64,000 bases of DNA from Kordia periserrulae. GTDB lineage: Bacteria; Bacteroidota; Bacteroidia; Flavobacteriales; Flavobacteriaceae. A model generated the notes under the pieces. It was not told the origin of the DNA, made no database searches, and was given only the letters and a program-made list of their open reading frames with translations. The translations under genes were made by a program, and so were the position numbers. The stretch is from positions 62,001-126,000 of the forward strand of contig NZ_QBKT01000005.1 of the NCBI RefSeq assembly GCF_003054265.1. The letters run 5' to 3'. Each line of letters starts with the position of its first letter. Position 1 is the first letter of the stretch. This document shows positions 1-64,000 of the stretch, piece by piece.

Positions 1-151
1 GGTCATTTTACTAAACACGCTTTTTAACATTAAAAAGTAGCGTCCTATATTTTCAAGGTAAATCATGGGTTAAAAATACATCTTTCATAGAAGCTAATAA
101 AATAATTAACGATTTAATGATTGCTTAAAATGCTATTTCTTTCAAAACAAT

Positions 152-159
152 TATTTTTG
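152..159 (+). promoter_or_regulatory. -7 box of a Bacteroidota promoter
   Basis: TATTTTTG matches the TAnnTTTG -7 consensus of Bacteroidota. It lies 44 bases before the start of the phosphatase gene. No convincing -33 TTTG was found at the usual spacing, so this rests on one box in AT-rich DNA. Confidence 0.45.
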
Positions 160-202
160 TAATAATTTCAATACTAAAAGCACTTAAATTAGCGACTCAA
201 TC

Positions 203-1888
203 ATGAAGCATACTGTCCTACTTATAATAATGTCACTATTGTTTATTCAATGTGTATCTGTCAAGCAAAAAGTAAAAAGCGCCCCAAAAACAACAATAAC
301 CACTACTAAAAATGTAACAAAATCAAAACCGAAATTAGTCGTTGGAATTGTGGTGGACCAAATGCGTTACGATTATTTGACACGTTTTAAAGGTAAATAT
401 GGCGACGGCGGCTTTATGCGAATGCTGCAAGAAGGTTACAATTGTAAAAACACACATTACAATTACATTCCGACATATACTGGGCCAGGACATGCTTCTG
501 TATATACTGGAACAACACCAGAAAATCATGGAATTATTGCGAACGATTGGTATGATAAATACGCTAAAAAGGAAGTGTATTGTGCGTCTGACCCAAATCA
601 ATCTTCTGTGGGAGTAGAAGGACAGTGGGCTGGAAAAATGTCGCCGCACCGAATGCAAACAACCACAGTGACGGATCAGTTGCGATTAGATACCCAAAAA
701 CGAGGGAAAGTAATTGGAATTGCTATCAAAGATCGTGGTGCCATATTGCCAGCAGGTCACGCAGCCAACGGTGCGTATTGGTTTTATGGAAAAGCCAAAG
801 GCGATTGGATTACGAGTACCTATTATACCAACGAATTGCCTGGTTGGGTACAAAGATTTAATGCGGCCGATAAAGCTGAAAAATACTTGAAGACTTGGAA
901 TACGATGTACGATATCAACTCGTATGTGGAAAGTGATGCAGATTTGAATGCGTATGAAGCTACATTCAAAGGAAAAGCAAACGCAACGTTTCCGTATGAG
1001 TTGGCGAATTTACAAGCGCAAAATGGCGGATTTGATATTTTAAAAGCAACACCGTATGGAAATAGCCTGACAACCGATTTCGCGATTGCTGCCATACTTG
1101 GTGAAAATTTAGGAAAAGATGAACACACTGATTTTCTTGCCGTAAGTTATTCGAGTACTGATTATGTGGGACATCGTTTTGGTGTGAATTCAGTAGAGAT
1201 TCAAGATACCTATTTGCGATTAGATAAAGATTTAGAACGCTTATTTGCAACACTTGATACCGAAGTTGGAAAAGGAAATTATACTATCTTCCTAACCGCC
1301 GATCATGCTGCGGTTCATGTGCCTTCATTTTTGCAAGACATGAAAATACCTGCAGGATACTTTAATCATGGTGATTTAAAGAAACACTTGACAGACTTTT
1401 TAAACACTACTTTCGGGAGCGATAAACTCATTGAAAACATGTCGAGCGGACAAATCTTTTTAGATCATACAGAAATACAGAAACACAATCTTTCTGCAAA
1501 AGCTATTGAAAACGCTTTACAACGAGAATTGCTCAATTATGATAAAATTGCAAAAGTGTACACGCGCAACACACTAATGAGTAGTGAATTTACATACGGA
1601 ATTGCGGCAGCTGTGCAACGTGGTTTCAATCAAAAACGTTCGGGTGATGTGTGTTACGTGCTCGATATCGCCACCATTTCATATTCGCGCACAGGTTCAA
1701 CACACGGTACAGGATTCAATTATGATACACATGTTCCGTTGTTATTCTATGGAAATGGTATCCAACAAGGAGAAACCTTGCAACGCTTTAACATCACCGA
1801 TATTGCACCTACAATTTCGGCATTATTGGAAATTTCACTTCCCAATGCTGCTACAGGAAATCCGATAGAAAGTGCGTTAAAACACTAA
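203..1888 (+). CDS. PafA-like alkaline phosphatase family protein
   Basis: A 561-residue exported phosphatase or phosphodiesterase of the alkaline phosphatase superfamily, closest to the PafA type of flavobacteria, which releases phosphate from phosphomonoesters in the periplasm. The N-terminus is a signal peptide with a Cys at residue 17 (LLFIQC), so it may be a lipoprotein, although Gln before the Cys is unusual. The first metal aspartate is in GIVVDQMRYD (about D52). The nucleophile is the Thr of TGPGHAS (T93), followed by YTGTTPENHG. Further metal ligands are in DYVGHRFG, TADHAAVH and GSTHGTGFNYDTH near the C-terminus. The gene converges with the LytTR regulator and the two stop codons overlap by four bases. 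The exact substrate (mono- or diester) cannot be read from the sequence. Confidence 0.9.
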   Translation: MKHTVLLIIMSLLFIQCVSVKQKVKSAPKTTITTTKNVTKSKPKLVVGIVVDQMRYDYLTRFKGKYGDGGFMRMLQEGYNCKNTHYNYIPTYTGPGHASVYTGTTPENHGIIANDWYDKYAKKEVYCASDPNQSSVGVEGQWAGKMSPHRMQTTTVTDQLRLDTQKRGKVIGIAIKDRGAILPAGHAANGAYWFYGKAKGDWITSTYYTNELPGWVQRFNAADKAEKYLKTWNTMYDINSYVESDADLNAYEATFKGKANATFPYELANLQAQNGGFDILKATPYGNSLTTDFAIAAILGENLGKDEHTDFLAVSYSSTDYVGHRFGVNSVEIQDTYLRLDKDLERLFATLDTEVGKGNYTIFLTADHAAVHVPSFLQDMKIPAGYFNHGDLKKHLTDFLNTTFGSDKLIENMSSGQIFLDHTEIQKHNLSAKAIENALQRELLNYDKIAKVYTRNTLMSSEFTYGIAAAVQRGFNQKRSGDVCYVLDIATISYSRTGSTHGTGFNYDTHVPLLFYGNGIQQGETLQRFNITDIAPTISALLEISLPNAATGNPIESALKH

Positions 1889-2634
1889 TACTGTTTGCCG
1901 TGATAAAATTGCAATAATTCTAATACTCTTTTGCGATTTCGAGCGGAAGTAGACAGCTTCACATCGTTTGCAAGAATCACATTGCCATCGGAAGTAAACC
2001 TTTGTATTTGCTTAAAATTTGCCAAATACGAACGATGCACGCGGAAAAAATCGGTGTTTTCTAGCATTTCTTCCACTTGTTTTAAATTTTTTGAAATCAT
2101 CAATTGTTGATTGGATTTCAAGTGGACAATGGTATAACTTCCAGCAGCTTCACAGTACAGAATATTTGAAAACCGCACCGATGAGTATTTTCCTTTTTCA
2201 AAAATGGTGATAGATTCTCCTTTGTTTTCAATTTGATACTTTAGCGCTTCATACTTGCGTCGGTCAAAGGCAGAGCGTTTCACCTCGTACATGTTTAGCA
2301 CTTTTTTGAGTTCTGTAGCTAAAATAGGTTTGTTGAGGTAATAAAAAGCAAAATAATCCATCGCTTTCTCTTTGTAATCTACAAAGCCAGTAGTAAAAAT
2401 CACCTCAAACTCCATTTCTGTCTGGAATTTATCTAACACTTCAAAACCACTGCCGCTTTCAAGTTGAATGTCTAAAAAAACAATTTCCGGATTTTTTTGT
2501 TGAATCAACTCTACTCCGCTGTCAACATCAGTCGCCCAACCAATAATTTTTACATTTTTATGATGTGCTTTCAAAATAGACATCAAATATTCCCTAGAAG
2601 ACTTCTCATCTTCAATGATAATTGCATTAATCAT
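1885..2634 (-). CDS. LytTR-family response regulator
   Basis: A 249-residue two-component response regulator. Residues 1-120 form a receiver domain with the acidic pocket IIEDE at the start and the phospho-acceptor Asp at about 55 (IVFLDIQLESG). Residues about 145-245 are a LytTR DNA-binding domain, with typical FFRVHRSYLAN and the NRKRVLELL end. No histidine kinase is adjacent, so this is an orphan regulator in this window. In Bacteroidota such regulators usually pair with LytS/YehU-type kinases. It converges with the phosphatase gene. Targets are unknown. Confidence 0.92.
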   Translation of the reverse strand: MINAIIIEDEKSSREYLMSILKAHHKNVKIIGWATDVDSGVELIQQKNPEIVFLDIQLESGSGFEVLDKFQTEMEFEVIFTTGFVDYKEKAMDYFAFYYLNKPILATELKKVLNMYEVKRSAFDRRKYEALKYQIENKGESITIFEKGKYSSVRFSNILYCEAAGSYTIVHLKSNQQLMISKNLKQVEEMLENTDFFRVHRSYLANFKQIQRFTSDGNVILANDVKLSTSARNRKRVLELLQFYHGKQY

Positions 2635-2754
2635 GAATATACTTTTTACTGGATAGGGTTTCTTGAAGGGTAATTTGACCTAAATTTACATCAAATTTCT
2701 GAAACACGACAAGTTTTTGTTAAAAATACAAAGAAATCACTGTTATTTTTCTCA

Positions 2755-3621
2755 CTATGAGATACGTAAAAAACGTTTTAGCTTTTGTGTCATTTGCGTA
2801 CGTCTGTAAGAGCGAATGAAAGTAGCTTGCTCTTCAGTAACCATTTTTGGTGTTTTCGCCTTTTTAGCCGCAAAAAAACCATTCATATAATCAAAAAATA
2901 CACGAGGACTTTTCTTTTTGAGCGCAATTTTAAGCGAAGAAATTAATGAAATCCAAAAACCGTATCCCAACTTGTAAAAAACTTCACCATGCTTTTGATG
3001 CACTTGTTGCTTGTAAGCGTTTCCTGTGGGTTTTAAATGTTTAACGTGTAACGATTCATCCACAAATACGTTCCAGCCATAAAACCGTGCTAACAGCACA
3101 TCAGCCGTATCCCAACCCAATGATTTTTTCAAACCGCCAATTTGCTCAAAACAGGCTTTTCGATAGGCTTTAAACGGACCACGCACATGATTTTTATCGG
3201 CAATAGCTTCATACATCCAGTTGCCATTTTTTTCGATAAATGCCAAACCGCCAGCAATTCCGATAGTTTCATCATTTTCAAAGTGATTGCAAATCGTTTC
3301 AAAATAGTTTTTAGGCAAAATTACATCCGCGTCCAACTTCACAATGATATCAAAATTAGCATCCAGTGTTTCGAAACCTTTATAAAAAGCATTTATTACT
3401 TTGCTTCCAGGAAGATGCTCATCCGTAGCATTGGTGTTTACTTTGGTAATAAAAGTGTATTCTTTGATGAATTTATTAATAATCGTTTCGGTAGCATCCG
3501 AAGAATTATCATTCACAACCACCACTTTCTTGGGAAGTTTCGTTTGTTGCACAACAGAATTCAGCGTTTTTTCAATAAAATCGGCTTCGTTGTGCGCGGG
3601 AATGATAATACTATATCGCAT
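2755..3621 (-). CDS. glycosyltransferase family 2
   Basis: A 288-residue GT-A fold glycosyltransferase. The N-terminus reads YSIIIPAHNEADFIEKTL, followed by VVVVNDNSSD, and the metal-binding DxD is KLDAD (residues 97-99). A further acceptor-site region is GGLKKSLGWDTADVLLARF. No membrane anchor is obvious. It transfers a sugar from a nucleotide donor, and the acceptor cannot be told. It lies 53 bases downstream of the FkbM methyltransferase gene on the same strand, so the two are probably co-transcribed. With the flippase and methyltransferase at 8-10 kb it suggests surface-glycan assembly. Confidence 0.88.
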   Translation of the reverse strand: MRYSIIIPAHNEADFIEKTLNSVVQQTKLPKKVVVVNDNSSDATETIINKFIKEYTFITKVNTNATDEHLPGSKVINAFYKGFETLDANFDIIVKLDADVILPKNYFETICNHFENDETIGIAGGLAFIEKNGNWMYEAIADKNHVRGPFKAYRKACFEQIGGLKKSLGWDTADVLLARFYGWNVFVDESLHVKHLKPTGNAYKQQVHQKHGEVFYKLGYGFWISLISSLKIALKKKSPRVFFDYMNGFFAAKKAKTPKMVTEEQATFIRSYRRTQMTQKLKRFLRIS

Positions 3622-3674
3622 GTACGTGTTATTATTTTCTACTGTAAAAAAGGTTAGTTAGCATAAGCATTTGT

Positions 3675-4574
3675 TTATTCAATAATCCACTCTTCAAGTA
3701 GTTGTTGCTTGCTTTTTGGAGTAAAAAATACATTTCTTACACCATCGTCTTTTTCTCGTATGAGCGTATCTATCAATCGCAAACCTTCGTCGGTATGTGC
3801 ATAAAATACATATTCATGTTGGCGCATTATTTTTTCAAGCTCTTTCTCAATTCTATCAAACAAAACTTCACAAATAATAATAGGTTGGTAACGCTCAATA
3901 ACTGTTTTTGCTCCTTTTAAAATCAGACCCTCTGCACCTTCGGTATCTAATTTTATAATATCAAGAGCGTTAATATCATGGTTCGAAAAATAAGCATCCA
4001 AAGTGGTGGCTTCTACTCGTATTTTGTTTGATAACTTATATGTTTTAGTGCCAATATTATGTTCGCCAGATAAGTTATAAATAGCAGGATATTTTTTATT
4101 GCGAATTTCAAAAAAGTCAATTTCGCCAGGATGATCCATAAGCGCATACGACTCCACAAAAATTCGATTTGAAAAGTGATTAATTTTTACATTTTCATCT
4201 AAATAAGTGCGTGCACCCAAAGCTGGTTCAAAAGCATACGTGGTCAAATGTGAATTTACGGTACTTCCCAAAATAGAGTAGTAACCAATATTGGCACCAA
4301 TATCCAAAAAAACAGCTACTTTTTGTATTAAGCCCACAAACACAGGTGTGTACTCAAAATTCATAGCACCATCCCAAAAAAGTTCTCTACTGATATAGCT
4401 AGTTTGATTGGTTTTTAAAACGAAACGGGCTTTTGTTCCATCAATAGGAATTACAAGCGTTCCCGCAGGATTTATTTTAAGCGATGAAGGTAATATATTC
4501 TTAAAAAGTAGGCAGGTATTTCTAATAACCTTATTTATGGCGGGGTGATAGATAATCTTGTACAGTAGATTCAT
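3675..4574 (-). CDS. FkbM family methyltransferase
   Basis: A 299-residue SAM-dependent methyltransferase of the FkbM type. SAM motif I is VAVFLDIGANIGYYS (about residues 87-101), and the family hallmark KLDTEGAEGLILKGA lies near residue 210. FkbM enzymes O-methylate sugars or polyketides, and in glycan loci they usually modify polysaccharide. It is followed on the same strand by a family 2 glycosyltransferase, which supports a glycan role. A -7 box 17 bases upstream suggests it starts the transcript. Confidence 0.88.
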   Translation of the reverse strand: MNLLYKIIYHPAINKVIRNTCLLFKNILPSSLKINPAGTLVIPIDGTKARFVLKTNQTSYISRELFWDGAMNFEYTPVFVGLIQKVAVFLDIGANIGYYSILGSTVNSHLTTYAFEPALGARTYLDENVKINHFSNRIFVESYALMDHPGEIDFFEIRNKKYPAIYNLSGEHNIGTKTYKLSNKIRVEATTLDAYFSNHDINALDIIKLDTEGAEGLILKGAKTVIERYQPIIICEVLFDRIEKELEKIMRQHEYVFYAHTDEGLRLIDTLIREKDDGVRNVFFTPKSKQQLLEEWIIE

Positions 4575-4590
4575 AATTTTATGTATATTG

Positions 4591-4598
4591 CAAATATA
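4591..4598 (-). promoter_or_regulatory. -7 box for the FkbM/glycosyltransferase pair
   Basis: On the minus strand this reads TATATTTG, a full match to TAnnTTTG, 17 bases upstream of the FkbM start codon. No clear -33 element was found. Confidence 0.5.
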
Positions 4599-4631
4599 GT
4601 GATCTCAAAATTTCCCATACTATTTTTTTAA

Positions 4632-7600
4632 ATGATAAAGCGACTCTCAATTCTCTTCTCAAGCATTTTTGTGCTTCTTGGTCATGCTCAAAATTATTCG
4701 ATAGCTAGTTTTCAAAAAATCAATGAATTGAATGGAAATTTCACAGGGAATCTTGACATAAACGATAACTTTGGAATCTCCATAGACTATATAGGTGATC
4801 TTGATGGAAATGGTATAAATGATGTCGCAGTTGGTGCCTATACAGATGATGACGGAGGTATCGACAAAGGTGCTGTTTGGATTTTATTTTTGGACGCCAA
4901 CAATCAGGTACTATCACACACAAAAATTAGCGATACAAGCGGAAACTTTACTGGAACTTTAGATCCTGACGACCGATTTGGAGGTGCTGTGGCATTTTTG
5001 GGCGATTTAAACAACGATGGGCGTATTGAGTTAGCAGTAGGAGCTGATTATGATGGAGATGGAGGATTTTGGCATGGAGCAGTCTGGATTTTAAGTCTCA
5101 ACAACGATGGTACTGTATTTTCGCATTCCAAAATCAGCGACACACAAGGAGGGTTTACAGGTTTTATCAATGGAGACGCCATCTTTGGAACTGATATAGA
5201 AAATATTGGAGATTTAAATGGAGACGGTATTCAGGATTTGGCGGTCGGTTCTCGAAGAGATGCAGATGGAGGTTCTAGAAGAGGTGCTGTTTGGATTTTG
5301 TTTATGAATGCTGATTTTACTGTCAACAGTTTTCAAAAAATAAGTGATACACAAGGGAATTTCTTTGAACCATTAGATTTTGAAGATTATTTTGGAGGAT
5401 CGGTTGTAAATATTGGTGATTTAGATCAAGATGGTGTAACAGATATTGTGGTAGGAGCCTATCGGGATGATGATCAAATTTCCAACTCTGGAAGTTTTTA
5501 TGTATTGTTTTTAAACGCAAACGGAACCGTAAAAGATTACCAAAAAGTATCAAATCTAGTCGGAGGATTAAATGGAACCCTTACTGTAAATGCCCTTTTT
5601 GGAGAATCTATTGATGGCGTTGTCGATATTGATAATGATGGGAAAATTGAAATCGTCGTAGGCGCGTTACAGCAACAAAACCCTACATTATCCAGTCAAA
5701 CAGGCGCTTTTTTCTTAATCGAACTTAATACGGATGGCACAGTATCTGAAGAACGAATGTATACATTTGGAGAAAATTGTTTTTCTGGAAACTTAAATTC
5801 TGGAGATTTCTTTGGAGGAGGAGTCAGTGTTTTAAATGACAATGGAATTTATCGTTTTGCAGTTGGCGCTTACAAGGATAGCGAAAATGGAAACGATAAA
5901 GGTGCCGTTTGGATTTTAGAGTTGGGAGAATTGGCATATTCCGTATTAAATTCACAAGATCCTACTGCGTGCGGAGCAACCGACGGACAAATTACTCTAG
6001 GCAACGTAAGTGCAAATACTTCCTACCATGTTTCATACGAAATAGATGGATCTACGTTATTTCAATCTACTACCTCAAACAGCAATGGAGAATTGATAAT
6101 TACTGGACTGTCTACAGGTATCTATACCAATATTACAGTGACCGATACTACAATTGGATGCTCAGATAATGTGGGTAGTGTTACTTTGAATGGAAATAAT
6201 TTAAATGTAAATTTTGTTACTCAACTTCCATCTATATGTGGAGCGGCAGATGCGAGTATTGTAGTAAGTAATTTGGGAGCAAATTTCGCATATCAGATTA
6301 CATATCAGTTCAATGGGGTAACTGAAGTGTTAAATTTTACATCAGATGCCGATGGAGAAATAATACTTTCTAATCTTTTAGGGGGCACCTATTTTTCATT
6401 TGAAGTCCTAAACACCAGCTTAAATTGTATTGACAATTTGGGAGATATATTCATCAATCAACCTGATTTTAACGCAAGCTTTACTGAAAGTGATGTAACA
6501 TCGTGCAACAGTGCAGATGGAACAATTTTAATTGCTGGCTTGGTGCCAAATCAGAGTTATGTGGTAGATTATTTTTTTCAATCAAATCAAATTCAAAGCA
6601 CCTATACTGCTGACGCTAATGGCGAGATTTTAATAACGAATTTAAGTGAAGGACTGTATGAATTTATTATGGTTATTGATACCGTTTCTTCTTGTTCAGA
6701 CGGTATCGGATCCATACAAATTGAAGGTGTTTCACTCATGCTTACTCCAAATACTACAGATCCAAGTGGGTGCGGAATGAATGACGGTACAATTTCCTTT
6801 CAAAGTGGCATAGCCAACGAGACCTATACGGTTTCCTATATGCTCAATGGCGCTGGACAGACAGTTTCCGTAACGGCAGATGCTTCTGGTGTGATTCTAT
6901 TAGACAATCTAGGCGCAGGAAATTATACTTCCATCATTGTGGAAGAAGTTGCCACAAGCTGTACTACGACCATTGGCGATTTGGTATTAGACAGTACAAA
7001 TTTCACAGTAACCGCAAGCGTAATAAATCCAAGTGGGTGCGGAATGAATGACGGTACAATTTCTTTTCAAAGTGGCACTGCCAACGAGACCTATTCAGTA
7101 TCCTTTATGCTTAATGGCGCTGCACAGACAGTTTCCGTAACGGCAGATGCTTCTGGTGTGATTCTATTAAACAATCTAGACGCAGGAAATTATACTTCCA
7201 TCATTGTGGAAGAAGTTGCCACAAGCTGTAGTACGACCATTGGCGATTTGGTATTAGACAGTACAAATTTCACAGTAACCGCAAGCGTAATAAATCCAAG
7301 CGGATGCGGCATTAATGACGGTGCAATTTCTTTTCAAAGCGGAACAGCCAACGAGACCTACACAGTTTCCTATATGCTCAATGGTGCTGCACAGACAGTT
7401 TCCGTAACGGCAGATGCTTCTGGTGTGATTCTATTAGACAATCTAGGCGCAGGAAATTATACTTCTATTATTGTGGAAGAAGTCGCTACGAGTTGTTCAG
7501 CGACCATTGGCGATTTGGTATTAGACAGTACAAATTTCACAGTAACCGCAAGTGTAACCAATCCAAGCGGATGCGGCATTAATGACGGTAGCATTTCTTT

Positions 7601-8075
7601 TCAAGGAGGTGATCCAAACACAGTATATATTGTTTCTTACGAAATAGACGGAACAATTTTTACCGAAACAATCATTGCAAATGCTCAAGGTATTATATTG
7701 CTTGAAAATCTCGGTTTTGGAATTTATACGAATTTTACGGTAGAAGAAAGCGGTACGGGATGTTTGGATATGTTTGCTGAACTCACATTAATTTGCGAAG
7801 AACCGCAATGCTTTAGCGTACGGAAATTTTTCACACCTAATAACGACGGTTTTAATGATACTTGGCATTTGGAAGATGTACAAGGTTGTCCGTACATAGT
7901 GTACATCTTTGATCGTTATGGCAAACTCATTAAGACGTTAACGCCTAACTTGCCTGCTTGGGATGGAACTTACAGAGGCAGAGTTCTTCCTTCGAGCGAC
8001 TATTGGATTTTGATTGAATATACGCTAAATGATCAAGAATTAACCTATATGACCAATATTACTCTCAGACGCTAA
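4632..8075 (+). CDS. FG-GAP and SprB-repeat surface protein with T9SS type B sorting domain
   Basis: A 1147-residue secreted protein. A signal peptide (ends GHAQ) is followed at about residues 40-430 by six FG-GAP repeats of beta-propeller type, with calcium-loop motifs such as DLDGNGINDVAVGAY, DLNNDGRIELAVGA and DLNGDGIQDLAVGS. Residues about 435-1060 hold seven SprB-like repeats of about 89 residues (PSGCGxNDGxISFQ... GDLVLD), three of them nearly identical in DNA. The last 85 residues are the gliding-motility-associated type B sorting domain (FFTPNNDGFNDTWH ... FDRYGKLIKTL ... WDGTYRG), which sends the protein through the type IX system. It probably acts in adhesion or gliding. It is transcribed divergently from the FkbM gene. 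Confidence 0.93.
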   Translation: MIKRLSILFSSIFVLLGHAQNYSIASFQKINELNGNFTGNLDINDNFGISIDYIGDLDGNGINDVAVGAYTDDDGGIDKGAVWILFLDANNQVLSHTKISDTSGNFTGTLDPDDRFGGAVAFLGDLNNDGRIELAVGADYDGDGGFWHGAVWILSLNNDGTVFSHSKISDTQGGFTGFINGDAIFGTDIENIGDLNGDGIQDLAVGSRRDADGGSRRGAVWILFMNADFTVNSFQKISDTQGNFFEPLDFEDYFGGSVVNIGDLDQDGVTDIVVGAYRDDDQISNSGSFYVLFLNANGTVKDYQKVSNLVGGLNGTLTVNALFGESIDGVVDIDNDGKIEIVVGALQQQNPTLSSQTGAFFLIELNTDGTVSEERMYTFGENCFSGNLNSGDFFGGGVSVLNDNGIYRFAVGAYKDSENGNDKGAVWILELGELAYSVLNSQDPTACGATDGQITLGNVSANTSYHVSYEIDGSTLFQSTTSNSNGELIITGLSTGIYTNITVTDTTIGCSDNVGSVTLNGNNLNVNFVTQLPSICGAADASIVVSNLGANFAYQITYQFNGVTEVLNFTSDADGEIILSNLLGGTYFSFEVLNTSLNCIDNLGDIFINQPDFNASFTESDVTSCNSADGTILIAGLVPNQSYVVDYFFQSNQIQSTYTADANGEILITNLSEGLYEFIMVIDTVSSCSDGIGSIQIEGVSLMLTPNTTDPSGCGMNDGTISFQSGIANETYTVSYMLNGAGQTVSVTADASGVILLDNLGAGNYTSIIVEEVATSCTTTIGDLVLDSTNFTVTASVINPSGCGMNDGTISFQSGTANETYSVSFMLNGAAQTVSVTADASGVILLNNLDAGNYTSIIVEEVATSCSTTIGDLVLDSTNFTVTASVINPSGCGINDGAISFQSGTANETYTVSYMLNGAAQTVSVTADASGVILLDNLGAGNYTSIIVEEVATSCSATIGDLVLDSTNFTVTASVTNPSGCGINDGSISFQGGDPNTVYIVSYEIDGTIFTETIIANAQGIILLENLGFGIYTNFTVEESGTGCLDMFAELTLICEEPQCFSVRKFFTPNNDGFNDTWHLEDVQGCPYIVYIFDRYGKLIKTLTPNLPAWDGTYRGRVLPSSDYWILIEYTLNDQELTYMTNITLRR
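6761..7561 (+). repeat. three near-identical 267-bp tandem repeats inside the surface protein gene
   Basis: Units begin at 6761, 7028 and 7295 (TCCAAG followed by TGGG or CGGA), each 267 bp or 89 codons, with a diverged fourth unit starting at 7562. Older, more diverged units precede them. The spacing is exact, so copy number can change in frame by slippage or recombination. Confidence 0.93.
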
Positions 8076-8178
8076 TGCTTTTTTACGCCATGGAAAACAA
8101 AGCACTTAAAATACAGTATTAGAAAATAAATGTCTAATATTGTGTTCTCAAATCAAGTCGTAATTTTTATCGCTACAG

Positions 8179-8826
8179 ATGAATTTCTTAAAAAAAATAC
8201 TTCGAAAGTTTCCATTTACCTCGCGATTGTTGGAACTCTACTTTTTTTCAAAAAAATACCTAAAACCCAAAGGATGGTTTTTGAGTAGATTTTTGCTGGC
8301 ACCTGTCGACCAAAACAAAACTCCATTGCCTTGGTTTACGTACGCATCCATTCACTTTATTACCGAGAAACTTAACAATACGTCTTTTACAGTGTTTGAA
8401 TATGGAAGTGGAAATTCTACACTTTGGTTTGCTTCAAAAGTGGCACATTTGCACTCCGTAGAACACGATAAAGCGTTTTTTGATCAAAAAGTAAATGACA
8501 TCAGTGTACTCCAAAATGTACAATATGAGTACATTCCATTAGATCAAGGATATAGTGATAAAATTTTAGAATTTGCCAATACATTTGACATCATCGTCAT
8601 TGATGGACGTGACAGAGTTGCTTGTGCTAAAAATTGTATCAACGCGTTAAAAGAAGACGGAATTGTGATTTGGGACAACTCCGATAGAACAGAATATGAA
8701 GAAGGGTACGCACATTTTAGAAAACACGGATTCAAAAAAATCAACTTTCGAGGATTAGGACCTATCAACCACAGCGAATGGGAAACGTCCATATTTTACC
8801 GAAGCAATAATTGCTTTCACATATAG
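8179..8826 (+). CDS. class I SAM-dependent methyltransferase-like protein
   Basis: A 215-residue protein. The SAM-binding glycine motif is FEYGSGNSTLWFAS (about residues 74-87), followed by HSVEHD for the acidic ribose-binding residue and later DIIVIDGRDRVACAKN and DGIVIWDNSD. The N-terminal 45 residues are basic and aromatic and may touch the membrane. The substrate is not recognisable. It lies 96 bases before the flippase gene on the same strand, in the glycan-like block, so modification of a surface sugar is a fair guess but only a guess. Confidence 0.72.
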   Translation: MNFLKKILRKFPFTSRLLELYFFSKKYLKPKGWFLSRFLLAPVDQNKTPLPWFTYASIHFITEKLNNTSFTVFEYGSGNSTLWFASKVAHLHSVEHDKAFFDQKVNDISVLQNVQYEYIPLDQGYSDKILEFANTFDIIVIDGRDRVACAKNCINALKEDGIVIWDNSDRTEYEEGYAHFRKHGFKKINFRGLGPINHSEWETSIFYRSNNCFHI

Positions 8827-8895
8827 TATTCGATGTTTTAAAACGGAAGATATAACGTATATAAATACTTCTTCAACTCACAATACAAAAATCCT

Positions 8896-8903
8896 TACAT
8901 TTG
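8896..8903 (+). promoter_or_regulatory. -7 box upstream of the flippase gene
   Basis: TACATTTG, a full TAnnTTTG match, lies 20 bases before the proposed TTG start of the flippase gene. This spacing supports the TTG start. A -33 element was not found. Confidence 0.45.
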
Positions 8904-8922
8904 TTAGGAAATATCTACACGA

Positions 8923-10413
8923 TTGGAAAAACAGCAAAAAGAAGTTTCATCACAAACGCTCAAATTTAGCATCATCAATTATGTTGGTGCGGCTATTGGT
9001 ATTGTGTCAACGCTTTTTATTTATCCAAACGACAAAGAGTTTTTGGGTATTATTCGTTATATTTTTGACGGTGCACAAATTCTGATGGCGTTTTTCGTGT
9101 TTGGAACCTCGCAATCGCTGGTCAATTATTTTCCTCGCTTTAAAGAATCTGCTGAAAAGCGAAACGTTTTTTTCTCCACAACCTTGTTGATTGTCGTCGT
9201 AAACAGCATCTTGTTTTCTGTTATTTTCTTGTTGCTTGCCAATTCGTTTTCCAGTCTTTTGCCAGATTTTCATGCGTTTGATTATATCGCATATTCGGTG
9301 ATTGTTGGTTTTGCGTTCGCGATTATGGATGTATGCAAACGGCAAGCGTCTAACTATAAAAAAATTGCAATTCCGACGGTTTTAGAACGGTTTTCGATTA
9401 AACTATTCTTTCCAGCCATCTTTTTGCTCTACTTAGGAAACATCATCACGCTAGAAACAGGAAAAATCGTGTATGTACTTTGCTTTGTGATTATCATGTT
9501 GATTGCACTATGGTATGTGAAAAAGGTGGCGAATATTCAATTCCTATTCAAGCCCAAAAAAGTATTTCATCGTGCATTTAGAGGCGAATATATAAAGTAC
9601 AGTCTCTTTGCTTTTTTTAGTATTTTAGGTTCGTTATTGGCGTTTAAAATTGACGGAATTATGGTGCCAAATTTGATAGAAGAAGGCAATGCCATGACGG
9701 CAAACGGAACCTACAGTATTGGCGTGGTTTTGGCGGCAACACTCGCAATTCCTGCCATTGGTTTGTACACGATTTACAGTCCGATTATTACAGAATATAT
9801 TGCAAAAGATGAAATTACGTCGTTAGGGAAAAAGTATCAAGAAGTGTCAAAATTATTATTTGCTGTAGGCGGATTTTTGTTGTGTTGTATCTTTTTAGGT
9901 GTGAATGATTTATTTTCAATTTTGCCTACGCGAGAAAATTTAGCAGACACCATTCCCATCATTTTAATATTGAGTTTCAATGTTGTAATTGACATGACAA
10001 CTTCGTTCAATTCACACATTTTATTGTATTCCAAATACTATCGCTTCAACATGGTGGCGATTGCCATTTTAGTAGTGCTGAATATTTCGTTGAACATTTA
10101 TTTCATCAAGTATTTGCAATTGGGTATTGAAGGTGCGGCGTATGCCACGTTGATTTCTATGACACTATACAATACTATCAAATTGATTTTTATCTATTCA
10201 AAATATAAGATTCAACCGTTTACGCAAAAGCATCTTTGGTTGCTAATTTCTTTTGTAGGAACGGTAAGTTTGCTGAACAGTATTCCAACTACAAACTATA
10301 CTATTTTAGATATCGCTCTAAAAGTTGGCACCTGTATGCTTGTCAACGGAATCGTGATTTACAAACTCCGAATGATTCCTGCAGTCAATGATTGGATTGC
10401 AGAAAGGTTTTAA
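8923..10413 (+). CDS. Wzx-like polysaccharide flippase
   Basis: A 496-residue multi-pass membrane protein of the MOP superfamily (polysaccharide biosynthesis / oligosaccharide flippase type), which moves lipid-linked glycans across the inner membrane. It shows about 12-14 hydrophobic segments, starting with FSIINYVGAAIGIVSTLFIYP and ending with segments near residues 440-485. The start is a TTG (TTG GAA AAA CAG). No in-frame ATG lies near it, and the first helix would be lost with a later start. The glycosyltransferase and methyltransferases in the preceding 8 kb fit a role in exopolysaccharide or O-antigen export, but no polymerase (Wzy) is visible here. Confidence 0.85.
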   Translation: MEKQQKEVSSQTLKFSIINYVGAAIGIVSTLFIYPNDKEFLGIIRYIFDGAQILMAFFVFGTSQSLVNYFPRFKESAEKRNVFFSTTLLIVVVNSILFSVIFLLLANSFSSLLPDFHAFDYIAYSVIVGFAFAIMDVCKRQASNYKKIAIPTVLERFSIKLFFPAIFLLYLGNIITLETGKIVYVLCFVIIMLIALWYVKKVANIQFLFKPKKVFHRAFRGEYIKYSLFAFFSILGSLLAFKIDGIMVPNLIEEGNAMTANGTYSIGVVLAATLAIPAIGLYTIYSPIITEYIAKDEITSLGKKYQEVSKLLFAVGGFLLCCIFLGVNDLFSILPTRENLADTIPIILILSFNVVIDMTTSFNSHILLYSKYYRFNMVAIAILVVLNISLNIYFIKYLQLGIEGAAYATLISMTLYNTIKLIFIYSKYKIQPFTQKHLWLLISFVGTVSLLNSIPTTNYTILDIALKVGTCMLVNGIVIYKLRMIPAVNDWIAERF

Positions 10414-10429
10414 TGTGTCAATTGTTTGA

Positions 10430-10650
10430 TTTGAAATTGAAGTTTATGAGTTTATATGTTTAAGAGTTTAGGGTTTGAAAAATCTCAATTCTCAATACTA
10501 ACATCTCAAATCTATTTCAAAATTTCACAACACGTCAGTTCGAGTGTTTTTCGGCAAGAAAAATGTATCGAGAACAGCTATGAATCTCTATAGTTTAAAG
10601 GTTTATATATTTAAATTTTGAATAATTCAACACCCAACATTCAACATTCA
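10430..10650. repeat. composite intergenic repeat, copy 1 (type A hairpin)
   Basis: This fills the convergent gap between the flippase and mscL genes. The core at 10534-10582 runs from GTCAGTTCGAGTG to TATCGAGAACAGCTATG, with an inner stem TTTTTC/GAAAAA. It is followed by AT-rich sequence ending in CAACATTCAACATTCAAAATT, a tail shared with the copies near 12.0, 36.2 and 37.4 kb. No coding content was seen. Confidence 0.85.
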
Positions 10651-10663
10651 AAATTTAGAAAAA

Positions 10664-11116
10664 CTACTTAACAGCATTTTTCTCAGCAATTTCCAGTTGC
10701 TTCTCTAGCAATTCCGTCATACGATTGAGCAATTCAATATCTTTTGGTGTGGCAACTGTGGTGTTTTTTGGATCTTGTGCTTTTTGTCGAATCGAATTCA
10801 TGAATTTTACCACTAAAAACACCGTAAAACCAATAATAGCAAAATCGAGTAGTACTTCTAGTAGTTTTCCGTACGCAATCGAAACTTCTTGCACTGTAGC
10901 TTGTCCGTCTACTAAGATGGCTTCTCGTAGTATCAGTTTTTTGTCTGACCAGTTAATTCCGTCAGTCATCAAAGAAAGAGGCGGAAGTAGCACTTCTTTT
11001 ACCAACACATCAATCACTTTATTGAACGCCGCACCGATAATCACTCCAATGGCGATGTCAATCATATTTCCTTTTACAGCAAATTCTTTAAACTCTTTGA
11101 ATAGACGTAATTTCAT
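10664..11116 (-). CDS. mscL: large-conductance mechanosensitive channel MscL
   Basis: A 150-residue MscL. The conserved N-terminal helix and first membrane segment are LFKEFKEFAVKGNMIDIAIGVIIGAAFNKVI, here given as KEFAVKGNMIDIAIGVIIGA at residues 10-30. The periplasmic loop is about residues 50-75, TM2 is around residues 83-105 (LLDFAIIGFTVFLVVKFMN) and a charged C-terminal helical bundle ends the protein. It forms the inner-membrane pore that opens under hypo-osmotic shock. Length is typical of the family. The gene stands alone, convergent with the flippase gene across a repeat-filled gap. Confidence 0.96.
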   Translation of the reverse strand: MKLRLFKEFKEFAVKGNMIDIAIGVIIGAAFNKVIDVLVKEVLLPPLSLMTDGINWSDKKLILREAILVDGQATVQEVSIAYGKLLEVLLDFAIIGFTVFLVVKFMNSIRQKAQDPKNTTVATPKDIELLNRMTELLEKQLEIAEKNAVK

Positions 11117-11186
11117 ATTTTATTTTTTGTAAAAATAGCAATCCTTTTTGAATCTTTTCAATACTATTAATGACTACTAAAATCGT

Positions 11187-11194
11187 TATTTTTG
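11187..11194 (+). promoter_or_regulatory. -7 box upstream of the glutathione peroxidase gene
   Basis: TATTTTTG matches TAnnTTTG and lies 28 bases before the ATG. A purine-rich stretch (GAAAGAAAAAGAAAAAAAG) between the box and the start may serve as the leader. No clear -33 element. Confidence 0.5.
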
Positions 11195-11222
11195 TAGAAA
11201 GAAAAAGAAAAAAAGAATTGTT

Positions 11223-11747
11223 ATGAAATTAATCAATCGCGCCAAACTGAGTACGGAAAAGATACAAAATGTTCCAACATCAATCTACGATATTGAACTG
11301 AACGATTTGCAAGGAAATCCGATGTCCTTATCAGATTTTAAAGGAAAGAAAATGCTGTTTGTCAATGTAGCTTCCAAATGCGGATTCACCAAACAATACA
11401 AAGAATTACAAGAATTAAGCGATACATATAAAGATGAATTGGTAGTCATTGGTTCGCCATGCAATCAATTTGGGAAACAAGAACCTGGCAACGCTTCACA
11501 AATTCAGGAGTTTTGTCAGGTAAACTTTGGAGTCACCTTTCCGCTGACGGAAAAATTGGAAGTCAAAGGAAAAAAACAGCATCCGTTGTACACGTGGTTG
11601 ACACATAAAGAACTGAACGGCAAGAAAGGTTCAAGCGTAAAATGGAATTTTCAAAAGTATGTAGTAGATGAGAATGGTGAATTTATCAATTATTACTATT
11701 CCCTCACAAAACCCATGAGTTCGAAGATTACGAAGTATTTGGGTTGA
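11223..11747 (+). CDS. glutathione peroxidase family protein
   Basis: A 174-residue thioredoxin-fold peroxidase (GPx/BsaA type), which reduces hydroperoxides, most likely with thioredoxin as donor in bacteria. The catalytic Cys is at residue 53 in NVASKCGFTKQY, the Gln is in GSPCNQFGKQEPG, and Trp-Asn are in VKWNFQKYVVDENG, so the Cys-Gln-Trp-Asn set is complete. There is no signal peptide, so it is cytoplasmic. It is preceded by its own -7 box and followed by a long non-coding repeat region, so it is probably monocistronic. Confidence 0.95.
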   Translation: MKLINRAKLSTEKIQNVPTSIYDIELNDLQGNPMSLSDFKGKKMLFVNVASKCGFTKQYKELQELSDTYKDELVVIGSPCNQFGKQEPGNASQIQEFCQVNFGVTFPLTEKLEVKGKKQHPLYTWLTHKELNGKKGSSVKWNFQKYVVDENGEFINYYYSLTKPMSSKITKYLG

Positions 11748-11755
11748 TTTGAAAA

Positions 11756-12262
11756 TATATTTGTCAGATTGAGCGCAGTCGAAATTGCTAGGGAACGTTG
11801 TGTTTCAAAGCACTTCTCGATACATTTTTCTTTCATTTCGACAAACTCAATGTGTAGAAAAATACTCGAAGTGACGGCTTTTTTAATGTATTAATTTGAA
11901 AATGTACCAATGGTTTATTGTTTGCTCTTTGGAGTTTATAAGTTTAGAGTTTAGCGTAATTTAAAATTCAACATCCAACATTCAAAATTTTAGTTTCAAA
12001 GCACTTCTCGATACAAAATCTTTTCAAGATTTCACTCGAAGTGACAGTTTGGGGTTTGAAGTTAAAGAGGTTAGTTGAAAAAAATCTCACTACTCACTAC
12101 TCATTTCTCAATACTATCTCAAGTTCCACAAGACGTCAGTTCGAGTGGCGAACACTAGTTCGTTGTATCGAGAACAGCTATGAATTTCTAATCTAAAAGC
12201 ACATTGTGCGGTCTAACAGCGAGTAATTTACAATTCAGCATCCAACATTTAACATTCAAAAT
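11756..12262. repeat. composite intergenic repeat, copies 2a-2c, about 500 bp non-coding
   Basis: This gap between the convergent peroxidase and proC genes holds no gene. It has three hairpin cores: 11811-11875 (CACTTCTCGATA ... ACTCGAAGTGAC, inner stem TTTTTCT/AGAAAAA), 12002-12045 (inner stem AAATCTTTTCAAGATTT) and 12135-12182 (GTCAGTTCGAGTG ... TATCGAGAACAGCTATG, inner stem GAAC/GTTC). Between them, 11893-12000 is almost the same as the reverse complement of about 36205-36330. A short piece, TTGAGCGCAGTCGAAA at 11769, matches the inverse of the fragment near 23540. Confidence 0.88.
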
Positions 12263-12270
12263 CCAGAGTA

Positions 12271-13062
12271 TCAATCCTTCTGAATCGTTTCAATAGAAGT
12301 CTTAATTCCTTTGATAAGTGACGAACTAAAACCTTGATGTTCCATTTCGTTCAAACCTGCAATGGTACAGCCTTTTGGTGTGGTTACTTTATCAATTTCT
12401 TCTTCCGGATGATTGCCGTTTTGAAGTAACAATTCACTAGCACCTTTTACCGTTTGCGATGCGATTTTCGTTGCGGTTTTGGCATCAAATCCAATTTCAA
12501 TGCCGCCTTGAATCATCGCGCGGATAAAACGCAATACGTAGGCAATTCCACACGCGCCAAGAACCGTAGCTGCATCCATCAAACTTTCGTCAATTTCAAT
12601 GGTTTCGCCTAAAGAGTCAAAAATCAATTTCGCTTTAGACATGTTTGCTGCGGAAGCGTTTTTCGTAGCTAAACACGTCAACGATTCGCCAATTGCCGCC
12701 GCCGTATTGGGCATGGCACGAACAATTTGCACTGTATCAGAAACACACGATTTTAGTTGTTCTATAGAGAAATCACTAATCACAGAAATCACCAAATGAT
12801 TTTCAGTGATATACGGCGCTAATTCTTTTAATACACTTTCAATGCGATACGGTTTTAAGGCAAAAATTAAGATTTTCGATTGCTGTACTGCCAAGATATT
12901 ATCGGAAGTGGTATGTACGCCTATAGCTTTCAAATCGTCCAACAATGCTACTTTTGTGCGCGTCACATACATTTGCGAAGGATTGTGTTGTTTTAGCAAT
13001 CCTTGCGCAATGGATTTTCCTAAATTTCCACCGCCAATAATGGCAATTGTATCGTGATTCAT
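12271..13062 (-). CDS. proC: pyrroline-5-carboxylate reductase
   Basis: Catalyses the last step of proline synthesis, reducing pyrroline-5-carboxylate with NAD(P)H in the cytoplasm. The Rossmann motif is IAIIGGGNLGKSIAQGLL at the N-terminus. The C-terminal dimerisation domain contains the family signature, here DKVTTPKGCTIAGLNEME. I chose the ATG at 13062 (MNHDT), which gives 263 residues, over the upstream ATG at 13080, because it sits just after the stop of the preceding gene (13064) and directly before the Rossmann motif. It follows the KASIII-like gene with no gap, so the two are surely one transcript. Confidence 0.94.
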   Translation of the reverse strand: MNHDTIAIIGGGNLGKSIAQGLLKQHNPSQMYVTRTKVALLDDLKAIGVHTTSDNILAVQQSKILIFALKPYRIESVLKELAPYITENHLVISVISDFSIEQLKSCVSDTVQIVRAMPNTAAAIGESLTCLATKNASAANMSKAKLIFDSLGETIEIDESLMDAATVLGACGIAYVLRFIRAMIQGGIEIGFDAKTATKIASQTVKGASELLLQNGNHPEEEIDKVTTPKGCTIAGLNEMEHQGFSSSLIKGIKTSIETIQKD

Positions 13063-13063
13063 T

Positions 13064-14122
13064 TTAGTATTTGTAAACAATCGCGTTGATGTTCATTCCT
13101 GCACCAACACTAGCAAACATAATAATATCGCCTTTTTGAATGTTTTGATTTTCTACTTCTCCTTTGGAAACCATGTCAAATAATGTCGGAATGGTAGCAA
13201 CTGAACTGTTTCCAAATTTGTGAATATTCATCGGCATGATACCTTCTGGCATTTCTTGATTGTATAACTTGTAAAAGCGTTCTACAATAGCTTCGTCCAT
13301 TTTTTCGTTGGCTTGATGAATAAAGATTTTCTTCAAGTCTTTGATGTCAATATTACTTTTATCTAAACACGCTTTCATTGCCAATGGCACATTTGTTAGT
13401 GCAAATTCGTAAATCTTACGTCCAAACATTTTGATGTAGCGCGTGTCTTTACACAATTCCTGATTGTTCGATTTTCCAAAGTATAAATAATAGGCTTCGT
13501 CATACGTAAATGTTGCAGTTTCGTGAGTGATAATACCGCCTTCATCGTTGGAAGCTTCTATAATAGTTGCACCAGCACCATCCGAATAAATCATGGAATC
13601 ACGGTCGTATTTGTCTACTACTCTTGACAAGGTTTCTCCACCAATTACTAAGCATTTTTTCGCTATTCCTGCTTTGATAAATGCATTTGCTTGAATGACA
13701 CCTTCTGCCCAACCTGGACAGCCAAAAAGAATATCATATGCTACACATTTTGGGTTTTTGATGCGTAGACTGTGTTTTACTCTACTTGCCAAACTTGGTA
13801 AAATATCACTTTGAATGGTGTTGTGTTTTACATCTCCAAAGTTGTGAGCAAAAATGATATAGTCTAATTCTTCGGGATTGATATTTGCATCTGCAATAGC
13901 TTTTTCGGCGGCAAAGAATGCCAAATCAGAAGCATTGTGGTGTTGTTTAGCATATCTACGTTCACGAATTCCTGTAATAGATTTGAATTTTTTGATGATG
14001 ATGTCGGTGTTTTGTTTAAACGGACTACCATCTTCATTTAGGAATTGGTGTTGGTGAAAATCTTCATTAGTTTCAATTTCTGAAGGAATAAAGCTTCCTG
14101 TACCAGTAATTCTAACGTTCAT
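13064..14122 (-). CDS. 3-oxoacyl-ACP synthase III-like (FabH family) enzyme
   Basis: A 352-residue thiolase-fold condensing enzyme. The triad is complete: Cys135 in LFGCPGWAEG, His269 in IFIHQANEK and Asn305 in HKFGNSSVAT. FabH starts fatty-acid synthesis by condensing acyl-CoA with malonyl-ACP. This protein carries the internal loop DEAYYLYFGKSNNQELCKD and is longer than housekeeping FabH (about 320-330), so it may be a KASIII paralogue with another acyl donor. It is not next to plsX or rpmF as housekeeping fabH often is, but directly before proC. Confidence 0.85.
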   Translation of the reverse strand: MNVRITGTGSFIPSEIETNEDFHQHQFLNEDGSPFKQNTDIIIKKFKSITGIRERRYAKQHHNASDLAFFAAEKAIADANINPEELDYIIFAHNFGDVKHNTIQSDILPSLASRVKHSLRIKNPKCVAYDILFGCPGWAEGVIQANAFIKAGIAKKCLVIGGETLSRVVDKYDRDSMIYSDGAGATIIEASNDEGGIITHETATFTYDEAYYLYFGKSNNQELCKDTRYIKMFGRKIYEFALTNVPLAMKACLDKSNIDIKDLKKIFIHQANEKMDEAIVERFYKLYNQEMPEGIMPMNIHKFGNSSVATIPTLFDMVSKGEVENQNIQKGDIIMFASVGAGMNINAIVYKY

Positions 14123-14303
14123 ACTGCTTTTATTTTAAAGGTTTTAATCTACTAAATTAATAATTATACTTTTGTAATTATTTAGTTGTCGCTTCTAAAA
14201 AATCATTTTTAAGGAAATAATAGTAAACGGTTTATTTTTTGAATAATTTACAATAAAGTATGCTTAAAATTACTAATTATTCAAAGAAATTTAAAAGAGA
14301 TTT

Positions 14304-14334
14304 AAAAAAAAGGAGCGTTTGTGTAAAACGCTCC
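14304..14334 (-). terminator. Rho-independent terminator of gcvP
   Basis: On the minus strand GGAGCGTTT and AAACGCTCC form a perfect 9-bp stem with a 5-base loop, followed directly by eight Ts (the A run at 14304-14311). It lies 32 bases after the gcvP stop codon. Confidence 0.9.
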
Positions 14335-14365
14335 AAATGATATTTATCAACTGTTTTTTGAATGT

Positions 14366-17212
14366 TTATGCTTCTGCATAGGCTTCAATTGGCGCACAAG
14401 TACAGATTAAGTTTCGATCTCCGTACGCATCGTCTACACGACGCACTGAAGGCCAAAATTTATTGTCTGCTACATACGGTAACGGAAACGCTGCTTTTTG
14501 TCGTGAGTATGGAAGATTCCATTCATCAGTCGTTAACATACTTAGGGTATGTGGTGCGTTTTTCATCACGTTATTGGTATCGCTAGCACTTGCTTCTGAG
14601 ATTTCTTCAAAAATTGATAGCATTGCATCACAGAATCGGTCTAACTCCGCTATGCTTTCGCTTTCTGTTGGTTCAATCATAATCGTTCCATTTACTGGGA
14701 ACGACACGGTTGGCGCGTGGAAACCGTAATCCATCAAACGTTTTGCGATGTCCGTAACTTCAATTCCGTGTTGTTTGAAAGGTCTGCAATCAATAATCAT
14801 TTCGTGCGCACAGCGTCCACGTTCATTGGTGTATAAAATAGTGTACTGCTTTTCTAAACGACCTTTGATGTAGTTGGCGTTCAAAATAGCATATTCCGTA
14901 GCTTCGGTCAATCCTTTTGAGCCTAACATGGTAATGTATCCATACGAAATTAAACACACCAAAGCGCTTCCCCAAGGAGCTGCAGAAATTGCGGTAATTG
15001 CTTGATCGCCACCAGTTTCAATCAAAGGATTGCTTGGTAAGAATGGGGTTAAGTGTTCTGCGACACAAATTGGTCCAACACCAGGGCCACCACCGCCATG
15101 TGGAATGGCGAATGTTTTGTGTAAGTTTAAGTGACAAACATCAGCGCCAATCGTTGCAGGGTTGGTCAATCCTACTTGTGCGTTCATGTTTGCACCGTCC
15201 ATATACACTTGTCCACCATTATCGTGAATAATTTTAGTAATTTCTTTAATCGTAGCTTCAAAAACTCCGTGTGTAGAAGGATACGTTACCATCAACGCGG
15301 CTAGATTGTCTTTGTGTAACAATGCTTTTTCGCGTAAATCGTCTACATCAATGTTTCCATTGTCAGAAGTTTTGGTAACCACCACTTGCATTCCTGCCAT
15401 CACAGCACTTGCAGGATTTGTTCCGTGTGCCGATGAAGGAATTAAACAGATGTTTCTGTGTGTGTCACCTCTCGATTCGTGATAGGCTCTAATCACCATC
15501 AATCCAGCAAATTCTCCTTGCGCACCAGAGTTTGGTTGCAAAGAAGTTCCTGCGAATCCTGTAACTACATTTAGTTGATGTGTTAATTCTTTTAGTAATA
15601 TTTGATAGCCTTCTGCTTGGTCAACTGGGACAAAAGGGTGAATATTATTCCACTGAGGTGAACTTAACGATAACATTTCCGCCGCAGCGTTCAATTTCAT
15701 CGTACAAGAACCCAAGGCAATCATGGAGTGATTTAGCGATAAATCTTTACGTTCTAGTTTTTTGATGTAACGCATCATTTCCGTTTCCGAATGGTAACTG
15801 TTGAATACTGCTTCTTCCATGAATGCAGTTTTACGTACTACAGAAGGCAATATTTTTGAGGTGTTATTTTCTTGGATAGCTACCGTTTCTTTTACAGCAA
15901 CTGCCGCAAAGATGAAGATAATATCTTGTAAATCTTGTTGAGAAGTTGCTTCGTTTAGAGAAATGGCAACCGTTTCTTCGTCAATGTATAAAAAGTTGAC
16001 TTCGTTGTATTCTGCAATTTCTTTCACTTTTGCAGCGTCTGCTTTGATGACAATTGTATCAAAGAACGAAGTGTTTGTTTGCTCAAAACCTAATGTTTCT
16101 AAGGCATTTGCCAAACTTACCGCATTTGCGTGTACTTTGTTGGCGATGTAGCGCAATCCGTTTGGTCCGTGATATACAGCGTACATTCCTGCCATAACGG
16201 CTAGCAATACTTGTGCGGTACAGATGTTAGAAGTTGCTTTGTCTCGTTTAATATGTTGCTCACGCGTTTGCAATGCCATACGCAAGGCGCGATTTCCGTC
16301 GGTATCTTTGGTAACACCGATGATTCTTCCTGGAATGCTTCGTTTGTAGGCTTCTTTTGTTGCGAAAAATGCTGCGTGCGGTCCACCATATCCTAAAGGA
16401 ATTCCAAAACGCTGTGTGGTTCCTACCACAACATCTACACCGAAATTTCCTGGCGATTCTAGTAATACCAAACTTAAAATGTCTGCAGCTACTGCAACTT
16501 TAATATCATTTTCGTTGGCTTTTTCTGTGAATGCTCTGTAATCAAATATTTGTCCGTATTTGCCTGGATATTGCAATAAAGCACCAAAATAGTCTGAAGA
16601 AAAGTCAAACGTTTCATGATTTCCAATGACCAACTCAATACCAATTGGAATGGCGCGAGTTTTTAGCAATGAAATGGTTTGTGGTAGTACTTCTTCCGAC
16701 ACAAAAAACTTCACCACATTGTCTTTTTTCTGCGCTCTTGATCGCACGCCGAATAGCATAGTCATGGCTTCTGCTGCTGCGGTACTTTCGTCCAAAAGTG
16801 ACGCATTGGCAAGTTCCATTCCTGTCAATTCCGTAACTACCGTTTGGAAGTTTAACAACGCTTCCAATCGTCCTTGCGCTATTTCCGCTTGGTATGGCGT
16901 GTAGGCTGTATACCAACCTGGATTTTCTAAAATATTGCGTTGAATTACTGGCGGAGTTACGGCTTCGTGGTATCCTAAACCAATATATGTTTTGAAAATT
17001 TTATTGTGACCTGCAAGCTGTTGCATGTGCGCTAAAAATTCGTTCTCGCTCAATCCTTCTGGAAGAGCAAGTGCTTCTCGCAAACGAATTCCGTCAGGAA
17101 TAGTTTCGTTCATTAAGTGTTCAATGGAGTCCACTCCGATAGTTTCTAACATTTGTGGAACATCTTTCGAGCGAATTCCATTATGTCTCAATGAAAAAGA
17201 ATCAGTTTTCAT
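14366..17212 (-). CDS. gcvP: glycine dehydrogenase (decarboxylating), P protein
   Basis: A 948-residue fused P protein of the glycine cleavage system. It decarboxylates glycine with pyridoxal phosphate and passes the aminomethyl group to the lipoyl H protein. The N-terminal half starts FSLRHNGIRSKDVPQML. The PLP lysine is Lys699 in HLNLHKTFAIPHGGGGPG. Length matches the usual single-chain form of about 950. The other system genes (gcvT, gcvH) are not nearby, as is common in Bacteroidota. It has its own promoter box and a strong terminator, so it is monocistronic. Confidence 0.97.
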   Translation of the reverse strand: MKTDSFSLRHNGIRSKDVPQMLETIGVDSIEHLMNETIPDGIRLREALALPEGLSENEFLAHMQQLAGHNKIFKTYIGLGYHEAVTPPVIQRNILENPGWYTAYTPYQAEIAQGRLEALLNFQTVVTELTGMELANASLLDESTAAAEAMTMLFGVRSRAQKKDNVVKFFVSEEVLPQTISLLKTRAIPIGIELVIGNHETFDFSSDYFGALLQYPGKYGQIFDYRAFTEKANENDIKVAVAADILSLVLLESPGNFGVDVVVGTTQRFGIPLGYGGPHAAFFATKEAYKRSIPGRIIGVTKDTDGNRALRMALQTREQHIKRDKATSNICTAQVLLAVMAGMYAVYHGPNGLRYIANKVHANAVSLANALETLGFEQTNTSFFDTIVIKADAAKVKEIAEYNEVNFLYIDEETVAISLNEATSQQDLQDIIFIFAAVAVKETVAIQENNTSKILPSVVRKTAFMEEAVFNSYHSETEMMRYIKKLERKDLSLNHSMIALGSCTMKLNAAAEMLSLSSPQWNNIHPFVPVDQAEGYQILLKELTHQLNVVTGFAGTSLQPNSGAQGEFAGLMVIRAYHESRGDTHRNICLIPSSAHGTNPASAVMAGMQVVVTKTSDNGNIDVDDLREKALLHKDNLAALMVTYPSTHGVFEATIKEITKIIHDNGGQVYMDGANMNAQVGLTNPATIGADVCHLNLHKTFAIPHGGGGPGVGPICVAEHLTPFLPSNPLIETGGDQAITAISAAPWGSALVCLISYGYITMLGSKGLTEATEYAILNANYIKGRLEKQYTILYTNERGRCAHEMIIDCRPFKQHGIEVTDIAKRLMDYGFHAPTVSFPVNGTIMIEPTESESIAELDRFCDAMLSIFEEISEASASDTNNVMKNAPHTLSMLTTDEWNLPYSRQKAAFPLPYVADNKFWPSVRRVDDAYGDRNLICTCAPIEAYAEA

Positions 17213-17252
17213 CAGCTATGTGTTTCTTTTTTATAGTTGTGCTTATAACGTG

Positions 17253-17260
17253 CAAAAATA
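17253..17260 (-). promoter_or_regulatory. -7 box of the gcvP promoter
   Basis: On the minus strand TATTTTTG, a full TAnnTTTG match, 41 bases upstream of the gcvP ATG. No glycine-riboswitch-like structure was recognised in the short leader. Confidence 0.55.
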
Positions 17261-17347
17261 CAACTAAAAAATTACTTCTAAGCAATTTTATAAGTCGGCG
17301 AATACGGAAAGTTTTTAACGAAAAAGTTGGGTTATGAACAGTTTGGT

Positions 17348-17355
17348 TATTTTTG
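17348..17355 (+). promoter_or_regulatory. -7 box almost touching a start codon
   Basis: TATTTTTG lies four bases before the ATG at 17360, and a TTG sits 18 bases further upstream as a possible -33 element. If used, the transcript would begin at or inside the first codons, so translation would be leaderless or begin at a later codon. Confidence 0.45.
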
Positions 17356-17359
17356 TGTA

Positions 17360-18178
17360 ATGAATGTTTTCAAAAGGCTTTTCGATTTTTATTTAGATAG
17401 CAGTATTCATATAGGATTAAGCGTATATGCATTGACGTATACGACGTTGATTTTTTTCAAAATGCCGTATGACGAAGCTGTTTTATATTTCACATTTTAT
17501 AGTACGATTGTGACGTATAATTTTATAAAATATGGAAGTTCAGCAAAGCAATATTTTTTTGTCGCCACTCGATACTTGCGATATATACAAATTTTGAGTT
17601 TTGTGTGTTTCGTATTGGCGTGTTATTATGCGCTTCAATTGCAATTGAAAACGTTGTTCGTAGCTGTTGGATTGGGCTTGTTGTCTACTTTATATATTTT
17701 ACCATTTTTACCCAAACAGAAAAATCTACGAACGTTACCAGGCTATAAAATTGCAGTTGTGGCGTTGTGTTGGACAGGCGTTACGGTAGTTTTACCTTTG
17801 CTAAATGCAGATGTTTCCTTAGTAGAAACCAACGTGTTTTTACTGTGCTTACAGCGTTTTCTCTTGATTTTGATTTTGATGATTCCGTTTGAGATTAGCG
17901 ACATGTCGTATGATGACGCAGCTTTAGGAACTTTGCCACAACGATTGGGAATTTTGCAAACGAAGCGACTCGCCTATGTGTGGATTCTGTTGTTTATTGT
18001 GTTGGAATTTTATCTTAGAAATGCTTTCTCAGTAGCGTTTTTTATTGCTGCTGGAATTGGATTGTTGTTGATTGTATCTATTTGGCAATCGCGCATAAAA
18101 AAATCGAAATACTTTACTGCTTTTTGGGTGGAAAGTATTCCGATTGTATGGTTTTTACTGTTGTTACTTTGTACTTAG
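17360..18178 (+). CDS. multi-pass membrane protein, UbiA-like
   Basis: A 272-residue hydrophobic protein with about eight membrane segments, for example HIGLSVYALTYTTLIFF, YIQILSFVCFVLACYYAL and FLLILILMIPFE. The segment FEISDMSYDDAALGTLPQRLG, shortened here to EISDMSYDDAALGTLPQRLG, resembles the second acidic motif of UbiA-type prenyltransferases, but the first NDxxD motif is weak (TYNFIKYG in its place), so enzyme activity is unsure. The ATG at 17360 is preferred over 17327 because the extra 11 residues (MGYEQFGYFCV) come from the promoter region. It converges with the small anti-sigma-like gene with overlapping stop codons. Confidence 0.7.
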   Translation: MNVFKRLFDFYLDSSIHIGLSVYALTYTTLIFFKMPYDEAVLYFTFYSTIVTYNFIKYGSSAKQYFFVATRYLRYIQILSFVCFVLACYYALQLQLKTLFVAVGLGLLSTLYILPFLPKQKNLRTLPGYKIAVVALCWTGVTVVLPLLNADVSLVETNVFLLCLQRFLLILILMIPFEISDMSYDDAALGTLPQRLGILQTKRLAYVWILLFIVLEFYLRNAFSVAFFIAAGIGLLLIVSIWQSRIKKSKYFTAFWVESIPIVWFLLLLLCT

Positions 18179-18432
18179 TATTTGCTCATTTCTTCTTGCA
18201 ATTTGCGTTGCATTTCTTCCTTCTTTTCTTGTTCAATAGCATCAATATTTGATTTTTTCATCAATTCAGTCAACTTGCTATTTTTGTTTGAATATGCACG
18301 TGTAATATGGCACCAAGAAAGTCTTACTTTAAGTTTTACTTTTTCCCAAAAGCTAGCCTCGCCATATTGCGATTTATCACAAATATGTTTGGCTTCTTCA
18401 CAGGAAATGAAAAATTTGAATTTTGTACTCAT
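18175..18432 (-). CDS. small anti-sigma-factor-like protein
   Basis: An 85-residue soluble protein, translated from the ATG at 18432, which lies 11 bases after the sigma-factor stop. An upstream ATG (18468) would overlap the sigma gene. The pattern CEEAKHICDKSQYGEASFWE ... RLSWCHITRAY looks like the short zinc-finger anti-sigma proteins that follow ECF sigma genes in Bacteroidota. In those the second half reads HLxxCxxCxxY. Here the His is Arg and the second Cys is Thr, so zinc binding is probably lost or changed. The C-terminus (about residues 55-85) is a charged helix rich in Glu, Lys and Gln. Pairing with the sigma factor is an inference from position. Confidence 0.65.
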   Translation of the reverse strand: MSTKFKFFISCEEAKHICDKSQYGEASFWEKVKLKVRLSWCHITRAYSNKNSKLTELMKKSNIDAIEQEKKEEMQRKLQEEMSKY

Positions 18433-18443
18433 CTGCATTCGTA

Positions 18444-18998
18444 TTAATACCAGTTTTGCTCTAAACATCCAGAAAGCGCTGTCCGTGCTCTATGGATAAT
18501 TACCCAAAGGTTAGACGCGGTGATATTCAAATCATTACAAATTGTTTCGGTGTCGTATCCTAAAATGGTTTTCATTTTAAAAATCGTGGCTTGCTTTTCA
18601 GGAAGCTTGTCAATACAATCTTCAATAGCCAATCCGAGTTCTTCATTTTGCATCACATCTTCCGCGTTTCTGTCAAAAGTATCTGCTACACGTTCTTCCA
18701 ACCAATCACCTTCCGATTCTGTATCAGCATTGTAATTAATTCTAACTTCTGCTTGTCCTTTTTTTGAATTTATTTTGCGATAATAATCAATAATTTTTCG
18801 CTTTAAAATAGAAATCAACCACGTACGTTCAGAAGCTTCTCCTTTAAAGTTTTCCATAGATTTTAATCCCGCAAAAAAGGTTTCTTGGACTAAATCTTGC
18901 GCAGTTTCTCTATCGTTTACCCGCACTATGGTGTAATTGAAAAGATAATCCGCATAAAGCGCAATCCATTTATTAGGATCCAGTTGGTTGTTTGGCAT
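18444..18998 (-). CDS. ECF-type RNA polymerase sigma factor
   Basis: A 184-residue sigma-70 family protein with only regions 2 and 4. Region 2 is about residues 10-75 (ETAQDLVQETFFAGLKSME, then SERTWLISILKRKIIDYYRK). Region 4 is about residues 125-180 (CIDKLPEKQATIFKMKT ... ICNDLNITASNLWVIIHRAR). It directs RNA polymerase to a small regulon and is probably held by the small protein encoded just downstream. A -7 box lies 20 bases upstream of the start. The signal is unknown. Confidence 0.92.
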   Translation of the reverse strand: MPNNQLDPNKWIALYADYLFNYTIVRVNDRETAQDLVQETFFAGLKSMENFKGEASERTWLISILKRKIIDYYRKINSKKGQAEVRINYNADTESEGDWLEERVADTFDRNAEDVMQNEELGLAIEDCIDKLPEKQATIFKMKTILGYDTETICNDLNITASNLWVIIHRARTALSGCLEQNWY

Positions 18999-19017
18999 TT
19001 GAGAACTGTTATTTTTT

Positions 19018-19025
19018 CAAATGTA
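19018..19025 (-). promoter_or_regulatory. -7 box for the ECF sigma gene
   Basis: On the minus strand TACATTTG, a full TAnnTTTG match, 20 bases before the sigma ATG. This is the vegetative-type box, so at least part of its expression should not need the ECF factor itself. Confidence 0.45.
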
Positions 19026-19087
19026 AACGATATTGTTGAAATAAAAAATTATTGCACGAATGGAAAAACAGCTCAATTTGTTAAAAA

Positions 19088-19537
19088 TCACAATTCTGCA
19101 CGCTGTTTGAGGTGTAGATTCCGTTCGTGTAAAAATTTGGTGAGATACGATTTGAGAACGAGGTAATTAAAAATTCGTCCAAAAATACCATACGGCACTT
19201 CGTACGAAAGCTTGTCAATCATTTCCGTTTGGTTGTTTGTTTCGTTGAAAATATGTTCATGTCGGAAACTTTTAAAGACACCTTTTACCATTTCATCCAC
19301 AAAAAAAGTGGGCGATTCCATTTCGGAAATAATACTGGTGTGTTGCAAATACAAACCAAAATGCTTGGCGCGCCACGTCACCGTTTCTCCCAAGTTGATT
19401 TTCCCAGAAGTTCTGCCAGCAATGGCTTTTTCGCGCGTGTTTTTAGTAGAATTTTCATGTTCCGTGATGTTTCTTGCCAAGTCAAAAACTGTTTCAATTG
19501 GTGCGTTGACGGTTGTTTTTAGGTGAATTGTGGTCAT
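19088..19537 (-). CDS. SRPBCC-fold (START-like) protein
   Basis: A 149-residue protein of the Bet v1/START-like fold. The typical start TTIHLKTTVNAPIETVFDLA is followed by ARNITEHENSTKNTREKAI and a middle part WRAKHFGLYLQHTSII, with FVDEMVKGVFKSFRHEH ahead of the long C-terminal helix. Such proteins bind hydrophobic ligands. In other bacteria a similar domain is found next to, or fused with, TIGR01777 oxidoreductases, and one is encoded 0.6 kb downstream in this same orientation, which suggests a link. No catalytic residues can be named. Confidence 0.82.
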   Translation of the reverse strand: MTTIHLKTTVNAPIETVFDLARNITEHENSTKNTREKAIAGRTSGKINLGETVTWRAKHFGLYLQHTSIISEMESPTFFVDEMVKGVFKSFRHEHIFNETNNQTEMIDKLSYEVPYGIFGRIFNYLVLKSYLTKFLHERNLHLKQRAEL

Positions 19538-19576
19538 GAATTATTCTGATAAGAAACGAGCGTATTTAAGAGAAGA

Positions 19577-20068
19577 TTACTCAAGTTTCATTTTATGAAA
19601 TATAGTATGGTATGTATGATTTTCATACTTTTTTTTGCTAATTATTGTATCTATTTTCTTATTGAAATAACACTCATAAACATCATAGTCTTTTTCTGCT
19701 ACTTTCAATTCAAAACAATCACCTTCATTTATGTTATGTTTATCAATTGTTCCAGAATAAGTAGTGTAAACTTTATGAAGTACAGTGTCATTTTTTATAA
19801 AAAAGAATAAGATTCTATCTTCGAAGCCTCTTGTTTTGGAAGCTCTTGGTTTTAATTTTTCGATACAAGCTATTGTGAAAAAAGAATTTTCAAGCTGTTC
19901 TTTTTCATAGTTTTTTATCCATTTCGCCATTAAGAAAATTAGAAAAAAAGTGATTGCAACTGTTAGTATTGCGAAAAAAGTATCTTTTCTAGTCCAAGGC
20001 TTTGGTTTTCTTTTTTTATACTTTTTCAGTAAAAGTTGAATTAGTTTGGTACGAAGTATTTCAATCAT
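19577..20068 (-). CDS. unknown protein with one membrane anchor
   Basis: A 163-residue protein I do not recognise. A basic N-terminus (KYKKRKPKPWTRKD) precedes a single membrane helix at about residues 30-50 (FFAILTVAITFFLIFLMAKW). The rest, about 110 residues, is soluble and mostly beta-like with many Lys and Asp, presumably facing the periplasm. The gene is markedly more AT-rich than its neighbours. It lies between the SRPBCC and TIGR01777 genes on the same strand, with 39 and 51 base gaps, so it may be co-transcribed. Confidence 0.6.
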   Translation of the reverse strand: MIEILRTKLIQLLLKKYKKRKPKPWTRKDTFFAILTVAITFFLIFLMAKWIKNYEKEQLENSFFTIACIEKLKPRASKTRGFEDRILFFFIKNDTVLHKVYTTYSGTIDKHNINEGDCFELKVAEKDYDVYECYFNKKIDTIISKKKYENHTYHTIFHKMKLE

Positions 20069-20119
20069 AAATTAAATTAGAAAATGGAATCGAATGATTT
20101 TAAATTTTTAATAAAAATA

Positions 20120-21040
20120 CTAATTATAACGATTGGTAATTTCTGAAATTGCTTCCTCAACAACAGGATATTGAAATTGAAAACCCGTCGCGAGTAATTT
20201 TTCAGGAATGACATACCTACTTTTTAAAATTAATTCGGCTTCCGTTTTGATGATACGTGCGCCCAATTGTAACAACCATTTCGGTTGTGGCAAACCAATA
20301 GGAACTTTTAAAACCTTACGAATGGTTTTCATGAACTCTTTATTCGGAATTGGATTTGGCGATGTAACATTAAAGATTCCTCTAGCTTGTTGTTCGAGCA
20401 GAAATTCTATTGCGCGACAGAAATCATGTTCGTGAATCCAGCTTACTTTTTGGTTTCCGCTTCCTTGCGTTCCGCCCAATCCGAACTTGGTTAAATTTTT
20501 TAGCGGAATGAACGCACCACCATTTTTACCTAATACAATGGAAGTTCGCACCGCAATTTTGTTTGTTTTTGGTGTGTTGCTGCCAAAAAATGCTTTTTCC
20601 CACGCTTTGGCAACATTCATAGAAAAATCGTCGCCAATAACGCCGTTCTTCTCTGTCATTTTTTGTGCTAGCGAATGCTTGTAAATTGTGGCTGTAGACG
20701 AATTTATCCAAACTTTTGGTGGCACAGCACATGCTTGAATAGCTTCGCCCAACACTTTTGTTGAATCAATTCGTGAGTTTAAAATTTCGGCTTTGTTTTT
20801 TTCGTTGTAACGGCAGTCTACCGATTTTCCCGTAAGGTTGATAAGTGCGTCTGCTCCTTCCAATTCGGTCACCCAAATATCCAACGTTTTTGCGTTCCAT
20901 TGGACGTAGCGTAACTTGTCATTTCCGGTTTCTTTAGTATTTCTAGATAGGATAACGATTTCAACATCTTTCGGCAAAAAGTAGGACACCAACGATTGTC
21001 CTAAAAATCCACTTCCGCCTGCAATGATTATTTTTCTCAT
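20120..21040 (-). CDS. TIGR01777 family oxidoreductase (epimerase-like SDR)
   Basis: A 306-residue extended short-chain dehydrogenase of the YfcH/SDR39U1 group. The NAD(P) motif is IIIAGGSGFLGQSLV at the N-terminus; DALINLTGKSVDCRYNEKNK and WINSSTATIYKH follow, and the C-terminal DUF1731-like region reads PKWLLQLGARIIKTEAELIL. The start is set at 21040 (MRKII) because the upstream in-frame ATG overlaps the previous gene. The reaction is unknown for the family. It is four bases downstream of the methyltransferase gene and belongs to the GbsR-controlled cluster. Confidence 0.88.
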   Translation of the reverse strand: MRKIIIAGGSGFLGQSLVSYFLPKDVEIVILSRNTKETGNDKLRYVQWNAKTLDIWVTELEGADALINLTGKSVDCRYNEKNKAEILNSRIDSTKVLGEAIQACAVPPKVWINSSTATIYKHSLAQKMTEKNGVIGDDFSMNVAKAWEKAFFGSNTPKTNKIAVRTSIVLGKNGGAFIPLKNLTKFGLGGTQGSGNQKVSWIHEHDFCRAIEFLLEQQARGIFNVTSPNPIPNKEFMKTIRKVLKVPIGLPQPKWLLQLGARIIKTEAELILKSRYVIPEKLLATGFQFQYPVVEEAISEITNRYN

Positions 21041-21044
21041 AGTA

Positions 21045-21932
21045 TTATTTTTTTGCTGTAATGATGTAATAGCCAAAATTTGTCAAGCTCAAGCTACTTA
21101 GTAAAGCGAAAAATGAACCTTTTAAATTCTTTTTACTCTCTGGTTTAAGCGGCTCTTTTTTGAAAAGCTTTTTTAAGATAAATCCGCTTATAGCAAATGG
21201 GACGTGTAACACTGACGGAGCTACTCTATACCAAATATTTTGCACTTTAATATCTTTGAAACCAATAGTTTTCATATCATCAATCACGCGATGTATATTT
21301 CCTAAACTTTCCAAACTCCAAGAATCACACAAGCCTTGATACGTGTATTTTGCTAATGGATTCATCTGTTCAAGGTCTTTTTTGGTAAACGCATCTGCAA
21401 TGACAAACATAGCGTTGGGTTTTAAAATGCGATAGGTTTCCTGTAGTGCATCCGTACTACAACCAGAATGGCACAAACTTTCAATTGCCATAGCGCCATC
21501 AAACGTATTTTCTTTGAGAAATGTATTTCGGTAATCTCTATTTAAAATGGTAGCGCGTTCAGAGTTTAGCAGTTCATTTCCTTTTTCTACTTGAAATGAA
21601 GAAATCGTCAATCCTGTAATGGCTAATTTCGGGTGATTTTCAATTCCGTGACGAATAGAAGCGCCCATTCCACAACCCAAATCGACGATATGCTTTTTTT
21701 GATTTTTAATTTGTAATCGCTTGAAAATTTCCGCATTCATCTGATTGAGCATTCGGTCTCGTTTCAATAAATTCGTTTTAAACGGAACAAAATAACCAAA
21801 GTGCATATTCAAATCCTTACTCCAAAAGCGATAGTCGTCCGTTGCTTTGTCATAAAAATTGATGATTTGCTCTTTATTGGTAGGTTTTTGAAATTCCTTT
21901 TTTAGATAGGTGAGAAGACAGAGATTTTTCAT
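21045..21932 (-). CDS. class I SAM-dependent methyltransferase
   Basis: A 295-residue methyltransferase. The SAM motif is HIVDLGCGMGASIRHG (about residues 84-99) and post-motifs are FDGAMAIESLCHSG and ETYRILKPNAMFVIADAF. The N-terminal NFYDKATDDYRFWSKDLNMH and the overall length resemble cyclopropane-synthase or sterol-type methyltransferases. The C-terminus has a hydrophobic stretch (GSFFALLSSLSLTNFGYYII), suggesting contact with membrane lipids. The neighbours are two small membrane proteins and a TIGR01777 oxidoreductase, so a lipid or quinone-like substrate is plausible but not shown. Confidence 0.82.
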   Translation of the reverse strand: MKNLCLLTYLKKEFQKPTNKEQIINFYDKATDDYRFWSKDLNMHFGYFVPFKTNLLKRDRMLNQMNAEIFKRLQIKNQKKHIVDLGCGMGASIRHGIENHPKLAITGLTISSFQVEKGNELLNSERATILNRDYRNTFLKENTFDGAMAIESLCHSGCSTDALQETYRILKPNAMFVIADAFTKKDLEQMNPLAKYTYQGLCDSWSLESLGNIHRVIDDMKTIGFKDIKVQNIWYRVAPSVLHVPFAISGFILKKLFKKEPLKPESKKNLKGSFFALLSSLSLTNFGYYIITAKK

Positions 21933-21944
21933 GTTGTTATATTT

Positions 21945-22385
21945 TTAATAGAAATAAATTCCCATAAGATTGTATATAAATAGCAGCGTGTACACAGTGG
22001 CAAAAAGCACAAATAAAGTATTCATACCATACGAGCCTATTTTAAAAATTGGTTTTTGCGGAATGGTGTACATGGGGTAATAGGCAATTTGCGTCGCAAC
22101 TTTTCCAACCCAATACATGCCGATTAATCCTGTAATGGCAAGTGCTAATGGAGTTTGATTTTTTAAATCGTTTGTCAACAGAATCGCAATCACGCCAAAG
22201 GAAAAATTCAATCCTTGAATGTATCTTCCGTACGTTTTGGCAATTTCCTGATTTAACGGTTTTAGTTTTTTTACATCTGTATACCAATCAAACACACGAT
22301 GGCGAATGTACGGATAGATTAAAGCGGTAAATATTTGACCAATCCCGCCAAGGATAATGAGCCAATTTGGAATAAAATCTGTCAT
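21945..22385 (-). CDS. small membrane protein in the GbsR cluster
   Basis: A 146-residue protein with four predicted membrane helices (WLIILGGIGQIFTALIYPYI, FSFGVIAILLTN, LALAITGLIGMYWVGKVA and TLFVLFATVYTLLFIYNLMG). No family name can be given. Its start overlaps the stop of the preceding gene by four bases (ATGA), so translation is coupled. Twelve bases separate it from the methyltransferase gene. Confidence 0.75.
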   Translation of the reverse strand: MTDFIPNWLIILGGIGQIFTALIYPYIRHRVFDWYTDVKKLKPLNQEIAKTYGRYIQGLNFSFGVIAILLTNDLKNQTPLALAITGLIGMYWVGKVATQIAYYPMYTIPQKPIFKIGSYGMNTLFVLFATVYTLLFIYNLMGIYFY

Positions 22386-22726
22386 AATACACGTTTTTGA
22401 AGTTCAGCGATGATATAAGTGAAATAACCAGCAATTGCCATTGGAATAAGAATAGTTGTCAAAAACCATGTGGTTGAATCGGATAAAAATTCAAAACCAA
22501 TGTTACTAAAAAGTACTAGTAATGTTATGCCTGTAATAATGGCATAGCTTTGTAAATGTTTTTGTATTCTTTCTGAAAATTTATTGTAATTGAATAGTAA
22601 AACAATAAAAAATAACACTTGTAAAATGCCTAGAATGAACTGCATAAACATGCCAGGAAGAATAAAACTGTATCCGAGCACTGTCAGTGCTAGTACAATG
22701 TTGTTGGTGTAATAAATAAATCTCAT
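22382..22726 (-). CDS. small membrane protein, first structural gene of the GbsR cluster
   Basis: A 114-residue protein with four hydrophobic segments (IVLALTVLGYSFILPGMFMQ, LQVLFFIVLLF, AIITGITLLVLFSNIGFEF and WFLTTILIPMAIAGYFTYII). Its function is unknown. It is the first gene after the GbsR/MarR regulator and has a copy of that regulator's operator-like palindrome 17 bases upstream of its start. With the gene after it, it may form a two-subunit membrane complex, which is an inference from the translational overlap. Confidence 0.75.
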   Translation of the reverse strand: MRFIYYTNNIVLALTVLGYSFILPGMFMQFILGILQVLFFIVLLFNYNKFSERIQKHLQSYAIITGITLLVLFSNIGFEFLSDSTTWFLTTILIPMAIAGYFTYIIAELQKRVL

Positions 22727-22742
22727 AACTATTATATTTTTT

Positions 22743-22768
22743 AAACTTTCAATAATTTGTGAAACATT
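22743..22768 (-). promoter_or_regulatory. operator-like element upstream of the small-membrane-protein operon
   Basis: AAACTTTCAATAATTTG followed by TGAAACATT agrees at 23 of 26 positions with the minus-strand sequence at 23335-23360 in front of the regulator gene. Its core TTTCA ... TGAAA is palindromic. The position, 17-42 bases before the ATG, suits repression of the operon by the adjacent GbsR/MarR regulator. Confidence 0.6.
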
Positions 22769-22807
22769 AATTGAAAATAAAAAGGAAATTGAATTCCTTT
22801 CTACTTG

Positions 22808-23311
22808 TTATTTTAAAAGCTTGATGAACGTTTTAGTCAGCCAATTGGATTCTTGGTTTGCGATTCGGTTCAAAATTGCGTCGGCGGTGTCTGCCAGTTC
22901 ATACAATGCTTTGGTTTGTTTGATGAATTCTTGCGTTTCTGCCGAGCCATCGTCTTCGATGTTGCTTACTTCTTTCAATACTTTTAACGTTGGTTGAATT
23001 TCGCGTCTGCTACGTTCTCGTGCGATTTGTCGCGCCAGTTCGTTAATATCTTTTTCAGAAGTGAAATACTCTTTGCGTTCTCCAGCTTTGGAAGCTTTAA
23101 AGACAATTCCCCAATCGATTAATTGGCGTAAATTCATACTGGTGTTTCCTCTCGAAATTTGTAATTCTTCCATAATGTCTTCCATCGATAATGGCTCAGG
23201 AGAAATTAAAAGTAAGGCGTGAATTTGTGCCATCGCTTTGTTGATGCCCCACAACGTACCAAGCGAACCCCAAGTTTGAATGAATTTATCTTTTGCTTCT
23301 GTCATTTTCAT
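22808..23311 (-). CDS. GbsR/MarR family transcriptional regulator
   Basis: A 167-residue winged-helix regulator of the GbsR group. The helix-turn-helix covers about residues 38-75 (LSMEDIMEELQISRGNTSMN LRQL), followed by the wing GIVFKASKAGERKEYF. The C-terminal half is helical (ETQEFIKQTKALYELADTAD) for dimerisation. Either the ATG at 23311 or the one at 23305 may be used, and the -7 box almost touches the first. Palindromes upstream of it and of the next operon suggest autorepression and control of the four genes downstream. The ligand is unknown; GbsR of Bacillus senses choline, but nothing here points to that. Confidence 0.9.
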   Translation of the reverse strand: MKMTEAKDKFIQTWGSLGTLWGINKAMAQIHALLLISPEPLSMEDIMEELQISRGNTSMNLRQLIDWGIVFKASKAGERKEYFTSEKDINELARQIARERSRREIQPTLKVLKEVSNIEDDGSAETQEFIKQTKALYELADTADAILNRIANQESNWLTKTFIKLLK

Positions 23312-23315
23312 GATT

Positions 23316-23360
23316 CAAATATACAATAATTTTCAAACTTTCAAAAATTATTGAAAGTTT
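23316..23360 (-). promoter_or_regulatory. promoter with overlapping operator palindromes of the GbsR gene
   Basis: On the minus strand a -7 box TATATTTG (23316-23323) sits four bases before the first ATG. Next to it lie two overlapping perfect inverted repeats: CAATAATTTT/AAAATTATTG (23324-23333 and 23344-23353) and AAACTTTCAA/TTGAAAGTTT (23335-23344 and 23351-23360). A dimer bound here would cover the promoter. Confidence 0.7.
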
Positions 23361-23460
23361 AATTTATTTTTTTGAGTTATAGTTAATGATTTAACCTACC
23401 AGATTGCCATAAGTTTCGCTGAAATTTTAGCAAAGATGTTTTAAAAGCGTGTATTTTCAG

Positions 23461-23532
23461 TCTAACAAGTCTAACAAGTCTAACAAGTCTAACAAGTCTA
23501 ACAAGTCTAACAAGTCTAACAAGTCTAACAAG
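23461..23532. repeat. eight perfect copies of a 9-bp tandem repeat
   Basis: TCTAACAAG is repeated eight times without a mismatch, with partial copies at both ends (AG before, TCTA after). It lies about 100 bases upstream of the GbsR operator and 70 bases after the M3 peptidase stop. It is not in a reading frame of any supported gene. Confidence 0.97.
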
Positions 23533-23533
23533 T

Positions 23534-23562
23534 CTACATTTCGACTGCGCTCAATGTGACAT
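23534..23562. repeat. fragment of the dispersed flavobacterial repeat
   Basis: The piece ATTTCGACTGCGCTCAATGT followed by GACATG is an isolated fragment of the intergenic repeat family; its inverse, TTGAGCGCAGTCGAAA, occurs at 11769. It directly follows the 9-bp tandem array. Confidence 0.6.
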
Positions 23563-23604
23563 GTTTTTCTTTTTGTAAAAAGTATCTAACAAATTTGAAA
23601 AAAA

Positions 23605-25641
23605 CTATTCTTCAACCAACAATCCCGCACGTTTTAGCAAAGCTTCTGGTTTTGGTTCGCTTCCGCGGAAACGCTTGTACAAAGTCATCGGATGTTCTGT
23701 ACCACCTTTTGATAGTACATGCTCCACAAATTTCTTCGCGATTTCTCTGCTAAAAATATGATGTTCTTTAAAATATTCAAAAGCATCTGCATCCAATACT
23801 TCTGCCCATTTGTAACTGTAATATCCAGACGAATAACCACCTTGAAAAATATGTGAAAACGACGTACTCATACAGGTTTTTGGATTTTCTGGAAATAGAC
23901 GCGTGTTCTCAAAAGCGGCTGTTTCATGCGCTTTTACGTCAGTAATATTTGTTGGGTCAATACCGTGCCAACTCATATCTAACAAGCCAAAACTCAATTG
24001 GCGTAAAGTTGCCATTCCTTCTAAAAATGTAGCCGAAGCCTTTATTTTTTCAATATATTCCATCGGAATGATTTCTCCCGTTTCATAGTGTTTTGCAAAA
24101 ATAGCCAGCGCTTCTGCTTCGTAACACCAGTTCTCCATTACCTGACTTGGCAATTCCACAAAGTCCCAAAACACGGATGTTCCGCTCAAACTTGGGTAGG
24201 TAGTGTTTGCCAACATACCGTGTAGTGCGTGTCCAAATTCGTGAAATAATGTAGTCACTTCATTAAAGGTCAACAACGAAGGTTTGGAGGCTGTTGGTTT
24301 TGTAAAATTACACACAATAGATACATGCGGACGTTCTACTGTACCATTTTTGCGATATTGCGACTTGTACGATGTCATCCAAGCGCCATTTCGTTTGCCT
24401 TTTCGCGGATGAAAATCTGCATAAAAAACAGCCACAAAATTATTATCACCATCAAAAACTTCGTAGGTTTTCACATCTTCATGATACACATCAATATCAA
24501 AAACTTGCTCAAAACGAATATCAAATAGTTTTTCAGCAACCGTAAACGCGCCGTCAATGACATTTTCAAGTTTAAAATACGGTTTGAGTTTTTCATCGTC
24601 CAAATTGAACAATTCTTGTTTCAATTTTTCAGAATAATAGGAGCTGTCCCAACTTTGCAATTGCTCAATGCCATCTAGTTTTTTCGCAAAGTTTGACAAT
24701 TGTGTAAATTCACGTGCTGCGGCAGGTTTTGCCTTTTCGAGCAATTCATTTAAGAAAGCAGTCACTTTTTCAGGAGTTTCCGCCATGCGCTCTTCCAAAA
24801 CAAAATGTGCGTGCGTTTCGTAACCTAACAAATTGGCACGTTGATGACGAAGTTTTGCAATTTCCAACACATTGGCTTGATTGTCCAACTCGTCACCCTT
24901 AAATGCTTTCGAACCAAAAGCAGTCGCCATTTTTTGGCGTAATTCACGGTTTTCAGCATACTTCATAAAAGGAATATAGCTTGGATAATCGAGGGTGAAA
25001 ATCCAGCCTTCTTTGTCTTCGCTTTTTGCAAGCGCTTTGGCCGTTTCCAATGCGCCACTTGGGATTCCTGCCACGTCTTTTTCATCGGTCAAATGCAGTT
25101 GAAACTTATTCGTTTCAGCCAAAACATTTTCACCAAAAGTCAAGCTCAATTTCGAAAGCTTTTTATCAATGTCTCGTAAAATTTCTTTCTTTTCGGCTGG
25201 TAAATTGGCGCCATTTCGTGAGAACGACTTGAATTTTTTATCGAGTAAGGTACGCTGCTCTGTTGTCAAGTCGAGCGAATCTTTCTGCGCATACACAGCT
25301 TTGACACGTTCAAATAAACCTTCATTCAAAATGATATCATTAGACAGCTCGGTCATTTTTGGAGAAATCTCTTGTGCCATTTTTTGAATATTCTCATTGG
25401 TTTCTGCCGAATTCAAATTGAAGAAAATGCTTGTAATGCGATCCAGTTGTTCACCAGAAAATTCTAGCGCTTCAATGGTATTTTCAAAAGTAGGTGGATT
25501 CGTATTGGAAACAATTTTCTCAATTTCTTCTTTTGTGCGTAAAATCTCAATATCAACAGCGTTTATATAGTCATTTTCATCAATTTGTGAAAATGGAGCT
25601 GTCGTATGTTTTGTAGGAAATTTTTTTGTTAAAACTGTCAT
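23605..25641 (-). CDS. M3 family metallopeptidase (oligopeptidase A / Dcp type)
   Basis: A 678-residue thimet-oligopeptidase-like enzyme that degrades short peptides. The zinc motif is HEFGH at residues 467-471 (TTLFHEFGHALHGML), with the third ligand Glu in the following ENWCYEAEALAIF region. There is no signal peptide, so it should act in the cytoplasm. The length of about 680 matches oligopeptidase A and Dcp; I cannot separate the two from sequence alone. The gene is divergent from the LamG/T9SS gene. Confidence 0.94.
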   Translation of the reverse strand: MTVLTKKFPTKHTTAPFSQIDENDYINAVDIEILRTKEEIEKIVSNTNPPTFENTIEALEFSGEQLDRITSIFFNLNSAETNENIQKMAQEISPKMTELSNDIILNEGLFERVKAVYAQKDSLDLTTEQRTLLDKKFKSFSRNGANLPAEKKEILRDIDKKLSKLSLTFGENVLAETNKFQLHLTDEKDVAGIPSGALETAKALAKSEDKEGWIFTLDYPSYIPFMKYAENRELRQKMATAFGSKAFKGDELDNQANVLEIAKLRHQRANLLGYETHAHFVLEERMAETPEKVTAFLNELLEKAKPAAAREFTQLSNFAKKLDGIEQLQSWDSSYYSEKLKQELFNLDDEKLKPYFKLENVIDGAFTVAEKLFDIRFEQVFDIDVYHEDVKTYEVFDGDNNFVAVFYADFHPRKGKRNGAWMTSYKSQYRKNGTVERPHVSIVCNFTKPTASKPSLLTFNEVTTLFHEFGHALHGMLANTTYPSLSGTSVFWDFVELPSQVMENWCYEAEALAIFAKHYETGEIIPMEYIEKIKASATFLEGMATLRQLSFGLLDMSWHGIDPTNITDVKAHETAAFENTRLFPENPKTCMSTSFSHIFQGGYSSGYYSYKWAEVLDADAFEYFKEHHIFSREIAKKFVEHVLSKGGTEHPMTLYKRFRGSEPKPEALLKRAGLLVEE

Positions 25642-25807
25642 TTAGTCGATGCTTTTGTGTGATTTATCGATTTTAACTCTACAACTCTGTAAGAAAAAAC
25701 TATATTCGAAGGATATTCGTAGATTTAAAAATCAGGTCTGCTTTTTTTAAAAAAGTTGAGAAACCAAAGATAAAAAAATTACGTATAAAAACGATAAATA
25801 CTACCGA

Positions 25808-28258
25808 ATGAAAAAGAGTTTGTTTTTACTGAGTATTGTGCTATTTTTCACACTTGTCTCAGTAGCACAGCCGCCGAATGATGGTTATTATTTAGATGGA
25901 GTTAACGATTATATTGAATTGATTGATTCTGACAATATCAATACGACAATTGTTAACAACAGAACCATTGAAGGCTATTTTAAGGTTGATGATGCTACTA
26001 ACAGGCAAGTCATTTATAAAGAAGGAGGCGGTTCAAGAGGAATCGTTATTTATGTTGAAAATAATTATATAGTTGTTGGCGGATATAACCGATCGAACAG
26101 CGATTACACACCACGATGGGATGGAACATATTTTAGAGAACCTATCAGTAATGGCACTTGGTATCATGTGGCATTGGTGTTTGATAATGTTTCGACTCCT
26201 GTAAATAATCCAATTGCTGCTTCTGACAATACCAACTTAAAATGGTATTTGGATGGAACACTGATGGACTCCAGAGCAGGTTTTGAAATTAGAGGACATT
26301 CTGGAGATGTCAATTTAGGACGTTCCGATTCTAATTTTCGATATCCTAATTGTACTTCTTGGACTACTGGTGGAAGTTCAGAATACTGTTTTGATTCAAA
26401 CAGTCAATCCAACGCAAACAACTATTTTGGAGGAAATATTTGGGGATTCAGAATTTGGGACGATGTACGAACCGCTACAGAAATTGACACCAATAAAGAC
26501 GTACTCATCACTTCCGTCGGAACTGATGGTTTGGTTGCTGCACTGGATGGTGATACCATTTCTTATTTAAATGATAGCAATGCCGTTACAACAGCTTCTG
26601 CAAGTAACAAAACGGTCATTACGTGGTCAACAACCGCAGCGACTACAAGTTGGACAACTGACTCCAATTGGGTTGGTGGCGTTGCTCCAGATGCGACAAA
26701 ATTGGAATCGGTTATCATTCCTTCGTCAGCGAGTAATTATCCTGTGTTAACGGCGCACACTGTGGTTGGAGAACTAACAGTAAGTGCATCTGCTAGCATT
26801 ACTGTAAATGCTGGCGCTACACTAGATGTATATTACGACATTACCAATAACGGAACAATTACCATTGAAAATGATGGCGCATTGCTCGCGCGTGAAAATA
26901 TTCCCGTAAAAGGAACAGGAAACTTTATTGTAAAGCGAGATTCTCCAAATTATACTGACCGATATTTTTATTCGTATTGGTCTACACCTGTTGATGAAAC
27001 CAGTTCTGTAATTGCTACAATTTTTCCGAATGTTGGCGGCTATGACTATTATTGGGATGCTTCTTCAACAAATGCATTTTGGAATAATAATCACACCAAT
27101 ATGGAAGTCGGGCGTGGCTATGCGTTTAGAGCGAATCACTTTAATGTAGAAACTGCCATTTTTGATGGAACTGTAAACAATGGAGACATCACAGAGCCTG
27201 TTTTTTACACCAATGACCCAAATTCAGGAGAATCTGGCTATAATATCATCGGAAATCCGTATCCATCAGCTATTGATTGGCAACAGTTTCACGCAGACAA
27301 TGCTGACGAAATTGAAGGAACTGTCTATTATTGGAGACAAACCGATGCACCTGTAGGTGACAATTTAGCGTCCGATTACATAGAATATAACAATACAGGT
27401 TCCAATCCATTAGGAGCTGCTAATGGAAATATTGGCGTAGCGCAAGGTTTTGCAGTACAGGCGAAAAGTACAGGAAGTGGCTCGGTAACATTTAAAAACG
27501 CACACAGATTAGTTGCTAACAATACACAGTTTTTTAGAGCGAACAGTAGCGATGTTGCCTTTACTACAGAATCTACAGCTACAAGCAACAGCGCAACAGA
27601 CGGACGTTTGTCACTGCGCTTGGCTGGAAACGGATTGTATGTAACGCAATTACTAGGCTTTATCCCGCAAGGAACTACAAATTTTGACGATTTATACGAT
27701 GGAACATTCATCAATGAAGGTGCAGGAATTGAATTTTATTCGTTTTTGGCTACGAACAAACTATCGATTCAAGCTTTGCCAGAATTGAACAATACTGATG
27801 TGGAAGTTCCTTTAGGATATCAAGTGCTTTCCAGCGGAACATATACATTGTCTATTGATGTAGAATATCTTTCGCAAGATTTTGATATTATTCTAGAAGA
27901 TAGATACCAAGGTACATTTACCGATTTACGTCAAACAGCTTACACATTTACAACAAGTCCCACCGAAGAAAATGATCGTTTCTTTTTAAATATTCAATAC
28001 AGAAATACATTAAGCATTGACGATGTTCAGATTGCAGAAGATGAAGTACAAGTTTTAATCAGTGGAAACACTTTACAAACCATCACCAAGCGTACTGATA
28101 TGGAAACGATTGTATTGTATGATATTTCTGGAAAGCAATTATTACAGCGTGAATATGCTAGTAACATCATACTGCCACAATTAGCGAAAGGTGTGTATAT
28201 TGTGCAATATACCACTGAAAATGGAGCTGTGTTGACTAGAAAAATTTTGAAGCCGTAA
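25808..28258 (+). CDS. LamG-domain secreted protein with T9SS type A sorting domain
   Basis: An 816-residue secreted protein. A signal peptide (ends SVAQ) is followed by a LamG/concanavalin-like domain at about residues 25-240 (YYLDGVNDYIELIDSDNI, then WYHVALVFDN, LKWYLDGTLMDSRA and GNIWGFRIWDDVRTATEI). The middle (about 290-590) contains WTTDSNWVGGVAPDATK and a beta-rich region often seen in T9SS cargo. Residues about 597-740 form a module shared with the next gene (RLSLRLAGNG ... YRNTLSID). The C-terminal 75 residues are a type A sorting domain (VLYDISGKQLLQREY ... LAKGVYIVQYTT). The likely role is surface binding of glycans. Confidence 0.9.
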   Translation: MKKSLFLLSIVLFFTLVSVAQPPNDGYYLDGVNDYIELIDSDNINTTIVNNRTIEGYFKVDDATNRQVIYKEGGGSRGIVIYVENNYIVVGGYNRSNSDYTPRWDGTYFREPISNGTWYHVALVFDNVSTPVNNPIAASDNTNLKWYLDGTLMDSRAGFEIRGHSGDVNLGRSDSNFRYPNCTSWTTGGSSEYCFDSNSQSNANNYFGGNIWGFRIWDDVRTATEIDTNKDVLITSVGTDGLVAALDGDTISYLNDSNAVTTASASNKTVITWSTTAATTSWTTDSNWVGGVAPDATKLESVIIPSSASNYPVLTAHTVVGELTVSASASITVNAGATLDVYYDITNNGTITIENDGALLARENIPVKGTGNFIVKRDSPNYTDRYFYSYWSTPVDETSSVIATIFPNVGGYDYYWDASSTNAFWNNNHTNMEVGRGYAFRANHFNVETAIFDGTVNNGDITEPVFYTNDPNSGESGYNIIGNPYPSAIDWQQFHADNADEIEGTVYYWRQTDAPVGDNLASDYIEYNNTGSNPLGAANGNIGVAQGFAVQAKSTGSGSVTFKNAHRLVANNTQFFRANSSDVAFTTESTATSNSATDGRLSLRLAGNGLYVTQLLGFIPQGTTNFDDLYDGTFINEGAGIEFYSFLATNKLSIQALPELNNTDVEVPLGYQVLSSGTYTLSIDVEYLSQDFDIILEDRYQGTFTDLRQTAYTFTTSPTEENDRFFLNIQYRNTLSIDDVQIAEDEVQVLISGNTLQTITKRTDMETIVLYDISGKQLLQREYASNIILPQLAKGVYIVQYTTENGAVLTRKILKP

Positions 28259-28330
28259 CAAATCACGGAAGAGATTCGATTATTTACGTATTATTGTTGT
28301 AGAGATTTATGGACCCCAAACCGCTCTATC

Positions 28331-29125
28331 ATGAAAACAAAATTGGTCACTTTTGGACTATTTTTTGTCGTTTGTATGTCGTTACATAGTCAAATTCATA
28401 TTGAAAATGCTAGCAAACGCACAGACAGCATCACCAAAAATGTAGAAAGCAGTCCCACCGATGGACGAATTTCGTTACGATTGGCTGGAAACGGCTCTTT
28501 TGTGACCATTTTGATAGGTTTTATTCCTGAAGGAACGGTTAACTTTGATGATGGTTATGATGGTTCGTTTATCAATGATGGACAAGCAATTGAATTTTAT
28601 TCTTTTTTGGGTGCGATGCGATTGTCCATTCAAGCCTTACCAGAACTGACAAATGTGGATATGCAAGTTCCGTTAGGCTACGAACTAACGTCCGATGGAG
28701 ATTATACGATATCTATTGATGCAGAATTTTTAGATCCAAACTTCGATATCATTCTTGAAGATAGTCATCAAAATGTATTTACGGATTTACGCCAAACAGG
28801 ATATACGTTTTCAGGAATTACAGGAGAAACACATGATCGTTTTTTTCTAAATTTGGTATATCGGAACACGCTAAGCCTTGATGAATTCACAGAAGCTTCT
28901 CAAGCTATTCATGCCTATTTTTCTGGAAATTATTTAAAATTACATACCAAACGCACCGATATTTCCAAAGTGACTGTATATACAACAATAGGTAAACAAC
29001 TACTTACGAGTGATTTTGCACAAAAAATCATGCTTCCAAACCTTTCCAACGGAGTTTACATTGTACGTTTCACTACTACATCAGGAACACAAATCACTCA
29101 AAAAATCAAAAAACAAACCATCTAA
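28331..29125 (+). CDS. short T9SS type A cargo protein, partial paralogue of its upstream neighbour
   Basis: A 264-residue secreted protein. A signal peptide (MKTKLVTFGLFFVVCMSLHS) leads after about 20 residues straight into the module that ends the preceding protein: SPTDGRISLRLAGNGSFVTI, then GFIPEGTVNFDDGYDGSFIN, then LSIQALPELTNVDMQVPLGY. It keeps the type A sorting tail (VYTTIGKQLLTSD ... LSNGVYIVRFTT). It looks like a duplicate that lost the LamG and middle parts. The 72-base gap suggests co-transcription. It may be a minimal form displaying only the shared module on the surface. Confidence 0.85.
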   Translation: MKTKLVTFGLFFVVCMSLHSQIHIENASKRTDSITKNVESSPTDGRISLRLAGNGSFVTILIGFIPEGTVNFDDGYDGSFINDGQAIEFYSFLGAMRLSIQALPELTNVDMQVPLGYELTSDGDYTISIDAEFLDPNFDIILEDSHQNVFTDLRQTGYTFSGITGETHDRFFLNLVYRNTLSLDEFTEASQAIHAYFSGNYLKLHTKRTDISKVTVYTTIGKQLLTSDFAQKIMLPNLSNGVYIVRFTTTSGTQITQKIKKQTI

Positions 29126-29349
29126 TCACACTTTATCGATAAAAATTGTATTTCATCGATTTCTCAAAGAAATTTTTTTGCCATTCTTCTAACGGTTAGA
29201 TAATTAGGAATTTTGTCCTGTTGATTTAGTAGTAAGATATTTTTTTTCATGGTTTAACAATAATATACGTAACCTACTTGACACATTTAGTACAATGTTG
29301 ATAGCCCTAATTAACTGTATTATAATTAAAATGGATTGGTTGATGAAAG

Positions 29350-29377
29350 CCCTTTAAATTCTTTAAAGGGTTTTTTT
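29350..29377 (+). terminator. Rho-independent terminator
   Basis: CCCTTTAAA-TTC-TTTAAAGGG is a perfect 9-bp stem with a 3-base loop, followed by seven Ts. It lies 225 bases after the last T9SS gene, far for that gene alone, so it may end a small RNA starting in the gap. Confidence 0.85.
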
Positions 29378-29612
29378 ATGCGCTAAATTGAAGCTACAAT
29401 GAGCCTAAAAAGGCAAAAAAATGTCTTTTATCGAAAAGTTGTAGCGTTTCAACGGAAAAACAAATTTTCATCTCCTAAAAAAGACGGAAACATTTACAAT
29501 ACAATACATTTGAAACATCATTACAAACTGGTTTATCCGATTTATTCTGGGGTAAAAAAATGATTAATAATATGGTAGGTTAGTTTTATTTTTAGATAGT
29601 TTGTAAGATCAC

Positions 29613-29636
29613 AAAAGCCGCTTTAAAGCGGCTTTT
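29613..29636. terminator. perfect palindrome, probable two-way terminator
   Basis: AAAAGCCGC-TTTAAA-GCGGCTTTT is a perfect hairpin with A and T tails on its arms, so it can terminate in both directions. On the minus strand it could serve purE, though 294 bases lie between. Confidence 0.75.
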
Positions 29637-29929
29637 GATGTTTTTATACGTTACTCGAAGTAAACTTTATATGTCAAAGCAGTAGTTTTATCTTTTCCTG
29701 CGGTTTTATATTCTCCTTAAAGAGAAAAACAAAAACACCTCTGGAAATCGTAGATTCATGAGTTCCTTTATTTAAAATAGAAAACTCACGAACTAAAAGT
29801 GCCCTTTCTTTTGTTTCTTTTCTTTGGGCAAGCAAAGAATAAGAAAATAAAGAACTTAAAATCTAGTTGTTTACGTTTTTGTTATTGAAAAAAAATTTTT
29901 AGAATAAAAATTTATATCGAATAGGCGCT

Positions 29930-30415
29930 TTATTTAGCAACTTTCTTAGCGCCTTCAATCACTTTCTGTTTCAAACCTTCTTTGTATACTAAAATTTTAT
30001 CCAACACACACTTATCAGAACTTCCGATAATCTGTGCTGCTAAAATTCCAGCATTCTTTGCGCCATCTAATGCAACAGTTGCTACAGGAACGCCGCCAGG
30101 CATTTGCAAAATGGACAATACAGAATCCCAACCGTCAATTGAATTTCTAGATTTTACAGGCACACCAATCACAGGTAGTGGAGACAAGGAAGCCACCATG
30201 CCAGGTAAGTGTGCTGCGCCACCAGCGCCCGCAATAATCACACTGATGCCGCGCGTGTGTGCATTTTTTCCATAGTCAAACAACTTCTCAGGAGTTCGAT
30301 GTGCGGATACAATATCGACTTCAATTTCAATATCAAAACCTTCCAAAATATCGATTGCTTCTTGCATTATAGGAAGATCGCTAGTACTTCCCATAATAAT
30401 TCCCACTTTTGCCAT
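29930..30415 (-). CDS. purE: 5-(carboxyamino)imidazole ribonucleotide mutase
   Basis: A 161-residue class I PurE, which moves the carboxyl group of N5-CAIR to give CAIR in purine synthesis. The nucleotide site is IIMGSTSDLPIMQEA, followed by SAHRTPEKL and the loop IAGAGGAAHLPGMVAS. Length is typical. The start follows the purK stop with one base between, so they form an operon purK-purE and act in consecutive steps. Confidence 0.97.
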   Translation of the reverse strand: MAKVGIIMGSTSDLPIMQEAIDILEGFDIEIEVDIVSAHRTPEKLFDYGKNAHTRGISVIIAGAGGAAHLPGMVASLSPLPVIGVPVKSRNSIDGWDSVLSILQMPGGVPVATVALDGAKNAGILAAQIIGSSDKCVLDKILVYKEGLKQKVIEGAKKVAK

Positions 30416-30416
30416 A

Positions 30417-31571
30417 TTATTTGCTAATTACGTTGATTGTTTGTTTTACTTCCGCTGCTACTTTTCGTGCTGCTGCCACATCTTCGTTTACAATAGTTAC
30501 ATGTCCCATTTTACGAAACGGACGTGTTTGTTTTTTTCCATAAATATGTGGTGTTACACCTTCCATTTGCATGATTTTCTCAATATTTTCATAGACTACA
30601 TCACCTGTATGACCTTCGGCGCCCACTAAATTGACCATAATTCCCGCGACTTTACTTTCGGTTTTTCCTAACGGAAGATTCAAAATAGCACGTACATGTT
30701 GTTCAAATTGATCTGTATAGCTTGCTTCAATGCTGTAATGTCCGCTATTATGTGGTCTTGGTGCGACTTCATTAACTAAAATTTCATCGTTTTGGGTTTG
30801 AAACATCTCCACAGCTAAAATTCCCGTATGCTGAAACGCTTCTGACACTTGCAACGCGACTTTTCTAGCTTTTTCTTCAATTTCTTGAGGAATTCGTGCT
30901 GGACAAATTACATATTCTACCTGATTGGCTTCTGGGTGAAACTCCATTTCGACCACAGGATAGGTTTTCATTTCGCCTGAAACATTTCGCGCTACAATCA
31001 CAGCAAGTTCATTCTTAAAATCAATCATTTTCTCTGCCATACACTCTACATTGGGCAACGTTTCCAAATCTTCTACCGTACGTATCACTTTTACGCCGTT
31101 TCCGTCATAGCCAAATTGCGTGCTTTTCCACACAAACGGAATGGAAATAACGTCGTTTTCTACACTGTGTATCAATTCTTCCAATGACATATAAATTGAA
31201 AAAGGTGCTGTCGGAATGTTGTTTTTTTGATAAAAAAGCTTCTGAACTCCTTTATTTTGAATCGTTTGTAAGGTTTTTGGAGAAGGATATACCTGTACAC
31301 CTTCATCTTCCAATTTTTGCAAAGCATCGACGTTTACGTGTTCAATTTCGAACGTTAATACATCTACTTTTTTTCCAAAATTATACACCGTATTAAAGTC
31401 CATCAAATCACCTTGATGAAATTCGTTACAAGCAATTTTACACGGAGCTTCGGCACTTGGATCTAAGACCGAAGTATATATATCAAACTTTCGCGTAGCG
31501 TACAACATCATTTTTCCTAATTGTCCGCCACCTAGAATTCCCAATTTAAAATCAGAGGAGAAATAATTCAT
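30417..31571 (-). CDS. purK: 5-(carboxyamino)imidazole ribonucleotide synthase
   Basis: A 384-residue ATP-grasp enzyme that makes N5-CAIR from AIR, bicarbonate and ATP. The N-terminal nucleotide-binding start is KLGILGGGQLGKMMLYATRK; ATP-grasp parts include PFVWKSTQFGYDGNGVKVI, ILVNEVAPRPHNSGHYSIEA (catalytic Glu-Asn region) and the C-terminal AEGHTGDVVYENI. It is the first gene of the purK-purE operon and is divergent from the HPRT-Adk gene. Confidence 0.97.
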   Translation of the reverse strand: MNYFSSDFKLGILGGGQLGKMMLYATRKFDIYTSVLDPSAEAPCKIACNEFHQGDLMDFNTVYNFGKKVDVLTFEIEHVNVDALQKLEDEGVQVYPSPKTLQTIQNKGVQKLFYQKNNIPTAPFSIYMSLEELIHSVENDVISIPFVWKSTQFGYDGNGVKVIRTVEDLETLPNVECMAEKMIDFKNELAVIVARNVSGEMKTYPVVEMEFHPEANQVEYVICPARIPQEIEEKARKVALQVSEAFQHTGILAVEMFQTQNDEILVNEVAPRPHNSGHYSIEASYTDQFEQHVRAILNLPLGKTESKVAGIMVNLVGAEGHTGDVVYENIEKIMQMEGVTPHIYGKKQTRPFRKMGHVTIVNEDVAAARKVAAEVKQTINVISK

Positions 31572-31589
31572 CAGTTTTTACATTTTTGA

Positions 31590-31605
31590 CAAAAGTACAA
31601 ATCTA
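31590..31605 (-). promoter_or_regulatory. two adjacent -7 boxes for purK
   Basis: On the minus strand TAGATTTG and TACTTTTG lie back to back, both matching TAnnTTTG, 19-34 bases before the purK start. Only one is likely used; which cannot be told. Confidence 0.45.
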
Positions 31606-31639
31606 AACTCGTAAAAGTAAATTCGTTAAAATCAATTTG

Positions 31640-31647
31640 TATCTTTG
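31640..31647 (+). promoter_or_regulatory. -7 box for the HPRT-Adk operon
   Basis: TATCTTTG followed by CACC is a full TAnnTTTG match, 61 bases before the GTG start. It is part of the divergent promoter region shared with purK. Confidence 0.55.
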
Positions 31648-31707
31648 CACCTTTAAAAGCATTTTGAGCTGCAATTTGGCAGAAATTCATAGAAAAAGAA
31701 CAAAAGC

Positions 31708-32814
31708 GTGATCAAATTACACGATAAATATTTCAAGAAATTCATCTCTCAAGAACAAATTCAAGAAGCTGTTGCGAAAATGGCGATGGAAATTGCCAAA
31801 GATGTCAAAGAAGAGCAACCTATCTTCGTTGGAATTTTGAACGGTGTTTTTATGTTTTTTGCTGATTTTATGAAAGTTTACAATTATCCGTGCGAAATGA
31901 CTTTTGTAAAATTATCATCCTATCATGGAACCTCTTCTTCGGGCGAAATTAAAGAGCTGATTGGGCTTTCGCAAGATATTGAAGGAAGAACGGTGATTGT
32001 TTTGGAAGATATTATCGACACGGGAAACACACTCGACGAATTGCACGCGATTTTTAAGGCAAAAAAAGTAAAAGACTTTAAAATTGGAACTTTATTTTTT
32101 AAGCCAGAAGCTTATCAAAAACAACACAAAATAGATTATATCGGAATGGAAATTCCCAACGAATTCATTGTCGGGTACGGACTCGATTATGACGAATTGG
32201 GAAGAAATCTACCCGAAGTATACCAATTACACACAAACAACATGATTAATTTAATTTTATTCGGAAAGCCAGGTGCTGGAAAAGGAACACAGGCAAATTT
32301 CTTAAAAGAAAAATACAATTTAGTGCATATCTCAACAGGAGATGTGTTTCGATACAACATAAAAAACGGAACAGAATTAGGCGTTTTAGCAAAATCCTAT
32401 ATTGATAAAGGCGATTTGGTTCCTGACGAAGTAACGATTAACATGTTGCAAGCGGAAGTGGAGAAAAACCCAGAGGCGAACGGATTTATCTTTGATGGTT
32501 TCCCAAGAACCACCGCGCAAGCCGAAGCACTCGATAATTTCCTAACAACAAAAGACATGGGAATTTCTGCAACAATCGCATTAGAAGCAGATGATGAAAT
32601 TTTGATTCAACGTTTGCTAGAGCGTGGAAAAGTAAGTGGAAGAGCAGACGATCAAGACGAAGCTAAAATTAGAAATCGTTTTGACGAATACAATCAAAAA
32701 ACGGCTCCGTTGATTGATTTTTACAAGAAGCAAAACAAATTTCACAGTGTGAACGGAATCGGAACGATTGAAGAAATCACTGTGCGTTTAAGTTCAGTTA
32801 TTGATGAATTATAA
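31708..32814 (+). CDS. adk: hypoxanthine phosphoribosyltransferase-adenylate kinase fusion
   Basis: A 368-residue two-enzyme fusion. Residues 1-170 are a hypoxanthine/guanine phosphoribosyltransferase with the PRPP loop VIVLEDIIDTGNTL (about 96-109), which salvages purine bases. Residues 179-368 are a short-type adenylate kinase with the P-loop FGKPGAGKGTQ (185-195), DGFPRTTAQAEAL and a compact lid (LLERGKVSGRADDQD). The second domain starts with its own Met (MINLILFGKPG), so it could also be made alone. The start codon is GTG (GTG ATC AAA TTA). The fusion is known in flavobacteria. Salvage and nucleotide balancing are thus in one chain, beside purK-purE. Confidence 0.95.
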   Translation: MIKLHDKYFKKFISQEQIQEAVAKMAMEIAKDVKEEQPIFVGILNGVFMFFADFMKVYNYPCEMTFVKLSSYHGTSSSGEIKELIGLSQDIEGRTVIVLEDIIDTGNTLDELHAIFKAKKVKDFKIGTLFFKPEAYQKQHKIDYIGMEIPNEFIVGYGLDYDELGRNLPEVYQLHTNNMINLILFGKPGAGKGTQANFLKEKYNLVHISTGDVFRYNIKNGTELGVLAKSYIDKGDLVPDEVTINMLQAEVEKNPEANGFIFDGFPRTTAQAEALDNFLTTKDMGISATIALEADDEILIQRLLERGKVSGRADDQDEAKIRNRFDEYNQKTAPLIDFYKKQNKFHSVNGIGTIEEITVRLSSVIDEL

Positions 32815-33610
32815 CAACGAAATTTACATACAAAAATTACAACAAGAATTGGCGCCGCTGCAACAACAAATCGTGGCGCATTCTTTATACAACAACGTGA
32901 ATTCTGTAGCCGCGTTGAATACGTTTATGGAGTATCACGTTTTTGCGGTATTTGATTTTATGTCACTGCTCAAAGCATTGCAACTTCATCTCACGCAAAC
33001 AAACGTGCCGTGGACACCGAAAGGAAATCCTGCTACGCGTCGTTTTATCAACGAAATTGTTTTTGGTGAAGAAAGCGATGTCGATAAAGACGGAAAACCG
33101 TTGAGTCACTACGAAATGTATGTAGAAGCGATGGAAGCTTCTGGAGCCAATACAAAGACAATTCAAGAGTGTATATTACATATTGAAAACGGTCAAAATA
33201 TTGCGGAAAGTCTTGAAGCAGTCAACGCAACAAAAGCGGTTCAGGAATTTGTCAACTTTACGTTTTCTATCATACAAACACAGGAAGTCCATAAAATTGC
33301 AGCGGTTTTTACCTTTGGTCGCGAAGATTTAATTCCGAATATGTTTTTAGAAATGGTGAAAGGAATTGATCAAAAAGGAATTGATGTCAATTTGGATAAA
33401 TTTATTTATTATTTAGAACGACATATTGAATTGGACGGTGACGAACACGGACCTTTGGCATTGCAGATGGTACAAGAACTGTGCGGTTCAGACGTTCAAA
33501 AATGGCAAGATTGTATCGAAGTCAGTAAACAAGCGTTGCAACACAGAATCAATCTCTGGACAGCCATTGAAACCAAAATAGTGCGACACTTGCAACGAGA
33601 ATTTGCATAG
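32804..33610 (+). CDS. DUF3050 family protein (heme-oxygenase-like fold)
   Basis: A 268-residue cytoplasmic protein of the DUF3050 family. Typical parts are VAALNTFMEYHVFAVFDFMS, WTPKGNPATRRFINEIVFGE, SHYEMYVEAMEASGAN and ERHIELDGDEHGPLALQMV. The helical layout and conserved His and Glu residues resemble heme-oxygenase-like diiron proteins. I infer a possible metal site but the family has no settled function. The start at 32804 overlaps the adenylate kinase end by 11 bases, so translation is coupled. An alternate TTG three bases earlier is less likely. Confidence 0.85.
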   Translation: MNYNNEIYIQKLQQELAPLQQQIVAHSLYNNVNSVAALNTFMEYHVFAVFDFMSLLKALQLHLTQTNVPWTPKGNPATRRFINEIVFGEESDVDKDGKPLSHYEMYVEAMEASGANTKTIQECILHIENGQNIAESLEAVNATKAVQEFVNFTFSIIQTQEVHKIAAVFTFGREDLIPNMFLEMVKGIDQKGIDVNLDKFIYYLERHIELDGDEHGPLALQMVQELCGSDVQKWQDCIEVSKQALQHRINLWTAIETKIVRHLQREFA

Positions 33611-33721
33611 TCAACTACTTCGGGGCAAGCTCATAAAGCATTCCGTAGCAACTATTAAAAATATTTCTACGCAAGCGTCGGAGCATTATAAATCTCGATT
33701 ATCGAGTAAAACAACGAAAAA

Positions 33722-34720
33722 ATGACAGAAGGGAATTTTGTAGATTATGTAAAAATGCATTTGACTTCCGGAAACGGAGGAAAAGGCTCTATGCACTTAT
33801 TGCGCGAAAAATACAACGCAAAAGGCGGTCCTGATGGCGGAGATGGCGGACGTGGCGGACATATCATCGTACGCGGAAATCAAAACCTTTGGACGCTGTT
33901 TCACTACAAATTGAAACGACACTTCAAAGCAGGTCACGGCGAACATGGAAGTGGAAATCGTAGTACGGGAGCTGATGGCGAAGATATCTATTTAGATGTT
34001 CCGTTGGGAACGGTAGTTCGTGATAAAGAAACCAATACGATTCTTTTTGAAATTACCGAACACGGCGAGGAAAAAATCATTGCTAAAGGAGGAAAAGGCG
34101 GACGCGGAAACTGGCATTTTAAATCGTCCACAAACCAAACACCACGCTATGCGCAACCTGGCATTCCTGGTGAAGAAATTGACGTGATTTTTGAATTGAA
34201 AGTCTTAGCAGATGTCGGTTTGGTAGGATTTCCGAATGCTGGAAAATCTACGCTGTTGTCTGTAATCACTTCGGCAAAACCTAAAATTGGCGATTATGAG
34301 TTTACGACCTTAAAACCAAATTTAGGCATTGTAGAATACCGCGATTTCAAATCGTTTGTCATGGCAGACATTCCTGGAATCATTGAAGGAGCTGCGGAAG
34401 GAAAAGGTTTGGGACATTACTTTTTGCGTCATATAGAGCGAAATTCGACCTTGCTATTTTTAATTCCTGCCGACAGCGCCGATATTTCCAAAGAATACGA
34501 CATCTTACTCAACGAATTAAAAAAATACAATCCCGAATTGTTAGATAAAGAACGTTTTATCGCCATTTCAAAATCAGACATGTTAGACGACGAACTGAAA
34601 GCCGAAATGCGCGTTGAATTGGATAAAGATTTAAGCGTTCCGTACATGTTTATTTCTTCTGTAGCACAACAAGGCATTATGGAGTTGAAAGACAAACTCT
34701 GGGAAATGTTAAACAAATAA
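33722..34720 (+). CDS. obgE: GTPase Obg/CgtA
   Basis: A 332-residue ribosome-assembly GTPase. Residues 1-157 are the glycine-rich Obg domain ([38 protein letters not shown]). The G domain follows, with the P-loop [14 protein letters not shown], switch [18 protein letters not shown] and the specificity motif AISKSDMLD. The variable C-terminal domain is absent, as is common in Bacteroidota. It binds the large ribosomal subunit and is essential in most bacteria. A strong terminator follows directly. Confidence 0.97.
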
Positions 34721-34726
34721 TAATGA

Positions 34727-34749
34727 GCGACTTTTGAGTCGCTTTTTTT
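34727..34749 (+). terminator. Rho-independent terminator of obgE
   Basis: GCGACT-TTTG-AGTCGC forms a 6-bp stem with a 4-base loop followed by seven Ts, six bases after the obgE stop codon. Confidence 0.88.
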
Positions 34750-34781
34750 GTATCTTTTTTCAAAATAAATCATCAATCATC

Positions 34782-35222
34782 ATGAATATTCATAGTTTCA
34801 AAACACTTTTTGTTTGTCTTTTTTTAGTTGGGATTCAATTAAGTTTCGCACAAAAAGATGAACGTATTTCTACCATAGATTTTGTGCAGATTGTGGATAA
34901 CAATAGAGAAGAAGCATTGTTTTATTACGAACACAACTGGAAAATTTTACGATTACTAGCAATGAAGCAAAAGTATATTTCTTCGTTTGAAATTATGGAA
35001 ACATCGTATTCGGAAGAAGCGCCGTTTCATCTCATGTTGATTACAACATACACCAACAAAGAACAATACGAACAACGCGAAGAACATTTTCAAGAACTCA
35101 TCAAACAAAAAGGAAAGCTAGAACTATTAAACGATAAAAAACCGCCACAATTCCGAAAAAATATATTCCGCAAAGAAAATGTGCAGCATTTGTCTGAGGG
35201 AATTTCGGTGATAAAACATTAG
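34782..35222 (+). CDS. secreted small protein of unknown function
   Basis: A 146-residue exported protein. The ATG at 34782 is chosen because it begins a clear signal peptide (MNIHSFKTLFVCLFLVGIQL, cleavage after SFAQ), while the in-frame ATG at 34734 lies inside the obgE terminator. The mature part (about 120 residues) is rich in Glu and aromatic residues, with FYYEHNWKILRLLAMKQKYI and FHLMLITTYTNKEQYEQREE. The latter looks like an antibiotic-biosynthesis-monooxygenase-type (ferredoxin-like) fold, which is only an impression. Confidence 0.6.
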   Translation: MNIHSFKTLFVCLFLVGIQLSFAQKDERISTIDFVQIVDNNREEALFYYEHNWKILRLLAMKQKYISSFEIMETSYSEEAPFHLMLITTYTNKEQYEQREEHFQELIKQKGKLELLNDKKPPQFRKNIFRKENVQHLSEGISVIKH

Positions 35223-35270
35223 CACAGTTTCTCGTAAAATCTTTAAATTGTCTTACCAAAAAACAACACC

Positions 35271-35957
35271 ATGAAACCAACATTATTTGTCTACGGCGGA
35301 CAAGTCAATCAAGAATTTGTAAAATACACCGCAAGACTCACAGGAAAACCAAAACCACGAATTTGCTTTTTACCAACTGCCACAGGCGATGCGCCTTGGT
35401 ATATTGAATATTGGTATGAATTGTGTCACAACATCGAAGTGGAACCGCATGTGCTTAAAATTTGGATTAGTTCCAGTTCGCAGGATTGGGATTTTGAAGA
35501 CTATTTAATGGAAATGGACGCTATTATTGTCGGTGGCGGCAATACACTCAACATGATGACCTTGCTCAAAGCACACGAAATTGACAAAGCGTTGATGAAA
35601 GCGTATAAAAGTGGAATCATTTTAGCTGGAGGAAGTGCAGGTTCATTGTGTTGGTTTAATGGCGGATTTACAGATTCACGACCAAAACAACTCACCTTTG
35701 TTGAAGGCTTCAATTTCTTGCCGTACAGTCACTGTCCACATTACCATTCCGAAGCGTCGCGACGTCCGTTGTATCATCAAAATATTGCCAAGGAAATCTT
35801 AACCGATGGCTATGCGTGTGATGATTTGGCAGGCATTGTTTTTGAAAATGAAAAACCAGTCAAAGCCATTGCGTTAAACGAAAACCATCATTCGTATTAC
35901 GTGTACAAAAAGGACGGTGAAGTAGTGGAAGAACGTTTGGATGCGGAGATTATTTAG
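35271..35957 (+). CDS. peptidase E-like (S51) protein
   Basis: A 228-residue protein of the type 1 glutamine amidotransferase-like fold, in the dipeptidase E/S51 group. The nucleophile elbow is ILAGGSAGSLCWFNGG with the Ser at 122. The segment IIVGGGNTLNMMTLLKAHEI precedes it, and the His-rich part FLPYSHCPHYHSEASRR follows. Peptidase E cleaves Asp-X dipeptides in the cytoplasm. The specific substrate here is not known. No signal peptide. It stands alone before a repeat region. Confidence 0.88.
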   Translation: MKPTLFVYGGQVNQEFVKYTARLTGKPKPRICFLPTATGDAPWYIEYWYELCHNIEVEPHVLKIWISSSSQDWDFEDYLMEMDAIIVGGGNTLNMMTLLKAHEIDKALMKAYKSGIILAGGSAGSLCWFNGGFTDSRPKQLTFVEGFNFLPYSHCPHYHSEASRRPLYHQNIAKEILTDGYACDDLAGIVFENEKPVKAIALNENHHSYYVYKKDGEVVEERLDAEII

Positions 35958-35989
35958 TTTTTTATGTTGAATTTTTAGTTGCTTCTAAG

Positions 35990-36340
35990 TCTATACTTGT
36001 CAACCTACAAACTATGGAAAATCATAGCTGTTCTCGATACAACGAACTTGCGTTCGTCACTCGAACTGACGTCTTGTGGAGCTTGAGATATAAGTAGTGA
36101 GTATTGAGATTTTTTCAATCAAAAATCAAAAATCAGCAATCAACAATCGTTAATCAAAATCGTCACTTCGAGTGAAATCTTGAAGAGGTTTTGTATCGAG
36201 AAGTACTTTGAAATTAAAATTTTGAATGTTGGATGCTGAATTTTAAATTACGCTAAACTCTTAAACTTATAAACCTATAAACTCCAAAGAGCAAACAATA
36301 AACCATTGGTACATTTTCAAATTATCAAATTGGCACATTA
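35990..36340. repeat. composite intergenic repeat, copies 3a and 3b
   Basis: This gap of about 390 bp between two convergent genes is non-coding. It has a type A core in inverse orientation (36023-36070, inner stem GAAC/GTTC) and a type B core (36162-36213, GTCACTTCGAGTG ... TATCGAGAAGT). From about 36205 to 36330 it is nearly the reverse complement of 11893-12000. Confidence 0.88.
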
Positions 36341-36348
36341 AAAAAAAC

Positions 36349-37023
36349 TTACAATCTCATAGCTTTCTTTGTTTCCAATACCTTACCATCAGCAGTAATT
36401 TTGATTAAATAAATGCCTTTTGGTTGTTTTGACAAATCAATTTGCGGAAGTTTGGATAATTGTGTGTACGTATTTGATTGTAATAACTGTCCGTTCAAAT
36501 TAAACACTTCTGTAGTGAGTTGCGTGTAATTTTCATGCAGCTGTAGCTGAAACAATCCAGTTGCGGAAGGATTGGGAAAAAGTGAATTCAATCGTTCTTC
36601 TCCTTGAATTCGTTTAAAATTGGATGAAGTTTCTTTTTCAATTTCGGTTCCGACACAGCCAAAACAACAGCAACACAATTTTACACAATGAATAGTTCCC
36701 CCATAACCAACAACTTCAACGGTATCCATTTTTTCCCAACTATATAAAAGATTGACTTTTATTTCTTTTGCATCACTTACGGGAATTTCTTTTGTTTCAA
36801 AACCTAAATAGGAAATTTCTAAAATATCGTTTGGTTCCACTTCAATAGCAAAGCGTCCGTGTTTGTTGGTAATGGTGCCGTTTTTAGAATTTTTCACAAT
36901 CACATTCGCGTCCGCCAATACGTTTTTTTCTTCGTCATAAATAGTTCCTGTCAATGTACGTTTCTGCGCAAAGCAAGTGATGGAAATACTGAAAAATAAA
37001 GTAAAAAGTAATATTCGTTTCAT
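36349..37023 (-). CDS. short carboxypeptidase-regulatory-like protein with cysteine cluster and T9SS type A tail
   Basis: A 224-residue secreted protein. After a signal peptide (ends CFAQ), residues 22-95 form a CarboxypepD_reg-like beta domain (LTGTIYDEEKNVLADANVIV, then ILEISYLGFETKEIPVSD), the same type as at the start of SusC-like receptors. Next comes TVEVVGYGGT, like the EVVVVGYG segment that precedes the plug of SusC proteins. No plug follows; instead there is a cluster of six cysteines (113, 117-120 and 123: CVKLCCCCFGC). Residues about 145-224 are a type A sorting domain (LFPNPSATGLFQLQL ... QPKGIYLIKITA). It lies downstream of the chimeric A2M gene on the same strand. Confidence 0.85.
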   Translation of the reverse strand: MKRILLFTLFFSISITCFAQKRTLTGTIYDEEKNVLADANVIVKNSKNGTITNKHGRFAIEVEPNDILEISYLGFETKEIPVSDAKEIKVNLLYSWEKMDTVEVVGYGGTIHCVKLCCCCFGCVGTEIEKETSSNFKRIQGEERLNSLFPNPSATGLFQLQLHENYTQLTTEVFNLNGQLLQSNTYTQLSKLPQIDLSKQPKGIYLIKITADGKVLETKKAMRL

Positions 37024-37046
37024 ATTTTTTTGGTTTGATTATGATT

Positions 37047-37054
37047 CAAAACTA
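37047..37054 (-). promoter_or_regulatory. -7 box for the cysteine-cluster protein
   Basis: On the minus strand TAGTTTTG matches TAnnTTTG, 23 bases upstream of the ATG at 37023. It suggests the gene has its own promoter and is not only read from the A2M gene. Confidence 0.45.
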
Positions 37055-37139
37055 GCAGAAACAGCAATTGTAAAAAAGCAGTAATGCGTGAACAAGCATT
37101 TTCAATGAGGGAAATTTTGAGTTTTTAAAAAACTAAATA

Positions 37140-37430
37140 GTTAAACTTGTGAACTATAGAAAATCGTAGCTGTTCTCGATACATTTTTCCTTCATTTCGA
37201 CAAGCTCAATGTGAGGAAAAATACTCGAACTGACGTATTGTGGAACTTGAGATAGTATTGAGATTTTTTTAAAACTAAACCTTTAAACTTCAAACAACAA
37301 ACCGTCACTTCGAGTGAAATCTTGAAAAGATTTTGTATCGAGAAGTGCTTTGAAACTAAAATTCTGAATGTTGAATGCTGAACTTTAAATTACGCTAAAC
37401 TCTTAAACTTATAAACCCATAAACTCCAAA
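37140..37430. repeat. composite intergenic repeat, copies 4a and 4b
   Basis: Non-coding part of the 412-base gap before the A2M gene end. The type A core 37165-37234 has a long inner stem (TTTTTCCT/AGGAAAAA) around a TTCATTTCGACAAGCTCAAT loop. The type B core is 37304-37356 (AAATCTTGAAAAGATTT). A tail homologous to 36215-36290 follows. Confidence 0.88.
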
Positions 37431-37435
37431 AAAAA

Positions 37436-40400
37436 CTATTCAAACGTCAAACGAATTCCTTTGGTATGACTTCTCAATTCAGGCGCGTACATGCTTTCAA
37501 TCGTGGTAATTCCGTTGGAGAAGTTTCCTGTGTTGTTGACGCGGACTTCATATTCTAAGATAAAAACACCTTTTGGAATGCGGTCGAAAAAGAAATTGGT
37601 ACTCGCATCGCGTGTGCTTTCATAATAACCAATACCATCTTGCCATTTGTATTCCGATAGTGTAGTTACAGGCTCCAAACCAGCCGCACGCATGTCTTTT
37701 AGGTGAATGAACTCCACTTCTTTTTCGTTTCGAATCGTTAAACGTACCGTGATTTTATCGCCAATTTTTAATGTTTTCTTTTCAATTGGCAGCAAAGTTT
37801 CTTCACCATTACGAGTTTCTTTTACGTATAAGGATTTTGATACTTGCAACTTGGAAGCTTCACTTTCTGTAACCTTATCCAACGTTTCAAAATATTGCCA
37901 GTACACAGCACCAAAACCTGTCGTTTTTCCATTGTTTTTTACGTTGATAGTCGCTTTGTCTTTGGTAATTTCATCTTTGCGCCAAGCAGTTTTAAAATAG
38001 CCTGTACCTGCTTCTTTTTTGGTTTCGTCAAGTTTTTTGGTACTGATTTTTTCCGTGCCGATGGTAAACTTCGTGTTGTCTTTGATAGAAACAAATTGCT
38101 TCGGATTCAACAATAAAGCATAAATCGCTTTGGTCGTTGCTTTGGTGGTTGCCCATTGATTTCGCTGTTTTTGTTGCAACAACCACAATTGCAATTCTTG
38201 AACAATGGTGTCGTTTTTGGTAATTTCTGCAAAGGCTTCAATCAACAACGCGTGCGCTTCTACATTGCGAGCACTAGCATATCCTTGGTTGGAAAGTTCT
38301 TTCCAGTACATACCATTTTCTTCCGATGTTACCGCAGCTTCTTCCAAAGCCGTCATGATTTTGTTAGCTTCTTTCTTCCGATTCATTCGCGCCAACGTCA
38401 ACGCCAACATTGCTTTTTGATTAATAGGTAAGAGCAACCATTCGTCTTGCAGATGGTCTAAATACACTTCCATTGCTTCTTGTGCGTTTGCTGGAATCTT
38501 CATAAAATCTGCATTCATGCTTCGAGTATATAGATACGGAATTTGTTTGGCGTAAGCAGTAGCATTTGGCTTGTCACGCAGTTTAGCGTAGGCTATCAAA
38601 AAGTGTGTATCCACATAGCTAAAAGCATCTTCAATAATATCTTCAAAAAATAACTTTTCTGATGTTTCTGTTATCATATTCAGTTTCACCAAATGCGCAA
38701 AGGTTTGTAATATATGTAACGTGATGTAATGATTTTCTTTTCCGCCAGCAAACCAAACAAATCCGCCCGATTCGTTTTGCAAATCGTTTAACTTTAACCA
38801 CATTTCTTTTTGCATTTCCTCGGTAGCTTTTTCGTCAAAAAGTGTAGTGAGTTGTTGTTTTCTGGCAGTTTCAGAAGCGGCATCGCGCACCCAAGGTGTT
38901 TCCGCTAATAACAAGGATTTGAATTCAGGATTTTTCTCCAAATCTGATACCAATTGTCCGTTGGCTTTCCACGCTTCAAAGACTTCTTTGATTTTTGGCG
39001 AACTTTGTAAAATATGCGCTGCAATGGCATTGGCATACAAGCGCGCAAAGGTTTGTTCGGCACATTCATACGGATATTCCATTAAATATGGCAACGACTG
39101 AATGGCGCTCCACGTAGGATTGGACGTATACTCTAAGGTCAATTGATGATTTTGTAACGTCGAACTCGTATTGTTTTTGAGTTTTTCAAATGTGATTGTT
39201 TTTTGTTCGCCCGCTTTTACCAGAAACGGTTTTGCTTCTGTAAGTAACAGACTATTTTTAAGAACAGGTAACACACTTTCTTCGCCATCAGAGAAATTTT
39301 CCGCCGTAGCGAGCACTTTGTACTGAATGGCTTCTATACCTTCTGGGATATAGAGTTTCCATGACAGTGTGGCATTTCCTTTTGCGTCTACCGTAAATGC
39401 TTTGTTTTTTTCGGAAAGATGCACTTTTGCGTCGATGGATGTTTGTGTTTGCGCATCAAACAAACGTAATGACGCAATGCCTTTGGTCACTTTGTTTTGT
39501 AAATTGACCACTTTCGTGGAAATGACAATCGTATCTTTTTCACGCAGAAAACGCGGCATATTTGGCACAACCATCAATTCTTTTTGCGTCACCGCATTTT
39601 TAAGAATGTTTCCGTAAATACCATCTTTTTGATGTGCAAATAATTGAAATTTCCATCGCGATAATGCTTCGGGAGCATCAAATTCAATCGCAACATTACC
39701 TTCAGCATCCGTTCGTAAATGTGGATAGAAAAAAGCGGTTTCTTGTAAATTTTTACGAGTTTCTATGTTGTCAACATCTTCTTCGGTGATTCCGACAATA
39801 ACCTCAACGCCGTCAACCATTTCTTTTCGTGTACCGTATTTTGTGGTAATAAGAACGACTCCGCCAGCGCCACGACTTCCATACAAAGCTGTTGCCTGCG
39901 CATCTTTTAAAACACTTAATGTGGTAATGTTTTGACTGGATAAATTTCGAAATACATTTTGATCTACAGGAACACCGTCAATTACAAATAAAGGAGTTGT
40001 TTCGCCTTTTAGACTTGACCAACCACGAATGACAATTGTTGAAGATTGTCCAGGTTGGCCACTTCCTGTTTCTATATTGATACCCGCAGCCATTCCTTGC
40101 AACATTTCGTCTAAAGAACCCACAGGAACATATTGTACAGAAGTGCCGTCAACAGTAGCGACTGCATATCCTAAAGATGCTTTTTGTTTTGAAATACCAT
40201 AGGCAACCACGGTAACTTCTTCTAATTCACTACTGCCAGATAAACGAACGCTGATATTTTTTTGATTGCCAACTTTGACTTCTTCTGGATTAAATCCTAC
40301 ATAACTAAATACTAATACTTGATTTGAAGAAGCATTGATACTGTACAAACCGTCAAAATCGGTAGTGGTTCCAACGTCCGTTCCTTTTAACATCACATTG

Positions 40401-43400
40401 GCGCCAGGTAACGGTAATCCTGATTCGTCCAATACGTGACCAATGATATTTCCTGAGTAATTCGTAGTGTTTTTGTTGTGTTTTTGCCACTTAATGGTTC
40501 TAAGGTATTGATCGTTTGCATTTTTAGTGTTTCGGAAGCTCAGTCCAAACCAATTTAATTGTAAATGTTTGTACAGTTTTGGAATGTAATACTGAGCTTT
40601 TAAGTTGTAAAATTCGTCTGAATATTTGTTTTTGAAACCTTGTGCTCGCAACTGCGGAGTTTCATAGTATTGTTTACGAAAGTCAGGTAGATTCGTGTTC
40701 CAATCATGCGTTACAAATTGATCGAGTGATTCATCATACATAGACGCTAACACTTCTGCATTGCTTGGGTTGTTTTCTAAATCTAAGATTTTAAACTGCC
40801 AAGTTTCAGGCTGTCCAGGACGTAATTTGTTTCGAAATGTGGTGGTTTCAATATTGAGATAGTTTTTACCTTCATACAAACTGATAGAAAATTCATCTTC
40901 ATAAAATGTATTGAATTTCACAAAACTCATTCGGACAGTAACTTCATGGGTAAATCGTTTTTCAAGCGGAATTTTAATGATTTTAGAACCTTTTTCAATA
41001 GATTCTATCCCAAAGAAAAACGGTTCGCCTTTATGAAATGCTTGTACATGCACATTTAGTGGTTCATCGCGCAAAGCGGTTGCTAATTTCACTACAATAT
41101 ATCCGTCATTTTTGTAATTGCTGTTGCGTATTTCATAGTCGAAAAGTTGGTTATTCGCCAAATATTGATCGTTTGCATCGACGAGAAAAAAATGTTGTGT
41201 TTCGGTAACGCTGTCTTTTAGTTTTTCATCATATACAGCGGTTTCTACAGCATACGTTCCTGATTTCCATTTGGAAACATCCAACGTAAACGTCGTTTTA
41301 TTACCAGTGTTAAAAGTTTCTTGTGCTACTTGTGTTTCTTTTTCTGAATTGTTTTCGCTTTTATCGTATTGTATGTGAGGAAATTGAGTAATGAAAGTTT
41401 CTTTAGACATGCTATGATACTCTGGAATTTCCCAAGGTCGTTTTTTTAAAGTACGCGTCGGATTTTTGAGTTTGTAGATTTTGAAATGTCCATTAGCCGC
41501 AACGTTGACATCGTTGATATCTTTCGTCGTAATTTTTAGGGATAAAGGAACTTTTTTGTTGGTTTTTCGTGGAAAATCTACATATAAATCGAAACCCTTA
41601 CGACTTACACTGACTGTTTTTTCAGCAGTTTGTGTTTCGCCGTTGCTATCAGTAATTTCAAGGGAAACCGTGTATTGATACGCATATACTTTGTCTGCAT
41701 CGACAGTTTCATCTATCAAAGCCACGAAAGGAATGCTAAAGTTTCCTTTTTCGTCCGTACGTGTTTCAGCTTCTTTAACTATTTGACTTTTTTCGTTGTA
41801 ACGACCGTATGCATTGATAACTCGTGAAATTTTATAGGAAACTTTGGCATTGGAAACAGCGCTTCCGAGTAACGCTTTAGCGGTTCCTGTTACGTTTATA
41901 CTGTCATTGAAAGCAACATTACTTGTTACAGGATCAACAACTACTTCAAAGCGTGGGCGTTTGTATTCTTCTACTTTGAAGGTAAATCTTTGTTCGTGGA
42001 ATTCGTCAATGGCGTCCCAAAACGGATGCTCGCCCTCGTATTCATAATCTTGATCAACATTGATGGTAAAATCGCCCGTAACGCTGTTTTTCGGAATTTT
42101 GAAAGAGCCGCTAAACGAGCCAAATTCGTTGGTTTTTAAACGCATAAATTTCAGTTCTCCATCTTCAGAATATACTTCCACTTCACAAAAAACATTAGGA
42201 ACTACAGCACTTACACCATTTTTTTGTTGCAAAACCACAACTTTAAACTGTACGGTTTGTCCAGGTCGATATATAGCTCTGTCGGTAAATATGAACGGTT
42301 TTGCTTCCCAATACAATTCTTCATCTTTTTCATACTTTTTTTCAAGAGAAGTCGATGCAGTATACAAGGTATCACCTTTGTAAATAATGTATTTTTCAAT
42401 TCTTTTTTTACGCGCACGCTTATTGATGGTCGCCTGACCGTATATGTTGGTATATTCAGTTTGATTGACCGTATTTGTAAGATTCGAAATTTTAATTTTT
42501 GCTTTATGAATCGGTTTTCCGGTGTCGCGATGTACAATGGTATGTACATTTTTATCATTAAATTCCGTGATAACTTCTGCCAAATTCGTTTTTTGAAGGC
42601 TGTTATACGAGATGACATTGGTGGCTTTTTGATTTTTGTCAACATCCGATAATACTACGAGATAACTTCCTGTTGCGAGTGATGGAATGCTAATTTCGGT
42701 CGTATGTTCGTGATAATCTTTTGGAATATTTATAACATACGTTTGCTGAAGAATGGCTTTTTTATGCTTGATGAAATGTGCAATTACCGAATCGCGTTTT
42801 CTGTAATAGATGCGTTTTAAAAAACCGTGCGGAATGCGATAGGCTTTTAAAAATAAGGTGTCAACGTTTCTAGCTTTTACCTGTGCTAGTGTAGGTTTGT
42901 CTGAAATACTGAAAGCTTCCGTAGTAAACTTAATGGACTTTTCTTCAATCTTTTTTTGAAGCAATGCACATTTAATGCCGCCTTCTGCATTTGGATAGTT
43001 GGCGGACATCTTTTTTACAAGAGACAATGCTTTTATACGCGTGTCATTCTCTATATGTTCAAATTTGTACTGACTATACTCTGAAATGTATAAATAATGA
43101 TTGGCAAGTTCGTAATTGATTAAAGCCTCTAAAGGATTTCCCTGATATGTTTTCGCCAATTGTTGTAAGGCAGTAATATAATATGCACTTTGTTCGCGCG
43201 TCGTATATATTCTGTTGTAAAAAAACTTAAAACGTTGCAATACAATATCAACATGTGCATTTTTGTTGCGAAGTGCTGCTTTTTCGAGTTTTTGAAAAAG
43301 ACGTAGTGTATTGTTCATTGCAAAAACTTCATCCTTCTGTTCAGGGAATTGTTGTTGTAAAAAAGTGGCTGTAGGAGCAAAATCTTTTTCGCTAGCTTGA

Positions 43401-44044
43401 TACTTCTCGTTGCTTTTGTACGTGTATGGAATGTCCGTTTTGTAAAAATCGAGCGCGTTGTGTGCTAAAATTTCAAACAAACTTGAACGATACATTTTCA
43501 TGGTTTCCTTTCCTTCTAAAAGCAACATGTAGTCTTCTACAGGAAGTTTTAAAAGAGCTTCTTCACGTGCAATGGAATGTTGATAATGCTTGTGAATTTG
43601 TGTCACAAAAGTTTTGATATCCCACAACTCAATATCACTAGGAATCGTTTCAAAATCCACCGAAGAACGATTGCGAATTTGGTATTGATGTCTATATAAA
43701 TATTGCATCAACAGTCGCGCATACATATTTTCCAAAATAACATTCGCAGGAAATGCTTGTGCATTCATAGTTTCACGAAGACTCTGTAATACCTGCACTT
43801 CTGAATCTTCCGTAAGGAGCAACGAAAATTTAGCACGATAGAGAAAGCTTTTTACAATCTGCGATGTTTCTTGACTTTTTTCAGCTTCTTGATATATTCG
43901 CTCTACGAGTTTTTGAGCCGAAGCAAACTTTCCTTCCAACTCTAAATCTTCTACTTTTTGCCAGTTTTTGTCAAAATTGTATTGTGCCAGGCTGCATTGT
44001 ACACACAAAAACATCACAAAACAGATACTATATATTTTTCTCAT
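37436..44044 (-). CDS. giant alpha-2-macroglobulin family protein with inserted SusC-like TonB plug
   Basis: A 2202-residue exported protein. A signal peptide (ends SLAQ) precedes a helical, repeat-like region to about residue 400. The MG2 domain is near 586-606 (FTDRAIYRPGQTVQFKVVV). Residues about 1199-1270 are a CarboxypepD_reg domain (GHVLDESGLPLPGANVMLKG) and 1275-1404 a SusC-type plug (VVAYGISKQ, SLDEMLQGMAAGINIETGSG, STIVIRGWSSLKGE, VLKDAQATALYGSRGAGG). No beta-barrel follows. The A2M domain begins at 1430 (RKNLQETAFFYPHL). The thioester site is Cys1661-Ala-Glu-Gln1664 and the C-terminus is receptor-domain-like. A2M proteins trap proteases. In bacteria they guard the periplasm. The plug sits where a bait region is expected. 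A paralogue lies upstream. Confidence 0.92.
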   Translation of the reverse strand: MRKIYSICFVMFLCVQCSLAQYNFDKNWQKVEDLELEGKFASAQKLVERIYQEAEKSQETSQIVKSFLYRAKFSLLLTEDSEVQVLQSLRETMNAQAFPANVILENMYARLLMQYLYRHQYQIRNRSSVDFETIPSDIELWDIKTFVTQIHKHYQHSIAREEALLKLPVEDYMLLLEGKETMKMYRSSLFEILAHNALDFYKTDIPYTYKSNEKYQASEKDFAPTATFLQQQFPEQKDEVFAMNNTLRLFQKLEKAALRNKNAHVDIVLQRFKFFYNRIYTTREQSAYYITALQQLAKTYQGNPLEALINYELANHYLYISEYSQYKFEHIENDTRIKALSLVKKMSANYPNAEGGIKCALLQKKIEEKSIKFTTEAFSISDKPTLAQVKARNVDTLFLKAYRIPHGFLKRIYYRKRDSVIAHFIKHKKAILQQTYVINIPKDYHEHTTEISIPSLATGSYLVVLSDVDKNQKATNVISYNSLQKTNLAEVITEFNDKNVHTIVHRDTGKPIHKAKIKISNLTNTVNQTEYTNIYGQATINKRARKKRIEKYIIYKGDTLYTASTSLEKKYEKDEELYWEAKPFIFTDRAIYRPGQTVQFKVVVLQQKNGVSAVVPNVFCEVEVYSEDGELKFMRLKTNEFGSFSGSFKIPKNSVTGDFTINVDQDYEYEGEHPFWDAIDEFHEQRFTFKVEEYKRPRFEVVVDPVTSNVAFNDSINVTGTAKALLGSAVSNAKVSYKISRVINAYGRYNEKSQIVKEAETRTDEKGNFSIPFVALIDETVDADKVYAYQYTVSLEITDSNGETQTAEKTVSVSRKGFDLYVDFPRKTNKKVPLSLKITTKDINDVNVAANGHFKIYKLKNPTRTLKKRPWEIPEYHSMSKETFITQFPHIQYDKSENNSEKETQVAQETFNTGNKTTFTLDVSKWKSGTYAVETAVYDEKLKDSVTETQHFFLVDANDQYLANNQLFDYEIRNSNYKNDGYIVVKLATALRDEPLNVHVQAFHKGEPFFFGIESIEKGSKIIKIPLEKRFTHEVTVRMSFVKFNTFYEDEFSISLYEGKNYLNIETTTFRNKLRPGQPETWQFKILDLENNPSNAEVLASMYDESLDQFVTHDWNTNLPDFRKQYYETPQLRAQGFKNKYSDEFYNLKAQYYIPKLYKHLQLNWFGLSFRNTKNANDQYLRTIKWQKHNKNTTNYSGNIIGHVLDESGLPLPGANVMLKGTDVGTTTDFDGLYSINASSNQVLVFSYVGFNPEEVKVGNQKNISVRLSGSSELEEVTVVAYGISKQKASLGYAVATVDGTSVQYVPVGSLDEMLQGMAAGINIETGSGQPGQSSTIVIRGWSSLKGETTPLFVIDGVPVDQNVFRNLSSQNITTLSVLKDAQATALYGSRGAGGVVLITTKYGTRKEMVDGVEVIVGITEEDVDNIETRKNLQETAFFYPHLRTDAEGNVAIEFDAPEALSRWKFQLFAHQKDGIYGNILKNAVTQKELMVVPNMPRFLREKDTIVISTKVVNLQNKVTKGIASLRLFDAQTQTSIDAKVHLSEKNKAFTVDAKGNATLSWKLYIPEGIEAIQYKVLATAENFSDGEESVLPVLKNSLLLTEAKPFLVKAGEQKTITFEKLKNNTSSTLQNHQLTLEYTSNPTWSAIQSLPYLMEYPYECAEQTFARLYANAIAAHILQSSPKIKEVFEAWKANGQLVSDLEKNPEFKSLLLAETPWVRDAASETARKQQLTTLFDEKATEEMQKEMWLKLNDLQNESGGFVWFAGGKENHYITLHILQTFAHLVKLNMITETSEKLFFEDIIEDAFSYVDTHFLIAYAKLRDKPNATAYAKQIPYLYTRSMNADFMKIPANAQEAMEVYLDHLQDEWLLLPINQKAMLALTLARMNRKKEANKIMTALEEAAVTSEENGMYWKELSNQGYASARNVEAHALLIEAFAEITKNDTIVQELQLWLLQQKQRNQWATTKATTKAIYALLLNPKQFVSIKDNTKFTIGTEKISTKKLDETKKEAGTGYFKTAWRKDEITKDKATINVKNNGKTTGFGAVYWQYFETLDKVTESEASKLQVSKSLYVKETRNGEETLLPIEKKTLKIGDKITVRLTIRNEKEVEFIHLKDMRAAGLEPVTTLSEYKWQDGIGYYESTRDASTNFFFDRIPKGVFILEYEVRVNNTGNFSNGITTIESMYAPELRSHTKGIRLTFE

Positions 44045-44173
44045 GAATATTGTTTTCTTGGTTAGTGCAACAAATAACTAGAATGCTTTTAAAAGATACA
44101 ATAAAGGATTAGGGAACGTGCGATTTGAATTAGGAAACGTATCTAAAAGGATTTTTAGTATCTTGAACCGTAT

Positions 44174-45307
44174 ATGAAAAATCGATATTTACTTTTTGTT
44201 TGTTGTGTTTGTACGTTCGTGAAAGTATCTGCACAAGGATTTCCATTACCGAAATTGGCTTCTCCAGAAGATACTTTTTATACGTATTTGGATAATGAAC
44301 ATATTTCCAATCCCGAAAAATTCAACGGAAACGTAAAAAAAGTGGTTCGGACTTTGCGGAAATATGAACAAGGTGTTGATCCGTCGACAGTTGATATTGT
44401 AACTACATTTTTAAATAGAAATAAAAAACGTACCAAAACGGTATCTCGCTATTATGTGTATGGAATTGAAGAATACAAGGAAGAGGTAAATCATCTAGAA
44501 ACGCCAGAAGCAACCATCACCAAAGAAGGAAACAAAACGATTAAAACCATTAAAGATGATGGTGCGTTTGCAGAATATGAGTATACCGAAAAAGGAGACG
44601 ATATTTATGTATATGAAAATGATCTTTTGTTGACATTTTATAATCATAATGATAGTTTGGCGTATGCGTATGACGATAAAAATCAGTTGACATTTATACA
44701 CACGTTTGAAAGTTTATTGTTAGATGAGGTAGATGAGAATGGAGAAATTGCCGCACGCTGGCGTTCTGTTTTTGAAGTACGCGGTTTGGAAGTATTAGAA
44801 TATCAAAATGAATTGCCGAAGCAGAAAGTTATCTATGATAAATTTGGTGAAGTGATTGATATTTACAAAAAAACATACGACTATAATTCCGATAAATTAC
44901 TCACCAAATTCACCACCGAATACAAGCGTTATTTGTATGATGATTATGTAGATTCTATTGCTATTGATCAGCAAAAATATGAGGAATTTCCTAGAGTAGA
45001 AACGAACGATAGCATTCAAGTTGGAACGTTTCAATATTCAAAAACAAACAAAATTACAGGCTATCAGCGAACAAAAGGAAAAGAAAACGAAGTGTATAAA
45101 ATCATCTATAACAACGACGATTTAATGTATTTGGTAGAAGGAACGCTCACATTTTATCAAAAAGGCAAACTCGTTTCCTTAGATGTAGAATACGAATATT
45201 TGTATGACGAAAAAGGCAATCCGAAAAGTATCAAGACATTTTATTATCTCGGCGGTGAAAAGATGATAGATAAAGAAACGTTTTTTGAGATTGTATATTA
45301 TGAATAG
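44174..45307 (+). CDS. secreted protein with YD/RHS-like motifs, unknown function
   Basis: A 377-residue exported protein. The signal peptide is MKNRYLLFVCCVCTFVKVSA. The rest is rich in Tyr, Asp and Lys with repeated strand-turn motifs such as YDDKNQLTFIHTFE, YDYNSDKLLTKFTTEYKRY and YDEKGNPKSIKTFYYLGGE, which resemble single RHS/YD or MORN-like strands. No catalytic motif or sorting tail was seen. It is divergent from the chimeric A2M gene, with 129 bases between the starts, so the two may share control. Confidence 0.7.
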   Translation: MKNRYLLFVCCVCTFVKVSAQGFPLPKLASPEDTFYTYLDNEHISNPEKFNGNVKKVVRTLRKYEQGVDPSTVDIVTTFLNRNKKRTKTVSRYYVYGIEEYKEEVNHLETPEATITKEGNKTIKTIKDDGAFAEYEYTEKGDDIYVYENDLLLTFYNHNDSLAYAYDDKNQLTFIHTFESLLLDEVDENGEIAARWRSVFEVRGLEVLEYQNELPKQKVIYDKFGEVIDIYKKTYDYNSDKLLTKFTTEYKRYLYDDYVDSIAIDQQKYEEFPRVETNDSIQVGTFQYSKTNKITGYQRTKGKENEVYKIIYNNDDLMYLVEGTLTFYQKGKLVSLDVEYEYLYDEKGNPKSIKTFYYLGGEKMIDKETFFEIVYYE

Positions 45308-45321
45308 TAATTTGGTATCAC

Positions 45322-45351
45322 AAAAAAACCGTTTCCAATAAATAGAAACAG
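45322..45351 (-). terminator. terminator for the 84-residue protein gene
   Basis: On the minus strand CTGTTTC and GAAACGG pair (one G-T pair) around a 9-base loop and are followed by seven Ts (A run 45322-45328), 27 bases after the stop. The stem may also act on the convergent gene. Confidence 0.7.
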
Positions 45352-45378
45352 CTTTTATAGTCATAATTTTTTAGAATT

Positions 45379-45633
45379 TTACAATTCCCACTGAAGTTTT
45401 GCTTGTCCAGACACAACTCTATATTGTAGTTGTAAGGAGTTTACATTGATGGTAACATTGATTGTTTGTCCAGGAGTTAAAGGAATCGTCGGCTTCTGTC
45501 CATCAAGTCCATAATAAGCTTCTGCTTGTGCTTGTGGAGAAAATGAAAGTTGAATCTGTGCTGGAAAACGATCTGGTGTAACTTGTGCACCACCATTGGT
45601 TCCAGGATCTAAAATTAAGGTTGAAGTACTCAT
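45379..45633 (-). CDS. small protein of unknown function
   Basis: An 84-residue protein with no signal peptide or membrane segment. It is rich in Gln, Thr and Pro (LILDPGTNGGAQVTPDRFPA, then PTIPLTPGQTINVTINVNSL) and ends VSGQAKLQWEL, suggesting a single beta-sandwich-like unit. I do not recognise a family. It lies between the two A2M genes on the same strand and ends in a terminator, and the coding frame is clean, so I think it is real. Confidence 0.6.
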   Translation of the reverse strand: MSTSTLILDPGTNGGAQVTPDRFPAQIQLSFSPQAQAEAYYGLDGQKPTIPLTPGQTINVTINVNSLQLQYRVVSGQAKLQWEL

Positions 45634-45956
45634 AATAAATTGTTGTTAAAAAAGTGATTAATAATAGGTTTGAATTGATACTGTAAAATTCAGACTTTAC
45701 AACAATATATGTAAGAGTATTAATAGCTGATTGAAAGTTCAGGTAGTTCAACACAAATAGCAAGTAGTTTAACTTGGTAAAGAAAAGCGAGTAGTATTCG
45801 CGAATGTTCCAATTCTTTTACTTTAAAACAACAAACCGTCACTTCGAGTGAAATCTCATAGAGATTTTGTATCGAGAAGTGCTTTGAAACTGAAAAACGA
45901 ATTTTCAAATTGGCACATTTTCAAATTTTCAAATCAAACAATTGTTACATTAAAAA
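45634..45956. repeat. 323-base gap with composite intergenic repeat copy 5
   Basis: No gene. The type B core is at 45838-45890. Its inner stem is AAATCTC/GAGATTT, where the other copies have AAATCTT/AAGATTT. It is flanked by CAACAAACC before and by AAATTGGCACATTTTCAAA after, also found in the other copies. The first 90 bases hold nothing recognisable beyond the leader of the 84-residue gene. Confidence 0.85.
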
Positions 45957-48900
45957 CTAATCCACTTTCACACGAATTCCTTCGCTATGACTGCTAAATT
46001 CCGGCGCGTACATGCTTTGAATGGTGGAAATTCCATTGGAAAAATCACCTTTATTGTTGACGCGTAAGTCATATTCAAATACAAAAACACCTTTTGGTAA
46101 ATAGTCAAAGAAGAAGTTCGTGCTTGCATCTTTGGTGCTTTCGTAATAGCCCAAACCATCTTGCCATTTGTATTGTGATAACACGTTTACAGGCTCAAAT
46201 CCTGCGGCGCGCATGTCTTTTAAATGAACAAATTCCATTGGTCGGTCGTTTCGAAGTTCAATGCGAACTCTTACCAAATCGCCCAATTCCAATTGCGTGT
46301 TTTCGTCGATTTCGGTAATGACTTCTCCCGAAGCATCATACGTTCGTTTGAAGAGTTTTTTGCTCAATTTTAACGACGTTTCTGCGGTTGTGATTTTGTC
46401 CAAATCTTCAAAATATTGCCAATACAATCCGCCCCAAGCGATACCTTTCCCAGTTTTGGTTAAGGTTACTTTTGCCATTTCAGGTTGTACTTCACTACCA
46501 TTCCACGAAGTTTTGAAATAACCTGTGCCAGCTTCTACTTTTACATCTTCGAGTTTTTCAGGCGAAATTTGCTGATTGCCCACCGTCACCTCAACCATGT
46601 CAGTTACCGAAAGCCAATCGCTTCCTTGCAATAATAACGCATACACAGCGTCGGCAGTAGCTTTGGTCGTAGACCAGCGATTGGTTTGCTTATTTTTCAG
46701 CAGCCAAATCTTTAAATTATCTACGGAAGTGATATCATTCGAAATTTCCGAAAATGCTTCAATCAATAACGCTTGCGTTTCAATCGGCGCCTGATACCAA
46801 TACCACGAACGTGTGTTTGCTTTCCAATACATGCCCAATTCGTCACTCGTAATGCTGTTTTCTTTGAGCGATTGTAGAATTCCGTTTGCCGTTTTTGCAC
46901 GCTTGTTTCGATGTGCAATCAACGCCATCAATCCTTTGGAATACAAACTGCGACTTAGCCAATACTTGTCAATTTGACCTAAATAATAATCGCGAATTTT
47001 TTGTGCTTCTTCCGATAAGCCAATTTCTTCAAAAAAGCTTCGCATGTACAAATAGTGCAATTGCGAATACGATAAATGGTCTTTTGATAAATCCACGCCT
47101 TTGTTGTATTTGCGAATGTCCTTGTATTCTTTGATGAATTCAGCATCCAAATATTGAATTGCTTTTCGCAATAGTTGTTGCGTGTCTTCATCTGTTTTTT
47201 CGAATACATTTAGCTTTTTTAAATGTCCAAAACCAGTGATAATATGTTGTGTGATGAATCGATTGTCGCGTCCGCCAGAAAACCAAGGGAATCCGCCAGA
47301 AGACGATTGCATTTGTTGTAATTTTTGTAGCGTGCGAGTTTCTTCATGTTGCATGCGATTGAGATCGAATAACAACGCAATTCGTTTTTTCTGAGCCGTT
47401 TCCGATTGCGCATCGCGAACCCAAGGTGTTTCTTGTAAAATCAAGGATTTTAATTCCTGATTCTTTTCTAAATTGCTCAACAACGCATCTGACGATTTCC
47501 ACTGATTGAACACTTGCTGAATTCTCGGATTGCTATTCGCGATGTGACTCGCCAATGCATTCGCGTAATAACGAGAAAACGTCTGTTCCGAACATTCATA
47601 CGGATATTCCATCAAATATGGCAACGCTTGTACCGCGTACCACGCAGGATTGGACGTAATTTCCAAACTCAGTTTATGATGCGAAAGTGTAGCCGATTTT
47701 GTTTCCGCCAATTTATCTAAGGTAAAGGTTTTTGTTTCGTTGGAACGAATCCACATTGGTAAGGTTTCCGTTACCAACATACGGTTTGACAATACTGGCA
47801 ACGCATTTTGTTCGCCGTCGCTATATTCGCCTGCTTTTGCCGTTATGGTGTATTGAATCGCTTGTAAATTCTTAGGAATGTATAGCAACCACGATACTTG
47901 TGTATTGCCTTTTGCATTTACAGAAAAGCTTTGAGAAGGTTCGCCCAAACGCGGAAATAAGGCAGGATTGATATCATTTCCCGTAAACGGATTAATCAGT
48001 TGCAACATCGCTTCTCCGTTGAGGTTTTTTTCTGAAAGATTTGAAATTTTTGTGCTAATCACTACCGCATCACCTTCGCGGACAAAACGCGGTGCATTTG
48101 GCAACACCATCAATTCTTTTTGCGTGACTGTGGTCAGCGTTTTGGTTGCCGAATGCAATTCTTTCGTATGTGCTAGCAACTGCAATTTCCACTTCGTCAA
48201 CGCTTCTGGAGTGGTAAAGGTAAACGATACATTTCCTTCGCTGTCTGTTTGTAGTTGTGGAAAGAAAAAGGCGGTTTCCTGTAGATTTTTTCGAGGAACA
48301 ATAGCTTCTTTTTGTGTTGTTTCGCCAATGCTTTTTGGGTCTTTAGCATTTAAAAGTGTGGCAACTGCAGTTTTTTTATCATTTTCTACTTCAACTGAAA
48401 AAGCCAATGCTTCTTCACTTTCTTCCTCAACCTCATCCATAACAACTTCTTCTGCTACAGGTACTGCCATTTTTCGTTCCACCATGCTGTTAGACTCATA
48501 AGCAATACCTTTTCGATACATTCTTCCATAACTAGAAAAATACAATCCAAACCAATTGAGTTGGTCAAAACGTTGCGGATTGTATACCACGCTTTTGTAT
48601 GGATTGAACGAATCACCAAAACGTGTAATATCAAAACTTCTACCCGCATTGATATTGAAATAGCTGTAATATACAGGCTTGTTAATCGGATTAAAATTCC
48701 AATCATGCGTTCTGAATTCGTCTAAAGAAGCATCGTACATACTTGCCAATAGTTCAGCAGTTACTTTTTCTCCTTTAGCACCTTTGACTTTAAAACTCCA
48801 AGTTTCTTCTTCGTTTGGTTTTAGTTTGTCTCTAAAAGTAGTCGTTTCAATAGTCAAGTCCGACGGCGGATATTCCACCATTATTAAAAGTTGCTTATTG

Positions 48901-51900
48901 ATAAAGCTGTTAAAAATGGTTGCAGAACAATGAATTTGGAATCCGCCTTCATCTTCCTTTTTAACAGGAATTCGCAAGGTTTGTTTGCCATCTTCTAGTG
49001 AGATAACGTACGAGTTTACAATTTTTTTATTTTTTTCAACATCAACCGTTACAGTCATGAGTTTGCTTGCCGATTTTAAGGTAAGTACCACTTCTTCATT
49101 CGGAAGATAGGAATCTTTATCAGTAGCCACTTCCAGCAAGGCATTGTCGGCCGCTGTTTTGTCTTTTGAGTTGTGAACTTCTGTATATACAATGTCTTTT
49201 ATTTCATAACCATTGGCATCGGTAGTACTAATTTCAACTACATATTTTCCAGATTCCCAACGTTTAAGTTTGCCGAGTTCGAGTTGTGCTTTTTCACTTG
49301 TATCGAAGTTTTCGTCAAATACTTTTTTACCTTTTTTCCACGATTTAAAATCTTGTTCGTCTTCTGAATACGCTTCATGTGGAAAGAGTTTTTTAAATTC
49401 TTTTTCTGAAATGGACAGGTAATCTGGAACTTTGTAAGGACGTTCGCGCAACACACGATTTGGCGCTTGTAATTTGTGAATGGTCACCGTACCTTTTGCA
49501 GAAACTTTTTCACCATTTAGATTTTTTGTGATGATTTTTACCGTGTAATCACGTTTGGAGGCATCTAGTTTTTTATCAATAACCACATTGGCTTGTAAAC
49601 TGTGATAGCCTACTCGCACATCGGTGGAAGCACTACGCGTTTCTCCATTGATATCGGTAATATCTGCCGTAATGGCATAATCGAATATTGGTAATAATTT
49701 TTTTGAAGTACTAGCGTCAGGAATCGCTTTGAATGTAATTTCAAAATTCCCATTGGCGTCCGTAATGGTTTCACCACTTGTAATTTGCTGAGAGCTCGAA
49801 TTGATATATGGATATCGCCAATAAATCCATTGCGGATAGCGAGGCGTTCGTTTTACAGAATAGGTTACTTTGGCATCCGAAATAGAACTTCCTGCAAACG
49901 CCATAGCATTTCCATTCACAGCTACAGTATCATTCACAGCAAAGGTTTTGGTAATTGGTAAAAATTTGGCTTCAAATTTTGGACGTTTGTATTCTTCAAC
50001 TGAAAAATAAGTGCTTCCCAAATTGTCTTTGCCTTTGGAAGCATGTATGGAAAAATTTCCTGTTAAGCCATTATTCGGAATGATAAATTCACTTTTAAAC
50101 GAACCGTATTCGTTGGTCACTAAAGATTGTTCACTTACCACTTGGTAATTGGCATCGCGCAATAGTACGGTTACTTTTTCATTTGGCAGAATTGTGGATT
50201 TTGTGCCTTCTTTGCGAACTAAAATTCCTTTGAAGTGCGCTGTTTGTGAAGGTCTGTAAATACTTCTGTCGGTAAATAAGAAAAGAGTTTCTTGCGGCTC
50301 TATTTTATCTGAAATAAATCGTTTTGTATAGGAGAAATCATCAAAATAAGCGATATCATTCGCTGTGGTAACTTTAATATTAAGGTCATAAAAACGATCG
50401 TTGTAGTCCGCTTCTAATACAGCACTTCCCGTTGCATCTGTAGTTTGTGTTTGCGTTTCTCTTGCGCCTCTATATTTTTTTTGATATGAAAATTCTATGG
50501 CTTGATTCTCTATAGGTTTTCCATTATTTCGATTGGTCAACTGAAAAATATATTCACTAATTGTTTTTTTGTGCGTAATAACAATATCAGTCACTTGAAT
50601 GATATCGGTAGCAAAAAACGTTTTGTGGAGTTCTTCCGTATGCGAAGCTGTTAGCATATAAAAACCGTTTTGCAATGGCGGAACGGCTATTTCCGTGCGG
50701 TGAAAATGATAATCATTTTCAGTAGGCAACGTAGCATTCCAGTTTTTGCTTACAGGTAATTTGTTGATGAAAGCTTGTTGTTCTTCTTTTCTGTATAATT
50801 TGCTGTAGTTTTTTAATTGCTCGTGCGTTATCCTACGAACAGTAAAAAAGAGTTTTTCTACATTTTTATAGTTGATGGACATTCTAGAATAATTGCCAAT
50901 TGGAATGACACTTTCTGTAGTGATTGAAAAGTCTTTTTTTAGAATGATTCTTTTAAGATTTTGACATCTTTTAGCAGCAGCACTTTCAGGAAACTTAGTA
51001 ATAACTTCATCACAAAGTGTTACTGCTTTTTGATATTTCCATTGGTGTTTTTCAGGATTTTCTGTGGAGTACAGGTCTCCTAATTCCTTATACAATTGCG
51101 CCGTTTCAGCGTCATACATTCCTGAGTATGGATGTGTATTGTATGTTGTTTTTTCATTTTGAAAAATCTCAATGAGTTTTTCTTTGGCATTGTCAAAATT
51201 TGCTTTTGCTACGATATATTGTAAGCGTTCAATATTGACATTAATCAACGCTTCTGGCGATTTGTCTTTTAAGTGAAAACGAATCAAGTCTTGATAGAGT
51301 TGCAGCGCTTTAAATTCCCGCGAAAGCGAATCTTTTGTTGTTATATTTAATTCCGCAAATAATTCCGCATCGCATAGATATTCTTCGTTGTCAATTTTGA
51401 AAGTTTCTTCGGGTTTTGTGATGGTGATTTCAGTCGATTTGTAAAATTCTAAGGCATTGTGCGCTAAAAAATCATACACCGTTGGGCGAAATTTTTTAGA
51501 CCCTTCTTGCATGATGAGAATAGCATCAAATTCACTTAAATCTACTTTTTGTAATTGATTGGCATTTTTCAACGATGCGTCTAAATGCATTCCAATTTCA
51601 GTAAAGATTGTTTGTAAATCCCACGTTCTGAAATCGTTTGTGTCAACCTTTTCTTTGGTTTTTGTGCGATTGTAAAATTTATAACGATTCGATTTGAAAT
51701 ACTGCCAATACAGCTGTCCTAAAATGCTTTGCAAGATGTTTTTGGTGGGAAAGGATTGTGAGGCAATTTCCGCTTTTAACGAATTGATAATCGTCAATTC
51801 CGCATCTTCTTCTAGCGTCAATTGATAATTGGATTTGTGTAAAAAAGCTTTGACAATTTGCGGATTGTTTTGCTCTTTTTTAGCCAACGCATAAATTTCA

Positions 51901-52040
51901 GAAGCCTTTTTAAAAGCTGATTTTGTCAATCCCTTTTTCTCTAAATTGGTCACTTCTTTCCACAGTTGCACATACTTTTCTTGTGCGTTTGCGAATTGAC
52001 TAAATAATACAATCATAAATATGGCGAGTACGTTTTTCAT
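45957..52040 (-). CDS. giant alpha-2-macroglobulin family protein
   Basis: A 2027-residue exported protein, paralogous along its length to the chimeric A2M encoded downstream. The start is set at 52040 (MKNVLAIFMIVLFSQFANAQ), a clean signal peptide; the in-frame ATG at 52097 adds 19 non-signal residues. The MG2 domain contains FTDRSIYRPSQTAHFKGIL, and the A2M domain begins RKNLQETAFFFPQL. The thioester site is Cys1483-Ser-Glu-Gln1486 in YPYECSEQTFSRYY. Before the A2M domain, where its paralogue has a plug, there is an acidic linker (EEVVMDEVEEESEEALAF) that could be the bait. The C-terminus matches the paralogue (YKWQDGLGYYESTKDASTNF). Likely a periplasmic or surface protease trap. Confidence 0.93.
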   Translation of the reverse strand: MKNVLAIFMIVLFSQFANAQEKYVQLWKEVTNLEKKGLTKSAFKKASEIYALAKKEQNNPQIVKAFLHKSNYQLTLEEDAELTIINSLKAEIASQSFPTKNILQSILGQLYWQYFKSNRYKFYNRTKTKEKVDTNDFRTWDLQTIFTEIGMHLDASLKNANQLQKVDLSEFDAILIMQEGSKKFRPTVYDFLAHNALEFYKSTEITITKPEETFKIDNEEYLCDAELFAELNITTKDSLSREFKALQLYQDLIRFHLKDKSPEALINVNIERLQYIVAKANFDNAKEKLIEIFQNEKTTYNTHPYSGMYDAETAQLYKELGDLYSTENPEKHQWKYQKAVTLCDEVITKFPESAAAKRCQNLKRIILKKDFSITTESVIPIGNYSRMSINYKNVEKLFFTVRRITHEQLKNYSKLYRKEEQQAFINKLPVSKNWNATLPTENDYHFHRTEIAVPPLQNGFYMLTASHTEELHKTFFATDIIQVTDIVITHKKTISEYIFQLTNRNNGKPIENQAIEFSYQKKYRGARETQTQTTDATGSAVLEADYNDRFYDLNIKVTTANDIAYFDDFSYTKRFISDKIEPQETLFLFTDRSIYRPSQTAHFKGILVRKEGTKSTILPNEKVTVLLRDANYQVVSEQSLVTNEYGSFKSEFIIPNNGLTGNFSIHASKGKDNLGSTYFSVEEYKRPKFEAKFLPITKTFAVNDTVAVNGNAMAFAGSSISDAKVTYSVKRTPRYPQWIYWRYPYINSSSQQITSGETITDANGNFEITFKAIPDASTSKKLLPIFDYAITADITDINGETRSASTDVRVGYHSLQANVVIDKKLDASKRDYTVKIITKNLNGEKVSAKGTVTIHKLQAPNRVLRERPYKVPDYLSISEKEFKKLFPHEAYSEDEQDFKSWKKGKKVFDENFDTSEKAQLELGKLKRWESGKYVVEISTTDANGYEIKDIVYTEVHNSKDKTAADNALLEVATDKDSYLPNEEVVLTLKSASKLMTVTVDVEKNKKIVNSYVISLEDGKQTLRIPVKKEDEGGFQIHCSATIFNSFINKQLLIMVEYPPSDLTIETTTFRDKLKPNEEETWSFKVKGAKGEKVTAELLASMYDASLDEFRTHDWNFNPINKPVYYSYFNINAGRSFDITRFGDSFNPYKSVVYNPQRFDQLNWFGLYFSSYGRMYRKGIAYESNSMVERKMAVPVAEEVVMDEVEEESEEALAFSVEVENDKKTAVATLLNAKDPKSIGETTQKEAIVPRKNLQETAFFFPQLQTDSEGNVSFTFTTPEALTKWKLQLLAHTKELHSATKTLTTVTQKELMVLPNAPRFVREGDAVVISTKISNLSEKNLNGEAMLQLINPFTGNDINPALFPRLGEPSQSFSVNAKGNTQVSWLLYIPKNLQAIQYTITAKAGEYSDGEQNALPVLSNRMLVTETLPMWIRSNETKTFTLDKLAETKSATLSHHKLSLEITSNPAWYAVQALPYLMEYPYECSEQTFSRYYANALASHIANSNPRIQQVFNQWKSSDALLSNLEKNQELKSLILQETPWVRDAQSETAQKKRIALLFDLNRMQHEETRTLQKLQQMQSSSGGFPWFSGGRDNRFITQHIITGFGHLKKLNVFEKTDEDTQQLLRKAIQYLDAEFIKEYKDIRKYNKGVDLSKDHLSYSQLHYLYMRSFFEEIGLSEEAQKIRDYYLGQIDKYWLSRSLYSKGLMALIAHRNKRAKTANGILQSLKENSITSDELGMYWKANTRSWYWYQAPIETQALLIEAFSEISNDITSVDNLKIWLLKNKQTNRWSTTKATADAVYALLLQGSDWLSVTDMVEVTVGNQQISPEKLEDVKVEAGTGYFKTSWNGSEVQPEMAKVTLTKTGKGIAWGGLYWQYFEDLDKITTAETSLKLSKKLFKRTYDASGEVITEIDENTQLELGDLVRVRIELRNDRPMEFVHLKDMRAAGFEPVNVLSQYKWQDGLGYYESTKDASTNFFFDYLPKGVFVFEYDLRVNNKGDFSNGISTIQSMYAPEFSSHSEGIRVKVD

Positions 52041-52344
52041 TCGTTTAAAAATTTGGTCAAAATGTAAAAATCTATTGTCTGTTATGTAAAACTTCAATCA
52101 AATTCTTTACGTATGTAAAATAAGGATTTTAATCATAACATGGTTTACTTCTGTGTTATTAATCGCAAAGAACATTCCAAGATGTAAAATGTTAAGATTA
52201 TTTTATAAAACAAATCCTTTTCGAAATAGTATCTTTGGAATGAAAAGTGATACATGTGTTGATAAAAAAACAAAGTAAAAGTATCGTTTGTAGTTTGTAA
52301 AATGGCAGACTACAATTTGAATTCTACAAAATCGAAAAAACGAA
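52041..52344. promoter_or_regulatory. divergent promoter region, A2M and TPR genes
   Basis: A 304-base AT-rich gap between two divergent starts. On the plus strand TATCTTTG (52230-52237) is a full -7 match, 107 bases before the TPR gene. On the minus strand TACATTTT, near 52065, is a partial -7 match close to the A2M start. Nothing else was recognised. Confidence 0.4.
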
Positions 52345-53298
52345 ATGAAGCATTATTTTTTAGTCCTTTTGTGCATTCCGATGTTTTGCCTAAGTCAAAC
52401 CACAGAAGAAACCGTAGCGCAATTATTCGACAAAAAGCAATATAGTAAAGCAGAAACTATCTTAAAAGAAGCAGTGGCAGCCTCTCCAAATAATCGTCAA
52501 TTAATTGAATTATTGGGCGATGCATACGGATACCAAAAAAAGTGGGACGGTGCGATTGAAAATTATGAGAAACTGGTTGAAATGGACGATTTTAATGCAA
52601 ATTATCACTACAAATATGGCGGTGCTAAAGGCATGAAAGCTTTGGAAGTGAATAAATTTAAAGCCTTAGGTTTGATTGGCGATGTAAAACGTGCTTTTAA
52701 ACGTGCTGCTGAACTCGACCCAACACATATTGATGTCCGTTGGGCAATGGTAGAGTTATACATGCAGTTGCCTGGAATCGTTGGCGGAAGCTATAAAAAG
52801 TCCATGAAATACGCGAACGAATTGGAAAATCTTTCTAAAGTTGATGGCTATTTGGCAAAAGGATATATTTACGAGTACGATGATGAGCCAAAAAAGGCGG
52901 AAGAATATTATAAAAAAGCGATTGAAGTTGGTGGTTCTATGACCTGTTATGACAAGTTGACCAATTTGTATGTAAAGGAAAATCAACCTTTAAAAGCGAT
53001 TGCTAATTTGGAGAAATCGCATACCAAACACCAACGAAATGCGATGCATTATCAAATTGGAAAAGTGGCTGCCGATTATAATATTCAGCTCGAAAAAGGG
53101 GAGAAGTGCTTGTATTTATACATTACCAATTACACGTCTAAAGATGGCGTTCCTGTATGTTGGGCATACTATCGTTTGTCACAAATTTTCAAGCATAAAG
53201 GCAACAAACAAAAGGCGTTGGAGTGGATTAACAAAGCTTTAGCGGAAGAAAAATTAGACCCTTTTACAGAACATAAAGCGGAAGTGTTGGCGATGTAG
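52345..53298 (+). CDS. exported tetratricopeptide repeat protein
   Basis: A 317-residue protein with a signal peptide (MKHYFLVLLCIPMFCLSQ). TPR-like helix pairs run through most of it: YSKAETILKEAVAASPNNRQ, WDGAIENYEKLVEMDDFN, DVKRAFKRAAELDPTHIDV, PKKAEEYYKKAIEVGG, PLKAIANLEKSHTKH and KQKALEWINKALAEEKLD. TPRs mediate protein-protein contact, so it is likely a periplasmic scaffold. It is divergent from an A2M gene. A functional link is possible but not shown. Confidence 0.85.
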   Translation: MKHYFLVLLCIPMFCLSQTTEETVAQLFDKKQYSKAETILKEAVAASPNNRQLIELLGDAYGYQKKWDGAIENYEKLVEMDDFNANYHYKYGGAKGMKALEVNKFKALGLIGDVKRAFKRAAELDPTHIDVRWAMVELYMQLPGIVGGSYKKSMKYANELENLSKVDGYLAKGYIYEYDDEPKKAEEYYKKAIEVGGSMTCYDKLTNLYVKENQPLKAIANLEKSHTKHQRNAMHYQIGKVAADYNIQLEKGEKCLYLYITNYTSKDGVPVCWAYYRLSQIFKHKGNKQKALEWINKALAEEKLDPFTEHKAEVLAM

Positions 53299-53301
53299 GA
53301 A

Positions 53302-53613
53302 TTATACTTTTTTTAGAAAATCTCTAAGTTTTTTTGCATCTTGTCGATTATCCCAAAAAGCAACAATTATAATTGCTGATTTTTCTAATTTATATATAAT
53401 TGAGTAGTGTTTTAAAGAAACCAATCTTAACATTTTGAATTGAATTTCTTTTCCAATTTCTGGTTGCTTTTTTAAAATTTTTGTTCGTTCTCGTATAGCG
53501 AGATTTAACTTTTTTGAGTATGAATTACTCTTATTTCTTTGATTCCAATATTCAAAAATATAATCTCTTTGTTTTTCGGCAGTTGCTGTCCAGAACAATT
53601 TTAATTCATCCAT
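53302..53613 (-). CDS. RelE/ParE family toxin
   Basis: A 103-residue toxin-type protein. Family features are the helix pair FWTATAEKQRDYIFEYWNQR and KLNLAIRERTKILKKQPEIG, and the strand end YSIIYKLEKSAIIIVAFWDN followed by RQDAKKLRDFL. RelE proteins cut mRNA on the ribosome, and ParE proteins poison gyrase; the sequence alone does not decide. It overlaps the antitoxin gene by 13 bases. Confidence 0.88.
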   Translation of the reverse strand: MDELKLFWTATAEKQRDYIFEYWNQRNKSNSYSKKLNLAIRERTKILKKQPEIGKEIQFKMLRLVSLKHYSIIYKLEKSAIIIVAFWDNRQDAKKLRDFLKKV

Positions 53614-53834
53614 TTAGCATCTTTTTCTTCTAAATCAGCTTCTGAGATAAGTTTACCTTCTTTTATATCTTCTTCACTCATTAGCAACATTTCAATTTGA
53701 TAAGAATCAAAAGTAAGTTCTTGCTCAGTTTCACTTGAACTAATCATATTTTCCAAGTCAAAAAGTAGTTTTTTATTTTTTGTCAAAAGAATCCTATCAA
53801 TAAGTCTATTCTTAATATTATCTAAAGTTGCCAT
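53601..53834 (-). CDS. antitoxin partner of the RelE/ParE toxin
   Basis: A 77-residue acidic protein lying directly before the toxin gene and overlapping it, the usual antitoxin-first order. The N-terminal helix (LDNIKNRLIDRILLTKNKKL) is followed by YQIEMLLMSEEDIKEGKLIS and EADLEEKDAKWMN, the pattern of small Bacteroidota antitoxins. The C-terminal half should wrap the toxin. Its short N-terminus is not a clear DNA-binding fold, so autoregulation is uncertain. Confidence 0.85.
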   Translation of the reverse strand: MATLDNIKNRLIDRILLTKNKKLLFDLENMISSSETEQELTFDSYQIEMLLMSEEDIKEGKLISEADLEEKDAKWMN

Positions 53835-53945
53835 GTTCTTTTTTATTAAAATTCGTGATTTTTATTGTTTCTGCCAAAACTGGACTCTGATTTTTCTCAA
53901 TCTTGTATTTTTATGTAGTAATAACGCATTAATTTGCAAAAGTGT

Positions 53946-53996
53946 TTATCGCTTCGTTCAAATTCGTAAATTCAAATCCAAGTCATTCAGAATCGC
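53946..53996 (-). pseudogene. degenerate copy of the DUF3137 gene tail
   Basis: Over 51 bases this agrees at about 46 positions with 54691-54741, the last 17 codons of the DUF3137 gene on the same strand. Read on the minus strand it gives AILNDLDLNLRI then a stop in place of Trp, then TKR and the old stop. It lies just after the 2OG oxygenase gene, so the oxygenase gene is flanked by direct repeats of this tail. Confidence 0.85.
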
Positions 53997-54015
53997 TAAA
54001 AATGTTTGATTTCGC

Positions 54016-54603
54016 TTATCTGTAGGGTGGTCCTGAAACCCAACCGACTATGGATTGTCGTATTCCTTTTGTGATTGGAGTAACGCGATGCATGATAAAT
54101 GAAGGGAAAATAACAATTGTTCCTTTTTCTCTAGGCGCTTTTACAATTTTTTGATTAATCATAAATTCCAAATCACCACCTTCGTACTCATCTGGATTTG
54201 ATAATTGAATGGTCATGCTTAATTTTCGAGCAGAAATTTCTCCTGCGCCAAAATCCAAATGCCAATCAAAAAAATCACCTTCCGAGTAGCGTGTTAGTTG
54301 TAATTCTTGATGAAAACCAAGCAAGTCAAACCAATATCGTTCGTTGTTACAACTCATAGCAAGTCCCGCTAATTTTTGGTAAATCCAATCATTTTCTTTG
54401 GTATTTTCAATAAACATTACAGAACTTTTTCGTAATTCGTCATCATATTTGTTGTCTCCTGCGAGTGTTGCTTTAATGGTTTTAGTATCGTCCCAAAAGC
54501 TGAGAATTCGGTCCACTTCATGCGGAAGAAATAAGCCTTGATAATACACAAACTCTGCAAAATTATGCTTTAAAGGAAGTCCAAATGAGTAATTAATTGC
54601 CAT
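54016..54603 (-). CDS. 2OG-Fe(II) dioxygenase (prolyl-4-hydroxylase-like)
   Basis: A 195-residue oxygenase that uses 2-oxoglutarate and Fe(II). The iron ligands are His and Asp in FFDWHLDFGAG and a distal His in FIMHRVTPITKG, followed by RQSIVGWVSG, where the Arg binds 2-oxoglutarate. LSMTIQLSNPDEYEGGDLEF is the typical core strand pair of the PKHD/P4H group. The substrate is unknown. The gene is embedded between the DUF3137 gene and a duplicated fragment of that gene's tail, which suggests it arrived there later. Confidence 0.9.
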   Translation of the reverse strand: MAINYSFGLPLKHNFAEFVYYQGLFLPHEVDRILSFWDDTKTIKATLAGDNKYDDELRKSSVMFIENTKENDWIYQKLAGLAMSCNNERYWFDLLGFHQELQLTRYSEGDFFDWHLDFGAGEISARKLSMTIQLSNPDEYEGGDLEFMINQKIVKAPREKGTIVIFPSFIMHRVTPITKGIRQSIVGWVSGPPYR

Positions 54604-54690
54604 GTTACAAAGGATTTTTTAAAAAAAACAAGATAGGGAAATTATTGACATATTTTTTGGTGTAGCACTGATGAATTGAGTTGTGAAAAA

Positions 54691-55632
54691 TTACCGCTTC
54701 GTCCAAATTCGCAAATTCAAATCCAAGTCATTCAAAATGGCTAGAATGCTATCTACTTCTGCCAAAAAGCGTTCTATTTGTGTAAAATTAACCTCATCAT
54801 GAAAGCTAGTTTCAAACATATCATACGATTCGCTGATGGCAATATACACATTATGTCCGCGAAAAGACAGATATAAGTTTTCGCCAAATCGGTCTTCCAA
54901 CTCCACAATGCGTTCCATGATTTTTGGTGTTAAAATATATCTAGCTTCCACTTGGTCGTTACTGTACACATTGAATCTATCTTCAAACACAGGGTCTTCC
55001 AATCGGACGCGTTTGTAGCGTGAAAACCAACTTTTACCACCAGATGAATAGACATACGTGTCGTTTTGGATTTCTTTATTGAAATCGGCAATTAAAAACA
55101 ATCCTTTAAAAATAGTACTGTAGGAAGTTGTCGTATTGCCATCTTTATCTCTACTGGTGTGTTTTTCTTCTGCGTGAATTTCCGAAAAGCTAAACGCAGT
55201 AGCATCTAGTTTTCCACTAAACAAATCTTCACCGTTAAAACGATCAGGATTGGTGAATAGGTTACTCGCATTGAACATTTGCTCAGAAATGTGATAATCA
55301 TCTTCATATGTAATTCCGGGAAATTGCGCTTCTACAATCGGTTTTAGGACTTCGTCTTTGTATTTTTCAACCCATTTTCCTCTCAAGGTAAATTGAGAAA
55401 TGATAGGAATCATAAAAACAATAATAGGAATGATAAACAGTACAATCAATCCTGTGCCTTGTACTTTGATAACTCCTAGCATTACTAAGAATGCTAACAC
55501 TGCTTCAATAGCAAGAAAGATGAAAAGTGTGTGTTGCCAAAGTTTTTTAGAACGTTCAGAAATGTGTTTTTTTTCATTTTTAAAAACATCAAGAATCGCT
55601 CGGTAGTTACTTTTTACCTCTTCTGAAATCAT
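54691..55632 (-). CDS. DUF3137 family membrane protein
   Basis: A 313-residue protein with two membrane helices at about residues 30-80 (LFIFLAIEAVLAFLVMLGVI and GLIVLFIIPIIVFMIPIISQ). A soluble part follows that contains SYSTIFKGLFLIADFNKEIQ and RYILTPKIMERIVELEDRFG, typical of DUF3137. The family is nearly always paired with LemA, as here: its ATG overlaps the lemA stop by four bases. The role is unknown, probably in envelope stress or membrane organisation. Confidence 0.88.
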   Translation of the reverse strand: MISEEVKSNYRAILDVFKNEKKHISERSKKLWQHTLFIFLAIEAVLAFLVMLGVIKVQGTGLIVLFIIPIIVFMIPIISQFTLRGKWVEKYKDEVLKPIVEAQFPGITYEDDYHISEQMFNASNLFTNPDRFNGEDLFSGKLDATAFSFSEIHAEEKHTSRDKDGNTTTSYSTIFKGLFLIADFNKEIQNDTYVYSSGGKSWFSRYKRVRLEDPVFEDRFNVYSNDQVEARYILTPKIMERIVELEDRFGENLYLSFRGHNVYIAISESYDMFETSFHDEVNFTQIERFLAEVDSILAILNDLDLNLRIWTKR

Positions 55633-56198
55633 TCGTTGTCAAATAAACTTTTCACGTTCGGATTGGCTCTTTCGGAAGGAATAATATCGAAAAACTCTTC
55701 TCTTTTAAAGTTAAAAAAGCCAGCAATAATGTTGGAAGGAAATTTATCCAAACCATTGTTGTAACTCAACACCGCAGCATTGTGTGCGCGTCTGGAAGCA
55801 GAAATTTGACTTTCAATTTCGTTTAAGTTGTATTGCAGATTTAAAAAGTTTTCGTTGGCTTTTAAATCGGGATAATTTTCTACAGAAATGCTCAATTGTT
55901 GCAAGTCTTTTGAGAGTTCTCGTTCCAATAGATTTCGTTCCGATTTGTCCAAAGGTTGCGAAATCAATTTTGAGCGAAGTGCGGTAATATTTTCCAACAC
56001 CTCTTTTTCATGATTCGTATATTGTTTTACAGTTTCTACCAAATTTGGAATCAGGTCGTGTCGTTTTTTTAGCATGACATCTACTGAACTTTCAGCATTG
56101 TGCACTTGGTTTCTTCTACCGATAAGACTGTTGTACATAGCGGCAATAGCAATGAGAATAATGACTACAATAGCAATCAATACGAGAGAAATATCCAT
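55629..56198 (-). CDS. lemA: LemA family protein
   Basis: A 189-residue protein. One N-terminal membrane helix (LVLIAIVVIILIAIAAMYNS) is followed by the LemA signature (NQVHNAESSVDVMLKKRHDL, then IPNLVETVKQY), and a long helical domain (LRSKLISQPLDKSERNLLER). It is anchored in the inner membrane with a helical periplasmic domain. It heads the two-gene lemA-DUF3137 operon. Function in the family is not settled. Confidence 0.94.
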   Translation of the reverse strand: MDISLVLIAIVVIILIAIAAMYNSLIGRRNQVHNAESSVDVMLKKRHDLIPNLVETVKQYTNHEKEVLENITALRSKLISQPLDKSERNLLERELSKDLQQLSISVENYPDLKANENFLNLQYNLNEIESQISASRRAHNAAVLSYNNGLDKFPSNIIAGFFNFKREEFFDIIPSERANPNVKSLFDNE

Positions 56199-56283
56199 GT
56201 TGTTTACGTTAAGGTTTGTTTATTGGTGTTATTTTATGTTAGAATGTTTCAAATTGAATATAATTTCAATAGAATGATTTGCT

Positions 56284-56475
56284 TTATTGCTTTTTTTTCT
56301 TCGGCGGCGTCATAAATCCCCAAACAACATATAAAGCTGCAAAAAAAGTAATCAATACTTCTGAAATGCTGAAGCGTTGCTCAAATATTGCAACACTGGC
56401 AATATATACAATTGTCAATGCGAATACGGTTCGAAGTGTCCAGTTGTTTCTTAGGAAATCAATGATTTTTTGCAT
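56284..56475 (-). CDS. small two-helix membrane protein
   Basis: A 63-residue protein with two hydrophobic segments (VFALTIVYIASVAIF and VLITFFAALYVVWGFM) and a basic end (TPPKKKKQ), which would place the C-terminus in the cytoplasm. No family is recognised. The frame is open and the topology is good, so it is probably real. It follows the next membrane protein by 38 bases on the same strand. Confidence 0.55.
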   Translation of the reverse strand: MQKIIDFLRNNWTLRTVFALTIVYIASVAIFEQRFSISEVLITFFAALYVVWGFMTPPKKKKQ

Positions 56476-56513
56476 GGTAATAAGTGGTTGTAATGATGTG
56501 TTGTATTTGAGTT

Positions 56514-56975
56514 TTAGTCTTTAATTCTACTTTTTAAATAGTGTAAATACAAGAAAATTCCCGTCAAAACAACAACTAAAAATTTGATAACAATAAAAAC
56601 GGCTTCCGTATGATCTTTATAAGAACGGTCAAAATAATTCATAATCGCTTCAATATCAATCCAAAAAAGACAGGCAATTAAAATGCTAATACCGAGTTTT
56701 CCATATAGTAAATTCAGGTGTTCATTTACATTGCTATTTGCTTCTTTTTCTGTTCTTCTGGTGTGATATACTTTTTTAAAAAAGACCATTTCCAACAACA
56801 TTCCTAAAACCCATGAAAAAATGACAATGATTAGCAAAGAGAGCAATCCGTCACTCACAGAAAAGTTGACAAATGAAGAAAAGGTAAAGAATAGAATCAA
56901 TCCAGGAACAAAGTTCAGGACAAACTTGTTGAGCACAATATCGTTAAAAAACGCGTTGATTTTTTCGTTGTTCAT
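56514..56975 (-). CDS. membrane protein of unknown function
   Basis: A 153-residue protein with four likely membrane helices (FVLNFVPGLILFFTFSSFVN, LLIIVIFSWVLGMLLEMVFF, ISILIACLFWIDI and VIKFLVVVLTGIFLYLHYL). A charged loop (HTRRTEKEANSNVNEH) faces the cytoplasm. No known family. It forms a likely pair with the 63-residue protein downstream. Confidence 0.65.
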   Translation of the reverse strand: MNNEKINAFFNDIVLNKFVLNFVPGLILFFTFSSFVNFSVSDGLLSLLIIVIFSWVLGMLLEMVFFKKVYHTRRTEKEANSNVNEHLNLLYGKLGISILIACLFWIDIEAIMNYFDRSYKDHTEAVFIVIKFLVVVLTGIFLYLHYLKSRIKD

Positions 56976-57096
56976 AATCTTGGTGTGTTAGTTGTAGTTT
57001 TTAAAGTTTTTAGTCCTTTAAAAGTAAGAAATTATAAAGTAAAAATCATTTTAAGTGTAAATTGGTCTAAAATTGTCAAAAACCAAAAAAGCCTTT

Positions 57097-57104
57097 TATC
57101 TTTA
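57097..57104 (+). promoter_or_regulatory. -7-like box upstream of the Mpl-type ligase gene
   Basis: TATCTTTA differs from TAnnTTTG only at the last base. A TTG 21 bases upstream (57073) is a fair -33 element. The box lies 23 bases before the ATG. Confidence 0.35.
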
Positions 57105-57127
57105 CACTTTCAGAATTTTTAGATACG

Positions 57128-58489
57128 ATGCGAATACATTTTATAGCCATCGGCGGAAGCGCCATGCACAACTTAGCACTTGCGTTACACGCAAAAGGAT
57201 ACCAAATTACAGGAAGCGACGATGTTATTTTTGAACCTTCTAAAAGTAGATTGGACGCCAAAGGATTGCTTCCAGAAAGTTTTGGTTGGTTTCCAGAAAA
57301 AATTACTACTGACTTGGATGCGATTATTCTAGGAATGCACGCCAAACCAGACAATCCTGAGTTGCTAAAAGCGCAAGAATTGGGTGTTACCATTTATTCG
57401 TATCCTGAATTTTTATACGAGCAATCCAAATACAAAACGCGTGTAGTCATTGGTGGAAGTCACGGAAAAACGACCATTACATCCATGATTTTACACGTAT
57501 TAAATTATCATGATATCGAAGTCGATTATATGGTAGGCGCGCAGTTGGAAGGTTTTGATACGATGGTGCATCTTACGGAAGATAACGACTTTATCATTTT
57601 AGAAGGTGACGAATATTTATCATCGCCAATCGATCGACGACCAAAATTTCACTTATACAAGCCAAATATTGCACTATTGAGCGGCATTGCGTGGGATCAT
57701 ATCAACGTGTTTCCAACGTATGAAAATTATGTAGAGCAGTTTCAAATCTTTGTAGATTCCATCACTAAAGGCGGAAGTATCAATTACAACGAAGAAGATG
57801 CAGAAGTAGTGCGTGTCGTAGAAGCTTCCGAAAATCCGATTCGCAAACTAAGCTACAAAACACCAGAATATATCGTAGAAAATGGGCAAACGCTATTGTT
57901 AACTCCAGACGGTTACATGCCGATTGAAATTTTCGGAAAACACAACCTCAACAATCTCGCAGGCGCCAAATGGATTTGTCAGCATATTGGCGTTGATGAA
58001 GAAGATTTTTACGAAGCGATTGCTACATTTTCTGGAGCGAGCAAACGCTTGGAAAAAATTGCACAAAAGGATTTAACAGTTGTCTACAAAGACTTCGCGC
58101 ATTCGCCAAGCAAAGTACAAGCAACGACCAAAGCCGTAAAAGAACAATACCAGAATAGAACGGTGTTGGCATGTTTGGAATTGCACACATACAGTAGCTT
58201 AAATGCAGAATTTTTAAAAGAATACAAAGGCGCGCTTGATGCGGCAGACAAAGCGGTGGTTTTCTACTCACCACAGGCGGTAAAAATCAAACAATTGGAA
58301 GAAGTCACGGAAGCACAAATTGCCAATGCGTTTCAACGTGAAGATTTAATTATTTACACCGATCCAGCCGAATTCAAAGCATTTTTATTCCGTCAAAACT
58401 TAGACAATACAGCGGTGTTACTCATGAGTTCAGGAAACTATGGCGGATTGGATTTTGAAGAATTTTCAGCGCATATCACCAATCAATAA
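57128..58489 (+). CDS. mpl: Mur ligase family protein (Mpl type)
   Basis: A 453-residue Mur-type ligase that uses ATP. The N-terminal Rossmann part is IHFIAIGGSAMHNLALALH and the ATP loop is VIGGSHGKTTITSMILHVL (about residues 103-121). Later parts are LEGDEYLSSPIDRRPKFHLY and the C-terminal FAHSPSKVQATTKAV. Mpl recycles peptidoglycan by joining a tripeptide to UDP-MurNAc in the cytoplasm. Bacteroidota genomes carry this paralogue of MurC. Substrate preference is inferred from family, not shown here. It converges with the PaiB-like gene, with a 14-base overlap of the coding ends. Confidence 0.87.
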   Translation: MRIHFIAIGGSAMHNLALALHAKGYQITGSDDVIFEPSKSRLDAKGLLPESFGWFPEKITTDLDAIILGMHAKPDNPELLKAQELGVTIYSYPEFLYEQSKYKTRVVIGGSHGKTTITSMILHVLNYHDIEVDYMVGAQLEGFDTMVHLTEDNDFIILEGDEYLSSPIDRRPKFHLYKPNIALLSGIAWDHINVFPTYENYVEQFQIFVDSITKGGSINYNEEDAEVVRVVEASENPIRKLSYKTPEYIVENGQTLLLTPDGYMPIEIFGKHNLNNLAGAKWICQHIGVDEEDFYEAIATFSGASKRLEKIAQKDLTVVYKDFAHSPSKVQATTKAVKEQYQNRTVLACLELHTYSSLNAEFLKEYKGALDAADKAVVFYSPQAVKIKQLEEVTEAQIANAFQREDLIIYTDPAEFKAFLFRQNLDNTAVLLMSSGNYGGLDFEEFSAHITNQ

Positions 58490-59087
58490 TCATATCAAGA
58501 AAAGCCGTAATATCCTTGCGGCTTTCTTGCAGCAGTGCTTCTTTAGCAAGTCGTTTGTCTTTGGGCGATTTATCTTGCGAAAGCTTAAACTTTCCTTCCC
58601 ACGATGTAATTTCAAGCTTAAAACCTACAATATAATCTGCCAACGATTGCACTCTTGGATGTTGTGTGTCTAATATGTAAGGCGCGTCAGAAGTTTCTAA
58701 AAAGGCTGTCATATCCGCAATGGATTGGATGATATCGTTTTTGTTTGAAATTCGTGTTGCTTTTGCTGAAATATGGACTTTTACATAGTTCCATGTGGGC
58801 AATTGTGTGGTGCTGTACACGTTTGGTGAAATATAGCAATCGGGTCCGTGAAATATCGCTTGCGCGGGAATGTTCTCTCGCAACAATGCCACCTGCGGAT
58901 TGAACTTGTCAATATGTCCAATCAAACAACCCAATCCATTGTCAACAGCTTGATACATCAGCGGAACATGTGTAGTGAAAATTTCGCTGTCTTTCGCCGA
59001 AATCAACGTCGCCAACGGATACCTTTTAATGGTTTCAACAATAGTTGTAAAATCCGTTTCTTGATGGTGTTTTGGAGGATAGTTCAT
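58476..59087 (-). CDS. PaiB-like FMN-binding protein
   Basis: A 203-residue protein of the FMN-binding negative transcriptional regulator family (PaiB type), a split-barrel fold. Typical parts are YPLATLISAKDSEIFTTHVP, GCLIGHIDKFNPQ, AIFHGPDCYISPNVY and the C-terminal VVGFKLEITSWEGKFKLSQD (read here with the first V as I). In Bacillus PaiB affects protease genes and sporulation. In flavobacteria it more likely acts as a flavin-binding protein of unknown role. It is followed after two bases by the DUF1569 gene's end, with the two in one transcript. Its 3' end carries a hairpin and overlaps the Mpl gene. Confidence 0.88.
   Translation of the reverse strand: MNYPPKHHQETDFTTIVETIKRYPLATLISAKDSEIFTTHVPLMYQAVDNGLGCLIGHIDKFNPQVALLRENIPAQAIFHGPDCYISPNVYSTTQLPTWNYVKVHISAKATRISNKNDIIQSIADMTAFLETSDAPYILDTQHPRVQSLADYIVGFKLEITSWEGKFKLSQDKSPKDKRLAKEALLQESRKDITAFLDMIIDW
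58496..58529. terminator. hairpin inside the 3' coding end of the PaiB gene
   Basis: CAAGAAAAGCCG (58496) and CGGCTTTCTTG (58519) pair over 11 bp with one bulged A and an 11-base loop. It begins six bases after the Mpl stop. It has no T run after it on the plus strand, so it may be a weak terminator or an mRNA 3' stabiliser. Confidence 0.45.
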
Positions 59088-59089
59088 AC

Positions 59090-59545
59090 TTACACTCCAA
59101 ACTGATTCAAGTGATGATCCAAATGTTTATACTGCATTTTTCCCCATTGTTCATGTGTAAATTTCCCAAACATTGGATGCGCAGGCCAATCTGTCACCTC
59201 TTTTTGGTTGTGAAACTCTGTAATCAACTCGGCAAGCTTTGCTTTTTCAGAAACCAAATCACGTTCATCAACAACCAAAAAATCGCGTACCGTTGGTAAA
59301 TTTTGCGTCCAAGGCTTGTCGTTGTACATTAAAGGTTTGTAAATTTTAAACACCAATCGCTTCATAAAACCTGGTTTTTTACCGCTTAAAGCAATCTTGC
59401 CCATCGAAAGTTCCAACGGTTTTTGGCAATGTGTACACATTTGTGCTACCGTCATTCTTCCCCAACTAGGTGTCGATTCTATAGACAGTTCGGCAATTCT
59501 ATCTTGAATTTCTTGGTGTGTATTTTCTTCAAAGAGTGATTTCAT
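59090..59545 (-). CDS. DUF1569 family protein
   Basis: A 151-residue protein of the DUF1569 (DinB-like four-helix) family. The signature is SWGRMTVAQMCTHCQKPLEL, with a later helix WPAHPMFGKFTHEQWGKMQY and the final His pair KHLDHHLNQFGV; the His residues could bind a metal as in DinB-type proteins. The start is set at 59545 (MKSLFEENTHQEI) because the upstream in-frame ATG gives 22 residues of unlikely leader. It lies two bases from the PaiB-like gene on the same strand. Function is unknown. Confidence 0.82.
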   Translation of the reverse strand: MKSLFEENTHQEIQDRIAELSIESTPSWGRMTVAQMCTHCQKPLELSMGKIALSGKKPGFMKRLVFKIYKPLMYNDKPWTQNLPTVRDFLVVDERDLVSEKAKLAELITEFHNQKEVTDWPAHPMFGKFTHEQWGKMQYKHLDHHLNQFGV

Positions 59546-59754
59546 CTGTGTGATTTTAAGGTTTCGTTGTGTTATGTAGGTGAAAAATAAAGGTACTGCA
59601 ATCGCGGACAATCTAAAAATAAATTCTCAAAATTAACGCTTATAAAATTTATAAGACGCTTACAAACTTATCTATACAAGTACCGTAAAAAAGGACTAGT
59701 TTTAAAATGGATTTTACCATATACCATAAAAAACTTAGATGGTATTTACTCAAA

Positions 59755-59806
59755 ACGCAATCGGGATTGTTGTGAAAATGAAGTGTTGTTTGAATCTCGA
59801 TTGCGT
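59755..59806. other. structured intergenic element upstream of radC
   Basis: ACGCAATCGGGATT (59755-59768) and AATCTCGATTGCGT (59793-59806) form a 14-bp stem with one G-T pair and a 24-base loop. Two other inverted repeats lie upstream in the same 257-base gap: CTTATAAA-A-TTTATAAG (59639-59655) and ATACCAT/ATGGTAT (59721-59745). It may be a 5' leader structure of radC or a small RNA. Confidence 0.5.
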
Positions 59807-59868
59807 TCAATTGTACAATTAAAATAGAAAAGACGTACATCTATGCGGCTTACAAAATATTCTTTAGC

Positions 59869-60570
59869 ATGAAAGACACGACTGCCAATCTTCAATCGAT
59901 AAAATATTGGTCAGAAGACGATCGTCCACGCGAAAAATTAGCACTCAAAGGAAAAACGGCGTTGAGCGACGCAGAATTGTTAGCAATTTTAATTCGTTTG
60001 GGAAACAAAGACGAAAGTGCCGTAGACCTTTCCAAGCGAATTTTATCGTCGGTTGGTGGAAATTTGAACGAACTCGGAAAACTATCATCCGATCAACTTA
60101 AAAAATTCAAAGGTATTGGACTTGTCAAAGCCATTACAATAATTGCTGCTTTAGAACTTGGAAAACGACGGCAAGTAGAAACCAAAGTCGAACGTCAAAA
60201 AATTACCTCGAGTCGTATGGTTTTTGAAATCATGCAACCGATTATTGGTGAATTGCCACACGAAGAATTCTGGATTATCTATCTAAACAATTCCAACAAA
60301 GTGCTCAAAAAAATACGATTGAGTAAAGGTGGCATCACAGGAACGTTGGTTGATATTCGGCTGGTTTTAAAAACAGCATTAGAAGTTGGTGCAGTAGCAA
60401 TTATTTTAGCTCACAATCATCCATCAGGAACATTAAAAGCGAGTGCCGCAGATAAAGCGATTACTAAAAAATTGTGCTTAGGCGCGGAAAATATCGATAT
60501 AAAAGTACTAGACCATTTAATTATCACAGAAAAAGAGTATTTTAGTTTCGCTGATGAAAACTTACTCTAA
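59869..60570 (+). CDS. radC: RadC family protein (JAB domain)
   Basis: A 233-residue RadC. The N-terminal helix-hairpin-helix part contains SDAELLAILIRLGNKDESAV and SSDQLKKFKGIGLVKAITI. The C-terminal JAB/MPN domain has the metal motif AHNHPSGTLKASAADK (about residues 182-198). It was once thought to act in DNA repair. Its real role is unsettled. It is followed with no gap by a polysaccharide deacetylase-like gene. Confidence 0.94.
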   Translation: MKDTTANLQSIKYWSEDDRPREKLALKGKTALSDAELLAILIRLGNKDESAVDLSKRILSSVGGNLNELGKLSSDQLKKFKGIGLVKAITIIAALELGKRRQVETKVERQKITSSRMVFEIMQPIIGELPHEEFWIIYLNNSNKVLKKIRLSKGGITGTLVDIRLVLKTALEVGAVAIILAHNHPSGTLKASAADKAITKKLCLGAENIDIKVLDHLIITEKEYFSFADENLL

Positions 60571-61866
60571 ATGCTGTTAGTATATACTAAAAAAATTACA
60601 CCACGACTTCGATACACATTTAAACATGTACTAACACGTATTTTGGGCATTCCTGTAGATTTTACCACGAAAATTGAAACATTTATTGCGCATAATGAAG
60701 TGAAAATGTCGTATGTAAAACAACCACTTGGCGATGAATTTTCTGTGCGAAGTCACGATTTACTATTTCAACAAGGAATTGGCGAAGTTGACATTACAAT
60801 TCAAAACTGGGAAGAAGTGCCTTGCTTTTTTCCCGCGAATGAAAAAAGTAGCATTCCGTTTGATATTTTCGCGGCAAGCTTTTACATGTTGAGTCGTTAT
60901 GAAGAATACTTACCGTATGTAAAAGACGAACACGGACGCTATACTGCCGAAGAAAGTTTGGCATATGAACACAATTTTTTAACGATTCCTGTGGTAGATA
61001 TTTGGTGTCAGAAGTTCAAAAAAGTTTTTGTCGAACGTTTTCCAGATGTGGAATTGCAAGAACGAAAATTCAAATATCAACCGATGATCAATGTGCCTGT
61101 GGCGTATGCGTACAAAAAACGCGGAATTCTAAGAACATTAGGCGGATTTGTGATAGATGTTGGGCGATTCAAATTTTCACGTTTCATAGACCGTTTTGCA
61201 GTATTGCTAGGAATGCGCGATGATCCTTATAACAATTTTGACGCGCTGATTGCTTTGCACAAAAAATACAAAACCAAAGCACATTATTTCTTTCAAATTG
61301 GCGATTATGCAACGTACGACCACAACATATCAATCTATAAAAACGAATTCATCCGATTGATAAAAAATGTATCTGATTACAGCAAAGTTGGATTGTTGGC
61401 TTCGTATGCATCATTCACAGAAACCAAAAAACTCAAAAAAGAGAAGAAGCGACTCAACACTACGATTAATAAGCCTGTAAAACGTGTGCGACAGCATTAT
61501 AATATGCTCAATATGCCGCAATTTTACCGAAATCTCATCGATTTGGAATTTACGGAAGATTATTCCATGGGATATGAAAGCACACTTGGATTTCGCGCAG
61601 GAACCTGTAGTCCATTCTACTTTTATGACATCGGACTCGAAATTCAAACACCGTTACGAGTGCATCCGTTTTGTGTGCAATACAATGGCGAATTGCACAA
61701 AGAAGTTGTCACAGAAGAAATCATGCAAATGGCAACCGAAGTCCAAAAAGTAAATGGTATTTTTGCCGCAGTATTCCACAATGTAGTACTTTCAGAGCGA
61801 AATGCAGCGTGGAAGCATTTGTATATCAATTTATTAAAAGCGTACAGCAATGCAGCACATCACTGA
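60571..61866 (+). CDS. polysaccharide deacetylase-like protein
   Basis: A 431-residue protein whose N-terminal 150 residues (TPRLRYTFKHVLTRILGIPV, then IPFDIFAASFYMLSRYEEYL) match a domain commonly found in front of Bacteroidota carbohydrate-esterase-like NodB regions. The C-terminal part has KAHYFFQIGDYATYDHNIS, LGFRAGTCSPFYFYDIGLEI and a final helical segment. The metal triad of NodB enzymes is not plain, so activity is uncertain. The ATG follows the radC stop directly, and the end overlaps the yjjG start by 17 bases, so all three genes are one transcript. Confidence 0.7.
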   Translation: MLLVYTKKITPRLRYTFKHVLTRILGIPVDFTTKIETFIAHNEVKMSYVKQPLGDEFSVRSHDLLFQQGIGEVDITIQNWEEVPCFFPANEKSSIPFDIFAASFYMLSRYEEYLPYVKDEHGRYTAEESLAYEHNFLTIPVVDIWCQKFKKVFVERFPDVELQERKFKYQPMINVPVAYAYKKRGILRTLGGFVIDVGRFKFSRFIDRFAVLLGMRDDPYNNFDALIALHKKYKTKAHYFFQIGDYATYDHNISIYKNEFIRLIKNVSDYSKVGLLASYASFTETKKLKKEKKRLNTTINKPVKRVRQHYNMLNMPQFYRNLIDLEFTEDYSMGYESTLGFRAGTCSPFYFYDIGLEIQTPLRVHPFCVQYNGELHKEVVTEEIMQMATEVQKVNGIFAAVFHNVVLSERNAAWKHLYINLLKAYSNAAHH

Positions 61867-62533
61867 TGTTTTCTTTGATTTAGATCATACCTTATGGGAT
61901 TTTGAAAAAAACTCCGCATTAACCTTCCAAAAAATACTTGCAGAAAACAATGTTGCTGTCGATTTTGACCGCTTTTTGGCAGCCTATGTGCCTATCAATT
62001 TGGAATGCTGGCGTATGTTTCGAGAAGAGAAAATTTCCAAAAAAGAACTGCGTTATCAACGCTTGTTTCAAACTTTTGCAGCTATTAATTTTAAAGCTTC
62101 GGATGAATTAATCAACTTGCTTTCCGAACAATACATTCAATATTTATCTAGCTTTAATCACTTGTTTGAATACACGGAAGAACTGTTGCAAAATCTTCAA
62201 GAAAAATACAAACTTCATATCATTACCAATGGTTTTCGTGACGTGCAACAACGGAAAATAGAAGCTTCTGGCATTGCTTCGTATTTTGAACACATCATCG
62301 ATTCGGAAAGTGTGCATGTAAAAAAGCCAAATCCGAAGATTTTTGAACATGCATTAGCACTTGCAAACGTAAACCCTGAAAATGCATTGATGATTGGCGA
62401 TAGTTTGGAAGCTGATATTTTGGGCGCGTTGAAAGTGCAAATGAACGTCATTCATGTCGATTTTGACAAAAAATATACCCATTTGCTATGTCCAATCGTG
62501 CATCATTTGACTGAGATTGAGGAACTACTGTAA
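61850..62533 (+). CDS. yjjG: YjjG family HAD nucleotidase
   Basis: A 227-residue haloacid dehalogenase-like hydrolase of the YjjG noncanonical pyrimidine nucleotidase type. HAD motif I is VFFDLDHTLWDFEKN (Asp-x-Asp), motif II is IITNGFRDVQQRKI, the motif III Lys lies in HVKKPNPKIF and motif IV is ALMIGDSLEADILGA. The helical cap is residues 15-90. It removes phosphate from odd pyrimidine nucleotides in the cytoplasm, cleaning the pool. It is coupled to the preceding gene. Confidence 0.92.
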   Translation: MQHITDVFFDLDHTLWDFEKNSALTFQKILAENNVAVDFDRFLAAYVPINLECWRMFREEKISKKELRYQRLFQTFAAINFKASDELINLLSEQYIQYLSSFNHLFEYTEELLQNLQEKYKLHIITNGFRDVQQRKIEASGIASYFEHIIDSESVHVKKPNPKIFEHALALANVNPENALMIGDSLEADILGALKVQMNVIHVDFDKKYTHLLCPIVHHLTEIEELL

Positions 62534-62625
62534 TAAAAGCCTAAAAGTGTCGTTTTTTTAAAAGAAAGTTGTTATACAAAAGAGAAGTACTCTTCTCGTG
62601 TATGTATAACAAAAAATGTCGCTTT

Positions 62626-63180
62626 ATGTTCAAAAAAATTGTTTGCTATTTTCTAGTATTTGCGATGTTTTCCTGTGTGAAAGATGTCGATTTTGAGCAA
62701 GCGGAAGATATCGTGCTTTCGCCTGTGGTGGAATCGAGTTTGGTATTTTTTGACTTTGAAGCTTCTGAATTTTCAGAACCTACAGGAACCGCAATTGTCA
62801 TTGTGGGAGACGATTTGGAATTGGATGTTTTTAACGATGAATTTCTGCGTGATAACCTTACACGATGCGAATTCTTTTTTGAAATCACCAACTCAATCGA
62901 CCGAAACTTTAGAGCAGATATTATTTTATATGATGAAAACGACCAAGTCACATACGCATTTGCCATTGATGTAACTCCTGATGGAAATAATGAAGTCGTA
63001 ACCACACATACCGAAGTGTTTGAAGAGGCGCTGTTAGAACAACTAAAAAGTACCGTACGACTCGAATTGATACTAAGTATGTTTCCAAGCTCAACAGGCA
63101 TTCCGCTTGATGAAAACAGTGTCGGAAACATTAAAATGCGCTCAAAAGCAACACTATTCTTTGTAATCGATAACGAATAA
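62626..63180 (+). CDS. lipoprotein of unknown function
   Basis: A 184-residue lipoprotein. The start at 62626 gives MFKKIVCYFLVFAMFSCVKD, a lipoprotein signal with the modified Cys at residue 17. Two further in-frame ATGs upstream (62569, 62602) would add a non-signal leader. The mature part is acidic (VDFEQAEDIVLSPVVESSLV) and beta-rich, with DIILYDENDQVTYAFAI and ending MRSKATLFFVIDNE. No family is recognised. The next gene follows after 14 bases and encodes an outer-membrane-type protein, so the two probably act together at the outer membrane. Confidence 0.78.
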   Translation: MFKKIVCYFLVFAMFSCVKDVDFEQAEDIVLSPVVESSLVFFDFEASEFSEPTGTAIVIVGDDLELDVFNDEFLRDNLTRCEFFFEITNSIDRNFRADIILYDENDQVTYAFAIDVTPDGNNEVVTTHTEVFEEALLEQLKSTVRLELILSMFPSSTGIPLDENSVGNIKMRSKATLFFVIDNE

Positions 63181-63194
63181 AAATTGGTTGGCTA

Positions 63195-64000
63195 TTGAAA
63201 AAACTCAGTTACATATTCCTATTTATCACCAGTTTTGCATTCGCACAAAACAAACCATTGCTGTACAATTTTACAAGCATTCCACAATCGTTATTGCTCA
63301 ATCCTGGTGCTGAGGTCAACTACAAATGGCATGCAGGTTTTCCGTTGCTATCACACATTCACGCTAGCGCTGGTGCTTCTGGCGTTACGGTATATGATGT
63401 GTTTGCTGATAATGGCGTAAATTTTAATGACAAGTTGCGTCGTGTGGTGTATAATTTAGATCGAAACGACTATTTTACGGTCAATCAGCAATTGGAAATT
63501 TTTAGTGGCGGATTTGCCTATGGAAACTCGTATGAACCTGATAAATACCTGTCTTTCGGTTTGTATCAAGAACTAGATATACATTTTTATTATTCAAGAG
63601 ATTATGCAATTTTGGCGTACGAAGGCAATCAAAATAATATTGGACGTAGTTTTGACTTGGGCGATTTGAATGGAAAAGGAGAGTTGTTGTCGGTGTTGCA
63701 TGTTGGAATCACGAAAAAAGTCAATAAAAAATGGACGTATGGCGTTCGTGGAAAAATCTATTCGAGTCTGCTCAATTTTAAATCGACCAATAACAGCGGA
63801 AGTTTTATCACCACAGAAGGCACCAACAATTTTTACAATCACAACTTTGATTTGAATTTGCAATTGCAAACTTCGGGGTATGCTTCTTTGATTGATTTGG
63901 ACAACGACGGACAAAACGATTGGAATCGAAAAGCCATCAAAGAATTGCGAAAAAGAGTACTTTTTGGTGGAAATTTAGGCTTGGGATTGGATGCAGGATT
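63195..64000 (+). CDS. outer-membrane-type protein, truncated by the window end
   Basis: An open frame of 268 codons running past the end. The start is a TTG at 63195 (TTG AAA AAA CTC), giving a signal peptide MKKLSYIFLFITSFAFAQ. The mature part begins NKPLLYNFTSIPQSLLLNPG and continues with alternating aromatic strands (FSGGFAYGNSYEPDKYLSFG, then GNLGLGLDAG), like PorV/DUF5723-type beta-barrels of Bacteroidota. An EF-hand-like DLDNDGQNDW lies near residue 236. It follows the lipoprotein gene by 14 bases. Confidence 0.75.
   Translation, partial: MKKLSYIFLFITSFAFAQNKPLLYNFTSIPQSLLLNPGAEVNYKWHAGFPLLSHIHASAGASGVTVYDVFADNGVNFNDKLRRVVYNLDRNDYFTVNQQLEIFSGGFAYGNSYEPDKYLSFGLYQELDIHFYYSRDYAILAYEGNQNNIGRSFDLGDLNGKGELLSVLHVGITKKVNKKWTYGVRGKIYSSLLNFKSTNNSGSFITTEGTNNFYNHNFDLNLQLQTSGYASLIDLDNDGQNDWNRKAIKELRKRVLFGGNLGLGLDAG

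Follow-up and report, generated by a model that had tools for sequence, protein, structure and literature searches.

The locus lies in a Kordia genome (Flavobacteriaceae), within the 64,000-nt stretch of DNA that was analysed (hereafter the window). Its minus strand carries two paralogous A2M genes, one of which holds a SusC-type module in the slot of the bait, while the other, with a shorter bait, serves as a natural comparison. The features are the following.

37436..44044, (-) strand: A2M gene with SusC module in the bait slot; 2202 aa, ATG start, one uninterrupted ORF
43985..44044, (-) strand: signal peptide, residues about 1-20, without a visible lipobox (by eye)
42020..42295, (-) strand: MG2 domain, residues 584-675 (Pfam, 65.5 bits)
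39758..40540, (-) strand: bait slot, residues 1169-1429, 261 aa (paralogue comparison and human A2M alignment)
40208..40444, (-) strand: NTE / carboxypeptidase-regulatory domain, residues 1201-1279 (Pfam CarbopepD_reg_2, 65.6 bits; structure comparison)
40196..40225, (-) strand: TonB box LEEVTVVAYG, residues 1274-1283, heading a linker predicted to be disordered (about 1275-1308)
39857..40177, (-) strand: plug domain, residues 1290-1396 (Pfam Plug, 57.1 bits)
39839..39928, (-) strand: SusC/RagA signature TIGR04057, residues 1373-1402 (NCBIfam, above its cut-off)
39728..39757, (-) strand: RKNLQETAFF, residues 1430-1439 (alignment with the alpha'NT segment of human A2M)
39482..39739, (-) strand: A2M domain, residues 1436-1521 (Pfam, 58.9 bits)
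39053..39064, (-) strand: thioester motif CAEQ, residues 1661-1664 (read from the sequence)
37478..37849, (-) strand: bMG10 domain, residues 2066-2189 (Pfam, 113.8 bits)
45957..52097, (-) strand: paralogous A2M with an 83-aa bait (ORF, Pfam and alignment)

The A2M and the module in its bait slot

All Pfam matches of the protein (MG2, CarbopepD_reg_2, Plug, A2M, bMG10) exceed their curated cut-offs, and the four domains that the initial annotation had proposed to search for (a CarboxypepD_reg-like domain, here CarbopepD_reg_2, and Plug, MG2 and A2M) are among them. The order MG2, A2M, bMG10 seen by Pfam and the CXEQ motif read from the sequence are those of type I A2Ms; by these marks the protein is a type I thioester-motif A2M, with a predicted thioester bond. 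The motif CAEQ at 1661-1664 bears out the intact Cys1661/Gln1664 pair reported earlier, and the A2M part begins where it had been placed, with RKNLQ starting at residue 1430 and the Pfam A2M domain spanning 1436-1521. The protein is probably located in the periplasm.

The insert is the N-terminal module of a SusC protein, with NTE, TonB box and plug in SusC order and the barrel absent (Pfam, NCBIfam). The SusC/RagA profile TIGR04056 matches residues 1200-1408 with 265 bits (E 2.1e-78) and covers only positions 3-210 of its 981; this score stays below the whole-protein cut-off of 368, as expected because the barrel is missing. No outer-membrane barrel was found in the protein, the TIGR04056 match stopping at profile position 210. 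Together with Pfam Plug and TIGR04057, this partial match upholds the earlier description of a near-canonical SusC plug followed by no barrel. In a structure comparison, the NTE lies 1.1 Å from 9hfj. The TonB box had not been mentioned in the initial annotation. Its linker, a putative TonB-interaction feature, has a pLDDT below 50 in the structure models and is predicted to be disordered. Both models have a low pTM (0.34 and 0.38) and therefore give no prediction of where the module stands relative to the MG ring.

Two comparisons place the insert at the bait. The interval between NWFGL and RKNLQ counts 261 residues here and 83 in the neighbouring paralogue, and it is the sole large length difference between the two proteins. 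In a family-profile alignment with human A2M, RKNLQETAFF falls directly after the human bait, and R1430 corresponds to R732. The bait position first proposed for the carboxypeptidase-regulatory domain and the SusC plug is thus confirmed. An artefact of frameshift or gene fusion was ruled out, as there is no internal stop and the layout recurs in relatives; the plug stands at the same position in 7 of the 10 other Kordia genomes.

Bait contents and their origins across the family

The layout is not unique, contrary to what the initial annotation had implied: a SusC-type domain is present in 56 of the 150 A2M bait slots surveyed and absent from 94. NCBIfam SusC/RagA profiles match 67/150 slots (E≤0.01), while Pfam (E≤0.001) finds CarbopepD_reg_2 in 48/150 and Plug in 38/150. 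The related Pfam family CarboxypepD_reg occurs in 45/150, and every other Pfam family in at most 7 of the 150. Plug core motifs are retained in the inserts, whose extent varies: NTE-only inserts occur in 17/148 A2Ms, the plug is cut back on its N-terminal side in L038, L041, L044, L052 and L061, and L049 holds a plug-only insert without a TonB box. C.EQ is present in 133/148 A2Ms and absent from three domain carriers (L128, L174 and L176).

The 94 domain-free slots are enriched in SusC N-terminal sequence. A profile built from eight own-genome SusC N-termini reaches at least 6 bits in 29/94 of them; a shuffled set gives 0.1 such matches, and a set of other windows 0.3. The TonB-box pattern occurs in 28/56 slots with a SusC-type domain and in 23/94 without; 14 of these 23 box-bearing domain-free baits have a Tyr at position 9, which lies outside the pattern. 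The plug motif AGV persists in 23/94 short baits. These patterns had been drawn up after viewing the same baits and were retested on 31 baits unseen beforehand; these are the 37 baits with locus numbers from L164 minus L207, L208, L210, L211, L217 and L218, which had been viewed previously. On the fresh baits, the TonB box was found 4 times versus 0.22 expected (0/1000 shuffles as high), a stricter form of the box 2 times versus 0.035, and AGV 3 times versus 0.14 (2/1000 shuffles as high). The IRG motif was not enriched in these 31 baits (4 versus 1.9; 125/1000 shuffles as high). The motifs of the short baits stand in an order opposed to that of SusC, and no simple history offered accounts for it.

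A second donor is the gliding lipoprotein GldJ, pieces of which occur in 8/150 baits versus 0.025 per shuffled set. The donor was confirmed as GldJ, a piece of which forms the end of the L087 bait. A tail-fibre-like piece lies inside the L186 bait. In the genome of the window, the SusC module is also found outside A2Ms, on a VWA/YfbK protein, and a plug end on an M56 peptidase; no paper on the latter case was found in the open-access literature.

A single origin, in one clade, of the 24 complete plug inserts among 70 SusC-type modules was rejected (p-AU 6.9e-5), the one-clade constraint costing a lnL difference of 165. These inserts require 8 changes on the tree, 3 of them forced by well supported branches. 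The mere erosion of one ancestral plug insert was likewise rejected for the complete inserts, and it clashes with the motif order of the short baits. By this tree evidence, the SusC modules of the A2M family have more than one origin. The Kordia inserts adjoin a group of SusC proteins from Kordia, and in genome G020 the insert groups with a SusC of the same genome. On the A2M tree, the bait classes cluster, with 50 changes versus 71.6 after shuffling, which points to much inheritance rather than new capture. The insert shows dN below dS in all seven pairwise comparisons of the window gene with other Kordia. Fast change of the insert alone is not needed to explain why the inserts of the window gene and of genome G010 have a low identity, because the N-terminal half is also divergent and dS falls from the plug onward; recombination inside the plug is the likelier cause. 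No donor of the paralogue's 83-aa bait was found in its own genome.

Possible roles of the module

The initial annotation had offered three roles for the plug, namely bait, tether of the trap to a TonB-dependent transporter, or signal released on cleavage, and the first is the most likely of the three. The reading that we tentatively prefer, with a probability of about 0.4, is a snap trap in which the bait acts as an integrated decoy, a copy of protease-exposed envelope segments of the cell itself. In the bait position, the captured SusC module would display the flexible stretches at which proteases could attack the TonB-dependent transporters of the cell. The chain would break when a protease cuts the bait, for which the disordered TonB-box linker and the flanking linkers would be the easiest sites; the RKNLQETAFF segment behind the bait would then retract, and the thioester at Cys1661 would catch the protease. 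Selection for such a decoy may have been the reason for capture. This proposal is consistent with what sequence and prediction show of the module (its position, its motifs and dN below dS), with the SusC content of slots with and without a domain, with the repeated origin of such modules and with the GldJ pieces. Moreover, the bait of human A2M is described as replaceable and retargetable by substrate sequences (PMC8267569), and the authors of a study on SusC, reporting a flexible Ton box, infer plug ejection and clipping (PMC7782687).

Several observations count against the decoy. A natural bait of 261 residues and two domains sits uneasily with the report that 5-20 extra residues in the bait shift human A2M towards the collapsed form (PMC9352918); because of this collapse, the long bait would need folded domains that keep it short. 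Folded domains make poorer substrates than a disordered bait. The 94/150 relatives without a SusC-type domain, the paralogue's bait donor that was not found, the domain carriers lacking C.EQ, the missing enrichment of the IRG motif in fresh baits, the reversed motif order of the short baits and the clustering of bait classes weigh in the same direction.

Somewhat unlikely, in our estimate, is a neutral history in which a tolerant bait slot takes up pieces of abundant families such as SusC, which are inherited for a while and then decay, so that the module would have no role. Human A2M is reported to function with its bait wholly replaced (PMC8267569), in keeping with such tolerance. SusC-type genes are indeed numerous (33 matches in the genome at E≤0.001), and both the module and plug end on the VWA/YfbK and M56 proteins and the tail-fibre-like piece in L186 would fit indiscriminate capture. 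A roleless module is harder to reconcile with dN below dS in the insert, with a Pfam census that is nearly empty beyond SusC-like and other carboxypeptidase-regulatory domains, with a donor such as GldJ, which is not known to be more than a single gene, and with a TonB box that stands out from unconserved flanks in the short baits, even if the box was picked by pattern.

The persistence of that box could instead suggest a tether: the box would bind TonB and station the trap at the import machinery, a possible entry of foreign proteases, with plug and NTE as passengers or binding aids. Deletion of the Ton box abolishes SusC function (PMC7782687), and the frequency of the pattern in both classes of slots, with the recurrent Tyr at position 9, agrees with a binding role. 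We nevertheless hold the tether to be doubtful, as half of the slots with a domain and some three quarters of those without one lack the pattern, the box is absent from plug-only inserts (L049, for example), and plug motifs, which are not TonB-binding, persist in the short baits as well.

A broader synthesis appears highly improbable. Here, Bacteroidota A2Ms would be innate sensors whose baits are pieced together from envelope proteins of the cell, namely NTE, TonB box and plug of SusC and a stretch of GldJ, and are renewed as capture recurs; those bearing a box would be armed or sprung by TonB pull, which would couple the trap to energised import. Taken by itself, the pull has slimmer chances still: TonB would grip the box, draw the bait from the central channel and spring or arm the trap without a cut. 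The predicted position of the box within a disordered bait linker would suit such a grip, but the box is missing in many relatives. Bait retraction from the channel is the proposed trigger in human A2M, and the authors of that proposal ask whether another disruption could act as one (PMC9352918). TonB would be a natural candidate for such a non-proteolytic trigger. The least credible option, a plug freed by cleavage as a signal or filling a transporter barrel in trans, would suit the kept plug core motifs and is opposed by the several NTE-only inserts and N-terminally shortened plugs.

Comparison with known systems

The closest known systems are the type I proteins YfhM/ECAM of E. coli and Sa-A2M of Salmonella, which have MG2, A2M, bMG10 and CXEQ in common with the window A2M. 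The bait flanks of the latter match ECAM by profile (E 2.5e-9) and its structure 4ziq by Foldseek (E 2.1e-9), the latter with a model in which the arrangement of the domains is not predicted. ECAM is described with a largely disordered bait, an inner-membrane anchor and a gene often beside pbp1C (PMC4498604), whereas in the window A2M the bait is a SusC module, no lipobox was seen by eye in the N-terminus, and no PBP was present among the twelve nearby window proteins scanned. MagD of P. aeruginosa (type II) is described as a periplasmic A2M with a bait and without CXEQ, encoded in a six-gene operon (PMC5764988); the two proteins share the A2M architecture with a bait, and only the window A2M has the CXEQ motif.

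In engineered human A2Ms, the content of the bait decides which protease springs the trap (PMC8267569, PMC9352918). Those baits are man-made and comprise 32-39 residues plus short extensions, unlike the natural two-domain bait described here. SusC/RagA transporters (TIGR04056) share the order of NTE, TonB box and plug with the window A2M and have a barrel, whereas the module in the bait is barrel-less and lies inside an A2M. Among the open-access papers listed, none joins an A2M bait with SusC or a TonB plug in its title or the start of its abstract.

Since many relatives carry transporter or gliding-motility pieces in the bait, the trap may present proteases with a decoy of their targets. If baits are copied from attacked proteins, each bait would name its target, and the proteases met by bacterial A2Ms could be read from genomes, a testable expectation. 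In plants, NLR receptors with integrated decoys have a copy of the attacked protein built into the sensor. Although plant receptors and bacterial A2Ms are different proteins from different kingdoms, and the analogy is our own and concerns the proposed function, the window A2M would, if the decoy reading is true, extend the integrated decoy to bacteria.

The insert and its position

37436-44044, minus strand: A2M gene carrying the insert, a stop-free frame encoding 2202 residues
45957-52097, minus strand: second A2M, adjoining the first (the paralogue)
36349-37023, minus strand: directly downstream of the insert-bearing gene; 224 aa, carboxypeptidase-regulatory domain and T9SS sorting domain
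31708-32814, plus strand: single frame resembling, by eye, hypoxanthine phosphoribosyltransferase and then adenylate kinase

The Pfam domains of the insert-bearing protein follow the order MG2, CarbopepD_reg_2, Plug, A2M and bMG10, all above curated cut-offs. The initial annotation had described a SusC plug without a barrel in the bait position of an A2M with an intact thioester, and each element was recovered. The NCBIfam SusC/RagA model matches residues 1200-1408 (265 bits) over profile positions 3-210 of 981 only, the NCBIfam SusC signature at residues 1373-1402 lies above its cut-off, and the thioester motif CAEQ is present at residues 1661-1664. As for position, identity to the paralogue is 27-45% with small gaps before the bait, then 53% (A2M segment), 44% (thioester-domain part) and 60% (C-terminus); the sole large length difference, 261 versus 83 residues, falls between NWFGL and RKNLQETAFF. 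The human A2M bait spans residues 690-728. A profile of 35 A2Ms, drawn from 91 without a SusC-type domain, places RKNLQETAFF on human A2M in register, with a weak score of 20 bits (R1430 = R732, L1433 = F735). In PMC9352918, this region is the alpha'NT segment, which threads the central channel of native A2M, and the human bait has 39 residues. Since RKNLQETAFF aligns to that segment, the insert occupies the bait as far as its end.

The N-terminus looks, by eye, like an ordinary signal peptide without a lipobox, so the protein is probably periplasmic. A relative from 'Uncultured Kordia sp.' (L034) is 81% identical to the window gene in the A2M segment, and the third A2M of the genome (L003, G000:C6:302280-302528; open frame 1857 aa, motif CVEQ) bears only distant likeness to the window A2M and its paralogue. 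Across the family, C.EQ is absent from its expected place in 15 of 148 A2Ms (including L128, L174, L176 and L043), three of which have a SusC-type domain in the bait.

Within the insert the SusC-like order is kept: the N-terminal carboxypeptidase-regulatory domain (NTE), the TonB box LEEVTVVAYG (1274-1283) and the plug. AlphaFold models give pLDDT 91-97 for the NTE, below 50 for the box linker and about 50-80 for the plug (core 73-81), with low pTM. Foldseek lays the NTE on the SusC NTE crystal structure 9hfj (1.1 A, TM 0.93); the longer alignments are to chains of SusC and RagA, 33-44% identical over 91-126 columns but at an rmsd of 5-9 A, so the plug fold draws more support from sequence than from the model. 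In its own genome the module comes closest to a 1040-aa SusC-type frame, which lies on the same contig at a distance of 34 kb (62% identity); the next eleven are at 41-49%. The genome also encodes a VWA/YfbK protein whose start is an NTE plus the first plug half (L142, G000:C2:235541-235978), a further non-transporter with the SusC module; genomes G010 and G002 hold frames of 630-650 aa with similar matches. An M56 (BlaR1-type) peptidase (L157, G000:C9:78169-78345) ends in the complementary second plug half.

SusC-type and other material in bait slots

The survey of Bacteroidota A2Ms proposed with the initial annotation showed that the layout recurs, a SusC-type domain scoring 40 bits or more being found in 56 of 150 different bait slots, both window A2Ms included (8 further frames were unusable). 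Sources were 80 named loci, chosen by likeness of the A2M segment rather than the bait and not a random sample, stretches of relatives, and a phylum-wide sample taken evenly, in which an A2M of this kind reaches E<=1e-30 in 46 of 247 genomes. From this last sample 43 loci were fetched, yielding 40 proteins (L165 duplicates the NTE-bearing L036; L202 and L203 were not read). Twelve of the 40 carry the domain: nine belong to Kordia's family, and the remaining three (L188, L199, L204) to two further families of its class. Within Kordia, the module is present in 7 of 10 other genomes. At a softer limit, 148 proteins divide into NTE plus plug (27), NTE only (17), plug only (11) and neither (93). 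Pfam (E<=0.001, 150 slots) returns CarbopepD_reg_2 in 48, CarboxypepD_reg in 45, Plug in 38 and every other family in at most 7; NCBIfam (E<=0.01) returns SusC/RagA in 67 and GldJ in 5.

SusC-likeness extends to baits without a domain. With no bait included, a profile built from eight SusC N-termini of the window's own genome scores 6 bits or more in 29 of these 94 baits. Shuffled sets give 0.1 each, and sets of windows taken from other parts of these proteins 0.3 each; a limit of 10 bits leaves 19, 0 and 0. TonB boxes occur in 23 of the 94, a median of 42 residues ahead of the A2M segment, and in 14 of them Tyr comes next, at position 9, which the search pattern does not cover. In 31 baits unseen at pattern design, the TonB box (4 versus 0.22 per shuffled set) and the AGV motif (3 versus 0.14) were recovered; the IRG motif was not enriched (4 versus 1.9). 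Short baits such as L095, L210 and L079 reverse the SusC order, the TonB box following IRG in 13/14 and AGV in 9/10 cases, not independent events as the baits are kin; in SusC modules it precedes them in 26/26 and 22/22. In-place erosion of a SusC module would not yield this reversed order, and no history offered here explains it.

A piece of the gliding-motility lipoprotein GldJ occurs in 8 of 150 baits at E<=0.01 (0.025 per shuffled set): Nonlabens L085, L094 and L091, 'Flavobacteria bacterium BBFL7' L076, Psychroserpens L087, and Kordia L207, L213 and L115. It always derives from residues 384-480 of the query frame, a GldJ at 930 bits (cut-off 458), and in L085 and L094 lies between NTE and plug. 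A single ancestral capture that eroded later would also account for this. In distant genomes, the L178 bait matches its own genome at 12 further places at E<=1, spread over 10 frames and with four places below 0.01; the five frames that were read resemble TonB receptors and begin with carboxypeptidase-regulatory sequence. By eye, the L186 bait (G248) is a chimera: one part shares 70% identity across 51 residues with a tail-fibre-like frame (open frame 3080 aa), and a plug-like part follows. L181 (by Pfam), L182 and L184 (by eye) share another carboxypeptidase-regulatory domain.

Inheritance, turnover and selection

The insert tree set 24 complete A2M inserts against 70 SusC-type modules of other frames, with the barrel not confirmed in each; these 70 derived from nine genomes and were chosen by likeness to the window insert, so donors are under-sampled. 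A single clade of the 24 inserts was rejected (lnL difference 165, p-AU 6.9e-5, in a test made after a quick tree had been viewed). The tree shows 8 changes; well supported branches require 3 or more of them, and the bootstrap is not settled. The eight Kordia inserts form a clade adjoining a Kordia SusC group, and the insert of genome G020 groups with that genome's own SusC. On the A2M tree, five bait classes require 50 changes versus 71.6 when shuffled, so the bait history combines inheritance and turnover.

Within Kordia the insert (mean identity 0.60) matches the N-terminal half (0.52-0.53) in conservation and falls short of the A2M segment (0.80). When the window gene is paired with its Kordia counterparts, dN in the insert is below dS in 7/7 cases; dS is saturated in some regions. 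Relative to the G010 gene (L114), dS is 0.28-0.48 in the C-terminal part and 0.9-1.4 in the N-terminal half; the two genes are close from the plug onward and divergent ahead of it, a mosaic with its changeover near the plug that points to recombination.

Possible function and known systems

Plant NLRs carry integrated decoys, and the label is borrowed by analogy for the tentative reading, given a probability of about 0.4, that the bait is an integrated decoy of the cell's own envelope segments. Human A2M tolerates a replaced bait and traps whatever cuts it (PMC8267569), and the SusC Ton box is flexible, its authors inferring that the plug can exit the barrel and be clipped (PMC7782687). A bait copied from flexible SusC segments and the GldJ stretch would show a protease the sites attacked on the cell. 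Such a decoy would explain the recurring envelope pieces, the selection on them and the indifference to motif order. Instead of or besides this role, the bait's TonB box may hold TonB. The plain rival, neutral capture of the module into a tolerant bait slot, is plausible though less probable; the presence of the same module on other proteins of the genome (L142, L157) agrees with it too. Bait length is a difficulty for every reading: in human A2M, a bait made 5-20 residues longer shifts the balance to the collapsed form (PMC9352918), and a bait of 261 residues would therefore have to be kept short by folded domains.

Among the papers listed by searches of an open-access library, none described a SusC module in an A2M bait. 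At a guess, annotators probably named some such A2Ms from the plug, since NCBIfam SusC models match them. The window protein is not a SusC, because it has no barrel. By domains, motif and bait place it is a type I A2M. Its bait and, so far as tested, its anchor set it apart from the E. coli type.
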